Below are positions 1 through 64,000 of a DNA stretch of 64,000 nucleotides, in pieces. Origin of the DNA: Plicaturopsis crispa FD-325 SS-3 (Eukaryota; Basidiomycota; Agaricomycetes; Amylocorticiales; Amylocorticiaceae); the NCBI GenBank assembly GCA_000827205.1, contig KN832558.1:502003-566002 (forward strand), given 5' to 3'. A program made the translations under genes and the position numbers. The notes beneath the pieces were generated by a model. The model ran no database searches. It saw only the letters and a program-made list of their open reading frames with translations, and had not been told where the DNA came from. Positions within the stretch are counted from its first letter, which is position 1. Every line of letters starts with the position of its first letter.

Positions 1-2951
1 TTTCTACCTCTGCGTTAGAAACAATATGATTGTTTTAGCAGCTTTGGTTGCGGACTCCAAGCCCGCCGTATAGAGGCCGATTTCCTATCGAAGTGTGAGC
101 ACAACGAGCGAGAGCAAGATGCCATGCCGCCTACCTCCTGATCATGCTCGTCGAGAAAAGGCTCGGAGGCGACCTTCTCATTCATACTCTCCTGCCGCCG
201 GAGGGCAAACTGCCGCTGACGCGCCACACTAATCTTCCCGGCTTCGATGCGCACGTCGTGCGCAGAAGTCTGCACCAACTGTAACAGCAAGGCCGAGACT
301 GTTCGAATGGATTTGCCATCGCGAAGACTACACGGTACCAACCTCCTGTCAACATCACGCATGTACTCCGAAGACGGGTGACTGACCGGAAATGGCCGGC
401 CTTTTGCTTCGTGTCGGAGAGCTTGATGAGGGAGCTCAATATCTCCTCGATGATCCAGGACCGTTGGTCTTCATGGTTTGCAAAGATCTAGACGAAACCG
501 ATCAGCAGTAGCACCTGTATCGAGTGTCTACAACGTACGCTTCGGATTAGTGATAACGCATCAAGCCGCAATCCACGCATAGCACTCCCACCGAGCGTAC
601 TCAGGACAATGTTATCCTTTTTCGCCCTACCGTCCGCGTCGCCTCCAGTTTCAACGACAAAGAAAGGTCCGATGGCTATGTAGACGGCCTGGATGATGAT
701 CGCATCGGACATGACAACAAGTTCCGCCGAAACAAGACTGTTGATGCGAGGCAGAACCGCAGATAGAGCTTGAAATATTTCGCTAAGCTGTCGATGATGG
801 TCTTTGGCAGCATTCGAAGACGGCTTGGCGAGATGTTGAAGGAGTGGCGGGGCGTGAGCAAGGTCCGAGGATGCTTCGACAAATGGGTACACAATCTTAG
901 TGAGTTGATTCTTGATGGTGCTGAGACAAATCGTGATGAGTTCTTCTGAATAAAGCTGTAGCAAGTGGTTAAGTTGAACGCTCAAATCTCATTTCAAAGC
1001 AGTTGCTCACCTGTTTGGGGAGCCGATCGCTTACGAGCAAGGCGAGGCAGGCTTCGGCGGCCAGAACACTGTCGCGTGCTATCTCTAGAATCCGAGTCAA
1101 ATTTGCCAGATCCACCTCTGTAAGTTCTTGCTGAGGTGGAGGTGGTTCATCGTCCGCTGTCATGCCGTCTTCGTCGGCGACCTCTGTTGAGCCTTGGTCC
1201 TCTTCTCCAGCAGGCGTCTTCGATTTTCGCGTCTTCTTGGGTTTTCGAGGGGACGCAGTATGCGGTCTAAGTGGAGCAGGAGCACCGATGAATGGATCGA
1301 GGTCTTCACCTGCCCTGACGCTCCGATCTAGCATTTTGAGGACTCTGGAAAGTATAGTCACGTCGATATCTGTCATACGCCCGCCTTTACTGCGCGGAGT
1401 CCCACCGGCAGCAGTATTGGCCCTTAATCGTTTAGTTGGTCGTGCGACCTGGCCGGTGTATTTGGTGAGTTTTCGGATGACGGTTGGCTGTAGATGAGGC
1501 CGTGAGGCTTCGGTTGTGAGCGAGGAAAAGAACTCAGGGGGAAGATCATGAACAGCAATGTCTGCGGGCAGGGAGTCTTCAGCTTCAAAGATGTCCTCGA
1601 AGAGAGCTGTGAGTTTCTCCAGTGGTGCTAAACGCACGGCAATGGTATAGAAGCATTGAGTATACGAATGTGCGACGACTGGTCCTAGAAGTCTCACCTC
1701 GTTCGTCACGGTCACCTGTCCGTCTGGCGGATGACTTGACGCTGTCCTGTCTGTATCCCAGATCTAACTCATCCTCGGATCCGTATCCACCAAGATCATC
1801 GTCCTCTTCCTTCATCTTGCCTTTCAGCTTCGCAGACATGCTTGAAGCACCGCGTTTCTGCGACGAGGGGGTCAACCAAGCCTTCGGCAACGCGGGTACT
1901 TCTACGTAGGCGCGCATCCTAGGCGTGGTTTTGGATTTGGATGAAGTCGGTGTTGCTGTGGCGGAACCCTGGGGCGTAAGAGGAGATGTAGTGATCGCAT
2001 AACTTGACTGGACACGTTTGAGAGAGGGTGTCTGCAGCTGGGCAGCTGATTTGCGCTTCCTTGGCGTCACGGCGGGCGCCGTAGCGGTAGAAACAAAATC
2101 AAGTGGATCGGGGCTTTCTTGTGGCGGCGGCGGCACACTAGGAGGAGGCGTTGCCGGTCGTTGTGGAAAGTTGTTTGTCATGCGACTGTTCATTTCTTGA
2201 GTCTTCTGCGACAAAAAATCATTGAAAAAAGCATTCGACTGCTCGGGCTGATAGACTTTCGGGGACGGCCTCGGCTCTGGATTACCCAGCGCAAATGCAA
2301 GTGAGGATGACGAGGTTGTCATACTGGGGGGAGGGGGCGTAGGATACGCGGTAGCCGGCGCGGTGCGCTGAAGAACAGACTGAGCAAATGCGCTGGTCTG
2401 GTAGCCCGGTGAGCCATGCGATTGCGGCCAATGTGGGTTTGGAGAGTAATGTGTATACTGCCTGATATGACGCGAATCAAGGAACAGACTTTCTACGGTG
2501 AAGAGAATACGCACTGTGCACTCTGATCTCCCAAAAACCTCACCGCGTCGTCTCTAGCATTCTCCCAATATCCCGAGTCATTGGCTGGTGTATGGTTAGA
2601 CGCCAAATAATCGATTTCCGACGCGTACTCTGTGTACTGGGTAGGGATTCCGGGCGCATATGATGAGTTTTGCAGGCTGTAATGGTGGGGCTGGATGTAG
2701 GACGGCACGCCGGTGGTAATGGCCAAATTGTTCAGATGTCTTGACACTGTATTCGGTGTTGTCAGCATTGGACATGTCATTTTTCCGCTAGGATGAGATT
2801 CACCATGCGATGATGGAGTAGCAGAGGCCATAGGATAGACTGCAAGCAGCCTGTGCGCATCCTGCATAATGGTATCTGGTCCTCCTGAGCCGTATTGATC
2901 TTGAGGCAGGGGCTGTTGTTGGTGCTGTCCGTACCACCCGTTCCCATCCAT
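1..2951 (-). CDS. SCC2: Sister chromatid cohesion protein SCC2/NIPBL (cohesin loader), C-terminus cut by window edge
   Basis: Loads cohesin onto chromatin in the nucleus together with SCC4. The start at 2951 opens a Gln/Pro/Ser/Thr-rich, presumably disordered N-terminal region of about 400 residues. Introns lie at about 2514-2458 (57 nt), 1698-1627, 1010-960 and 525-475. The recognisable family part follows: [20 protein letters not shown], then a stretch with [15 protein letters not shown], then [20 protein letters not shown] and [17 protein letters not shown], the diagnostic NIPBL/Mis4/Scc2 block that precedes the HEAT-repeat solenoid. The frame is open to base 15, where the visible sequence meets either an intron or the window end, so the larger HEAT-repeat C-terminal part is off the left edge. 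Family assignment is strong; exact splice sites are by eye. Confidence 0.88.
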
Positions 2952-4196
2952 CTCAACGATTCGAATGGCGCGTGATAGACGGAAAACAGGAGGAAAGGAG
3001 GAAGGAGCAGGTTGTGGTCGGAGAACAGGCGGCGCGCGACGACAGACAGACGCGCTTCAATTGCTCACGCGTCGGATGTCGGACGTCGGGAGTTGGACAT
3101 GCCGCATTCCGAAATGCCACCACCCTCCTTGCTTCCGCACACTGGAACGTGTGTCTTCGAGTCCCCAATTACATAGTGCAAAAAGTGAAGGTAACAAGAT
3201 TTATCGGTATGTCTAGAGCAGGGCGCGGGCGCGGTGACGCAATTCTGAAATAATCTTGTCGTTGCAGTGTGATTACCTTGCCCTAGCGGCGCCGAAATAT
3301 GGAACGTGGAGTGTGCAACATTCTATTGTTCTGCCATGCGTACGCTCATGATTCCCTTCACAGAATTAGAGCACATTTGCGCGGCTTACAAGGACCTGGT
3401 ATAGTTGGCGCTGGACATCTTTTTCAGCAGAGCCCCTCGCGCTGTTACATCTCAGATGCCCAAATTACCCCAAATCTCCGCTACTTTAATCTCGCAACCA
3501 ACCCAGATAAATCTATCAGATTTCGTCTTGCATATCTGCCCCATGCTTGTCTGCGGCAGCCTTTGTCGGCTCACTCAGGAAATTGACGCTCACTAGCCCC
3601 CTCCCGCTGTTACTAGAAGAGTTGTCCTCAGCCTCTCCTTGTCCTCACCGGCATACATAAATGCATACGTAGGGTCGAGAGCTTGACTGTGATGTATCCA
3701 ACATAATGCATAAATATTAATGGTTCAGATGATATTCGCGTGGGATCCGAGGATCGTTGAACTTGAGAGGAAGGAGGCCAGCGTCCGTATTTGGAAGGTG
3801 GAGTAATCAGGGACGGAGCAAAACCTGGGCGTCCTGCGGGGTGGAACTCGAGCGCACTAGGTCATCAACAGCGAGCGGGTACCCAGGAATGTTGTCTGCG
3901 GCGATGGTATGCGCGGAACTGCTTCTCCGCGGTAAAGATGCGGTACGTCAGGACTCAGGACTCACCGAGTAACTATAGCTGATTTTGTGGCCGAGAAGTG
4001 TGGCCGAGAATTGACAGCATCCTGGCCGTGCATGGCGACCCATTGCGCAACCGTACTCAGGACTTACAAATCCAACACCGTACCGCTGATTTATCCTGAG
4101 TAAGGATTGCTGTATGCTGATGCACCGGTGAGTAAGAACTTGTGAGGTCGACTGTAGGAATGACCAGGGTGGGTTGATATTGCGGCGTATGCTCCC
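2952..4196. other. Intergenic region between divergent SCC2 and aldo/keto reductase genes
   Basis: About 1.2 kb with only short overlapping open frames and no recognisable protein. It must hold the SCC2 promoter (left) and the upstream control region of the aldo/keto reductase (right). I see no RNA gene or repeat in it. Confidence 0.5.
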
Positions 4197-4204
4197 TATA
4201 TATG
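4197..4204 (+). promoter_or_regulatory. TATA box of aldo/keto reductase gene 1
   Basis: TATATATG lies about 97 bp upstream of the ATG at 4301, a typical distance for fungal TATA promoters. The paralogue at 39268 also has a TATA box, which suggests inducible expression of both. Confidence 0.5.
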
Positions 4205-4300
4205 TGGGGGCTGAAGGCAGGCTGATAGGTAACCGACTACGATACGATTCCAAGTTACCCTCCATCCTTCCTCCTCGGACTTGATCTCATCTTACTCACA

Positions 4301-5677
4301 ATGTCGTTTATGGCTCCCCCTCCTGCGCCCAAGACCAAGTTGGGCTACCACAGACAACTTTCGTCTCTGGCAGGTGTCCACGTCTCCCCACTCGTCCTAG
4401 GGGGTGGTAGCATTGGCGACCAGTGGGGCAAATATGGCTATGGGGAAATGGACAAAACATCGTCCTTCAAATTGCTCGACGCGTTCTATGACGCCGGAGG
4501 CAATTTCATCGACACTGCGAACCACTAGTAAGTTTCACTATGTGCTGTGGGCGACTCCTATTAATCTCACCTTTTTTTCCCTAGCCAAGACGAGAGTTCC
4601 GAAATGTTTATCGGCGAGTGGGCAGAGCAGCGTGGTATCCGCGACCACCTGGTCATCGCCACGAAGGTGATGCGTAGTGTCTGAAATCCTACACATTTTA
4701 CTCACAAACGTTGTGCGTACAGTATACAACGAACTGGAAAGATGGAGACCGCACTCTCGCTCAGAAAACTGTCTACACCGGCAATTCGGCGAAGTCGCTG
4801 CACATTAGTGTGGAGGCATCGCTGAAGAAGCTGCGCACATCCTACATCGACATCCTCTACGTGCACTGGTGGGACTGGGCCACTGGTGTCGAAGAGGTTA
4901 TGAATAGTCTCCATAACCTCGTGGCTGCTGGCAAGGTCCTATACCTCGGCATATCCGACACCCCTGCGTGGATTGTGTCGCAGGCAAACCAGTACGCGCG
5001 CGACCACGGTAAAACGCCGTTCGCGATCTACCAAGGCGCATGGAATGTCATGGAACGCGACTTCGAGCGTGAAATCGTTCCGATGGCTCGTGCTCAAGGT
5101 GTGCACCGATTAACCGGAAAAGGAGACTGGTTTTCTGACTACATGTTCACAGGTATGGCGCTTGCGCCGTGGAATGTTCTCGCCGCTGGGAAATTTCGCA
5201 CGGACGCCGAGGAAGAAGCGCGCAGGCAGAAGGGTGAAAACGGGCGTACCATATTCTCACCGACTTGGGAGCGGACCGAAAAGGAGAAGACAATGTCAAA
5301 CGCACTCGAAAAGGTCGCGAAAGAGGTCGGCGCGGAGCACATTACCGCGGTCGCGATCGCGTACGTGATGCAGAAGACACCTTTCGTGTTCCCGGTCATC
5401 GGTGGACGCAAGGTAGAGCAGCTTCACGCCAACATCGAGGCGCTCAGCATTACGCTCACGTCTGAGCATATCGCATACCTGGAGAGTGTCATCCCGTTCG
5501 ATCGTGGGTTCCCGACGTCCTTCATCGTGAGTTCTTCGTTTGCCAAAGATGTGATGCATACTGACGAGAGCACGTCAGGGTGACGGTACTACTGATTACA
5601 ACTTCATGTTCCGGAGCGCAGGCCATTTCCAGAAGATGCCCGCTTTGCCCGCTTTGCGCCCCGTCTCCGAGTCTTAA
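4301..5677 (+). CDS. Aldo/keto reductase, aryl-alcohol dehydrogenase (AAD) type, copy 1
   Basis: NADPH-dependent cytosolic oxidoreductase of the AKR superfamily; the AAD subgroup reduces aromatic aldehydes and is common in lignin-degrading fungi. Five exons: 4301-4527, 4585-4666, 4723-5098, 5153-5526 and 5579-5677. The catalytic tetrad is visible as Asp in FIDTAN, Tyr in NHYQDESSE (this Tyr codon is split by intron 1), Lys in VIATK and His in YVHWWDW. The C-terminal half has the NADP-binding pattern ending in PVIGGRK. About 385 residues, normal for the group. A paralogue with the same four intron positions lies at 37887-39268 on the other strand. The exact substrate cannot be read from the sequence. 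Confidence 0.9.
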
Positions 5678-6125
5678 TCTATCCGGACTCGTCGCGGTAA
5701 TCATCATTGGGTCGTACTTAGGTGGCACCCGAGATAGTCAATATCAGTTCCAGTAGCTTCGTTTTTTGTCTGCTCCTCGTCAGTATGGAAATAAACACAT
5801 GCATTGCTAGAAGTCTGCAGCTGTATCAAGGCAACCACCTTCATGGTTTTTGGCGGTCAGCTAATCCAAACATTCGGGGACGCGTTCGCGCGAACCTGAG
5901 TTGGACGCAGAGTGCGTGTTGGAGTAACAACATTGATATTTAAAGAGCAATGCATGGGATGCTGGACAACAACTTTTGGACGGCAGTGTATAAAGTATGA
6001 GCAATAGCAGAGAAGGTCGTGCACAAAATGAAACGAACGATTTTGAAATGTAGGTGATGGTAAATCCTGTTGTCCGACTTGATCAACTGGGGATAAAATA
6101 TGCCGAAAATATATGAGCTGGGAGG
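5678..6125. other. Convergent 3' intergenic region
   Basis: Space between the 3' ends of the aldo/keto reductase (+) and the DEAH helicase (-). It holds only short meaningless frames and is AT-rich, as expected for 3' UTRs. Confidence 0.5.
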
Positions 6126-9032
6126 CTATTGGCCATCGTGCGGAGCGATTTGGTGGGTCATGATAGTCGCAAAAAAGGCCTTGGGCACGGACGAGACTCC
6201 ACGGGCATATATGTTGCTTGTATAAACCTGTAGATGTCAACGGTAAGCTCGAATGGTAAGATAAGCGGGTAAAAAATCAGACCAGCTCATCGTAGATTAT
6301 TGCCGGAGATTTCTTGTCGCATAGCGTAGAACCGGGATGGATTTTGATAGTCTACGAGAGAGTCGTTAGCCTAATGCGCAAAACGAAAAGACGAAGAAGA
6401 TTAACCGAGTGACCCATAACCTGCCGGTACGACCCGTCGGGCTGGAGGAATGCGCCATTCTGCACCAGCCCGTGGAACAGGCTCTTTAGAACAGGCTCCT
6501 CTCGATCCCCGCACGACGCGTGCCAGTCAATATTCATACGCTCGCACGTCGTCTGCAGCTGGGCGCGTATATCGCTTGCCTCCCGCAGCGTCCGCTGATT
6601 TACGAATTGCTGTTTACACCAATCTTTGCAGCCGCCTTTTGATTCCACGGCGGCGATGTCCCTGTATGCACGCACGGCATTCAAAATTGTCAGATGGTCT
6701 CCACTGGCATGTCGGAACTTCCGTCGCGTCTCCGTGGCGGCGTCGCGTTGGTCGGTAGTGTCGAAGAATAGCTTCGACGATGCTGAGAGCACCGAGACGA
6801 TATCGAGGACTTCGGAGGTGCAACCTTCATCTTTCGACGCAAGTATAGCGCGTGCGTGATTTGGCTCGAGCGGAAATGCGGCCATATCACGCCCTACCTT
6901 CGTCAGTGCTTTGGAGTTGTCCAGTGCGCCTAGAATCCAGAGAGTTTTAAGGGCAGAAATGACTGTCACGAAGATCAGCAAGGCCAAATACAGCTTTGTT
7001 GAATGGCACTGACTGTTCTCTAGATCGGGCTTGTCCATAAAGTCCAAGTTTTCGAGGTCTTGGCCTAAGCACTTGAGTTGCAACAGACTCGACGTTAAAC
7101 TACAACGTCGAATCTCAGGTTCTGCCGATGGTGCCATTAAGCTGAATGAATCTTCGGTGTAGAGTCTAAAACAAAATCCTTGGCCCTAGTATCGAGTCAA
7201 TTGAGACCATGAGAGCCGCGGGAACAGCATGCATACCTCACGGCCCGCACGACCGGCTCGCTGCATCGCTGACGATTTCGTTATGTCTCTTGTTAAAAGA
7301 GTATCGAATCCTAGCGATGAACGAAGTTAAAGTCGTTTCAGGATAACATTGCCGAGGTACATACCACCGCCTGTATCTCTTGCGAGATACCGTTTCTCCT
7401 TGCATTTTCCGGTGTCGATGACATATTTAATGCCTGGTATTGTGATTGATGTCTCCGCGATATTGGTAGCTAGTATACACTTGCGAGAGTTCGGAGGTGT
7501 CGGTGCGAATATCTTAGCTTGTCTTCCTGGCGGAAGAGCAGCATACATCGGACATAGCTCGATCTGAATGGCAAGTGTATCGATAAACTTGGGCAGGAGA
7601 AATCTACGCAGAGCACTTACTGTAGGGCGCTCCTTCGGCAATCTGCTAGCATAAAGTTGTATGGACTTCTCTAGGCTCTCAATGTCTTCCTGTCCTAGAG
7701 TCGGAGCGTGTGTAAGTGCCGAGGACTCCCGATGTTCAGCACAACGCACCGGGTAGAAAAATCAACACGTCACCCGGGGGCTGATCGGTGTGTATTTGGA
7801 AGAACGTCCGTAGTGCTGCGTCTACATAATCCGTCTGTCCAACGGCTGTGTGGTAAATCTGAACAGGATGCTGTCGTCCCTTTACATATACAATTTTTGC
7901 ACTGGACGAGACACGCTATCGGCAATGGGTACAAATACAGAGGAAGCTGAGGATGACTGCCACGCACTTGTCATAAAATTTGCTGAACTTCTCGGCGTCG
8001 AGCGTCGCGCTCATAATGACTACTTTGAGGGGATTAGGGACGCCCTTCCCTTTGGCATCGGTAGGGCGGTTCCGAGATTTCTGTATCGTCTTGAGGTTTG
8101 TGATAAGCAAGTCGGTACGAAGCGTGCGTTCGTGCGCTTCGTCGACAACGACAACACTGTAGCGGGAAAGGAGAGGGTCCGAAAGAAGCTCGCGGACGAG
8201 CATACCATCCGTGACATATTTTATGCGCGTCTCAGGGCTCGACGCCTCGTCAAAGCGTACTCCGTATCCGACGAGTCCACCAACGCGTACGTTCTGTTCG
8301 GCGGCGACGCGCGCAGCAAGAGACGTTGCCGCAACTCTACGAGGCTGGGTGACCGCGATCATGCCCTTGCCCGCGATTCCAGACTCGAGGAGGTATTGGG
8401 GTACCTCTGCGGTGTGTGTTAATTATATACAGTGGACAATCACAGATTTACATACGCGTGGTTTTGCCCGAACCGGTCTCCCCGAGTAGAACGGTAACGT
8501 CGTTTTTTGCAATCTCACGCACGAGTGCATCTTTGCCTAGATGTCCTAATGAATATAACGATATTGATAGGTGGAACGGCTCCGCACCTTGAGCAATTGG
8601 AAGCTGCCTCCGCTGCTCCTGCAGCGCCTCGTATTTCGCATCACCCGCTTTACCCAGACTACCTCGGGACTTCCTCGCTTTTTTCGGAGTACTGGTAGGA
8701 CCATCGGGCGACTTGAACCCGTCTGCATGCCCTACCGGCTTGAACCTCTTGGATGTCGGGGTTTGCTTGCCACTGGCGCCAGATCGCGTTCCCTCGTCGT
8801 CGGACACGTCCATCCACACAACTTTCGATTTTTTGGCGCGGGAGTGGTCTCCAAACCCGTTCTCCTTGCGTTTCATCCCGCCGTGCTTGGGAGCACCGTT
8901 GACCCCGTTAATCTTCGAAGTTGACGCGCCGTTAACGTGAGACGACCTCGATCCGTTTAACTTCCAGTTTGGTGCTGCGTATGCGGTGCTTCCGTCGCTG
9001 GACTGTACGGTGTGCATGTCGGTATAATGCAA
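6126..9032 (-). CDS. DEAH-box ATP-dependent RNA helicase, DHX33-like
   Basis: RNA helicase of superfamily 2. The N-terminal 130 residues are basic and low in complexity, with a nuclear-localisation look. Then come YEALQEQRRQLPI, motif I GETGSGKTT, Ia TQPRRVAA, II DEAHE, III SAT, LATNIAETSITIPGIKYVID, and motif VI QRAGRAGRE. The HA2 region (LGALDNS, FPLEPNHARAI) and an OB-fold end (KIHPGSTL, YDEL, VYTSNIYARGVSSV) follow. The gene has at least ten exons. The last one ends with TAG at 6126 and is found only by splicing an intron whose donor, GTCTGA, contains a stop in the upstream frame. The start may be the Met at 9032 or the one at 9017. DHX33 (rRNA transcription, ribosome biogenesis) is the best guess; other DHX groups are possible. 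Confidence 0.85.
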
Positions 9033-9309
9033 GACGAACTGACGGCATGAGTGTGCAGAATCTCTTGCCCAGAAAAAAGTTGATCTCTCGCGCTAACCGG
9101 CATCTTTACCGGCATCTATCTTTTGATCATCTCCTTCCGACCGGCCTCTCCATGTCAGAGTCTGCACACAGCTGGTCTGTAGCTTGCTCGTCGCTCGAAA
9201 ACCCTTGATTGATGTTTGCTGGAGGGCTTATAATGAAAAGCTGTATGTCTCCATAGGCAAATTATTTATACTAGATCGCCACAATGGCCTAAACGTCGTA
9301 GTCGGGTGC

Positions 9310-11020
9310 TCAGCTAGCCGCCGTAACTGAGCTAGCAGCATACGTCTCCTCTAGCCGCGACCGTACATATTCACCAGCCGAGACGACCTCGTACTTGGCA
9401 GGGTGGTCATCGTCAACACAGCTTGGGAGGGCCTGTGCAAGGGACACTGTCATTAAATGGGAGATCACAAGCAAAGATGGAGGCAGACGGAGGGGAGGAG
9501 AGGCAACATGAAATGGTCCAGAACCCAATATTGGTATATAATGCCACGCACCTCCAGCGGGACATCGTAGTCTACCCCGAAGAAAAGCGGGATCGAGTAG
9601 CGCTCTACGCCTGTGCGGTTGATCGCGCGATGCACAGTTGATTTGAACACGTCGTCTGGGCATAGGTATAAGTGGTAGTGGGTAATAATGGCATATCGTT
9701 GGTGGGGACGAGAGCGTGAGCGTGTTAGCAGTGTTTGACACGATTAATGTTAGTGGCAGGCATCGAGGGTATGAATCAGCGGTACGCACTCGTCCAGCGC
9801 GCGAATTGGTCACCCAAACTATGAGGGAAATCGTCAAACATCGAATGAGAGTCAGCACTACTCTCATCGACCGAACTAGCACTTACTTGATGACTAGCGT
9901 TCCCACCACCGGGACCGCATCCACCCAGTGACCTGCAGTGTTCAGCACCTGCAAGGCAGGAACAGTGTCCTGATACAGGATCGTGAAGCACTTAGAGGCG
10001 TGGATCACATGCGAGTTAGCGATTGCAAGTGATAGTAGAGGCACAAAGGACGAGCAAGGAAGGGCAAACCTCGTAGCTATCTCGAAAACGTCAGTGGGGG
10101 AGGGCAGACGGAAACACGGACATGTATATCACTGACTCGGTGTGTGCGCCGATGCCGATAACGCGCTCGTCTACGGGGCCCGTCTGCGGCGGGTAGTGCA
10201 GTAGGCGTAAGATAGCTGCTGGGTTTTTCGTCTAGTAGAGGTGTATCAGCGTCGTTGCACACTCACGAGTAGACGAAAGCATCACATACCTTGTCCGCGA
10301 AGAAATCCTCGGGTAGGTTGAGCGCGAGGGCAAATAGCGGGAAGAGGGAGAGTCCAAGACGGACTGCGGCGTGGCTTGAGCGATGTCGTGAGCGGATGCA
10401 CAGCAGCAGCGACTACAGTACTCACTAGTACGCCAATACATCCTCTCTGAAGCGTGGCAATGCCGCGTTATCAGGCCACACATTGACGCCCTCCATGGCA
10501 CCATCCTCACCTCTATGCCCCCCGCGTTCGTCCTCCCACCCAATATCAAAGCCCTCATGGACATCACCCTTATTCTCGGCGTTCGTGTTTTCACCAAGGA
10601 GTGCAGTGTACCCCTTGTAGTTTGGGGTCTTGTGGATGTCAAGGGCCAGTTTGTCTTGGTCCGGAAGTGCAAAGAACTGCTTTGCTTGGTGGATGGTACA
10701 AGCAATGACGGGATTAGGGATAGAATGGTTGGATACTGGGAATCCACTGATAAGCAAGACGGCAGGGCCACTAATAGATACGGCGCGCACCGTAGAAAAA
10801 TCCGACATTAATGCAGGCGTCACGGATAGTGTCTGCGAGGGCGCGGCGAGCCGCAGGATCAGGACTGGACGCGTTAGCTAGATCGCTGTTTGCGTATCAG
10901 TGATTATAGTAGACCGGAGAGAAGTAGGTGTACGGACATGATAGGGATCTGCTCAAACGTACTGTCTGTACGTTTCTGTGCAAACAACAGTGCTGGATTA
11001 GCTGTGACCGAAGGAGACAT
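9310..11020 (-). CDS. 2-oxoglutarate/Fe(II)-dependent dioxygenase, isopenicillin-N-synthase-like
   Basis: Non-haem iron oxygenase of the IPNS/flavanone hydroxylase class. The N-terminal DIOX_N part runs from the Met at 11020 through DTIRDACINVGFFY and a TPNYKGYTALLGENTN block. The jelly-roll core follows: NLPEDFF, LRLLHYPPQ, the iron-binding HTD split across an intron (HTDYECFTILYQD), PVVGTLVINV, and the distal His of STVHRAINR. RYSIPLFFG then supplies the Arg-x-Ser that binds 2-oxoglutarate. The full triad is present, so the enzyme should be active. Roughly 350 residues in many small exons; the stop is at 9310. Such genes occur in both primary and secondary metabolism. No biosynthetic cluster surrounds it, so the substrate is unknown. 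Confidence 0.82.
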
Positions 11021-11370
11021 GGCGGTTTAGATGGTCAAAGTAGATATGGCGGCAAATATTGGAGTGGCACTGGTACAGCTGAAGGAATCCCCGGCAGGCA
11101 GGCAATAGGGGCACATCGGATAGGTCACTGGCTCACAGCAGCCTTGCCGCCGCCACCCTCCCCATCTAGCTCAAGACATCGAAGCCAATTCACAACGACC
11201 GCCTCCAAGTGGTGCCTCATAAGGCCCAACATCCGATAGATAGTATTTACAGAAAGCTACACAATATGACTGAGACAATATCAGCTAAATAGATTCGCGC
11301 CTTCAGGATACATCCCGAGATCTTCGTGACGAAATACAACTCACCACCATTTTCCTAGTACAGGCTATCC
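11021..11370. other. Intergenic region
   Basis: About 350 bp between the oxygenase start and the end of the EMC8/9 gene, both on the minus strand. It should hold the oxygenase promoter. No gene or repeat seen. Confidence 0.45.
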
Positions 11371-12137
11371 CTATACTGCCAAACATGCCTCGTTCTTGAG
11401 CCAATCGACGCTGACATCTTCAAGATGGTCGTCAAAGTCCCCGAATTTCGCATGTGCGCGCGCATGGACGGCAGCGACTGCACGCGCGGGAGAAGAGGGA
11501 TCGGCAAGCGTAAACAATTGAGGTGTTGTCGCGGGACGCCAAGACGCGGAGGTTGCAGAAGATGGGAGATAGGGCTAAGAAGAAGGTAAATTCCACCAAC
11601 GAGGTCAAGACTGTAAAGAAAGGTTACACACGATCAATGCTGCATCCTCCGAGCCCAATTTCTCGCCGTCGATCTGTGTGGAATGAGTGGATTGGATATA
11701 AGAGACACAGCAGATCTACGCACGACAAATGCTATGGCGCCGTCGAACTGTTCGCGTAATTTGCCCGCAACACGCTCGCCAACGGGGGCTAATGCAGTTT
11801 CATCCAACCGCTCGCATGCCTGGTAGTACCCAACCAGCTGCAGCCCGCGCGCCGACGCGTGCGTTCGCGCCTATACAACGCGCCCATAGTGAGTACAAAG
11901 TGGACACACACGCAATGCTAGACGCGCTACACATACAAGGTCAAGACCGATCTCCATCATGGGACTAAGGCTTGTCCAGTGGTGGAGCAATGGGATCGCG
12001 TCGTCGATGGTGACCTTTCCAGAGCCAGACGCGTTACCAAGGAGAACGCCATTGACGGGCTTGTGGGGGTGTTTCGCAGCGTGCAAAAAGATCTTGAGGT
12101 ACGCATTGTACGCGACCGTATAAGTATTTCCAGACAT
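11371..12137 (-). CDS. ER membrane protein complex subunit 8/9 (UPF0172, MPN-like)
   Basis: Subunit of the EMC insertase on the cytosolic face of the ER. The start at 12137 gives MSGNTYTVAYNAYLKIFLHA. Then come VNGVLLG, VTIDDAIPLLHHWTSLSPMM and EIGLDL, a helical QLVGYYQACERLDE block, FDGAIAFV, and the typical C-terminal end DFDDHLEDVSVDWLKN, with stop at 11371. The fold is MPN-like, but the metalloprotease JAMM residues are not visible, as is normal for this subunit. About five exons and about 200 residues. The splice sites around 11700-11560 are the least certain. The family is known from animals, plants and many fungi, with one 8/9-type gene expected in fungi. Confidence 0.85.
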
Positions 12138-12482
12138 TGTAGGGGAGAATTGGAAGAAAGATATTTCTGCTACAAAGTCGCGCGCCGCGTGGTGAGACAC
12201 CGATGCGCCACCCGGCAGCGGGAAGGCGCGCCGAAAGGCTGTAGAGAGGCGTGTTCACTGGCTGCTCGACAAACCAGATGCATTGACTAGACGATAAACA
12301 ATTGCGAGGATGATCTACGTAGACAGTCCAATATGCAGGGGAGGAAAACAAGGATATAGTCTGTACATACGAAAACAACGCTGAACAAACCTGCAAAGTG
12401 ACGAGAGTTATGGACATAACCAAGATTGAAGTGGATGATGTAGAATAGGATATGATACGATGCAATAGAATATACAAAATGT
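12138..12482. other. Intergenic region
   Basis: About 345 bp upstream of EMC8/9 and downstream of the Cep57-domain gene. It contains only short antisense frames and no other signal that I can support. Confidence 0.4.
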
Positions 12483-15400
12483 TCAGCAAACCGTAGGATG
12501 CTTTTTGAGACCGCGGCGCCGGCCCCATGATGCAGTCTCCACGGGGACTGAGCGGGAGTTTCTCGGAGGGACGACGGACTCAGCCACGTTCTTGTCCTTG
12601 AAGTTCAGAAGGTCGTAGAGAGACGCGATTTGGTCACCCTATCCATGAAGGCGGTCAATGTCATGCAGGCAAAGCTCAGATGCCGAGTGAAGCGTACCTT
12701 TTGTTCGAGGACATCGATGACTTCACGGAGGTGTCGCGCAAGTACATTGCGTTTGGCAACGTTTGAAGCGGCGTCAATGAACTTGTACTGATCAGCGAGC
12801 TCGACATATATGCTGAAAGAAATACAGATTAGCCTCAGTACAATACTCGAAATCAGGAGGCACACCTTTTGTAATGCGTGAAGTCGTCTTCGAGCTCCCT
12901 CAAGACTCGGGCGAGTACGGTTTGAGGAGGAAGCCGCTCTTGCTGGCCGTCCTGGGACCTGACGCCATCCGCAAATGCAACATGCTCTCGCTGTTTTCCT
13001 TTCATGGTCGCATTCCGCAGCGCACGATTAACAGCGTCGCGGTCATCGTCTCCTTCGGCGTACCCCTCATCCTCCTCCGCATGGGTTCGCCCTCCTCCAC
13101 ACGATCGCTGAGGGGAGCCCGCCCGACGACGACGATGGCACACAGTGCATGTATCCGCATTGTGCTCCGGAGCGGAGAAAAACAGGCGCTCGAGATTCTC
13201 GCCGCGTATCTGAGGGAAAGGAGTCTCGGGAGCATCGGGTTTTGGAGAAGGCGGTTTCGGATGGGAGCGCTTGCCCCCGGCTTGGGCTTGTGCGGGCGTA
13301 GGTGCAGATGGGCGGGCTGACGAAGATGCTTCTGGCTGAGGGGCGTTGACATGCGAGCGGGCGTGTTGATACAAGGGCGGCGCGCGTGCAGGGGGCGACG
13401 GAACTCTTTGGGCTGGCTGCTCTTCCTCATCATCGGTGTCCTCTACAGTGGGGCGAACACTGCCGCCGCTGATGCTACGGCGCTGTGCTAGTACGGGTGT
13501 CGACGAACGTGAATGCGACACGGAGAACGAGCGATGAGACTGAGAAACAGAGAGAGATGGGCGGGAGTGTTGCGAGAGCGCAGACGGAGAACGCTGGGAA
13601 AGGGACGAGCCGGACCTCTCCGAGCGGCGGTCTTCCAGCTCGACTGAGATGCGTCCAATGGACTCGTCAGTGATGAACGGACGCGTGGTGTTGTACGATG
13701 CGCGATCGGTGCGGTTGGTGTCTCGGACGCGGCGGCGCGTTTCGGTAGGATCGTTCAGGGACTCCAGCTCAGGCGATAGTCCTCGTCGAGTAGACTCTGC
13801 GTCTGGCTTGTAGTCTTCATCGTCCTCGTCGGTGTTCTCATTTTCGGCGTCATGCGTTGTTTCCTGCGCTTCCTCCTCTTCCTCGGTGCTGGGCTCAGCC
13901 TGCGCCTGCGCCTGCAAGCCTTCGCGAACAGCCCGTCGCTCCGCCAGACCATCTTCTACTACGCCTCTCAGCACTTCCACCTCGCCTGCGAGCCGGTCAA
14001 CCTCTTCCCGTAGTCTGTCAACCTCAGCCGCCTTCTCAGCCAATGCACGTCTATCGTCTTCCCTTAGCGTCCGCAGTTCTTGCAGAAGTTGTTGGTGCGA
14101 TGCAAGCTCCTCGGTCAGCCTCTTCAAATGGGTACGCAGCGAGCCAATCAATGCCTCCAAAGCTAGATCAGAACAACGCGTTAGCACAAACAAGGTAGGA
14201 TAGCCCGCATACAAGCTTACCCTTCTTCTCTTCCACTACCTCCTTGTACCGCACACTTTGTTCCCCGACCTCTTCCTCGCGGGCGCGCTGCTTCCCTTTG
14301 CGTCGGACGTCATCCAACCGCTGGCGCGCAATCACCTCCTCTCGCTCCATCACCCTGGAGCGTTCCCGCGCGACCTCCTTCCTGCATGCATCCAATTCAC
14401 GCTCAAGCTCCCGCACCCTACGGCGCGAGATACCATTCTGAGACTCAAGGTGAGCCAGCTGTGTTTGCACAGCGGTCAACGTCGCCAAAAGACGAGCTGA
14501 TGAGTGTATATTAGTACCGTACGCAACGAAGGCAGGGCAAGAGACGCACCTTCAGCTTCTCTCGGTGAATCATCTCCTTCGTATGCAAAATGCTCGAGGC
14601 CCGGTTTCATGGGCGATTCCACTGCGCTCGTCAGCCCAGTCACGTCGGGCAAATGGACGCGCCCGCCGACTTTCCGCGCTCTCGCACTCGCCGGCCCATG
14701 TCGCGCACGCACAGTACTCTGCGCGAGGGGCACGCCGCTGCCCCCTTCCCACCGGCTCTGGTCAGCCGCATCGTTCCGCGCGCCCCATTGACTCTGCTCC
14801 GCCTCGATCTCCCGTGCGAGTCCCCGCGCCATTTTGGTGAACTTGCTGCCAGCAGTTGACGGAGTGGGCGGCTGCACGGCGACGGCGGGTGCGGGCGATT
14901 GCGGGAACGTGTACCGTTTCCGCGCTTTGGGCGTGGGTTCGTTCGCAGGCGATAGAGGGCGGGGGCCGGTAGAGACAAGCGGCGACGTAGGGCGTTGGGA
15001 CCGGCCATGGGCAGTGCGGACTGAACGTGCGGAGAGCTGAGCTGGCGAGGCGTGGTGGCCCTGCGCGCTACGCGGCCGCTTCGGAGAGAAATCGACGCGC
15101 TGTAGTGCATCGCTCAGCTTTGGACGCGACCGCTCAGGTCCGGAGCCAGAATCAGAGGACGATGATGAGGCGGATGACGGAGCCAGCGGCGGCGAGCGAA
15201 GGTGGGGCGGGAGATGCGTCGCCGTCTGGCCAGACCGAAGTACACGGTCCAGCTCAGCGCTGTCATCGACCACAAGCGGGTCGAAATTGAGGGACGCTGC
15301 GGCCTGTAGACACCATTGCACATCCGAATCCATTAGCGTGATACCTGCGATGCGGACGAGACAGAGCACGCACCTGCTTCGAGCGCGAGCGTTCTGCGTC

Positions 15401-15907
15401 GTCGAACATGCTGAATCTGCCATTGGCAATCATCTCACCGACAGGGCGTTCGGGGTCGTATTCGGCACCGCTGATGCTGACATCGGCTCTGCGTCCACCG
15501 CGGCCACCCAGCCCGGCACTGAGGGTGAGTGCGCTGGCATGGTGGGCGGCGGTGGACCCATAGCTGTACGGATCGATGCCTTCTGTGTCGAGCTCGTCGA
15601 GAGTGCGGTAAGAGTACGCATCGTGCGAGGGCTGGTCAAAGTCGCCGAAGGAGCGCGAGTAGTGTCGCGGGTACTCGACAGAGTCCATGTCACCACCGTC
15701 TTCTTCCTCCGAGTCACCGTACTGACGCATGGTCCTGTCCTGGTAGTGGTTGCTGTTGTTGTCGCTGTCGTATTCTGCCGAGGACGGCGGTGCGGAGGAA
15801 AGGCGGAGAGAGAGGTTGTCGGTGTGCTGTAGGTTGCGTTCGAGCGCGATGCGACGCTGTTCGAGCTCGTCGCCTGCAATGCTAAAATCGAGGCTGACCC
15901 CGCTCAT
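12483..15907 (-). CDS. Spindle pole body protein with Cep57 centrosome microtubule-binding domain (Ppc89-like)
   Basis: Large scaffold-type protein of roughly 1,000 residues. The N-terminal third is Ser/Pro/Arg-rich and disordered; it starts MSGVSLDFSIAGDELEQRR at 15907, after an in-frame upstream extension I do not favour. A long coiled coil follows, with LAHLESQNGISRRRVRELER and then repeated Glu/Leu/Arg heptads (about 14488-13900). Next is an acidic and Ser-rich linker containing a DTCTVCHRRRR patch. The C-terminal part (12900-12483) matches the Cep57 microtubule-binding region: VLRELEDDFTHYK, YVELADQYKFIDAASNV, HLREVIDVLEQK, GDQIASLYDLLNFKDK. Fission yeast Ppc89, which anchors the septation-initiation scaffold at the spindle pole body, has this architecture. 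Assignment rests on these motifs, not on an alignment. Confidence 0.75.
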
Positions 15908-16409
15908 CACCCGACCGCGTGGTGTATCGCTTTTGTTATGAAGGAATGAGAGAGAAAAAGGGCGGGCGGGGTAGAGAAAAGTGCGGTGGACGGTGGACGA
16001 GACGAAAAGGCGCAAGTTCAAATTCTTCCGAGCTCGAACATCAACAATCTCGCGTCTGATTCAGATCACATGGGCCGTGTTTCACCTGCAGGGTCAGTGC
16101 ACGATAAATAGATAAATATTACGGGCACACAGACAATAGACAAGGTAAAAAACATTCTGCTGTTCAGATGAAACATATGTACGGGATGGGTGGATGGACA
16201 GGCACAGACGGTACAAGTGGGGTGTAATGGTTGTGGTGGTAATACGTTGATGAGGGATCGATGGATGGGTGGGCAAAGTAAAGTACAGCGATAGGATATA
16301 CGGGCATCAGTGGGCAAGAAGACGAAGGGGCTGATCCAGAGAGATAAAAAACAGTCTAGGTGAAGTCGGTTGAGGACATCGCACCGGTCGTTGCAATATC
16401 ATCTCCTCA
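15908..16409. other. Intergenic region
   Basis: About 500 bp that serve as upstream region of the Ppc89-like gene and 3' region of the YPD1 gene. No gene recognised. Confidence 0.4.
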
Positions 16410-17175
16410 TCAGGGCTCCTCCTCGCCCCCGTGCTCTCGGTACCAGCCTTTGAGCCACGACTCTGCCGCATGGTACTCGCTCTTTACGCGAGAAAGTAGA
16501 GGCCCTATCTTTGCGAGGGCGTCGGCGGGCAAGAGGTCTGTGCCGAGCTCCTCGTCTCGCAGCTGGCCGTAGTGCTGAATCTTCTCGCATGACGCCTGCA
16601 CCTTGGCAACTCCCAGTGCAGCTGACGAGCCCTTTAGGAAATGCCCCAGCGAAGACAGCTTCACGAGGTCTTTCTTTGCTCTGGCGGCGGGTTAGAGAAA
16701 CTGAAATCAGGGAGGGAACGGAACGCACAAGGCTTCATCCATCTCGACAAACGTGGTGTCGACCTGGGAAAAGTACGCCCATGCCATTGCCCGCGAAAAA
16801 TCGTGCGTGTCGTCTTCGTCTAGATCGAGAATCTGGTAAAACGTCTCCATATCGATCGTCTCGAGCCCGGACTGTTTTGCGGTGAGAAGCTGGACAGCGG
16901 GGCGGATCGCTGGCGCGCACCTCGTCAGACTCTCCCTCGGATGCTGGTTGCTCCTCTTGCACCGTCGACGGCTTGATAGTAACCTGTGACGCAGTGCTGG
17001 ACACCGAGCCCGGCTTGTTGCCTGTGGGTTCTACCGATGTAGCACGAGACATGGGATTGGACTGCAGAACCGGTGCAGGCGGTTGCGCTTCCGGCTCCGC
17101 TGTGCGCTCCCTCTGTGGCGGCGGCACTCTGTCGATGAGAGGGGACGTATGTCGGGATGCTGGCTTTGAAGCCAT
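16410..17175 (-). CDS. YPD1: Histidine-containing phosphotransfer (HPt) protein, YPD1-type
   Basis: Relays phosphate between hybrid histidine kinases and the response regulators SSK1 and SKN7 (osmotic and oxidative stress). The first 85 or so residues from Met 17175 are Pro/Ser/Gln/Glu-rich and look disordered, an extension compared with yeast Ypd1. The HPt four-helix bundle follows: IDMETFYQILDLDEDDTHDF, AMAWAYFSQVDTTFVEMDEAL, the phospho-acceptor His in SSLGHFLKGSSAALG, then VQASCEKIQHYGQ and the last helix SRVKSEYHAAESWLKGWY, with stop at 16410. Three exons are visible. Most basidiomycetes carry a single YPD1, so this is probably the only one in the genome. Confidence 0.88.
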
Positions 17176-18051
17176 TGGGCTAATTGCGAGTGTGAAATAC
17201 ACCGTGGGCGTTTGGAAAAGAAAAAAAGTATGCACGAAATGATAAGTGATCAGTTGAGGGACTCTGGCGGCGGATCCCGATAGAGTTGGAGCCCCAAGAG
17301 CCGTTTACTCGATGACTGGCTCTGATTCAGACCCTCGGCGTCGTTGGCAGTCGCGTGAACCGCAATGAAGTGGGGGAACTCTGCAAAAATAGGGTGATGT
17401 CACAAACACTCTAGACTTGTCTCTCCAGCTATCTGATCACCATCAGCATCTCCGAGATCTCGTCTAATACAAGGTAAAGCAGGTTCTTCAGTGAATGAAA
17501 CAGGTCACACCACTGCACGACACTGCGGGAGCACTCAAAGCTCAGGGAACTAAGTAGTCTACCTTTATGATTCAGACGACAGGAAATATGGCGGAACGAT
17601 ATGTATCAGCAGACTCCGAGTCGGAGGGTCACAGTGAGTGACTTCGAACTCACGATTACAGCGCAGATGAAGTGCGACATATCCGCAGTCTCAAGCTCGG
17701 ATCGACAGGCATGTAGGCGACTATGTAGCCTGCAAATGCACTATTAATATAAGACGTGGGTCTGAAAGAAGACTCACAGTCCGGTTGATCGCGGCAGGCC
17801 AGCGACGTGTACAAGTCGCATTTCAATGGACGCGCCGCCGTCCTGCCCTCTCTCGTCGTCCTGAAATCGAACGTGTGTAGAACCATGATGTCCCAGGGAA
17901 AAGACAGAAACACACGGGGGCATAGACATCCACCATCGTAACGCGCCGGCACCACTGTCGTCGTGGAAAATTCTCAGAGCATCGGAAAGTTCGGATCCTC
18001 CTTGGTTTCGACGATCCCGGGTAGTTTACAAGCAAGGTAATTGATCGTGCT
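17176..18051. other. Intergenic region
   Basis: About 880 bp between YPD1 (its promoter side) and the 3' end of the CoA-transferase gene. Short frames at 17656-17955 and 17823-18173 partly overlap the CoA-transferase terminal exon on the same strand and show no family motif. Nothing else seen. Confidence 0.4.
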
Positions 18052-20039
18052 TTACACCACACCCTCCTTCCTAAGCGCGAGGATATCCTGTTCCTTGTAC
18101 CCCAATTCCCCGAGAACCTGCAGAATTGGTGACGAGGGTTAGTCATCGAGGGCTTCTCATCGGCAGTATACACTCACCTCATCCGTATGTTGCGACAGCC
18201 AAGGGGGTGCCCTGCGCACAGGCATCTTCGCGCCACTGTATGATACCGCCGGCGCTACCAGCTTGATTGGCCCAGCGCGCGGGTGCTGCAGTCCACAGTC
18301 AGCTATGTTGCGTCCGAATACACAACAGTACATACCTCGACTTCGACGGTGACATTCCTCGCAATGGCCTGTACATATTTAGCCGCGCACGTTCAACGGA
18401 AGGGACGTGTACGCACCTGGGGATGCTCAAATGTCTGCGCAATGTTGTTGATGGGACCATACGGAACCCTGCTTGGTGTAAGCATGCCGTATGAAAGTGA
18501 CGGAGCACGGAACGCACCCCTTGCCCTTGAACCGTGCAAGCCAGTGGTCGCGGCCCTCCGTTTTCAATATGGCCTCGATAGCGCCTACGAGTGCCGCCCT
18601 GTTCTGCACGCGCAGCGCGTTCGTCGCGTACGCAGGGTCTTGCGCGAGCTCTGGTGCATCCAGGACATCAACAGTGAACGTTTTGAACTGCGGGCCCATC
18701 GCTTTAGCGCTCCACCAAGAGCGGAGAACGAGCACTTACCTGCTTGTCGTTCCCGGCGCCGATCATGATGAAGCCGTCTTTGCAGGGGAAGACTTGGTAT
18801 GGCACAATCGACGGATGAGCCGTCCCGTGCCTACCCGCCTCCTGGCCTGCAATCAGGTAATTCGACGCGATGTTCGCAAGGCCGGCGATCTGAGCACGCA
18901 TTGTCGCGTCAGGCCCGTCGAGTGTCTGCGAGTTCACGTACCTGGGTCTCGAATAGATTGCAGTCTACCCAACACCCTTCACCTGTCTGTGCCCGGCTGA
19001 GCAGCGCGGCCATGACGGCGCCGTGTGCATACAGGCCCGTCGCGATGTCTGTGGCGGCCACTCCGACCTTTGAGGGCGGGCGCGAGGGTTCTCCGGTGCT
19101 GTGCAGATGCGTGAGTCGGCGAAAGTCGTAACAGGTGGGCAGCGTACATGTGCATGAGCCCGGCTTCACCCTCGATAATCACGTCGTAGCCAGCGGCTTC
19201 GCGGTACGGGCCTGTTTGGCCGTATCCTAGACATGATAAGTATTGGTTAGCATAGGATATCAGCGAGTGTCGTCATAGATATTGTGCTTTATGTAGAACA
19301 GAGCACTCGGTGTTGAGGAGCGTGTAACTTGTTTATGTTTAAACGGCCGAGAGGAACGTTCGCGTCGTTGTCATTCAATGCCCCGATTCTGGAGGATCGC
19401 CACTCACCAGTGATAGAAACATAGATGAGCCGTGGGTTTATCGCTCGACATTGCTCGTACCCAAGACCGAGCTTTTCGAGCTTTCCGGCGATGAAATTCT
19501 CTACCTGTATGAATATCACAAGGGTTTAGTCTTCGGCCGATGGTCCGCATTCAAGCGACACGAACGAGGACGTCGGACTGCGCGATGAGCTTGTGCAGAA
19601 TCTCCAGACCTGCTGGTTTCTTGAAATCGACGGTCAGGGACCGCTTGTTTCGATTCACAGCGAGGAAGTAGGCAGATTCTGGGGGAAGGTGGGACGACTC
19701 CGCAGGTGCGGCGTCGGAAATGGGTGCTGAAGGGGGCAGCCATGATCCTGTGTGCGAGTACCATGTAAATCATACCGTGCAGTAAAGAAAAGCACGCGAA
19801 TACGTACGGGTATCGTCGCCCCGGGTAGGCTCCTCGACCTTGACGACGTCGGCACCAAGATCCGCGAGGAGCATGGTTGCAGTGGGCCCGGCCAAAACTC
19901 TGGTCAAGTCAACGATTTTGACACCCCTCAAAGGGGGCGGTATGCCGCTCCGTGTCTGTAGTCGACGAAGACATATTGCTGGTCGCTGTAGCGAACGACG
20001 AGCTTGAATAGCGCTGTTGAGGGCACGAGCGGTGTGCAT
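18052..20039 (-). CDS. Mitochondrial class III (CaiB/BaiF) CoA-transferase, SUGCT-like
   Basis: Probably succinyl-CoA:glutarate (or hydroxymethylglutarate) CoA-transferase. The chosen Met at 20039 gives an Arg/Ala/Ser-rich presequence ([19 protein letters not shown]) typical of mitochondrial import; the frame extends upstream only with non-ATG codons. Family motifs in order: [72 protein letters not shown], and the [14 protein letters not shown] block whose Asp is the likely nucleophile. Then come [44 protein letters not shown] and the C-terminal HTDEVLGELGY, with stop at 18052. About ten exons. It faces KGD1 across 123 bp. The substrate is inferred from the family only. Confidence 0.85.
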
Positions 20040-20162
20040 TTGACGCGTCGAAACCTTCGTGCAGCCGGAAGCCGACAAACGGCGAGATCGGAACAACGCT
20101 GTTCGTCAAAAGCTCGAGGCGACCCCACTTCGGCCGTCATCACCTCTTTGTCTCTTACCGTC
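20040..20162. promoter_or_regulatory. Bidirectional promoter between SUGCT-like gene and KGD1
   Basis: Only 123 bp separate the two start codons, so both 5' UTRs and core promoters must share this stretch. I see no TATA box or CCAAT box in it. Confidence 0.6.
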
Positions 20163-23100
20163 ATGTCGTCCTCCTTATTACCGAGGCAGGTCTTGCGGCG
20201 CATTCCTCCTGCCGCGCGATGGGCAAAATCGCCTCGTTCTGCCCTCTTTTTCCGCCGTGATCTGGCGACGCCTGCAGCGCAGACACCGTCGCCGAACGAT
20301 CCGTTCGCCAACGGCACAAACGCGTACTATGTGGAGGAGATGTACCGTCACTGGCGTCAGGACCCGAAGTCCGTACACGTCTCCTGGGATGTATATTTTT
20401 CGGGCATGGAGAAGGGCTTGACTAGCCCGCAGGCTTTCCAGCCACCACCAGCCGTCTTACCCGTGCCAGCGGACGGTGCACCAGCGTTGCACGCAGGTGC
20501 TGGGCAGCTCGATGATCATCTGAAGGTGAGATAGAGGAAGCTAAGTTTATTGCCCAATCGAGACTCATGGCGTATCAGGTCCAATTGCTGGTACGCGCAT
20601 ACCAAGTGCGTGGACACCACGTCGCCGAACTTGACCCGCTCGGCATCCTCGATGCTGATCTTGCGGATGTATCGCCTCCCGAGCTCGAGCTGAGCCGTTA
20701 CGGCTTTACCGAGCGCGACCTCGACAAGCAGATCACACTTGGCCCGGGTATCCTTCCCCATTTCGCCACCGAGGACCGCAAATCGTTATCCCTGCGCGAA
20801 ATCATCAGTCTTTGCAGGCGCATATACTGTGGTGCTGTCGGCATCCAGTATGTCCACATCCCCGACAAGGAGCAGTGCGACTGGATTCGTGAGCGCGTCG
20901 AGATTCCGAAACCCTGGAATTACACTGTCGAGGAAAAGCGCATGATCCTCGACCGTCTTATCTGGTCAGAGTCGTTCGAGAAGTTCATGGCGACGAAATA
21001 TCCCAACGAAAAGCGCTTCGGTCTTGAGGGCTGTGAGGCACTCATTCCTGGCATGAAAGCTCTCATTGATCGCTCTGTCGACCACGGCGTCAAGCATGTG
21101 ACTATTGGGATGCCGCATCGTGGTCGTCTCAACGTCCTTGCCAACGTTATTCGTAAACCCATCGAGGCCATCCTCAACGAGTTCAGTGGCGACGAGGGTG
21201 ATTCGCCCGCCGGTGACGTCAAGTACCATCTCGGTGCCAATTACGTGCGCCCGACGCCGTCCGGAAAGAAGGTTTCCCTCTCGCTTGTCGCGAACCCGTC
21301 TCATCTTGAGGCTGAGGACCCCGTCGTTCTCGGAAAAACGCGTGCCATCCAGCACCTCGAGAGCGACGAGCAGAACCACACCACTGCCATGGGTGTGCTC
21401 CTGCACGGTGACGCTGCCTTCGCAGCGCAGGGTATCGTGTATGAGACCATGGGATTCCACAATCTCTCGCATTACGGTACCGGCGGAACCATTCACCTCA
21501 TCGTCAACAACCAGATCGGCTTCACCACCGATCCTCGTTTCGCGCGCTCTACGCCGTACCCTTCCGATATCGCCAAGACTATCGACGCGCCCATCTTCCA
21601 CGTCAACGGCGACAACGTCGAAGCTGTCAACTTCGTGTGCCAACTCGCCGCTGACTATCGTGCCAAATACAAGCGGGACGTAGTCATCGACATCGTCTGC
21701 TACCGGCGCTACGGACACAACGAGACGGACCAACCTAGCTTCACCCAGCCTCGCATGTACCAGGCTATCGAGAAGCAGCCAAGCCCCCTCACCCAGTACG
21801 CCAAATTCCTCACTGGACGCGGGACTTTCACCGACAAGGACATCGAGGAGCACAAGAAGTGGGTATGGGGAATGCTCGAGTCGGCGGCTGCTAAGGCCAA
21901 GGACTACGTGCCTACATCCAAGGAGTGGCTCTCTGCATCCTGGCAGGGATTCCCGTCGCCCAAACAGCTCTCGGAGGAGACGCTTCCCACGCGGGCGACC
22001 GGGTCGAACGAGGAGACGCTAAAACGTGTCGGCAAGGCCATCTCCACGACGCCGGAGGGCTTCACTGCTCACCGCAACCTTGCGCGTATCCTCAAGACGC
22101 GTGGGAAGACCGTAGAGGAGGGTACCAACATCGACTGGTCGACCGCTGAAGCGCTCGCATTCGGTTCTCTCGCTCTTGAGAAGATCCATGTCCGCGTCTC
22201 CGGCCAAGATGTCGAGCGTGGCACGTTCTCGCAGCGCCATGCTGTCATCCACGACCAGGTCAATGAGCAGCAATACGTCCCGCTCAACGATCTCAGCTCC
22301 TCTCAGGCGCGCTTCGTTGTCTGCAACTCGTCGCTATCCGAGTTCGGTACCCTCGGCTTCGAACTTGGCTACTCGTTGGTCTCCCCCAGTTCCCTCACCG
22401 TTTGGGAAGCTCAGTTCGGTGACTTCGCCAACAACGCGCAGTGCATCATCGACCAGTTCATTGCGGCTGGAGAGCGCAAGTGGCTGCAGCGCACTGGTCT
22501 GGTTATGAGCTTGCCCCACGGATATGATGGCCAAGGACCCGAGCATTCGAGTGCCCGTATTGAGCGCTTCCTGCAGCTCTGCGATGACCACCCACATGTG
22601 TACCCGACGCCGGAGAAAATTGAGCGGCAACATCAGGACTGCAACATGCAGGTTGTCTACCCCACGTAAGTCCTTTATCGAATTTGACATAGCATCGCAC
22701 TTAATATATGTTCATGCAGTACCCCAGCCAACTACTTCCACGTTCTCCGTCGTCAAATCCATCGCGACTTCCGGAAACCCGTGCGTGCTGCCCATACGTT
22801 AATTGGAAATGCTGCTAAATCCATTTCTAGCTGATCATCTTCTTCTCGAAATCGCTCCTTCGTCACCCCAAAGCCCGCTCTGACCTGTCAGAGATGACTG
22901 GCGAGACGTCGTTCCAGCGATACATTCCGGAACCTCACACTGAGGAGCTCGTCGCGCCTTCGGAGATTAGGCGCCATATTCTCTGCACTGGTCAAGTGTA
23001 TCAAACTCTATTGGCTGAGCGTGAGGCAAAGGGTATCAAGGATGTCGCTATTAGCAGGGTCGAGCAAATCTCGCCCTTCCCTTACGATCTTGTAAGCTGC

Positions 23101-23522
23101 GTCATTTATCGTAGTCGTGCAGGCTCGCTAACTATCTACTTAGATCACCCCTCATCTCGACACCTACCCGAATGCGGATCTTCTGTGGTGCCAGGTTTGT
23201 CGCCGTGCTGCATACCTTCTAGGTCAAGATGTCTAACTGTTTCAACAGGAGGAGCCTCTCAACAACGGTGCTTGGTCCTATGTCGGTCCCCGTATATACA
23301 CCGCCGGGAGCAAGACCGAGCATCACAAGGGCAAGTACCCCTTCTACGCCGGTCGTGAGCCTACCAGCTCTGTCGCCACGGGCAGCAAAGTGAGTTCAAA
23401 ATGTTTGCTGTTTGCTGCTTCGTACTCATACCCACTGTTCGCAGGCACAACACAAGAAGGAGATCGAGCAGTTCCTCTCGACCGCCTTTGGTAACTCGGA
23501 GATGATCCCTAACCGTGCGTAG
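20163..23522 (+). CDS. KGD1: 2-oxoglutarate dehydrogenase E1 component
   Basis: Thiamine-diphosphate decarboxylase of the TCA-cycle 2-oxoglutarate dehydrogenase complex in the mitochondrial matrix; the product is succinyl-CoA. The start at 20163 opens an Arg/Ser/Ala-rich presequence, then [20 protein letters not shown], the family N-terminal segment. Exons: 20163-20525, 20579-22665, 22720-22780, 22831-23091, 23144-23194, 23249-23389 and 23445-23522. Core motifs: [46 protein letters not shown] and NNQIGFTT (ThDP/Mg binding), [13 protein letters not shown], and the transketolase-like C-terminal half with [20 protein letters not shown]. About 1,010 residues, a normal length. The codon use is strongly biased to C-ending codons, fitting high expression. 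A transposon sits 106 bp past the stop. Confidence 0.96.
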
Positions 23523-23618
23523 TCTCACCTGAGTCGTTTATTTCTTGTCGATCTCGTCCATGCCGGAGCTTGGTTACTGTGTTGTCTGTTCATCTTTCTT
23601 CATTATAATTACGTTGTG

Positions 23619-23627
23619 CATAATGCT
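23619..23627. repeat. Target-site duplication, left copy
   Basis: CATAATGCT directly left of the transposon; the matching copy is at 24454-24462. The preceding G also matches the last base of the element, so a 10-bp duplication is formally possible. Confidence 0.8.
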
Positions 23628-23875
23628 CAGGCTCCTACCCACCCGGCCTTGGGAGTCATGAGATATCTCGCAAAGTCGGCGTTGAGTCTTGCAGCCACCC
23701 TCAGCCACCGATCCACGTGCTAAATTGAAACTCAGCAACTCTAATTCCACACATAACTCCCAAGGCCGGCTGGCACACAACGTCGGGTCCCACGCCACAG
23801 CCCGTGGATGCACCGTAGCAAACGCGCGCCACAGTAACGCCACAGCGTCGCCACTCGTCGTTTTGGCCCTCGTAC
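23628..23875 (+). repeat. Left terminal inverted repeat of the transposon
   Basis: Reverse complement of 24206-24453, differing at two bases that I can see. It contains an internal palindromic block whose ends read GGCCTTGGGAGT and ACTCCCAAGGCC (about 23645-23767). Antisense frames in it look protein-like only because both arms encode the same nonsense. Confidence 0.85.
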
Positions 23876-24205
23876 ACCGCTTGCACTCAGCTTTCTGAGC
23901 ATATTAGATGATAGATTATGTATCCCTGCAGTACTCCTTCAAAAGACAATGTAACTACGATTTTTTGACGTTCTTGGGAAGAGATGTAGCCCGGGCAGCC
24001 TTATGATCCAGGCTAGTCTCCCGTAGTCAGACTAAAATTTCAGAAAAAGGACAGTCGATTTTCCTACATTATAGATCCAGGCCACTCAACAAAGTGCAGC
24101 CACATAGGCATGGATTTTTTTTATGAAACTCGATTTTAGAGGAGCATTTGTGGGTGAGAACCAAGTCCGACAGATCTGTGTATGTACAGGGGGCGTTGAG
24201 ACGTT

Positions 24206-24453
24206 GTACGAGGGCCAAAACGACGAGTGGCGACGCTGTGGCGTTACTGTGGCGCGCGTTTGCTACGGTGCATCCACGGGCTGTGGCGTGGGACCCGACG
24301 TTGTGTGCCAGCCGGCCTTGGGAGTTATGTGTGGAATTAGAGTTGCTGAGTTTCAATTTAGCACGTGGATCAGTGGCTGAGGGTGGCTGCAAGACTCAAC
24401 GCCGACTTTGCGAGATATCTCATAACTCCCAAGGCCGGGTGGGTAGGAGCCTG
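24206..24453 (-). repeat. Right terminal inverted repeat of the transposon
   Basis: Reverse complement of 23628-23875. It contains the nested 123-bp block 24314-24436, with 16-bp ends GGCCTTGGGAGTTATG and CATAACTCCCAAGGCC. Part of this arm (from 24314) reappears after the N gap. Confidence 0.85.
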
Positions 24454-24462
24454 CATAATGCT
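24454..24462. repeat. Target-site duplication, right copy
   Basis: CATAATGCT directly right of the transposon, identical to 23619-23627. Confidence 0.8.
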
Positions 24463-24547
24463 TTGTTTAGCTTCAAGCCCTACCTCAAGCTCAAGATCGA
24501 CCCTTGGGTGGAGAGAGAGGATTGAAAAATTCTTTGCTGAACAGTGT

Positions 24548-24917
24548 NNNNNNNNNNNNNNNNNNNNNNNNNNNNNNNNNNNNNNNNNNNNNNNNNNNNN
24601 NNNNNNNNNNNNNNNNNNNNNNNNNNNNNNNNNNNNNNNNNNNNNNNNNNNNNNNNNNNNNNNNNNNNNNNNNNNNNNNNNNNNNNNNNNNNNNNNNNNN
24701 NNNNNNNNNNNNNNNNNNNNNNNNNNNNNNNNNNNNNNNNNNNNNNNNNNNNNNNNNNNNNNNNNNNNNNNNNNNNNNNNNNNNNNNNNNNNNNNNNNNN
24801 NNNNNNNNNNNNNNNNNNNNNNNNNNNNNNNNNNNNNNNNNNNNNNNNNNNNNNNNNNNNNNNNNNNNNNNNNNNNNNNNNNNNNNNNNNNNNNNNNNNN
24901 NNNNNNNNNNNNNNNNN
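24548..24917. other. Assembly gap (370 N)
   Basis: Run of 370 N. The 234 bases before it (24314-24547) are identical to the 234 bases after it (24918-25151), so the gap probably joins two overlapping contig ends. Confidence 0.99.
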
Positions 24918-25151
24918 GGCCTTGGGAGTTATGTGTGGAATTAGAGTTGCTGAGTTTCAATTTAGCACGTGGATCAGTGGCTGAGGGTGGCTGCAAGACT
25001 CAACGCCGACTTTGCGAGATATCTCATAACTCCCAAGGCCGGGTGGGTAGGAGCCTGCATAATGCTTTGTTTAGCTTCAAGCCCTACCTCAAGCTCAAGA
25101 TCGACCCTTGGGTGGAGAGAGAGGATTGAAAAATTCTTTGCTGAACAGTGT
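24918..25151. repeat. Exact repeat of 24314-24547 (probable false duplication at contig join)
   Basis: All 234 bases match 24314-24547 at a constant offset of 604. They include 140 bp of the transposon's right arm, the target-site duplication and 85 bp of unique-looking flank. Because the flank is copied as well, this is not a second insertion; it is either an assembly artefact or a tandem duplication. Confidence 0.9.
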
Positions 25152-25429
25152 CATGAGTAAGGACAGAATAATATTTGTTCGTTTTTCGCGAAGCGTACGG
25201 GCAGATCACGATTTTTATAACGGTTCTCTTGGACTCGTATGTTCGCTGTCGGTGCAATCACCGATGCGTCCAAGTTTCTTTCCTTTCCTCATAGACCGAA
25301 TTCCAGAAGACATATCTTGCATTAGACGTATGGCATGGGCATGGTGAGCAAAGAGATGCAAGTGGGCATACAAGACGGGTGGTAGGTAACACACAGATAG
25401 ACCCGAGGGAAAATTTAGATGAAACCAAT
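25152..25429. other. Intergenic region downstream of uL23
   Basis: 3' region of the ribosomal protein gene on the minus strand, free of recognisable features. Confidence 0.4.
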
Positions 25430-26062
25430 CTATCCAAGCCGCTATCAGTCATGTAGAGAAATCGGGAGGCACGCAATAACACACCTTGTTGGCAACGTCC
25501 AGCGCATCGTGATCAGCCGTCAACCGGATGTATGCCTTCTTCTTTCCGTCCGGTCTGCAGGGTACACCATCAATGACATGAACATGAATTATTGGACCGT
25601 CAAAACGCCTCACCGAATGAGGGTGTTGATCTTCGCCGTCTGCACATCGTACAGCTTCTTCACGGCATCCCGGATCTGGCGCTTGTTCGAGCGGAGGTCC
25701 ACCAAGAACACAAGGGTGTTGTGCTCCTCAATCTTCTTCATCGCACTCTCCGTGTTCAGCGGCGACACAAGCACGCGATGTGCGTCCATGCGGGGCGCAT
25801 GAGGAACGGCCTTGCGCTGGTACTTGGGGTCGCGGGGAAGACGCAGGGTTTTGGGTCGGTGGAAGGAAACGGAGTGACGGGTCTTGCGCGAGGCGTGTGC
25901 GTGTGCGCCAACGAGCGCGGCTTTTTTGGCGGTCTTGGCCTTGGTGGCTTTGGGGTCGGCTTTGCCTGTGGTTTCGTTAAGATGGAGGCACCATGGACAC
26001 GGATCGACGGACTAACCCTTGGAAGCGGCAGCCTTGCCCTTCGTGCTCTTGGTGGCGGCCAT
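25430..26062 (-). CDS. 60S ribosomal protein uL23 (yeast Rpl25)
   Basis: Large-subunit protein at the peptide exit tunnel, binding site for SRP and the nascent-chain complex. The start at 26062 gives [16 protein letters not shown]; then an intron of about 55 nt (GTTAGT...CACAG) and a Lys/Ala-rich extension. The core follows with [73 protein letters not shown], then an intron, [20 protein letters not shown] and VANK. A short last exon probably gives RLG and the stop at 25430; this final splice site is the weakest point. About 155 residues, normal for eukaryotic uL23. Confidence 0.9.
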
Positions 26063-26558
26063 TGTGTCTGGAGATTGGAAAAGACAGTGTTAGAATCTAT
26101 GTGAGCACACCCAATCCAAGCTCCGTGGGCCATTGCTCAAACTGAGCCTCATCCGATCGTCCAACTGCCCATCCACCCACTTCCAGCCGTCTCATTCTCT
26201 CCCGTTCGACGCCATCTTCATACCCAGACCGTGCGGATGCAGCATGAAAGTCCGAGGGCTCACCTTGAGGAGAATACGGTCGGAATCGAGGTCGCTGGGT
26301 GGCACGGCGCTGAAACTTTCGAGGCGGATACGCTGGGTCCGTGGGAATATGCCGGATATTCTTCCCAAAACGAAAGAACGAGCTCCTGAGTCTCATCGGA
26401 AGTCGGAAACTTGGCACAGAGATCGCGCCCAGGTTACTATCTGCTTCGACGTTGAGTGCGACAGCGTCGAGCTATTGGTGCTCATCGTGGCCAACAGCGA
26501 CGACAGCCATTACAACAACGACGACGAAATCTACTTGACGGACGGCCCACGACGAGAC
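26063..26558. promoter_or_regulatory. Divergent promoter region, uL23 and membrane protein gene
   Basis: 496 bp between the uL23 ATG (26062, minus) and the ATG at 26559 (plus). The plus frame is open across much of it, but the translation is not protein-like, so I treat it as promoter and 5' UTR. Confidence 0.4.
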
Positions 26559-28463
26559 ATGTCCGACAATACCACTGCTGTCGTGTTATCTGCGCTCCTC
26601 CCATCGACACCATATTTACTCGCATATACACTGCCTCTCTTTATTGTGTCCTTCGTCTTGACTTTCGCAGGAGGCTTCCTCACCATAGACCGGACATGCT
26701 CTTTCCCCCCAGCGTATGATGCAATTCCCGGTGGATTCGATCAACGGAAGAGGAAACGTAGATTTAATTTCTTGCTCGAGGGTGGTGTGGGAGGCTTAGC
26801 AGCAGGCTATGTCTTTGGTGGTAAGCTGCTCGTATATTCTGGCCTGCGCACAGCCTGAGTAAATATTAGTTCATTTATCGACATTTCTGGCCTTGTTGAT
26901 CCCGAGTTTGACGTCTTCTGCTGCGTTGACGTCGAAATCGTTCTTGCCCGTCTGGATATTGTCCGCAATCGTGACCACGTTCCTTGCCGGTCGATGGAGT
27001 TTAATAGCATTCGGTGTGTCTGGGATTACTGGAGGGTAAGTTTCAAAACACTTAGCAATTGTAGCCCACTAACGCAGGCATCCAGATCCACTCTGGCGTT
27101 GTCCGTTGCGGTTATCATTCATCCGTCACAACTTGCCCGGGTAATCCTCGCCGCCATTCTAGTGCCTGCTTTGTTTGTCCTGTGTATTCTACCGTTGGAA
27201 CGCACTCGTCGTGCTTCTCTACGTCTCGCACTCTCGTCGACAGGAGCATTCGGTCTCGTGCTTTCTATTGCCTTGTTCTCCCATATTGCCGCCTGGGCAG
27301 ATGTGTGGGATCGCTTATGGGTTAGCGATGGGGAAGAATGGGGAACCGGGAAAGAGAAGGCGCTGAGTGCGGCATGGTCGCTTCTCCTCGCATGCGGTAT
27401 GGGTAGCGACTGGTTGCTGAAACGACAGTTCGGATCCAATCCTGACCAGGTAAGTCCTATATGTCGCGATTTATATTGTAACGTCAATAATTGATATTTC
27501 GACCGCTAGAAATGGGACCATTACCTCGCAAGCTACGCGACCAACCTTCCGGATCGTTCTGGTGACTTCCGCCCGTTGAAGTCTTGGTGGTCACGTCTTT
27601 TCTCCAAGTCCACCCCTTCTGATCCACTCGTATTCCCTCCCGACGATGACATAAAGTACCCGATGTCACCTCCGATGTACGACGGGCCAGTCAAACTGCA
27701 GAAAACCAAGTCGGTGTTGGGTGGTGGTGTTCCCGGAGCGTATGAGGCTCGACCGGGATTTCTGCGAAAGCCCACGCGAACGAGGTCGGAGGCTAAATTT
27801 ACGCGCCGCACAAGGGAGGCCGTCAAATTTCAGCCAAAGGACGGAGCACTCATAGATTCATCCGACGAGGAAGACGAGCTTGACGAGCTGAAAACGCCTC
27901 CCCTCGCTGCCCTGAGTCCTAAACGGCCTTGGCTGAAGTCGCAGCCCTCCACGACATCGAGTACCACACTTCACGGAAGCGGCGATGGTCATTACGAAAA
28001 GGACGTGCCCAGGCCGGGCTTTGTGGACGATGACGTTCCGGAGTACTCAGACTACGAAGAAGATGCGGCCGCGAAGCAACAAGCGCAACGTCGTAACTCT
28101 CGCAACGAGCCTGGCTGGACGCCTGCTTTCATCCAGCGTCATGCGTCGTCGGCGACCTCTCAGCGTACAGCTGTCGCAAACGACCCGCCGCCACTCGGTG
28201 CCGTCCCGGCGACGCCATCCCTCATCCAGGCGATAGATCGAATATCGGCTGCCCAGAAGACGGCGTTCAACCTTCAGGACATCCCGCAGCCCAGCACACG
28301 ACCCGGGCTCCCGACAAGTAAGTCGAGCGATGCTGGGTTGAATGAGGGTTTACCTAAGCAGCCACGGGTGAATTTTGGAGAGGAGGCGCCGGGCTTCGAG
28401 GGAGGGAGAGGCCATCGATGGGAGGAGTTTTGGCGGGATGTTGGGGCGAAGGCGGGAGTGTAA
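26559..28463 (+). CDS. Multi-spanning membrane protein with long cytosolic tail (DUF4203-like)
   Basis: Start at 26559 (MSDNTTAVVLSALLPSTPY). Hydrophobic segments: YLLAYTLPLFIVSFVLTFAG, GGVGGLAAGYVFG, HLSTFLALLIP, LPVWILSAIVTTFLAGR, the block around VILAAILVPALFVLCILPL, and AFGLVLSIALFSHIAAW. This makes about seven spans in the first 290 residues. Introns are at about 26820-26866 and 27046-27077, with a third after GSNPDQ near 27450-27510. The second half (about 27510-28463) is polar and disordered, rich in Pro/Ser/Asp/Glu, with SDEEDELDELK. This layout resembles the fungal DUF4203/TM7S3 family, but I recognise that only by pattern. Function unknown; a membrane location is certain from the hydrophobicity. 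Confidence 0.65.
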
Positions 28464-28800
28464 CCTTGTTTACGACTTTACGAGTTTTACGACCTTATCA
28501 TGTTTGGATTGACTTATTCTCATTACTTTTATTCATTGTAGTTTCGGTCCTCAGGCCTCAGGTCTGAACCAAGTCTGAAATGTGTATGAGCTCTGAGCTC
28601 TGAGGTTCACAGTATCGACTTCAAACTTCATCCGGTGGCCAGTCAATACGGTACCCACTGAGTTCATGAGGGCCTCACAAAAAACTGTGCACGACGAGAT
28701 CCTGATAGGAAGAGATGGCCTAGATATGATGAATACAAAGCGAATACATGAAAACAAGGTGTAGATGATAAATGATATGCACGTCAATGCAGGAACACGT
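28464..28800. other. Convergent 3' intergenic region
   Basis: Short AT-rich space between the 3' ends of the membrane protein gene (+) and BMS1 (-). No other signal. Confidence 0.4.
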
Positions 28801-31800
28801 TCAAGTTTTACGCCGCTTGCTCCCCCGGCCCTCCTCAACATCGGCGTCCCGCTTACTTTTCTGCCCCGCTACCCGCATATACTCCTTCCGCTTCTCCTTA
28901 TCTTTCTCACTTTTCTTCGCCTCCTCCTTTTCGACCTTCTTCCGATGAACCGCCTTGCGCTCCTGCTGCTTTTCTTTCCGCCTCCCGACCTGGTCTTTCC
29001 GCAGCGCCCGTATTTGCTGGAGCAGCGCAACGGCTTTCTTTTCTTCGGGTTCTAGGACAACAGCACGCTTCTGCATATACGTTTGCTGGCGTTGTGGCTT
29101 CATAAGCTTCGGCTTCGACGCGTATGGCAACGATGCCTGGAGCTTCTTGGGGACCTTGAGTACATTGAACCTCCGCGCAGGCCGCTCGATAGGTTTGTAC
29201 GCAGAGTTGATGTTTAGAGGCGTTTTGACGTTTTCGTCGCGGCGCACTTGGCCGGTCAGACGCATGCCTGTCCAATGCGTCTTATCGGAGAGGAGAAGGG
29301 ATGTGACGGGGTTGTAGAATTTTCTGGGTTGGATGGAATACCACGCGCGTAAAAAGATGATGTCTACAAAGCCTGATCAGCAGAGTCGAAAGAGGGCGAT
29401 ACGAAGATACATACCGCTCATGAGCACCTTGTCTTCAAAGGTGGCCCTGAAAGCACCGTCCGGCTTTCCAAGGGCCTTCTTGACTTGTCCCCTGATGCCT
29501 GACACAGTCCGTATATTGGCGCCCTCGAATTTCGCCACCTCGAGTGCGCTGGTGAACATATCCTTGACGAACGCAGTGTTCTTCCAGATCTTGTATGGCA
29601 CACCCGTCAGCTTGATCTTCTTGACGATCTTGACAGAACGGTCGATATCGAGCACGACCCCTGTCGCTGATACTCGGAATGCTGTCGTCTCGCCGGAGAG
29701 CGAGTTGAACGCGCAGAAGCCAGTGTTGGGCAGTGCTACCGGTCCATAAAACGTTGCGTAGCAATGCATGTGTTCCGGCGTATATTTGAGCATGCGCATA
29801 CGGATAGAGTGATCGTCGAGAGAGTATATGGGCACAGTCTGAAAGCGTCGCCAGCCAAGGGAGAATATGAGCGGATCGTTTGTTTTGAGCGTCTTCGTAT
29901 ACCATCTGTGGCGCTTGATCCGTACTTGGACATACCCAAAGCGCTCCTCCGCGGGGAGTAACCCACCAACGACCAGGGGATATGTGGGATCGAAGTTCTC
30001 GATCATTTCGCAGGGAACATTGGCAAGTTCGATGCGCAGATACGCGCCAGGCCGATATCCTTCGACGAGAGCGCGCGATTCTGCATCTACGCCCTCAAAT
30101 TCGTCGCGATTGAGTTGCAGTTGACGAGCCATCTCGTCCTTCTTCTCGTCATAGAAATCCATCTTGGATGATTCTGGATCATCGTACTGCTCGTCGAACT
30201 TGCGCTTGAGAGCCTCCTTCTTCGCAGCAAGGGCAGCTGCGCGGGACGTTTCGCTGTCTTGGGCAGGCGGTTTCGGCTGCGACGGTCCTTCGCCCGAATT
30301 ATCACCCTCGAGGTCCTCAAACTCTCCGCCTTCCAAGTCTTCGTAAGCTGCATCGCCTTCACCCTCTTCGTCCTGACCCCCGCCTGTGATAAACAGGCCC
30401 CGGATTGACTCCAGCATATCATCGTCCTCCCACTCTTTCAGATCCTCTGCGGTGATAGGCTCCTTCGTCATATCGAGTTCCTCGTCTTGGTCCGCGTCGC
30501 TTTTCCTAACGCGGAAGAAGCCATCATCATCATCCATATCCGAGCCAGCGTCTTTCGTATCGTCGTTGCGAAGGATTTGTTCAGGCGATAGGGTGCTGGA
30601 GTAGATCAATTTCATCCAATCTTTTTGGCGTCCTGAGCGTGAGTGGAGAGCGAATGATGCTTGGGCCTTCTCGGCGAGATTAGCCTTCCAGTGAGGAGCA
30701 TCATCATCGTCTTCGTCCTCATCGCTAGGAATATCCGCATCCTTGTCCACAGGAACACGGGCTCCGCCATCGTCGAGGTCGCCACCTAGATCCGAGTCGC
30801 TGTCTGCGTATTCGATATCGCCTCTCTCACGTCCAGATGGCGTAGGCACATGACGCTTAGGCTGGCGTCGCGTGGACCGGCCGTGGTCTCCTGTCTGGAT
30901 ATCCTCATCTTCAGAACTATTTTCGCCCTCCATATCCGACTCGTCCTCCGAGCCAAACTCCTCCGCGTCTTCGTCGCCATCTTCACTGCCCTCTTCACTA
31001 GACTCGTCGTCGCCGCCATCAGCCCCCTCCTCGTCACTACTCTCCTCTTCGCCCATTCCCGAAGGATCGACCGTGAGGTTTTTCGACGACGAACCAAAAA
31101 GCCTGATATGACTCTGGGCCATCGCGTCCTCGAGGGTCGCCCCAGCGTCCTGCATATCCATGACCATCTGCTCTCCTTCGCCCTGCGGCACGGCCGCATT
31201 TCCTCTTGTAAAGCTCCCTGGAACATTGATCCATACCGCGTCCTTGTCATACACAACGCCCCCCACATCGCTCATTGGGGCATGGATGAGCAGTTTCTTC
31301 TTCTCGCTCAACTTTCTGCGCTTTTCGGAATCCGCGTTCGGGAGAGGACATGGATCGCCGAGTTGGGTGACATTCTGGATGTCGATATCACCGACCCCGG
31401 GTATGTGTACTTTCATTCCAGAACGTATATTTGTCCCGCGTAGGAAGCCGTAGACCGTGACAGTGCGGTCGCATTTGCCCTTCGAGGTTCGGATTTGCTC
31501 GCGAGGAGTGAGATCCTCAATTCGGTCTGCAAGGAGATAGGGATGGGTATTGCGAAAGATCAAGGGCCTGAATTTCATGACCGAAATGAATCGCGAGAGA
31601 TTGAGAATTTCGTTATCAGGATAGCGTCCATTGAGCACGCCGGAAAGATAGAAAAGTTTTGCGCCAGCATAAATCTCCGTCCAGAAACGCTTTTTGAGGG
31701 TCTTTTTGGACGCTTTGAGGGTTGCAGCCTTCTTGATGAGGTCGAGATGCGTGAGGACGCCGATGACTTTAGGAAACCCGTGCGACTGGAGCACATTCAA

Positions 31801-32381
31801 GAACTCAAAGGTTTCCTGGTGCAGTCTTAGGTTCATGCGTTCAATTCGACAAAGAGTAACGCACCATTTCGAAACCATACGACCCGTCGATCATAAGCAA
31901 TACAAGGTCGGCAATCTTTCCGATGTCAATCATCGAGTTGAGGTCGTTGTTGCACTCTACGAATGTCAAGCGCCGTTTCTTGCCGCTGACAACAGTGACA
32001 GGCCCCTTGACTTCGTTGAGTGTTTGCTTGGTGTGCCGTCGGACAAGACTCTTGAGCAGCGTGCTCTTTCCGACGCCTGGAGGTCCAACTATGGCGACAA
32101 TTACGGGAGGGGGGTCGTCATCGGGGGTTCTGTTTACAAGGGGGACGTGTAGACGGGTTTGGTCGCGCTCGACATTACGACGGCCCTGTCGGTCTGCGCG
32201 CCGACCTGACTTGGGGGCAAATGCCTGTTACAGAGAACGCTATGAGTTTTGGATCAAATGCAAAGAGGAAAAGACGGACCTTTTCATTGAAGCCATGCTG
32301 TTTTTCCTTTCCCTTTTCCTTCTTGTCGATTTTACCGCCGGACTGCGCTGGACGATGAGCTTTGTGCGGTCTTTCCTCCAT
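28801..32381 (-). CDS. BMS1: Ribosome biogenesis GTPase BMS1
   Basis: Nucleolar GTPase of the small-subunit processome that recruits Rcl1 and is needed for early 18S rRNA processing. The start at 32381 gives [20 protein letters not shown]. An intron follows GFNEK, then [18 protein letters not shown] and the P-loop [15 protein letters not shown]. Next are [44 protein letters not shown] and the AARP2CN domain ([16 protein letters not shown]). A very acidic Asp/Glu/Ser stretch spans about 31100-30300. The C-terminal RIBIOP domain carries [56 protein letters not shown] and a Lys/Arg-rich tail ending at 28801. At least four introns. Length near 1,100 residues fits the family. Divergent from CHL1. 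Confidence 0.95.
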
Positions 32382-32524
32382 GATCGCTCGGTCCAGAAAA
32401 GTTTAGCGGAGGTTTTTCGATTCGCGTGCAAACTTCCGAGATCCGACGACGCGTCGAGGGCACGTCCGGATTTTGGAACGCGACTTGTCAAAGCCATTCA
32501 TTAACATTGTCTGTAACCACCACC
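32382..32524. promoter_or_regulatory. Bidirectional promoter between BMS1 and CHL1
   Basis: Only 143 bp separate the start codons of the two divergent genes, so their promoters must overlap. No TATA box recognised. Confidence 0.5.
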
Positions 32525-35500
32525 ATGTCGCTCGAATTACCAACGCCAGAGTCGTTTCCTGCTTTTCCGTATGACACACCTTACTCAATACAAGTCGATC
32601 TTATGCGGCACTTGTACACCGCCATCGAAGGGAGGAAGATTGCCATCGTCGAAAGTCCTACTGGCACGGTAGGTAAACGCGATCTGCACGCGTAGATATT
32701 GGATCTGAAATACTGTAAAGGGGAAAACACTCAGTCTCTTATGCGGAAGTTTGACGTGGCTTGCGCACGAAAAAGATCGTGCGCGAAAGGGGCAGCTCGC
32801 AGCACTGGCGTCCGGTGACGGTACGCATATTGCAATTGTGTCGGCGCCAAGTCATGTACTGATGCGCGCGCAAATCATAAGAAGTCGACTGGGTGGTAGC
32901 TCAGACTGTTGACCGCCATCGCCGTGCACTCGAAGCCGAGGAACTGGAATACGAGGCACGACTTGCAGAGGCACGCAAACGGGAGGCGCTTTTGAAGAGA
33001 GTGGCAAAGGGACGGGTCACGAAGAGACCTGTGTGTTTTAGCTCATATTATTTGTGATCTGACTTTAACAAACAGTGACCCCCGCAGAAACTACAAGAGA
33101 CTTCTGTTAAGGAGGACGAGGACGACGCTGCGTTCTTGCCGGAAGATGAAGAGGCAAGAGGTGCAGATGACGATAATAATTTATCTCCTGCAGTCCGGGC
33201 GCTCATGGAAAAGTACGTTGCCTTTTGGATACCTTTCAGATAGATATTTGACGAGGCGAAGGCTGAACAAGGGGCGCGCTGGAAATAATGCTAGTGAAGC
33301 TGAACCTGTGTGCACGAAGATATACTACGCATCGCGCACTCATTCGCAACTGACTCAAATTCTCCCGGAGTTGCGAAAATTGAAGCTTACACCTGTGCGC
33401 CTCCCACCCCCTACGGCCACTGCGGGACCTTCGCACCTCCCACGGAAACGTGAACGAGACGACGAGGAGAGCGACATAATTCGAGGTTTTACGAGAACAG
33501 TGACACTAGGATCGCGGAAACAATTGTGCATCAATGAAGACCTTAAGAAGAGAGGTCGAGATTTAGACGAAGGTTGTCGAGAATTGCTTGGTGGTATGTG
33601 CCGTATAGCTTTGTCCTATTTTGCAGCGTGCCTCTGATCCTAGCGTTGAAGAGAAAAAGGAGAAACGATGCCAGCACTTGCCACCCGTCGATGAGGATAC
33701 GCGCATGACCGACTTCCGAGATCAGATACTGGTACGTCCACGCCTTGATTAGCAAAGATGTCTAACTTGACTCGAAGCTCCAACGGAATGGTAACCGTAA
33801 CCGTATAGGCCTCACCCAAAAACATCGAAGATCTGGCAGAGGCGGGACGCATTGCTCATACCTGCCCGTATTTCGCTTCGAGAAGAGCCATTCCACAAGC
33901 TGAGGTACGTTACTCCATATTCACCGCTACGTGTTCAGTTAGACGTTGCATTTAGCTGGTGACACTCCCTTACAACCTCTTGTTGTCAAGGACGGCGCGT
34001 GAAGCACTGGGGATCGACCTTACAAACCAGATTGTAATCATCGATGAAGCTCATAGTAGGCGTTCCTCTTGCGATCTGTTACAACCATACTAAGTAATGC
34101 CAGATCTTATTTCGACCCTTCTGTCACTCTCAGCTGTACGGCTGTCCATGCAGACTTTAACGACCTCTCTCGAACAAGTATCTATCTACTATTCAAAATT
34201 CCGTGACCGTCTTTCTGCCCGCCACGCCCTCCACATCAAGCGCCTTGTCGCGTTTTTGACTGCGCTCAAGGCATACGCCGTGGAGTGGGGCGAGAATAGC
34301 CATGTAGGCTCGAAGAAGGCAACAGATAAGACGGAGGTGATGACCGTCGGTGACTTTGTACAACGGTTGGGCCGGAAAGTAGAGGGCATCAATCTCTTAG
34401 AAATTGAGGCCTATTTGCGTGAAAGCAAGGTGGGCTCTCTCAGCGTTCCGAACCATAGTCTTCATGAGGATGCGTATTGACAATGGCATCCTTAGATTGC
34501 ACGAAAAATAAGCGGATATTCGGACAAGGCCGCAATCAAGGCTGCTGGAAACGGTATGGACATGCAGTGCTGTCCCCTCGTTTAGTTACTGATTACTCTA
34601 TAAAGACCCTGCCAAGCTAGCACACCTGCGGCGCGGCGCTACACCACCCCTCCACGTTGTGGAAGCGTACTTGCTTGCATTGTCGTCTGCTAACGATGGT
34701 GAGCAGTTGGTCATGCCTTCAGCAGCACTTTATTGATATGTTCCAGATGGCCGGGTGACTCTGGCATTCTCTTGCCGCGATGGCGGCCCAGAAGTTCTTG
34801 AGATGAAATATCAGCATCTAAATCCCGCGACTCACTTCCGCGAAATTACAGACGTTGCTAGATCTATCATTCTAGCGGGTGGTACGATGTCTCCGGTGCG
34901 CGCAGGTACCTTTTTTATTGCGTTGTCTAACGGTGTGTTTCGAAGATGTCCGATTTCACAAGCCAACTATTTTCGCATATCCCTGCGGAGAGATTATCGA
35001 CTTTCTCTTGCGGTCACATCGTACCGGAATCCAATCTCCAAACCATAGTCATGAGCAAGGGTCCTCGGGGAGGTGACTTAGCCTTCAAATTCGGAAACCA
35101 GGGTGATCCGAAATTAGTATGTCTCATTCCTCATTTTCCATGTGTATCCCGCTCAAAGGATAGATAGATCGCGGAACTAGGCCAAATCTTGTTGAACTTT
35201 ACCAGCTTAGTACCGGGTGGACTCGTCGTATTTTTTCCGTCGTACAAGTTTCTCAACGCTGTCAAATCTGCTTGGGAGACACAGGGCTTATTGCAGAAGC
35301 TAAACAAAAAGAAGAAGGTATGTCCCGTGCATGTTCTGACATCCAAATTGCTCATATGTGTGCGGCTTGAAGGTTTTCTTAGAGCCCCAAGATAGTAGCA
35401 CCGTCGAAGAGACATTGGCGCAGTACTCTCAAGAAGTTCATAGAAAGGTGAATACTGGTGGAACTTGTAATAAATCCTGCTAACGCATTAGTACAGAATG

Positions 35501-35975
35501 CCGACGGGAAAGCTTGCGGAGCCCTGCTCCTTGCAGTGATAGGTGCCAAGCTCTCTGAGGGGCTCAACTTTTCAGACGACCTCGCTCGATGTGTCGTCAT
35601 CATAGGTCTTCCATTTGCCAATCTAGCGTCACCCGAACTTCAGGAAAGAATGAAGTACGTAGACCATCTACGAGGCAAGGCAGGCGCCTCGACAGAGCTG
35701 TACACGAACATGTGTATGAATGCAGTCAACCAGAGCATCGGCGAGTAATTCCTTCACTACAGCAGGCTCGTGGAGGCTAATGGTAGCTCCGTATAGGAAG
35801 AGCCATTCGCCACAGAGCAGACTGGGCGTCTTTAGTCCTCATCGACTGTCGCTATGCCACAGCTACCATCCATTCCAAGCTTCCAAGATGGATTGGTGAC
35901 AAGAAAACCATTACCGTTAGCTTCGGACAAGCCATACGAGAAATGGGACAGTTTTTCAAGCAGAAACGAATATGA
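32525..35975 (+). CDS. CHL1: ATP-dependent DNA helicase CHL1 (DDX11 family, Fe-S)
   Basis: Superfamily 2 XPD-like 5'-3' DNA helicase required for sister-chromatid cohesion and fork processing. Start at 32525 (MSLELPTPESFPAFPYDTPY). The Walker A motif ESPTGTGKTLS is split by an intron right after TGT. Then come YYASRTHSQLTQILPEL, candidate iron-sulphur cysteines (RKQLCIN, GCREL, KRCQHL, HTCPYFASR), the DEAH box in VIIDEAHN, GGTMSPMSDF, FSCGHIVPESNLQ, GGLVVFFPSYKFL, GAKLSEGLNFSDDLARCVVI and the motif VI end VNQSIGRAIRHRADWA. The last exon ends MGQFFKQKRI with TGA at 35973-35975. At least twelve small introns are needed. About 850 residues, as in the family. All helicase motifs are visible. Confidence 0.93.
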
Positions 35976-36123
35976 ATCTTAGAAAGTATGGAACCCACGT
36001 CCTGTTTGTCTTCTTCATCGGACGATATGTATTACGCAGTAAAACTTTGGAATGTAAACTAATGTATAAACATCATTTATGCCTGAAAATCTACTTGTTC
36101 TGTCCGTACGAGGGAATGAATTC

Positions 36124-37570
36124 CTACAGTTTAGTGGCCTTCACGACAACGGGGATCACGCCTGCATAAAGATGTTGTCAGGATATCCGGGGAAACGCAC
36201 ACAGAAGCGCACAACGCACCTCCCGTAGGTAGTGAGTACCGTCCCCGGCCGAGGGCAAGCAGAAACCCTTCGATGATATCAACATGCGCTGTGATCGACA
36301 CGACTGGAACGCAACATATAGTGTCAGCGTAATCACTCGATGACGCATGTACCATAACGTACATGTGGTATCTCCAGCGTCGTTCGCACCAAAGACACGA
36401 TCCAGAACGGAGCGCGCTCGAGCGCTGACTTGATCCATTGTCTCTCGTGTCTCCGGATCCCAGTAAGTATCCTCCTCAGTCACGTCGAGCGCGATCTCAA
36501 ACTCGACCTGGGACTGCGATGACGATATTGGCAGAGTAGGAAGTGACGCGATTATGCGAGAGCGCGGATGGCGACGGTCACAGGTGTGTACTCCAGATCT
36601 TTCACGCAGGTTCTAGATGGCAATCTTATCAGGCGCGGAGATGTGGGGAGCATGGAATTGGGAATATACCTCGAGGACAAGGACAATTTTTCCGTGCTCG
36701 ACTACACCACCAAACGTAACGGCACAAGTTTTCAGCGCGCGCTGGAATGGGCTGCAAAACATTTTGTCAGGGAGGGGGGCGCCCGCTGCACGTTCGGTAA
36801 TCCAGAGTGCGCGAGCAGCTTCGGCTTGCTGGACACCAAGCGGTGTGAGCTGTGGATCCGCTGTACCCTGTGCGATTAAAACAGGAAAGAGGAACAGAAA
36901 AAGGACACGTACGTCCCCAAGTCATAGTTCCATCACCCTCGAGTCGGGACAAGATACTGAAAGGTGCTCCGAGCCGTTTTAATTACCTACAACACTGCCT
37001 ATGTAAGAAATGGCTGACCCGTCCCATGCCTAGCAAGAGAACGGCCTTCATTTAAAACAGTGACTTAACGGGCAACCGTCGAAATGTAGTTGCACGTACC
37101 TCGGGGCCGTGAGTTGCTTTCCCCAGATTATCTGTGGCAAGTATGTGATGGTTATTTTCGCCTCCGAGATCGTCATGCAGTATGCATCAAAAAGAACTCA
37201 CGATATCCTTCGCCATGTCGTCCAAAGAAAACCACCTTATATGATGTCCCAGAGGGTGATTGTGTGTTCATATTCTCTATACGCGATCGAAAAGTAGACC
37301 AACGGTCGGAGCTAGTGTCGAGGAGGCCGAATGCGGCAGGCGTCTGAAAAAGCGGGAAGATGATACGATCAGCCGCGGCCTACAGGAGAGTGCACGCCAA
37401 CTGGGGTGTAGAATATGTATATAGCAGGACTCACAGCACCTATCAAGGCAGCGTCAGCATTTGGATCATCTTGGGCGAAGAAACCGGGAACGATCTTTGA
37501 ATTGATTCGATTAGTTCAACCTCCGAGTAGGTGGACGTGTTGCAGAGCACCATACCTCGTATTGAAACAT
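36124..37570 (-). CDS. Phosphoglycerate-mutase-like histidine phosphatase (PMU1-type)
   Basis: Cytosolic histidine-phosphatase superfamily protein. I start it at Met 37570 (MFQYE, then a splice into IVPGFFAQDDPNADAALIG); an upstream in-frame stop limits any extension. Next come TPAAFGLLDTSSDRWSTFRS, YKVVFFGRHGEGYHN with the catalytic RHG motif, a split stretch with AWDG, and GTADPQLTPLGVQQAEAARA. FCSPFQRALKTCAVTFGG, NLRERSGVHTCDRRHPRS, FEIALDVTEEDTYWDPETRE, the second catalytic His in SITAHVDIIEGFLLALGRG and the end VIPVVVKATKL follow. About nine exons. The fungal branch is broad; substrates are unknown, and a mutase activity should not be assumed. Confidence 0.82.
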
Positions 37571-37886
37571 CGGATAGCTTTGACCGGTTTTTACAGTCGT
37601 TCAAGTTATAGCAAACGAGTAAAAACGAGTACAATGAACGTGACAGAGTGACTCTCAGACCTAATGCCCGGGAGCTTGGACCACCATGGCGCCGCGGAGT
37701 CAAATTCTCGGGGACGAGATAGCCATACAAATTTGGTAAGTAAGTAAGTTGAAAACTGGGAACGCATTTCTTTCTGTGAGCCGGATAATCAAGACCAAGC
37801 CTTTATTCCACCGTGGTCTACGTGCAATGAAGAGAGAGAATCAACGGTTTTTGCTACTTGGTATAGTCTACCTATGTTTGGATGGA
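37571..37886. other. Intergenic region
   Basis: Upstream region of the phosphatase gene and 3' region of aldo/keto reductase 2. It includes a short GTAA/GTAAGTAAGT run near 37737. No gene seen. Confidence 0.4.
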
Positions 37887-39268
37887 TCAGGAGACGGGAC
37901 GCAAGGCAGGCAAAGCAGGCATCTTCTGGAAATGGCCTGCACTCTTGAACAAATTGCTATAATCTGTGGTGCCATCACCCTGAGTAGCAATGATCTCGTG
38001 AGTATTTGATACCAGTGCCAGTTTAAGACGTAGAGCTTACGATGAGGGACGCTGGGAACCCAGGATCAAACGGAACGATACTCTCGAGATACGTGATCTG
38101 CTCAGGCGTGAGCGTGATGCTGAGCGCCTCGATGTTGGCGAGAAGGTGCTCCGTCTTGCGCCCACCGATTACAGGGAACACGAAAGGTGTCTTCTGCATC
38201 ACATATGCGATCGCGACTGCCGTGATGTGTTCTGCGCCGACCTCCTTCGCAACTTTCTCAAGCGCGCGCGACACCTTCTTCTCATCCTCAGACCGCTCCC
38301 ATTCGGGTCCGAATAATGTGCGGCCGTTCTCTCCGGTTTGCCTGCGCCGCTCTTCCTCGGCGTCCGTTCGCAGCTTCCCAGCAGCGAGAACATAGAACGG
38401 CGCAAGTGCCATACCTAGAGCAAGTCCGAGTCAGAACAGGAATGCGTTGTCTCAAACACTGCACACCTTGAGAACGAGCCATGGGGATAATATCACGCTC
38501 AAAAGAACGTTCAAGGATATTCCAGATACCTTGGTAGATTGAGAACGGCGTCTTCCCGTGGTCGCGCGCGTATTGGTTTGCCTGCGACACAACCCACGCA
38601 GGGGTATCGGATATACCGAGGTATAGGACCTTGCCGGAGGCTACGAGATGATGGAGACTATTCATGACCTCTTCGACGCTAGTGGCCCAGTCCCACCAGT
38701 GCACGTAGAGGATGTCGATGTAGGAAGTGCGCAGTTTCTTCAGCGATGCCTCCACACTGATGTGCAGTGACTTGGTCGAATTGCCATTGTAGACAGTTTT
38801 CTGTGCGATGCTGGGGTCTCCAACTTTCCAGTTCGTCGTATACTGGGTGCGAAAATTTTGTGAGTGGAATGCATAGGACGCAAGAGCACTACGCGTCACC
38901 TTTGTGGCGATGACAAGCTGGTCGCGGATACCACGCTGCTCGGCCCACTCGCCGATAAACATCTCGGACGTCTCGTCTTGGCTGTGGTAATGAGAGTAAA
39001 CTTAGTGCCAGTACCTATCCCCACGAAGCTCGTGTACTTACTAGCCATTCGCCGTATCGATGAAATTGCCGCCCGCGTCATAGAACGCGTCGAGCAGCTG
39101 GAAAGACGAGGCTTTGTCCGTATAACCGAAGCCATATTTGTGCCACTGGTCACCTATGCTCGCGCCGCCGAGGACAAGGGGGGAGACGTGAACCCCTGCC
39201 AGCGGGGCGAGTTGTCTATGGTAGCCCAACTTGGTCTTGGGCAGGGGAGCGGGAGGCATATGCGCCAT
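37887..39268 (-). CDS. Aldo/keto reductase, aryl-alcohol dehydrogenase type, copy 2
   Basis: Paralogue of the enzyme at 4301-5677. Start at 39268 (MAHMPPAPLPKTKLGYHRQL); stop TGA at 37887. The tetrad is complete: FIDTAN (Asp), NGYQDETSE (Tyr), VIATK (Lys), YVHWWDW (His). The four introns sit at the same codon positions as in copy 1, so the copy arose by DNA duplication, not by retroposition. The last exon is short (GDGTTDYSNLF...PALPALRPVS) and ends two residues earlier than in copy 1. Differences cluster in the N-terminus and in introns. The NADPH-dependent reduction of aromatic or other aldehydes is inferred from the family. Confidence 0.9.
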
Positions 39269-39345
39269 TGTTATTGCAAGGATGGAAATGAGGTGGAATG
39301 CGGGAGGAGATGGGGAATTGCTAGGACTCGAGCCATAGTGCGAGG

Positions 39346-39353
39346 TTTATATA
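39346..39353 (-). promoter_or_regulatory. TATA box of aldo/keto reductase gene 2
   Basis: TATATAAA on the minus strand, about 78 bp upstream of the ATG at 39268. Confidence 0.55.
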
Positions 39354-40552
39354 GCTGCTCAGACAGCAGCCACCGCCCACCATATCTCTGCAAGACATTC
39401 TTCCCTAGTATTACTCAGTGTAGGATCAGCCTCCGAGGTATCGGGAATTCCTTACCTCGATGCTCAGGCTCACTCAGCACAGACCGGGCCAGTCACAGTA
39501 GAAATCCCGCGGTCGCGTGAGTTCCACACGGCCGAGCATGCACATGTAGTTGATGATGCGCATGTCAGATTGTCGAAGGCGCGATTTTGTATAATCTCTT
39601 CCATAGCGCCGCGTGCAGTCACTGGCAAGTCTTCCTACTGATTGAGTGACTCGCAATCCTTATAGAATATAATGTCGACTGTACTCACGCATTCTTGGGT
39701 CTCGCTATGGGAGACCAACGGATATATATCGACTCGGCTGGGGTAGGAGTCGAACTTGGGGAGGGAGAGCTTCGGAGAGCTCAATACAGTCTGAATGCCG
39801 AAATTCCACAACGCACGTGGCAGCGCTACTCAACGCCAATATTTATTCAGCGCGTGAGCCAAGCATGTATGAGGGGCCGCTAGCAAGTAGAGAGGTATAA
39901 TGCTGATATTAGGACTCGTGCAGCGCTGTCATAAATGTCGGCGTTATTGGCAGAGACGTAGAATATGTGGCGTCCTCCATACGAGCCTCACCACCTACAA
40001 CTCCAAGCCTTGGATCGTCCGAAAGTTTGATAAGTATGAATTGGACGATGCTCGAGACCTGTTGAAGAACGTATCATCGTGCCCACCATCCCTAGTCCTC
40101 GTACGAGCATAGGGCACGGCAATCCTGGAAGGGGATCGAGCGTGAACGCGGACTCAATCCCATTTTCTCGACCAAAGCGAGCGTCGCCATAAAGGGCATG
40201 TTAGGAGCAGCAAGAAAGGCTATATATATACGGAGTGGCCAGAAAAAGATCATGAAGGGACGGTCCACGTGTCATTACTTCTGCGTGGATCGTGAAAGGA
40301 AGAAAAGGATAGTTCAACAAAGGACGGAGCAGACGGACACGTAGACAGACGAGGTTTTCGTATCGTCCCCTTTCCTCGGCATTACATCTCAGATGCAGCA
40401 GTAAGACGGAAAGAAAAGACGACGTAGATTGCAGGATAACAAGTCGTAAAAAGCTTGGGAAAGAGGTAGGTAGGCTAGGGGGTTGGAGAGCGGGTATGAG
40501 AATCGGTATATGCGCGCGGGCAGGATGGAAGCGGCCGTACGGTGCTAGTAGA
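39354..40552. other. Intergenic region
   Basis: About 1.2 kb holding the upstream region of aldo/keto reductase 2 and the 3' region of RHO1. A frame at 39900-40112 (+, 70 codons) has no family motif or splice partner. I looked for tRNA signatures near 39750 and found none that fold. Confidence 0.4.
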
Positions 40553-41383
40553 TTACAGGATAACGCAATGAGGCTTCTTCTTGCCCCGGGTGAGCAGTGC
40601 CGCCCGCGTTGCGTACTGGAAGACTTCGCGCACACCCTCGCCCGACTTGGCGGAGCACTCGAGATAGTGCTTAGCGCCAATCCTGCTAGCGATCGCCATA
40701 CCCTGGAGATTGTACGGTCAGCAGGGGAACAGAGGCACAAGCTGGGACTCGAAACCAGATGTGGAAAAATGCTACGTACCTCCTCAGGGGTGACTGGCCG
40801 TTGACTTGTTTTCCTAAGCTCCTCAATCACTCGGGGGTCGCGTCTAAGATCTTTCTTGCAGCCGACAAGGATTATGGGCAAGCCGGCACAGAAGTGCATG
40901 ACCTCGGAGATCCACTGCAAGCGCCGTTAGTAATGAGGGCATGATCAGCGCTTAGACGCACGCACCTTCTCCTGGACGTTATCAAGCGAATCCGGCGAGT
41001 CCACAGCGAAGCAGATAAGGATGACATGAGAGTCGGGGTAACTGAGCGGGCGGAGACGATCGTAATCTTCCTGTCCTGCCGTATCCCATAGAGCCAGCTC
41101 AACATGTTTTCCATCGACTTCGACGTCGGCCACGTAGTTCTCGAAGACGGTGGGTACGTATACCTGGAATGTGCGTGCGCTGAGTACCGAGGACCTAGAG
41201 CATACGAGACCGAGGGCTTACTTCGGGGAACGTGCCCTTCGAGAAAACAATCAAAAGACAAGTCTGCAAAGGTGTCAGAATCGTATCACAAGCACGAGCG
41301 AAATGAGGGTGTTAGCGCTGAGCACGAACCTTTCCGCAGGCACCGTCACCGACGATGACAAGTTTCCTCCTAATTTCAGACAT
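40553..41383 (-). CDS. RHO1: Rho-type small GTPase RHO1
   Basis: Master switch for cell-wall glucan synthesis, actin polarity and the PKC pathway at the plasma membrane. Start at 41383 ([18 protein letters not shown]). G-box motifs: GDGACGKTCLL (G1), effector loop [14 protein letters not shown] with the G2 Thr, [16 protein letters not shown] (G3), [10 protein letters not shown] (G4; the usual NKxD/TKxD is GCKKD here, as in Rho1), [10 protein letters not shown] (G5), and the CaaX end CVIL for geranylgeranylation, with stop at 40553. The Rho-specific insert [17 protein letters not shown] is present. Five introns; about 193 residues. Confidence 0.95.
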
Positions 41384-42858
41384 TCTAGCAGATATAAAGT
41401 GGTCGCGGCGAAGGGATAGAGGTTGCTCGCTGGGGGCGGGGACGAACTGTGGGCAGCAACGAAGACACACGACGTTACTCGGCGGGCTTTTAAGCGGGCC
41501 TGAAATTCCCCGACTCTCTGGCTGTGCCACAATTAGGTAAGCAAGGTCCTCTCTCTCCCCGCACAATCCTGCACCGCTCTGGACAGCCTTGTGTCTTTGC
41601 GAGCGTCGGAGTGCTCTGTCTTGCATATGACATGCCCCAAAGTGCTCAAGTAAAGCTGGTTCTAGCTCTTATTGCGATGCATAGAAGGTGAGCAGCTTCC
41701 AATGCTTGAAATTTCTGCGCAATGACGTCTTTGGCAGTGCAGGAATTGTAGCAGAGCATATGTCGTACCATGGATAATAAACATCGGTGCAGCGTTTTCA
41801 CCGTTGCGAGGAACATGACTTGGCGCGACATTGCAAAGCAAAGTAGCGCAGAAATGTCGTGCTTCAGTAACAGTATCTTGCACGATAAGCCAGCGCGCGG
41901 CTTCGTGCGTCTCTTCCCCTGAGAACGCGACGCCGACAGTGCAGTCTACCCTTCTTTAATCTTCTCACCATGCAGCGATGCTTACTTATTCTACTGCGTA
42001 GCATTGCGCGAACTTTTGCACACCCGTGCGGAAATGAACAGTTTCATATATTACGAATCGCTAAGCGTTGCCCTCTTCCTCCGCAATGCATGTTCTGATG
42101 TCTAGATCTGCCCTGTTGCAGTATGTATCGCTATATCCTTGCCAGTCCTTTATCATGGCGTTCTCTACGACCTCGACATGCGTCTCGCACACAGGCTGTA
42201 TCGTTCATTCGACGGGCTCACTTTGTTCCTTGCATACGGTGACAAATAATATTTGACGAGGCGGCCGCTGTCTTCCGACACTGGGTTCAATTATGAACCT
42301 ATCATCTGTTTGTGGTCCCTTGATTTGCACCTTTGTAGGTTGCTGCTTACACATTGTAGGTATGTGCGTATCTTCTCCGTGCAATTGCCGTGAGCTTGAC
42401 TGTTAGTAAGTTATGGGGAAATCAATGTGCGAATCGTCAGCCAGCTAATTGTCCTTGCCTGCATAAACATTTTGACGCATTCCTCCTCCATCGTGAAAAT
42501 CATTCAGAGCTGATGTCACTCCGAACTCGAGAGGGTTTGCGTAGCTCTTTAATTGATATACGCTGCATAATAAGATAGTTTGTAACAAACCGATCCCTAG
42601 ATCACCACGCGAAGTAGCTTAGCATAAACTGATTATAGGACAGTACTGAAGCGCGAGAGAAAGTCCCAGAGAGGTCGAGAGTCCGATACAGGTGCGCGAT
42701 GAAGCAGGAGGGAATATGTGCCAGGCAGAAAACAAAGAAAGCAGCAGAAAAAGAGTGCAGTGGGGAGAGTCCGTGGATGCGATGCTAGGGATACTGTACA
42801 GGTCGTTCAGAGGAAGTTGGCCATAAGGATGCAAGGAAGGTCGGAGCGAGTAGGGGGG
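41384..42858. other. Intergenic region
   Basis: Nearly 1.5 kb between the RHO1 start and the 3' end of the aspartic protease gene. Only short frames without motifs. It should hold the RHO1 promoter and possibly a long 5' leader. Confidence 0.4.
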
Positions 42859-45281
42859 TCATGACGGGGAGGGATGCCCAAGGGTGGGATCCGTGGTGAA
42901 ATCACCGGTTTTGATTAGATTGCTGGGTGGGCGCGGACCGGAGGGTGAGCGCACAGGCCGCAGTCGCTCGCTGGCAACGCTGCTGACACTAGGATGTCGC
43001 CGGTCGGCGTCGAGGCGCGCGCTGCGGGAGGCGGTCCCGACACCGACCATGCTGTCCCGCACGCCTGCGACGTCGTCCTGCCGCGAATCAGAGCGCGTGT
43101 GCGCGAGGAGCGGCACCGCAACGGCGATATCGGAGACCTCACTGAGCGAGCGCACGTGCGGCGGATGCTGGACGAGCAAGCCGTCCTCCGTGACGAGCTT
43201 GTCGTCCCGCTGGTCGCCAACGAGGGTGTCGCGCCAGTCCCCATCGTGCGTGATGTCGATCGGGGAGGCTGGACTGTCGCGCGATTTCGGGGGGTAGCTG
43301 ATGGTGGCGGCGTCCTCGACGCTGTCGTCGCTTTGGTGCTCAATTTGTGTCTGCCCGCTGCTGACGGTGTACTCCGAGTGCATGCGCTCTTTCTTGTACG
43401 CCTCGAATCGCAGCGCGCGGAGGGTGTCCTCCGACGGCCCGTCGTAGCTGGCACCGCGCGGAGCGAGTGCATACCCGTCCTTCTGGTCGCCCTCAAAAGG
43501 CGGACGGCGTCTCCACTGGCGGCGCGCGATAATCCACCGCAGGAAGAACAGAAAGACGCAGAACGCGAAGAAGCTGACGAGGCCAATAAGGATCTTGATG
43601 CCTACGGACATCCCCTTCGTCGACGATGTGGGCGTCGTCTGCGAACTAGGACTGAGCGGCTGGTTCAACACGCGGACCTAGAAATTACAAACTATTAGCG
43701 GGACGGATGTGCAGGTTCTACATATGAACGGACCTTATGGAACTCATCCAGCGCCGTCGTCGGGTCCGTCAGTCCCAGCAGACCAAGCCGCGGTGAAATA
43801 TTATCGATTGACGGCGCTGCTGATCCGTTCGTTTCAAAGTTGCCATCCGCATCTGGTGGCTCATAGGCCATGACCGTGTACACGTTCCGCATGAACGGCA
43901 CTCCAAGAATCATGTCGCCGATATCCGAGCCCGGCCGCTTCAGTGCAGAATCGAGAGACTGGATCAGGCCGACGCAGTACCGCGACGACGGGTCCGCGGA
44001 CGAAGCGGTGGTCAGATCGAGGGGGTGCAGCGGAATAGGGGGATGACCGTCAAGCGTGATGGTCATGTTAAGGGGCACATCACACTCTATATAATCTAAA
44101 CGAGGATAAGGTCGGGGATGATGAACTAATGGCGATAGATATGCTCACAATTTCCGTCCTGCGCAGGCGAGATCCCGAGCGCACCGTAAATCCCGTTCGC
44201 GATATTTGACGTTGTCACGATGGTCGGCACGCCAGTGTCCAACACCGCGGTCGGAAACACGTTGCCCGTCGTTGACATGCCCAACGTGACGTTCTTCGCG
44301 ACGCCATTGTCGTACACGGTGATAGCACGGATGTCGGACTTCCAGAACAGCGTGCCGCTGGACTGGCCGACGAGCGTGCTGTACGATATCGCCTTTGGAT
44401 CGCTGACGAGCTCGGACGGATGGCGTCCAATGCCGAGCAGTGCGGGCACGCGGTCCGAGCCAGGGCGCGAGAGGGACAAAGATATAAATCGGGACGCGGG
44501 CGCTTGTTCGACCGGCGTGATACCGAAGAGATTCGAGGAGAACGCGGCGCCATCTGGATTATTCGAGGTGACGGGCGGGATGTCCTGGGCGATGATCGAA
44601 TTACGGGGGAGCGCAAGACCCAGGATTCCACTGAAGTCAGATGCGAGTGGTTCCCCGTCGACAGTCGATGCGGCAGCTAAAGGCAAGGTCAGTGTGAGCG
44701 TGGGTGACGGTGCAAAGCACGTACCGAGAGCTTGGTTGGTGATACTGTAGCCACCAATCTGAACTTGGTCCCATACGATTGGACCGCTAACAGAGCCGGA
44801 CAGGTATGTGATATCGAAATCCTTCCCTGTGCTCGTGGACGAGCTGGAGTCGTACAAGTATCCTTTGGCCCCAGAGCATGAGGACGTGGAACACGAGGAC
44901 GATGCGAGCCACTAGTATCGATTAGGACGGAACGAGGCGTGACACTACGAGTACACTCACAAGGTCGGAAGAGCCAGTGTCGACCTGGAGGGATATGTTC
45001 TGCTGGCTACTTGTACCGACGAGAACCGGGATAGAGTATGAGCTATAGAAGTTCGTCAGCAAGCACACACGAGCTAAACACTGTATCGTGTTGACGCGAA
45101 TAGGCGCCCATGAGACAATGGCACACGACGGACTCACATGTCGAACGCTGTATCCCCGACCTGCTGTAGCTCCAGCACGATACCGTCGGTGCCGCCCTGT
45201 CCCTCGTCGCGCGCGACCTGTTTGCCTTTTCCGTTTGGGTTGGAAGATACATAATTCGAAGCGGCGGACCGCAGCTTCATC
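42859..45281 (-). CDS. Pepsin-like aspartic protease (A1) with C-terminal transmembrane anchor and cytosolic tail
   Basis: Bilobal aspartic protease. After an N-terminal stretch (MKLRSAASNYVSSNPNGKG, GIVLELQQVGDTAFD) comes the first lobe with SYSIPVLVGTSSQQNISLQ and the active-site VDTGSSDLW. ASSSCSTSSC, FDITYLSGSVSGPI and SGILGLALPRNSI follow. The second lobe carries TAVLDTGVPTIV with the second active Asp, LTTASSADPSSRYCVGLIQS and ILGVPFMRNVYTVMAYE. A single membrane span follows (IKILIGLVSFFAFCVFLFFL), then about 200 polar Ser/Asp-rich residues. Five or six exons are visible; the stop is at 42859. No ATG with a signal peptide could be found upstream, so the true first exon may be missing from this model. 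Fungal yapsin/CtsD-like secretory role is inferred. Confidence 0.82.
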
Positions 45282-46090
45282 GAATCGGGCAGGTGGGCTT
45301 GTTCGGGGCTTAAGCCTAAGGTTGACAAACGAAACCCAGCGGTGGTCGGGACACGAAAGTAAAGGGGCTGTTAAGAACGGGGTACGGCAGCGACACCAGG
45401 ACGTCCGACGTGTAAACGACAAGGGAAAGCCGGGGAAAGCGCTGCGAAGTCGTGAAAAAGTTGAGCGCCCAGCGGGAACAGATGACCGCTTGTAATAATG
45501 AAATATGACTTGAACACAGCCGATGTGCGAAATTATGCAGATCAGGATGCTTTTTTTGAGTATGTATCCCACAGCTGGCAAACAAGAGCAGAATGGATCC
45601 AGACAACCAGAGACTCGAGACTCGAGAGCACCGGCCGCGGTCGTCGACGTCGACGGTGGATGAGAAATAATAATATTTTGACCGGCAGGGTGCTTCAAAG
45701 CCACGCCACGTGTTGCCGACCGCGTAGATCACACAAAGCCGGGGCCCGGTATTTCCGTATGTTGTCCGTGAGTATGTGCAGTACTGCTACTTGCATCCGT
45801 TAGCCATCGTTAATACTCTCTACTCTCGTGAGTCTCAGATACACTTTTGCACAGTTCGAGTCAAGTTTATTTGAACTTCTTTGAGGTGAGCATTTCTCCG
45901 GTAGGGCTGATTGACCGCGAAAGTAGTAGGAGGTCATTTTAGTCACAGACTGTTACGGTATACACTCCGACACTGTCGCTGATCCTTGAAGCACCGCGGC
46001 GTGTAAGTAAATCGACCTCTGCAATTGAGAAATATACGAGATATGTATGTGATTTCCCCATGATAGCGCCTGGGAGGCCTGGGCAGCGCC
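45282..46090. other. Divergent region between aspartic protease and ASCC1-like gene
   Basis: About 800 bp. The minus strand is open in two frames here (45316-45732 and 44922-45704), but neither has an ATG or a convincing signal peptide. A missing protease first exon could lie within it. Confidence 0.35.
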
Positions 46091-47341
46091 ATGATGCATC
46101 GCACACGAGATGGCTCCAGACATGCTCGTGGACGCCACACACCCGCTCAAAGCGGCGGCAGCGGCATTTTAGCATCTCCCGTGGAACAAAGACAGCAACC
46201 TGCTAAAAAGCCATTTTTAACTCACTGTAAGCCGTCTTCAATAACTCACTCTGCAACGGTTCTCACCACATAAAAGTCATAGCACTCCCCATTGTATGCG
46301 ATACCGTCTACTGCGATACATAAGCAGACACAATGCTAAACAATGCATAGGGCCACCATGCACCCCTTCGGGAGCGCATCTCTTCGTTTATGTCTGCCTT
46401 GCAGGCCGCCGACCCGAAAATCGAGGGCTTGCACGAATCGATCATCATTGCTCCCCGCAGGCTGCATTTTACACTCGGCGTCATGTCCCTTGCCGCCTCA
46501 TCGAAATCCACAGCGTCGTCTTCGGCTGAGTCACAGCCTGCGAGCACGCTTGACGCCGCCATATCGCTCCTGCAGGCCCTCAGGCCACGCATCATCGACC
46601 TACTCGCAGCGTCGCCCCTGCGTGTGACACTCGACCGCATGTCCATCATGCCGCCCGACCGCAGCGGCGCGCATGTGCTGTGGCTCGCGCCGAACGAAGA
46701 TAACGAGGAGACCCGGCGTCTCCGGGCTGTCGCCGGTGCGTTTCTATGCTACTCGCGCTGGCATTGCACTAAGCAGACAGGCATGCAGAGTTGATACAGC
46801 GTGAATTCATGCGTGCCGGCCTTGCGGTCGACGAGCGACGCCCACTGAAGGTGTGTACATGGCTTCTGATATCAGGTGTATTCTGGATATGTTTACGCGC
46901 GTAATTCTTTAGCTGCATTGCACTATTGTCAACACGATATATCGTAAACCCAAGCCGAAGGGCGGGCGGCGTATACCATTCTCGTACGACGCGTTATTGC
47001 GGTCGGCAGCATTCCGAGACATCGGAGGCGCCATGCCCGAGGAAATCAGGTCTCTGCTGGGCGAAGGGAGCGCGCCCCCGACAATAGCTCATTCACAAAC
47101 GGCGGCAGGCGGAGTGGATGCATTGGTTGAGGAGGTCGGCGCTATGAGAGTGACGACGGAGCGGGACGAGCCGCGTTCTGGGAAAGATACGGGCGCAAGC
47201 AAGTTAAAACGGCTTGCGAAGGTCCCCGTGTCTGTCGATTTCGGAACGTGGGACGTGGGAGAGGTGCAGATCTGCGCGATGGGAAGCTACGGGGAAGAGG
47301 GTGAGTATGTCAGCTGTGGAGGGATTCATCTCGGGCCGTGA
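46091..47341 (+). CDS. ASCC1/AKAP7-type 2H phosphoesterase-domain protein
   Basis: Homologue of the ASCC1 subunit of the activating signal cointegrator complex (alkylation repair, ribosome quality control) in its AKAP7-like 2H domain. Start at 46091. Exons by eye: 46091-46226, a 17-nt microexon 46277-46293, 46351 to about 46733, a short exon with ELIQREFMRAGLAVDERRP, and a last exon from about 46914. The microexon restores KKPFLTHFIALPIGHHAP, the conserved entry to the domain. The two HxT motifs are RRLHFTLGV and LHCTIVNT. The C-terminus has VDFGTWDVGEVQICAMG and ends at 47341. No KH domain is visible upstream, unlike animal ASCC1. About 300 residues. Confidence 0.8.
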
Positions 47342-47885
47342 GTTGACGACACTGTTTCTCATTCGGAATGTCTGGGGATGGACTTATGACACCACTATCT
47401 GATCACTGTTCAAACGTTCATCGTGAAGCCGTGGATCCACCTGCTCACCTAGCTCCAGTGTAAGCATATACTTTTCCAAATGTCGACGTCAATTGGCCGG
47501 CGGCGGGAGCGTTCAACAATTGTAAAAACAAATATAGTAGCGACTCCCGTCTGCTGCAGCATACACGAACGTGAGCAGTACGTCTATACTGGCCTGGCGG
47601 CTGAGTGTCTTCATACAGAGCAAAACCGTCGAAAGACGCAGGTTCACCTTCAAGTTCTCATGTCTAAACTCAGGGTCGCATCCAAGTTGCACGCGGTGGT
47701 GCTATAATAGACTCGTGTTAGGCCCCCGTTTTAGCCCGTCGTCTTCGCGAGGGAACGTCAAATTTCCAAATTTGGGGTGACGTGGTTCGGCTGTGATTCT
47801 TCTATTAAGCGACGAACGTGCGCTCACATTTTGGCTGAGGTCCGGGGGCAAATTGGCCTCTGTTCCTGCACACCAACAACCAATA
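47342..47885. other. Upstream region of the phosphate permease gene
   Basis: About 540 bp. It contains two copies of AACGTG (reverse of CACGTT, a weaker Pho4-type site) at 47565-47570 and 47815-47820. Whether this fungus uses a Pho4-like factor here is not shown by the sequence. Confidence 0.35.
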
Positions 47886-49997
47886 ATGCCCTCGCAGCAA
47901 GTACCGCCAACGGGCGCAGCGGGCGAGACCCAGGGACGCCATCGCTCAACGCTCGAGGAATATGAGCGGTCAGGAGAAGGCAGACCACCTTTCGTCCTTA
48001 CCTTCACCGAGGTCAAGCTGCTCGGAATCGCTGGTGTACGTCTGTTATTTTTACGCTACGTCGCACGTCTAGCGCACTAAATGAGATCTCTCAGGTCGGT
48101 TTTTTTCTGGACGCCTATGACCTGTTCATCATAAATGCAAGTTCGGTTTTGCTTCCGACAGCAGCAGATATGTCTAATCAAATCTGCAGCCTGTAGCAAC
48201 GATGCTCCAGTACCGTTTATACGGCGGAGCATCCCTTCCTTCCGGCCTTGAAGGCTTTGTAAAAGCTGGTGCTAACATCGGTAGCGTCATTGGCCAATTC
48301 GGTTTCGGTCAGTTTGTACTACACCATCGCAAGAGCACGCTCTCATGTTCATTCCAGGATATGCCGCCGATGCGTTAGGCCGCAAAGCTGTCTGTAAGTC
48401 ACATACTCCACCGTTAGTTCTGCAGCAATTCCTGACCGTCCCACAGACGGCAAGGAGCTTATGCTCATAATTTTCGCCACCATCATGTCCCTCACGACGC
48501 CAACCGGCTCCCTCTCACCCGACTCATGCCTCATATACCTTGCTATGTTCCGTATCATCCTCGGCATTGGTGTCGGCGGCGACTACCCCATGTCCGCCTC
48601 CATCACCGGAGACCGCGCCAACTTGCGCAAGCGCGGCACCCTCCTCGCCTATATTTTCGCTAATCAAGGCTGGGGATCTCTGGTTGGCTCCCTTGTCGTC
48701 ATGGTCGTGCTCGCATGCTACAAATCGACCATGCAGTCCGGTGATGGCCGCCAGGAGACGAGCAAAGTCGACGGCATATGGCGGATAAGCGTCGGCCTGA
48801 GCTTGATCCCGGCGTTTGCGACGCTGTATCAGCGCTTAACGCTGCCGGAGAGTACACGGTTTTTGGAGAGCCAGAAATTGCAGAAACAGGAGGATGAAGA
48901 GTCGATAGAAGAGCTAAAGAGAAAACAGAATGCGGAGTCCGAGGGGAAGAGCGTCGCAGGCTCCGAGCCTGAGCCCGCACCTACTGTGGACGTTCAGGTC
49001 GTCGTCACCAAAAAGGCGCACTTCAAGGGTACGGTTTTCCCGCAATGTGCTGGGTGTTTATAAGCTGACAGTTGTCTGCAGAATTCATCCGGTATTTCTC
49101 GGAATGGCGGCACGCGAAGCTCCTCCTCGGCACATGCCTCTGCTGGTTCCTCGTCGATATCGCATTTTACGGAGTCAACTTGAACCAGAACGTCGTGCTG
49201 CAGCAGATTGGCTTTGCTGGGAAGGGTGGAACGCCTTGGGAGAACCTGTTCAAGATCTCCACTGGCAACCTTATCATCACCGTGCTTGGATTCGTCCCTG
49301 GGTACTATGTAACGGTGCTCACCGTCGAGAAACTCGGGCGGAAGTGGATCCAAGTCCAAGGTTTCCTCCTGACCTCACTTTTCCGTGAGTTATCCTGCAC
49401 CCTCCTTGGTTCGTAGCAACACTAATAATTACTTGCAGTGGCGATCCTCGCCGGAAAATTCCACACGCTTAGCACCGTGTCATTTGTTGTCTGCTTCGCA
49501 TTTCTCCAGTTCTTCTTCAACTTCGGCGCCAACGCGTACGTCGCGTTCATTTCGTTGCCCGTCACTAGCTAGCCGCTGACATTCGATCTCTTCTCGCCTT
49601 ACAGAACGACGTACATGTACCCCGCAGAGGTGTTCCCCACACGCTATCGCGCATTCGCCCACGGCATATCCGCCGCCAGCGGGAAATGTGGAGCTATTAT
49701 TTCTGCGCTCGCGTTCAACACGCTAACGGACAAAATCGGCACGCCAGCTGTTCTATGGAGTGAGTGCTTTCGGTACATATTCACTAGTTTTGGACTCGTA
49801 CTGACCGCGCATCCTTGCAGTCTTCGTTGGGTGTTCCCTCGCCGGTGCTGGTAAGTCGTTATTCCCTCGTGTCACGTTCTGTAACCCTGACCCTCGGGTG
49901 AACAGTGTGCACGTTCCTCCTCCCTGAAGTCAAAGGCCGCGACCCGGACCTGATTCTCGCGGAGGAGATTCGCCAAGGAAAAGCCGTGGTACTATGA
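47886..49997 (+). CDS. High-affinity inorganic phosphate transporter, PHO84-like (major facilitator)
   Basis: Proton/phosphate symporter of the plasma membrane, PHS family. Start at 47886 ([17 protein letters not shown]). After a polar N-terminus come the first spans with [74 protein letters not shown] and the PHO84 signature [14 protein letters not shown]. The large central loop (about residues 230-300) is acidic. The second half has [69 protein letters not shown] and [14 protein letters not shown], with stop TGA at 49995-49997. About ten exons and 560 residues. Expression normally rises on phosphate starvation; the upstream AACGTG sites fit this weakly. Confidence 0.92.
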
Positions 49998-50353
49998 GGA
50001 AATAATTTCACGCTGCCGACCTTCACATTGGTCACTGCGGCGCCCGCCAGAGCATCTGTAATCATATAACGGACACAGAACAGCGGCCGGTTCTTACATT
50101 GTACGAATACCCACGACGATAGCGCTACGCACACGAATCTGTACTATGTGGATACAATGTTACATCGTTATTCAGTATTTGCAGTGTCAACCCTGGATAA
50201 ACTAGCAGCATGATTGACCGTACTTGATTTCATAAACTTTCGCTACTATCCACGACCACCTTCAAAGGATCAAATGCGTAGGGTATGTATAATGAAGTTT
50301 ATTTTCGAAGAGACTGGCCACGCTAATGTACCCAGGAGGGGCAGCGCCCTGCC
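49998..50353. other. Convergent 3' intergenic region
   Basis: 356 bp between the 3' ends of the phosphate permease (+) and the complex I gene (-). No gene or repeat seen. Confidence 0.4.
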
Positions 50354-52020
50354 TCACGAAGGCGGCGCAACCTCCTCCAAATGCCGGCCCAAGTTATCGG
50401 GAATGGCAAGCGACTCGTCGACCGAACTCGCCATCCGCCCACCAAACAGAACAGCCCCCTCCCGCTGGCGGAAAGCGGCGATACGTGCCTCGACCTCCGG
50501 GCGGAAATGGCGCATGAGGCCCTGGATGGGCCACGCCGCGGCATCGCCGAGCGCGCAGATCGTGCGTCCTTCTACTTGTTTTCTGTGGGCAGCATACATC
50601 AGTCGTGTAAGGACGCGCATATGACAGGAGAACGTACGTAAGCTCGAGGAGCATGTCGATCTCGCGCTGGTGGCCACGGCCCTCGACAAAGCGATCCATC
50701 ATGTTCATCATCCATGTTGTGCCCTCCCGACAAGGTGTGCACTGGCCGCAGCTCTCGTGCTTGTAAAACTGTGTTGTTTCACAGTCAGAACAGACCCTGT
50801 AGCGATGAAAGAAAGGACTACCTGAGAGAAACGGGCAATTGCAGCGATGATATCGGTGCTCTTGTCCATGACAATAACAGCGCCTGTTCCGAGACCGGAC
50901 TGTGCGTCCTTGAGGGAGTCATAGTCCATGCTACGAAAAAGAAATGAGACAATGCATACAAAGGCAGGGACAAGATACGCACAGCACTTCCTCGCATTTC
51001 TTGATCGGTAGAACGGGCACGGAGCAGCCACCAGGAATGATGCCCAGGAGGTTATCCCATCCACCCCGAACGCCCCCACAGTGCTTCTCAATAAGCTCCT
51101 TGAGAGGAATGCTCATCTCCTCCTCAATGACACACGGGTTGTTCACATGTCCACTGATGCAGAAGAGCTTGGTGCCCTGGTTGCGCTCACGGCCAAAGCC
51201 CGCGAACCACGGTGCACCGCGCCGGCAGATGGTCGGTGCGACAGCTACTGTTTCGACATTCGCGACGGTGGTGGGGCATCCAAAGAGGCCGACATCTGCA
51301 GGGAAGGGTGGCTTCAGACGCGGCTTCCCCTGCTTTCCCTCGAGACTCTCAATCAAAGCCGTCTCCTCGCCGCAGATGTACGCGCCCGCTCCACGGTGAA
51401 GGTACACGTCGAATCCGTACCCGCTGCCACACGCATCCGGTCCAATGAGGCCAGACGCATACGCCTCAGTGATAGCCTGCTGTACGTGCGACGCCTCCTG
51501 GTAGAACTCGCCGCGGATGTAGATATATGCAGCGGTTGCGTTCATGGCGCGGCCAGCAACAAGGCATCCCTCGATGAGTTTGTGTGGGTCTCCGCGCAGG
51601 ATCTCGCGGTCCTTGCAGGTGCCCGGTTCACCCTCATCAGCGTTGACGACGAGATACCGCGGTCGCTTGTCGTTCTCCCATCCAGGCTTGTTCATGAAAC
51701 TCCATTTCAGACCACTAGGAAAGCCAGCTCCACCGCGCCCGCGCAAGCCAGAGTCCTTGATGGTTTGAATGATCCAGGAGTCGCCCTTGAGGAGGATGTC
51801 TTTCGTGCGGTGCCAATCCCCGCGAGACTACCCGAACGCCGTTTGAGTATGTCAAACTAACCCGTAGGTTGAGCATACGGACCTGAGCACCCTTCAATCC
51901 ATGATCATGCCTGCAGTACGCGTTTGTGAAGATCCTGTCCTGGTCCTTGAGCCCGCCGTATCTCCTAACCGGTGGGTCTGCGACTGTTGCAAACGACCGG
52001 GGATGTAATTTTGTGCGCAT
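50354..52020 (-). CDS. NADH:ubiquinone oxidoreductase 51-kDa subunit (NDUFV1/NuoF)
   Basis: Flavoprotein of mitochondrial complex I: binds NADH, FMN and the N3 iron-sulphur cluster. The start at 52020 gives a basic presequence ([20 protein letters not shown]); a longer start through [14 protein letters not shown] would need a 21-nt intron and is less likely. Then [55 protein letters not shown] (NADH/FMN), [69 protein letters not shown], the 4Fe-4S ligand motif [13 protein letters not shown], and [20 protein letters not shown] with the fourth cysteine, with stop at 50354. Six or seven exons; about 495 residues, the usual length. Confidence 0.95.
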
Positions 52021-52536
52021 AGGTCGCGCAATGGCGCCTACGTTCCTTTCGTCAGTACCTCGAGCATGAAACTTGTAGAAAAAGGCGTACGAGATGCCTT
52101 CATCATGGTGGTCGATGGCAAAGAAAGTGAGCTCGGCGTTGGTTCGGTGCCAGAATATTGCGCTGGCTGGAGATGCTGGGAGCGAATCGGAATAGATTTA
52201 ATTGGTTGCGCAAGTTTGAACCGGGCCGGTTCAAATTGGACTGGTCCTGACACGCTGAGTTCGGACGCGACTTGTCCTTTCGACAATGAGTGCAGTGTCT
52301 CTATTCTCCTCCACCACCACCACCACCACCTGATATTCTTATCGATTTCGTGGTTCATACTAGCACTTTCTTGACAAAGTGTCTGTGCGAATTGTTGCTA
52401 GCTTGCGTAGACATCGAGCTCAAAGGATTGGATTACGAACGCCAAAAGAAAGGTGACCATTTCGTGTGGCTCTTTACTATGCTTCATTTATCGGGTTGTT
52501 TTTCCAGAGATATCATCCCGGAAAGATCTACCGACA
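52021..52536. promoter_or_regulatory. Divergent promoter region, complex I 51-kDa gene and F-box gene
   Basis: 516 bp between the two start codons. A CCAAT box on the minus strand (52201-52205) lies about 180 bp upstream of the complex I start; HAP-type factors often use this motif on respiratory genes. A (CCA)n microsatellite lies at 52311-52330. Both are read by eye. Confidence 0.45.
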
Positions 52537-54249
52537 ATGTTGGATTCATCCATCGACAATCCTGTGCATCCGGGATGCTCTGCCATGTCGAATGGCGCGA
52601 GCGCGTGTTCCTGCAGCAATTGTGGCGCTTCAGTGGTCGACATTCCCGAGCCCATTGTTCAATCGAATCTATCCGCAAACAACAATGACCTCATGCGTCC
52701 CCTCGATGTCGGTTGTCACGACCAGCTAGTCTCGACAGTAGAGCAACTTGTTGCTCATGTATATCTCGAGGTAGAACGACTTCGGAACACCCTCGATCAT
52801 GCTATCACCCGCCGCTAACTACTTTCTTCCCTCCACCAGGATCACACGGGTCCGCTTGCATATTTCTGTCGACTCCCCACGGAGATTCTGTCCATCATCT
52901 TCATAGAGACTATATCCCCACTCCATCATCAATTGTCTTTCATGCGGCGTCCTGGACGGATGGCCTTGAAATTAGGTCAGGTGTGCCGCAGGTGGCGAGC
53001 GGTCGCGCTCTCTACGCCGAGACTGTGGTCGACGATACATCTGTCGACTAACCGCAAATATCTACCGGCTGAGCCGCAACGGCTCCTCGAAGTATGGCTC
53101 GAACGCTCGCAGCCGCTTCCTCTCTCGCTGAGTCTCAAACTTGGAGATCATTTCGGCCCTACCGCAGGAGACGGGCGCCGAGATGCAGCAAGGTCTTGGG
53201 TAGACCTTCTTACTGCCCATAGCGAGCGTTGGGAAATCCTGAAATTCGTCAAAGATGTCCCTTGTTTGGACAAAATCCGTGCCATCTCCGATCAGCTCCC
53301 TCGCCTACATACGGTGGAACTTTTGGATTTCGAAACGGTCGACGACACCGACATCGCGGATGTTTCTGCCATCTTGAGATCTGCGCCGCAGCTCCGGCAC
53401 ATGGAGGTCGATCACAAATATCTTACTACGACGGCCAATCTTCCGTGGACCCAGCTCACCTATATATCCGTCGATCGATTCAATAGCAACGACATGCCCT
53501 TCATCCTCCAACACTTGCCCAACCTTCGTAAGGTCTTCTTGTACGGCGGGGATCCTCATCTAGTCCCTGCAGAACGGCGTGTCAAAGTCTGGTCAGGACG
53601 CGCAGCAATGACGCCCATCTCACATACGCAACTGGTGGATTTCGGAGTCAGCGGATTCCTCATGAGCGAAACATTCCCCGTTTTCGATTGTATGACACTT
53701 CCCAATCTCAAAGTGCTGTATGTCGGACCACCGCCCCACGGCTTCAAAAGAGAAACGGCTGCCATGGACACGCTTATGCTCTCAGTTCTATCATTCTTAC
53801 GCCGTTCGCGCTGCCCAGTTGAGTCCTTGCGTCTCAAGGTACCTGAAGTGGAGGATACCACTCATATCGTCAAATGCATCCATGAAATCGGGCCGTCGCT
53901 CATTCATCTGGATCTCATGTGTATCAACGCGCTCCGGGCGGACATCCTGTCCTGCCTCACCTGGTATCCATCGAGTCTCAGTGTGGACCTTGCCCCCAAC
54001 CTACGGTCGCTCGAGATGCATTCCCTAGAAGGTGCTCCCGGTGTAGTTGCCGCCCTCGTTCGCATGCTTCGCTCGCGCCTCCGCATCAGCCACGGGCATC
54101 CCGACGTTTGCCTCACGAATGTTGTGATCAGGATTGTCAACGAGAATTTGCCGGACGATGCTTCAGTGCAGGAACTCAGGAAAATTCGGCGGCAAGGATT
54201 GTACGTGGCCCTCTTCTGCAAGAACACCGATGTACTCGCACCATCTTGA
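52537..54249 (+). CDS. F-box domain protein with degenerate leucine-rich region
   Basis: Likely substrate adaptor of an SCF ubiquitin ligase. Start at 52537 (MLDSSIDNPVHPGCSAMSNG). A Cys-rich N-terminus (ACSCSNCGAS) and a helical stretch QLVSTVEQLVAHVYLE precede the F-box: FCRLPTEILSIIFIET, then LKLGQVCRRWRAVALSTPRL and WSTIHL. The rest, about 400 residues in one long exon, carries spaced Leu patterns (LPRLHTVELLDF, LPWTQLTYISVDRF, LPNLRKVFLYGG, LPNLKVLYVGPPP, APNLRSLEM) like the variable LRR part of Agaricomycete F-box families. The intron before the F-box ends at 52840 (CACCAG); its donor is either GTAGAA at 52771 or a GC site, unresolved. Members of this family are numerous and fast evolving. 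Confidence 0.75.
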
Positions 54250-55040
54250 TCCTGGATAAGGAGGATGGGAGCGTGGAGGGATCCGCGTCGTCTAAAGTTG
54301 GCAAGCTCTGGGTACACATTTGTATACTAAATAGCTGTGAATCAACCCGACCTGTATGGTGACATTCCCAATTTGCGAAACCATTGACAATGAGAAGCTT
54401 GACACGCCCGTATTTTTGTCACTCTACGCGCAAACTGTAACCATCCCCGGAGTACCCTGCATGTTTTCGACTAATCTGAGAACGCTTCATCCCGTCCGGA
54501 CGCGAAATCTGTCGGGCTTGTCGCTGGCCTACGAGCATCGCTGAGCATGACTTATCAGTAGGTCAATAGCAGGTGGTCATTGGTGCGTTCCGCGCGTTCA
54601 CCAAGGACCCATACGTTCGAACCGGCACACCACAACGTCTAGGGCCATCGGACGGACAACATACCTTCGTCGCCCGTTAGAGGCGTCGAAAACATGTAGC
54701 CAAAGCTCAGAGCGCTCAAGGGTCGTATGCGGCGGTAGGTTGGATCGCGTTCATCCGCAGGAGTACAGCGTATCGAAGCGTACTTTGTTGGGTAAGGTAT
54801 GGTATATGGTATATTCTGTTGTCCTGGTCAGTGGGCATAGCACGATAGGGACTGAGGGTGCTCACATTCAAGAGTATATCCATATATTGATGGCGTACAG
54901 GAACGTATCATCTCATGAAGGGTTGAAAACGGATGAGAGGCAATGCAGCTGCCCATGGGCCACCGTGTGCACATTACTAGCCTCGTCAATTACTTAGCTC
55001 CAAGGCGCAAAATGATCATATGAACTACATAACTCACGTT
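54250..55040. other. Convergent 3' intergenic region
   Basis: About 790 bp between the F-box gene (+) and the BTB gene (-). No recognisable feature. Confidence 0.4.
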
Positions 55041-56108
55041 TCACGGATTCTGTGCCTTGTCTAGCGACTCCCAAGTACCCAGCTCGAAACATTCAGGCAG
55101 ACGTCTCCAAGACTCTTTTCGCCCCGCTAGATAAGCGTCCCGTTTTAAAGCAACACAAAGCTCGCAAAATTCGAGCATGTCCCAAGCCGAAAACACTTCA
55201 AAAGTGATGGGCCTCGACATGTCGTTCTTTTGGAAGAATTCCAGCAAATTCTTCGTATTGACCTTACACCTGACACCGTAGAGACATCGGTGCGTTGCGA
55301 GATATAAGAATCTATGGGAATCGTCACGTTGCTGCTGGACTAGTTTCGCGCGGCCAAGCAGACAAGTGGTGATATCCGACTGTGACAACGAGCTAGCGCC
55401 ATCGCCGCGGAGTATGGTCTCGAGGTCAAGACGGCTCGCGTAGTAGAATGCGCAGGGCAAGATTGTGGGGACGTCGGCTTCACGCGCGAGCTGAATAGCC
55501 TCGATGACGACGTCCTCCGCGTGAGCGCGCGCACGGGCACGGATCGGGTCGTCGAACGCGGCGAGCGTGGTGGGAAAGCCGTCCTCCAGTTTACCTATCG
55601 CCATCTCTCGGATGCGCCCTATTTCGTACTTGGTAGCCAGGCGAAGGATGGCGGAGATATAGTCGAATGAATATGACCATTGCTGGAAATATCTAGATGA
55701 GACAACGGTAGCGACTCAGAGAATGTGGCACACACGACGGCATGGAAAGACAATGCGAAAAAGACACGCACGAAGGATAATACATTGTCTGCAGCAGGTG
55801 CGTCAGCGAGGTTTCGTCATCGGGCATGTGGACAAATGGGCAGCCATTGAGGGTCTCTTGGCTTGCAGCAGCCTGCGGAATGGCGAACATATCTGCAAAG
55901 ACTTTGGAATGCGTGCATAGGACGCTGCGGTGGACACGAAACATGCGCTTTCCAGCCCGCAGGACGACGGATGCGTCGGAAAACCATAGTTTGAGGCAGC
56001 GCGATGGACCTGGTTCATACGAGTCCGGCAGAATTATCACCTCTTCCTCGTCGTCTTCGTCCTCGTCCGGCCCAGCAGTCCGAGCTTTCTTGCGAGGTCC
56101 TGGTGGCA
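55041..56108 (-). CDS. BTB/POZ domain protein
   Basis: Protein-interaction protein common in Agaricomycetes. Met 56108 (MPPGPRKKARTAGPDEDEDD) starts a basic then acidic N-terminus; the frame stays open further upstream, but the extension is not protein-like. The BTB fold follows: LKLWFSDASVVLRAGKRMFR, VHRSVLCTHSKVFADMFAIP, CPFVHMPDDETSLTHLLQTM. After one intron of about 90 nt comes the BACK-like helical part: WSYSFDYISAILRLATKYEI, IREMAIGKLE, VVIEAIQLAREADVPTILPC, FYYASRLDLETILRG and TFEVFSAWDMLEFCELCV, with stop at 55041. About 325 residues. Partners are unknown; it could be a CUL3 adaptor or a signalling scaffold. Confidence 0.82.
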
Positions 56109-59100
56109 TATGTATGCGAATAGGGGATGGTAGTAGCCACAAAGCTGTATAAAGTTTACAGTACACAAGATGGCAGAAAGGATGCGGCAACCATTGCGGC
56201 GCCGACAACAGCGACAACGTTAACGGTTAACTTCAGTCTTCGGGAGTCGGGACTCAAGACTGCTCTTGTCAACAGCTTTTGCCAGGCTTTTGCCCTCAAA
56301 CTACTCAAACAAATTGAATGGCATGTGCTGAATAGCTGGAATCTATAGGCACCATGTACCAGCACAGTGCTGAGACACGGTATCATCATTCACCTAGGGC
56401 TACCGAGTCGCGTTGACGATCGTGTATATGGTGAGACCTCGACATACACGGTAGACCTAGTGGAGCTCTTACTCTGTAGCCTCGGCTTGCAAGACTGGGT
56501 AAGCATTCATCAGTACTGCGTCTATTTCTCCAGTAAATCAATGGCTGACACGGACAACGGCATGCAGACTGAACGCAGGACAAACGCACGGGATCGACAT
56601 GCTCGCGCCTACTGAGCAGAGTTTGCCCTGGGACAAGCTTATATGTCATGGGAATACCTGCTTGCGCCGGCTGTCATCAGCGGTGCATGCATGACATGTG
56701 CACATGGGGCCCAGTTTTGAACGCAACATCAACAACTCTATCCACCCCGTGGACGCTTTGCCCGCCGTATCACACCCTCTCTGTCTGGCACCCACTCTTC
56801 CACTTAAATCTGCTCTAGGAAACATGAGATTAGCTCTCGTGACTATATTGCACGCATCTCATATTGGGTAGCGCCCTCCCGAACGTGATGTCGCGTCACC
56901 GTGCTGCGCTTCCGCCTTATTTCGCCGTCCCCTTGAAAGTCGACAAAATCAATCCTGTGACACCTGTGCACCTTAACGATTTACAATATCTGCTCTTCTC
57001 ATCTGGTATCCCGTTACTCATCTTTAGCTGGGGAGGGTTTCGGTTCTGGACTCTTGCGTGCACCTCCGATAGCTCATAGCCGTAGCTAAGGGACGCCTGT
57101 GGCGTCGAGGAGCGGCGACACCAACGGTCATCATGCATCATGCGTCTTCCATTCCAGCAGAGCTTCGGCTAGTCTATCCGCTTATTCCCATCCGCCCAGG
57201 AGTCCATGCTCCCGAATATCGCAGTCAGGTGCCTCAAGACCATCCCTACCTCTCCGCTATGACGCCCCGCCTCCGATTTACATGCTCTCCCCCCTCGTGT
57301 TCGCACGTCTTATAAGTAGCAAAATCTGACGAGGACTCGGGCCTGACTCTTGCGTGCCTTTCCCGCGGCTCCGTTCCACTCGGATCCCACTAGCAGTTTC
57401 GCCGAGCCGTCTCTTCCGCTCGTGCGTCGGGTTCCTAACGGTGTTCTGTACTTCGGACTTCCCCTGCGCACGAAGAAGAACGGCCCTGCTCCCCGCAAAA
57501 CCGTTCTGTATCGATCATAAACACACAACTGTTTCCGACTAGCTATCCGGCCCGAGAACTAGTGTGTCTTGGTCCCACGGCAGACGTGCATGCATGGCGC
57601 ACAACCTCACCCAAGAGCAGCTTGGCGATTGCATGTCCGTCCTCCAGTACCTCACACGCTCTGAGGAGAGCTTTTCTTGTCCGCAGCAATGTTGTTTCCG
57701 CAACCCCACGGTGTGAAGCGTCTAGCGCCCCACTGTTTTTGTTCCTGCTGAACTATCTCATGCATCTATGGCGATCGTCAACTCGAACGTGGCTGAAACC
57801 ACAAGTGCCTCGTGCAGAGTTTCCGGACAGGTGTGATTCCAGGCGTACAATTACAAGACCGTTCGCTAATTATAAGACATTACACATACAGGCAAGAAAA
57901 ATCTGGGCAGCAACATAGGACGACAGGAACCTGTCTTTTTGGAATTGGTGCGGGGTCATGGCATGCCAAATGGCGGTATGAGGCCCATTTTCCACCGGCA
58001 GTTGACGCAGAATTCGTCAGGCGTATGGATGGACCGTTCGATTTGTGGGCCCCAGTCCTTCACGTGCACAAGCTGTGCGTCAGCGCTTTGCTAGTCAGCG
58101 TTCGAACGATGCAAACACTCACAGGTATGCACGCGCGGTCTTGGCAGCCCTTGGGGTGTTGAATGCTCTTTGAGCATCGCGTCGAGAAGCAGTCTTTAAT
58201 CAAGACAATGTCGTGCCTTTGAAAGTGCTGGACGGGACGATCAGAACTGCAGTCACGGGCAGACGAGAGCGAGACTTGTACCCCGCATTTTAGCCATCGC
58301 GTTCCTTCGCTGCGCCACAGTATACGGTGAGCCATTCTTCGCTCACGAGATAGGGTTGACTTGGACGTACGCGACTCGTTGACACATTTTGCAGGTATTT
58401 GCACTAGGGCAGGAACACGGTTGCAGGAGGACTGTTTAGCAGACTCGGCACGACGAGTTATAAGAACGGGCGCCAAAGTGAAGGCGAATAAGCAAGGTGA
58501 GTGGGGCGCAATAATCACGCACAGTCACCTCATGCGATTGCGACCTTTTATACAGTCTCGTTAAAAAAAAGAAGCACCGTTACTACAGATTAATGGATTC
58601 GTGCACCCACATCCGTCCACCTTAGATCACATCGTCATATTGTTCCTTGTCAGAATCCTTGGTACGATGGTCCGACAAGAACACCTTCTACTTCACATGT
58701 GATCTCTCATCCTCCCTCCTCGTTTGTCAGATGTTTCAAATATATCCTAATAGTTTTCACTCTGCTCGCCGTGCTGCAAACGCGTGTCGAATTTTACGCC
58801 ACCGTTACGGTCTGGGTAAGTAAACCGCAGCCATTTGGAGGAAAGGGTCGATTCGAGCGGGGACTCACGAGGCGCTAATTGCGGGCGGTTTATCAGGGAC
58901 ATAGACCCAAGATCCGGAGGACAGGGATCAAATTGAAAAAGTAATTTATTCTGTCAACTGTCGCCTTGTGGCGTTGCTCGTTAGCGTCCTCACTTTGACG
59001 GAAGTAAACGGGGCCAGAAAGAAGCTCTCGCGGAAAGGACGCTCCCTCTGTCCATCAGAATTACATGAGTGCATATGGTTATCAGAGACATGCATGTATG

Positions 59101-60035
59101 CAGAGACAATACGATGCTCACGACTTGCGAGTTCATGTCACGATAGAACTTAGAAGCCAGGAACCCTATGTGTTCCATTCCATTCTGGAGGCTAGGGCGG
59201 ACTAGCACAAAGCCAGAGCCAGGCTCAATGCTCGGATTCGCTCGTGGACGGGGCCCGCGCCAATAGAGGCAGCCTTTATGCGCGTGGGGAGGGTGTCCTA
59301 TCCGGCTCGGAGCTCGATATCGACGTCGGTGAGACCTGTGGTGGACGCCCATAACCGCTTTCAATCAGTGTCCACACTGCGCACCTTATCTTCCGTTTCC
59401 GCGGATACACCCACCATGTCGTTGTATCAATCGATAAACTCGTATGTCCTGTGAGACACGGAAACACGTATGAGCTAGACGGATATGTAAGTCTGCACCC
59501 GTATATGCAGAAGCAGTCCCCGGAATGTTCGGGTCAGGATATTCAGGGGATCCTGGGACTTCGAAGTCAAAACATTCACAGCAATTAGTCTCGGATCCAG
59601 CCGCTGTCGGAGGAGTTGGCGGAGTTCGAAAACTCACAACCCAACACCCCCTACAACGTCTGGTGCACTGCGTAAGAGACACCCCCCATCGGGTCACACC
59701 GTTACTGTGATAGCCATTAATGGGCAATATCCCCCTAATAATGTCCGGAGTACGACGAACAGGTTATATGGTACTGCTACACACTGTACAGAGCTCGAAA
59801 TAACAGTATTGCAACTCTCAAGTTGTACTCGAAAAACACACCACGGGGGGTCATTCTTGCGAGTAAAGGACCTGGGGTGCAACGGTGCAAGAGCTAGAGA
59901 AATACCTTGTAAAGTACTTGGCTTGATCACCGGGCATATCTCAGATGCTTCAAGCACGCTAGCGTTCCTTACAATTTCTTATCGATTTTCGCTGTATTGT
60001 TTTGCGCTCTCATTGCTGTCTACCATCCAAAGTCA
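56109..60035. other. Gene-poor region
   Basis: Nearly 4 kb with no frame longer than about 150 codons, no conserved motif and no splice-joined protein that I can recognise on either strand. It may contain decayed mobile sequence; I see no clear inverted or direct repeats. The last few hundred bases must include the promoter of the DUF6589 gene. Confidence 0.45.
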
Positions 60036-62935
60036 ATGGATATTGCCCAAGATACAGAAATTGACTGGCCTGAATTATTTGTTCACAATGAAACTGGAGA
60101 CTCCCCATTATCCGAATCTAGTGATAGCGACTCCGACACAGACTTTAGCGGCAGCGAGGATGACAGTAGCGGCAGCGGGGATGACAGTAGCGACTTGGAC
60201 TATGATCCTAACGCTATGGATGTGGATACCGACGAAGAATCTGACGGTGAAGAGGGTCAGGAAGGTGCGGATAGAGGCAGGACTGAAAGGCCAAACTCGT
60301 ACCAGATCAACACCAAGATCCGCAGGGAGAACTTGCGGGCAGAGGAGCAGGTGTTAACAGAGGCAGGGCTCCGTGAGGGAGCTATGATGGCATTTAAGGT
60401 CAACAAGGTCCTCCTGGAAATTGACGCACAGGGCCTCGACTTGCCTATCTTTCTCGACGCTCTGAGCTGGGGCGATCCGGGGTGTACATCGGGCCGTGAA
60501 GCCAATATTCGCTATGCACGGTCGTCGCTCATGCATAGCACAGAGCTCCCGGGGATCCTAAAGCGCTGGTGGAAGCCACCGAGGTCCAGTAAAACAAAAA
60601 AACGGAGGCCTGAGGGGGGGAAGAAGAGCATGGAAGAGTTCGCAGCGAGCTGTGTCGAAAGCATGCTGCAGTCAGAGATGGCTGCAGTTGCGAGCCCGCT
60701 GAAATCACCTGCAGGGGAGGACTTGACAGAGGAGACCTTGACGAGCATCAGCTTCAGTGCGATGGGCACCGAAATGAAGACACTCGCACCTAATCTATGG
60801 AGGCTGCTTCGCGGATCGGCGTATAGCGCAGCACAGGCTAAACGGAATACTACAAAAAATCCTGACAAGGTCAGTAAGTTCAAGCTGGACGCAAATGTAT
60901 GCTGAGATCAAATAAACTCACGCTATTGTGTTCCGTAGATCGTCCTCATGATTGTAGCCATGCTCGCGTACACCCGGAACCATCATCACAGTCGAATCCA
61001 AAAGATGTTCGCGGTTTACCTGAAATTTCGCGGCCTCTCCGCAAAGGCATTCGATACACTTCATGCGCTTGGGGTCACGATGAGCCACAAATGGACTAGC
61101 AACGCTGTCGCAACCATGTCTGAGAATGCGATGAACGAAGTGGTCAGCATGATTCAGAAGTACCCATTCTTCATTTCGCACGACAACGTCAACATACCGT
61201 TCCGAGTCTTTTCCCAGCGGCTCGATAACAAGAGCGAATTTGGCAATGGAACGGCCGCTACGGTCTACGTAAAGAGAAATGCTCAGCCGCTGCCCGCCGA
61301 TGCGAATATGGACTTACAAGAGATCCGCGCGGAGGGGCTGAAGAAACCACTCGAAATCGCAGAGATTGTGGAGATGGATGTTGAATCGGCGCCTCGAATC
61401 CGCGACCGCATGTGCTACCAGGTCCTCCGATTCATTCTCGATTCACCGGAGTTTGACTTCAAGACTTACGAGCAGAAGGACCACGACGACCTGAAACCAC
61501 CCCCTCCCGTGAAAGGACTGCCTTCGGGTCCAGAACATCTGACATTGCAGTACATGCTCGGGACTCTCAATATACCGGAGGCCAGCTATGATGATAATGA
61601 TCGTCTGCTTATGGAGTGGTTGAAGCAGTTGAAGAAGAACGCACCAGACGAGAAGCGAAAGCTTGCGATAGAGCAGCTTATAGTATGGGTCGGCGATCAG
61701 CTCACAATTGATCGACTTCGCGGGCTCTTCAAGTCGCGCGCAGAGGATATGAATTCCTACGATAGATTGGACTGGTTAGTGCCCGCGTTTGGATGGCTTC
61801 ATTTGGAGATGGCGGTGGAGACTTCGCTGCATAAGCAGTACCTAGGGACGACTTCAGGACGAGGCCTATCCCATGATTTCGCAGTCCTAGAACGAAAAGG
61901 ATTATCATCGGTGCTAACGAAAGGCCCATTCCACCACAACATACAAGAAGCTCTGTACCATATTGCCGAAGCGCACCTCCGCATCGATATCTGCACGACT
62001 GCAGGTGCTCCCGACATCGCAGCACTTCGTAAGAAGTCCCCGCGGGAGCTTCTTGACCTCGCAATTAAGGTGGTGGACGATCACGCGTCAACGGAGGCCA
62101 TGGACAAGATTGACCATGGGACACCCACGGAAAAGCGAGACGAAGTTAAGCGGCAGACAATCATGTTCAACCGCGACGTCCTACAATATATCGTTCTCGA
62201 TCAGGCTATCAAGCACGGCGACATCGGGATAATGGAAGACTCGTTACCGCAGCTCTTGTTCAGATTCCAGGGAAGCGGACAGTCGAACTATGCAACCGAA
62301 ATCCTCGAATTGCTTCAGAATCTTCGCAGGGAATGGCCTGCAGAGTTACGGTAAGTGCAGTTCAGCAGTGCGGAAATCCACGACTCACAGAGGCCATCTG
62401 GCGCATATGACTAGACACTATGTGACCGAAAATTGTTGGCTTGTTAATTTTACTGGCAGGCCGGACGGATTTCTGCCGGTGGACATGGCACAAGAGCATA
62501 ATATCAAGGACATTAAAGTCAGTCTGCGTTAGTACAAAGTAATTGCACGCTAACCTTGATACCCTGCAGGTAACATACCACTCCGAGGGTCCGAACATAA
62601 ACTGGGACTACTTGAAGAAGATGCATCCAGCGGTCAGGATCATCCGTGCACTATCACGGCATATGGAAGAGGATTTTGGCACCCTCAACCGTGGAAACAA
62701 ACATGGTGTTCCTAGGAAAGACCGTGATGTCAGAAAACTACAGGAATCGTATCTGGCATCGCATACGCACGATCTAGAGCGCAACGGACGAAAGATCAAG
62801 TCGGCCGACAACCGTGCTCCCGACGTCATCACCCTTGGGTGCGCGAGCCTGCAAACAGGTAGCAAAATGCGAGACTGGGTTAGTGGTAGGCAGTTCAAAA
62901 GGTCCATGCAGCAGCGGTGGCCCGAGGAGGAGTAA
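60036..62935 (+). CDS. DUF6589 family protein, probably DDE/RNase H-fold transposase-derived
   Basis: I start at Met 60036 (MDIAQDTEIDWPELFVHNET). An acidic Ser/Asp-rich stretch includes tandem SGSEDDSSGSGDDSSD. The core runs from REGAMMAFKVNKVLLEIDAQ through LPGILKRWWKPPRSSK to the end at 62935. Introns: after NPDK near 60870-60938, a short one at 62352-62390, and one at 62521-62570. The conserved blocks HDNVNIPFRVFSQRLDNKSE, IVWVGDQLTIDRLRGL, WLVPAFGWLHLEMAVE and CWLVNFTGRPDGFLPVDMAQ followed by EHNIKDIK match the DUF6589 family, widespread and multi-copy in Agaricomycetes. The spacing of Asp (HDN), Asp (GDQLT) and Glu (QEHNIK) suggests an RNase H-like catalytic triad; this is inference. 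Frame intact over 2.9 kb, about 900 residues. Confidence 0.75.
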
Positions 62936-62972
62936 TTACATTGAATTAGCATGCAAAAATGATTATAACTAC

Positions 62973-63479
62973 CTAAGTTTGGCGGCTCGAAGATGTAGAT
63001 GTAGAGGGAGACGCCTGTGAGCTCGAATGCGGAAGACGCCCGCTCGCATGATGCGAATAATTGGACGGTGAAGGATAGAAATATACGGGATAATGTAATG
63101 GGCCAGGCGGCGGTGTCGAGGAAAGTGAAGGTTGATTATGGATGTAGGTATCAGATGGTCTTGAAGAATGTGTTGTGGATAATGATAAGTGGACTGGTAG
63201 AGTAGTACCCGAGGGTGGAGGATGATACAGGGAAGGGTGATGGTGAGAAGCCGACAGGGGGGAGAATGTAGTTAGGTATGAACCAGCGGAGGAGGATGCA
63301 TCGGGCGTCAAGCTGGGAGGTCTCGCTGCATAATTAGACGGTGTCGTGGGAGGGTAGAGCAAAGGATAATGATATGACATGACCGGCGAGACGGCCGGTG
63401 TATCAGAACGTCCGCGTTGCGATGACTGACGAAGATTTGGTGTGGAGGCTGTTGAGCGATTGAAGGCCGACGATCCCAT
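62973..63479 (-). CDS. Possible small Pro/Ser-rich protein, function unknown
   Basis: 168-codon frame from Met 63479 (MGSSAFNRSTASTPNLRQSS), converging on the DUF6589 gene with a 37-bp gap. Composition is extreme in Ser, Pro, Thr, Tyr and His (LYPPTTPSNYAARPPSLTPD, HHHPSLYHPPPSGTTLP). No domain, signal peptide or membrane span. Such frames can also arise by chance from pyrimidine-rich DNA, and the neighbouring minisatellite has the same strand bias, so this may be non-coding. Confidence 0.35.
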   Translation of the reverse strand: MGSSAFNRSTASTPNLRQSSQRGRSDTPAVSPVMSYHYPLLYPPTTPSNYAARPPSLTPDASSSAGSYLTTFSPLSASHHHPSLYHPPPSGTTLPVHLSLSTTHSSRPSDTYIHNQPSLSSTPPPGPLHYPVYFYPSPSNYSHHASGRLPHSSSQASPSTSTSSSRQT

Positions 63480-63599
63480 TGTAAGGTCCCGACCAAAGAA
63501 AGGGTCGAGGCCTTTAAACCTCTAAAGTAAAAGGAGTAAAAGAGGTAAAAGTGGAAAAACTCGCCAGGCGACCCGATACGAGGGCAGACGGTGCAGGGA

Positions 63600-64000
63600 C
63601 CGTGGCGGAGTGATGCGACGGGACGCGGTAGAAGTCGCGGAGCGTGGGAAAAAGTCGCGGTGAGACGCGAGAGTGGCGGCGGAGCGCAGGAGGGGTGCAG
63701 CGAAGGCAGGAGAGTGGCGAAAATAATACAGGGAAGCGGCGGAGCGCGGGAAAAAGTCGCGGTAGGACGCGAGGGTGTTCTAGAGCGTGGGAAAGGGGTC
63801 GCGACGGGACGCGGAAGTGGCGCCGGAGCGCAGGAGAGTGGCGATGGAACGCAAGGAGGCAGAGAAGTGGCGATGGAACGCAGAGGTCGCGACGGAGCGC
63901 AAAGGGGTCAGGGCGGAACCTGGAGGCGGCGGAGCGCAGAGAGGGGTCAGGGCGGAACCTGGTCGCGACGGAGCGCGAGAAAAACCGGGACGGAACCGGT
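63600..64000. repeat. Degenerate G-rich minisatellite, continues past window end
   Basis: About 400 bp built from scrambled short units such as GTCGCGACGG, GGCGGAGCGCAG, GAGAGTGGCGA and GGAAAAAGTCGCGGT. One 20-bp unit, GGGGTCAGGGCGGAACCTGG, occurs exactly at 63904-63923 and 63943-63962, a 39-bp period. The plus strand is strongly purine-rich and G-rich. No protein frame is conserved across units. Confidence 0.75.

Follow-up and report, generated by a model that had tools for sequence, protein, structure and literature searches.

A nonautonomous foldback-shaped transposon in Plicaturopsis crispa, probably of the AcademH type, shares its terminal sequence with an element carrying DUF6589 and a helicase match

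Foldback elements and MITEs are characterized by hairpin anatomy, small size, and the absence of a recognized gene, as is the element described here. These are names of form; in the present case, a terminal motif connects an element of this form with a single helper group. Long arms together with a 9-bp duplication (about 9 to 11 bp) are usual for Mutator-like elements (MULEs). The ends of hAT elements often start with CAG, and duplications are 8 bp for hAT, P, and KDZ elements and 8 or 9 bp for Merlin. AcademH comprises the helicase-encoding Academ transposons, which are of low copy number in fungi (Kojima 2020, via the accessible portions of PMC10045372 and PMC10799480), and its duplications are given as 9 or 10 bp, compared with 3 or 4 bp for AcademX (PMC10045372, same portion). 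The element examined here lies in a 64,000-bp stretch of Plicaturopsis crispa FD-325 SS-3 DNA, the whole of which is referred to as the window. It resembles AcademH, as portrayed in those portions, in its 9-bp duplication, in the helicase gene of a coding relative, and in its low copy number in a fungus, whereas it differs in its foldback shape with 248-bp arms and in lacking a recognized gene. Literature searches on Academ and on basidiomycete Mutator-like MITEs returned no description of these terminal ends in titles or the starts of abstracts.

The element is 826 bp in length (window positions 23628 to 24453), and its 248-bp inverted arms pair without an indel and with two mismatches, at arm positions 30 and 82; extending the pairing to 23879/24202 gave three mismatches in 252. 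The flanking 9-mers at 23619 to 23627 and 24454 to 24462 are both CATAATGCT, and of the lengths from 4 to 15 only 9 gave a match. An initial annotation had described a nonautonomous transposon with 248-bp arms and a perfect 9-bp duplication; the structure was confirmed and the nonautonomous character supported, no transposase gene being recognized in the centre (23876 to 24205) when the list of open reading frames was read by eye. The features of the locus are as follows.

23619 to 23627, plus strand: left 9-bp target site duplication, CATAATGCT
23628 to 23875, plus strand: left terminal inverted repeat, 248 bp, starting CAGGCTCCTACCCACCCGGCC
23639 to 23660, plus strand: subterminal block, arm positions 12 to 33, an inverted repeat of the block at 23752 to 23773 in the same arm (none of 100 resampled sequences was as good)
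23752 to 23773, minus strand: inverted copy of the subterminal block, left arm positions 125 to 146
23876 to 24205, no strand: 330-bp centre
24206 to 24453, minus strand: right terminal inverted repeat, 248 bp
24454 to 24462, plus strand: right 9-bp target site duplication, CATAATGCT
24548 to 24917, no strand: run of N, 370 bp
24918 to 25151, plus strand: exact 234-bp repeat of 24314 to 24547 (part of the right arm, duplication, and flank)

Folded as RNA, the element reached -640 kcal/mol, compared with a mean of -271 (standard deviation, 9) for 20 shuffles. This fold energy, together with six further copies that have their own perfect 9-bp duplications, excludes chance as the source of the structure. 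A stop codon (23520 to 23522) lies 105 bp upstream of the element and ends a gene which, from the E1_dh and Transket_pyr domains in the C-terminal frame that was read, appears to encode 2-oxoglutarate dehydrogenase E1. Beyond the 370-bp gap, the sequence repeats that before the gap exactly, up to the last base preceding it. The repeat probably represents the overlapping ends of two contigs joined by the gap, with a true partial duplication being possible.

To identify other copies, the P. crispa FD-325 SS-3 genome (33.2 Mb, 49 contigs) was searched; as the searches scored the best candidates only, the copy counts are lower bounds. At least seven two-ended copies were identified (the window copy and six others), all with perfect 9-bp duplications of seven different sequences.

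C5 (window copy): duplication CATAATGCT
C7:558292-559047: duplication CTTGCCGAT
C3:543575-544329: duplication GGTTCAACG
C8:795514-796505: duplication GCCCGCGCT
C15:651659-651818: duplication GACATTAGT
C18:312843-320874: duplication GGTAAACGC
C23:152171-152823: duplication CCGCGAGAC
C2:3535137: lone end, one mismatch
C19:340615: 41-bp fragment

The repeat of the window element's own right arm beyond the gap is a further partial copy. Homology between copies stops at CAGGCTCC/GGAGCCTG when the alignments are read by eye, so the initial annotation withstands the first of its own refuting checks. The copies fall into two subfamilies, with CCTACCC or CCTAACC, which share ~76% identity over matched arm parts and about 72 to 74% over aligned arm sites. 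The centre of the window element matches that of the C7 copy in the opposite orientation, over 140 bp (96%) and 132 bp (89%). The C15 copy, at 160 bp, looks like the outer portion of a single arm capped with the terminal sequence. The C23 copy was at one point taken to have no duplication; this reading was rejected once the outer end proved to lie at 152171, beyond a nested insert. This insert (~152181 to 152522, ~340 bp) is hairpin ended, has the ends CAGGACCCCGG, and lies inside the terminal motif, where a 6-bp duplication (CTCCTA) was seen by eye. Relative to the C3 copy, that in C8 has an extra central block of ~0.2 kb, possibly another nested insert. The C18 locus was considered as an 8-kb autonomous coding copy and rejected as such, since its core is a separate element ending in TAGGTTCGG, with its own duplication CAAGGCCTT, inside a gene-less copy. 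Once its two inserts (722 bp and 7,015 bp) are removed, the C18 host copy is a perfect 284-bp palindrome, struck at its centre, CAAGGCCTT, by the 7,015-bp element. The 722-bp insert (C18:312881-313602) has inverted ends CACCCC..AGACCGGAACGC and a duplicated TA and is Tc1/mariner-like in form.

Comparison of arms within and between copies bears on the age of the insertion. The arms of the C3 and C8 copies differ from each other at 14 of 246 sites and by a 10-bp indel, yet the two arms of a single copy differ at 1 of 246 sites in C3 and 0 of 256 in C8 (0 of 246 in C7 and 2 of 246 in the window). Arms diverged between copies are thus near identical within a copy, and they therefore evolve in concert, a change in one arm being carried over to the other before or between insertions. 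Consequently, an insertion cannot be dated from the identity of its arms alone. Few differences were found among the arms of the window, C7, and C23 copies (5/246, 5/236, and 6/236), which suggests that their subfamily was fairly recently active. The recent insertion proposed initially is thereby upheld in part: the subfamily appears fairly recent from the comparison between copies, but the near-identical arms, which had been offered as the evidence, are weak as a means of dating. How foldback elements maintain the similarity of their two arms could be studied with these arms, which evolve in concert, and with the perfect palindrome.

The terminal sequence was then considered genome-wide. The 11-mer CAGGCTCCTAM has 59 exact matches, compared with 41 for the reversed control pattern, so the bare motif is not rare. 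Among neighboring matches no more than 10 kb apart, 18 pairs are convergent, one is divergent, and one is on the same strand (the repeat beyond the gap in the window); 22 matches lie outside pairs and were left out of the duplication count. All 18 convergent pairs are flanked by a perfect duplication, for which 9 bp is the sole matching length from 4 to 15. These pairs, ranging from 160 to 9,742 bp, comprise about six inverted-repeat families as judged by eye: that of the window element and those beginning CCCATCCGTCGC.., AAACCAGCCACTCG.., AAACCAGCCTCTCG.., CCAAGCCGCTGTT.., and CCAAGCCGCACGTT... Thus, the 10 bp of CAGGCTCCTA serve as a terminal tag that, in convergent pairs, marks out whole elements, with perfect 9-bp footprints throughout.

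One convergent pair, C5:873045-879189 (6,145 bp; 9-bp duplication GGTATTGCA), contains a minus-strand DUF6589 gene (876353 to 877766) and, convergent to it on the plus strand, a helicase match (873758 to 874351; 30% identity; E, 1.6e-20) whose DEAD domain scored 24.4 bits, just under the cut-off of 26. One stop lies inside the main DUF6589 match, implying an intron or damage. This pair was read over its two ends (241 bases each) and 1,260 further bases. It shares with the window element a common start of 12 bases, CAGGCTCCTACC, after which the two diverge. The layout beyond this start is also similar: a block from position 12 has an inverted copy at positions 125 to 146 in the window element and at 148 to 158 and 144 to 154 in the arms of the C5 coding element, and for the window element and both coding arms, none of 100 resampled sequences was as good. 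The inverted block is also present in the C3 copy of the window's family, and a subterminal inverted repeat is present in three TAGGTTCGG arms (0, 1, and 0 of 100 resampled as good). Of four other CAGGCTCCTA families, one has such a repeat at another position (25 to 37 with 113 to 125; 0/100), while in the remaining three no subterminal inverted repeat better than chance was found (82, 53, and 19 of 100 as good); these negatives are weak, given a high resampling null for some arms (maximum 44, at C2:3200711). The autonomous partner predicted by the initial annotation thus has a counterpart in the genome, in that the terminal sequence is shared by a coding relative. For the transposase gene with the same ends that was sought there, DUF6589 in the C5 pair is a candidate, but this pair, which also contains a helicase match, shares the arm for 12 bp only. 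No coding element sharing the arm past the first 12 bp was found among the best candidates scored in the genome searches, in a sequence with some stretches masked as N. What connects the window element to a helper is therefore the 12-base terminus, the duplication length of 9 bp, and the arrangement of the subterminal block. We infer that the C5 coding element, or a close relative of it, would act as the helper of the window element and that the helicase would take part in transposition.

The same coding element bears on the Mutator-like assignment made initially, according to which the window element is a nonautonomous MULE moved by a MULE transposase. MULEs, including foldback types, do share long inverted repeats and a 9-bp duplication with the window element, and two matches to PF10551 were identified in the genome, one over the cut-off at 28.4 bits and one below it at 24.8 bits. 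However, the inverted repeats that bound the two places differ in sequence from those of the window element (AAGTGAACGC.. and ..ACTTTCCGC..; 110 and 45 bp, with adjoining direct repeats of about 8 to 9 and 10 bp, the ends being approximate). The nearest exact match to CAGGCTCCTAM is more than 100 kb from either place, and the C5 coding element, whose terminal sequence is that of the window element, contains DUF6589 and a helicase match. As both MULE-domain elements end in other sequence, Mutator was rejected as the helper; the assignment was not borne out, and this origin is considered very unlikely. Movement by another superfamily that duplicates 8 or 9 bp of its target (Merlin, hAT, P, or Zisupton/KDZ) would accord with the CAG start, as in hAT ends, and 9 bp falls within the range of Merlin. 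Against this, all 18 pairs have a duplication of exactly 9 bp rather than the 8 bp of hAT, P, and KDZ, and Merlin was rejected because the genome has no match to PF12762 (DDE_Tnp_IS1595), the family to which Merlin belongs; such an origin is most improbable.

The window element, first guessed to be of the Mutator type, is therefore reassigned to a group of helicase-type transposons. We regard it as a nonautonomous, MITE-like member of the group carrying DUF6589 and a helicase, with AcademH the most probable identity of that group, and hold this reading with considerable confidence. The fit to AcademH derives from the helicase, the 9-bp duplication, and the fungal host taken together, as described in the accessible portions of PMC10045372 and PMC10799480. 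The duplication is exactly 9 bp in all 18 convergent pairs, and a helicase match is present in the coding relative at C5:873045-879189, with which the window element shares 12 terminal bases and the subterminal layout. The group might instead be a distinct superfamily that is not Academ and also makes 9-bp duplications, as Pfam lists DUF6589 as a family of unknown function; the joint match of helicase, host, and duplication to AcademH, as far as those portions of PMC10045372 and PMC10799480 describe it, argues against this and makes it rather unlikely. Under the AcademH reading, proteins from coding relatives would recognize the terminal CAGGCTCCTA in trans and perhaps also the adjacent block, repeated inverted about 110 to 135 bp further in. 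The target would be cut with a 9-base stagger and the element inserted, by a cut-and-paste or replicative mode, with gap repair producing the 9-bp duplication.

DUF6589 was also found in a second family, that of elements ending in TAGGTTCGG, which has 9-bp duplications in all three copies with both ends read (GGTGCGTGC in C3, CTCTCTACC in C12, and CAAGGCCTT in C18). The C18 element (313713 to 320727, 7,015 bp) has two frames that match DUF6589 (E, 3.1e-41 and 1e-51), as well as an open 789-amino-acid helicase frame, presumably RecQ-like, with DEAD and Helicase_C domains. Across the genome, at least 56 matches to DUF6589 were identified at about 28 loci. Among the matches listed, 14 of the 28 loci are accompanied by a convergent helicase match no more than 8 kb away, two have a nonconvergent one, and 12 have none within that distance, the lists of DUF6589 and helicase matches both being lower bounds. 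DUF6589 is probably a transposase family, and as a candidate it is directly testable. More tentatively, DUF6589 may be the transposase of a helicase-carrying group that recognizes the near-invariant 10-bp CAGGCTCCTA, with the arms of foldback MITEs kept identical by arm-to-arm copying during or between transpositions, possibly helped by the encoded helicase; we consider this combined proposal possible but doubtful. The word DUF6589 was absent from the literature searched.

A DUF6589 gene is also present inside the window (60948 to 62935; first frame E, 4.5e-93). Its protein had no relative among PDB sequences at E values up to 1, six exact peptide patterns retrieved none from viral_contigs, and a single-sequence structure prediction was uninformative (mean pLDDT, 36.8). 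When its frame was aligned with the two C18 frames, an alignment with too few rows to bear on catalysis, motifs around DNxN and GDxLT were observed in the first C18 frame. Past the end of the window, beyond a run of N, a minus-strand frame resembles a helicase N terminus when read by eye.
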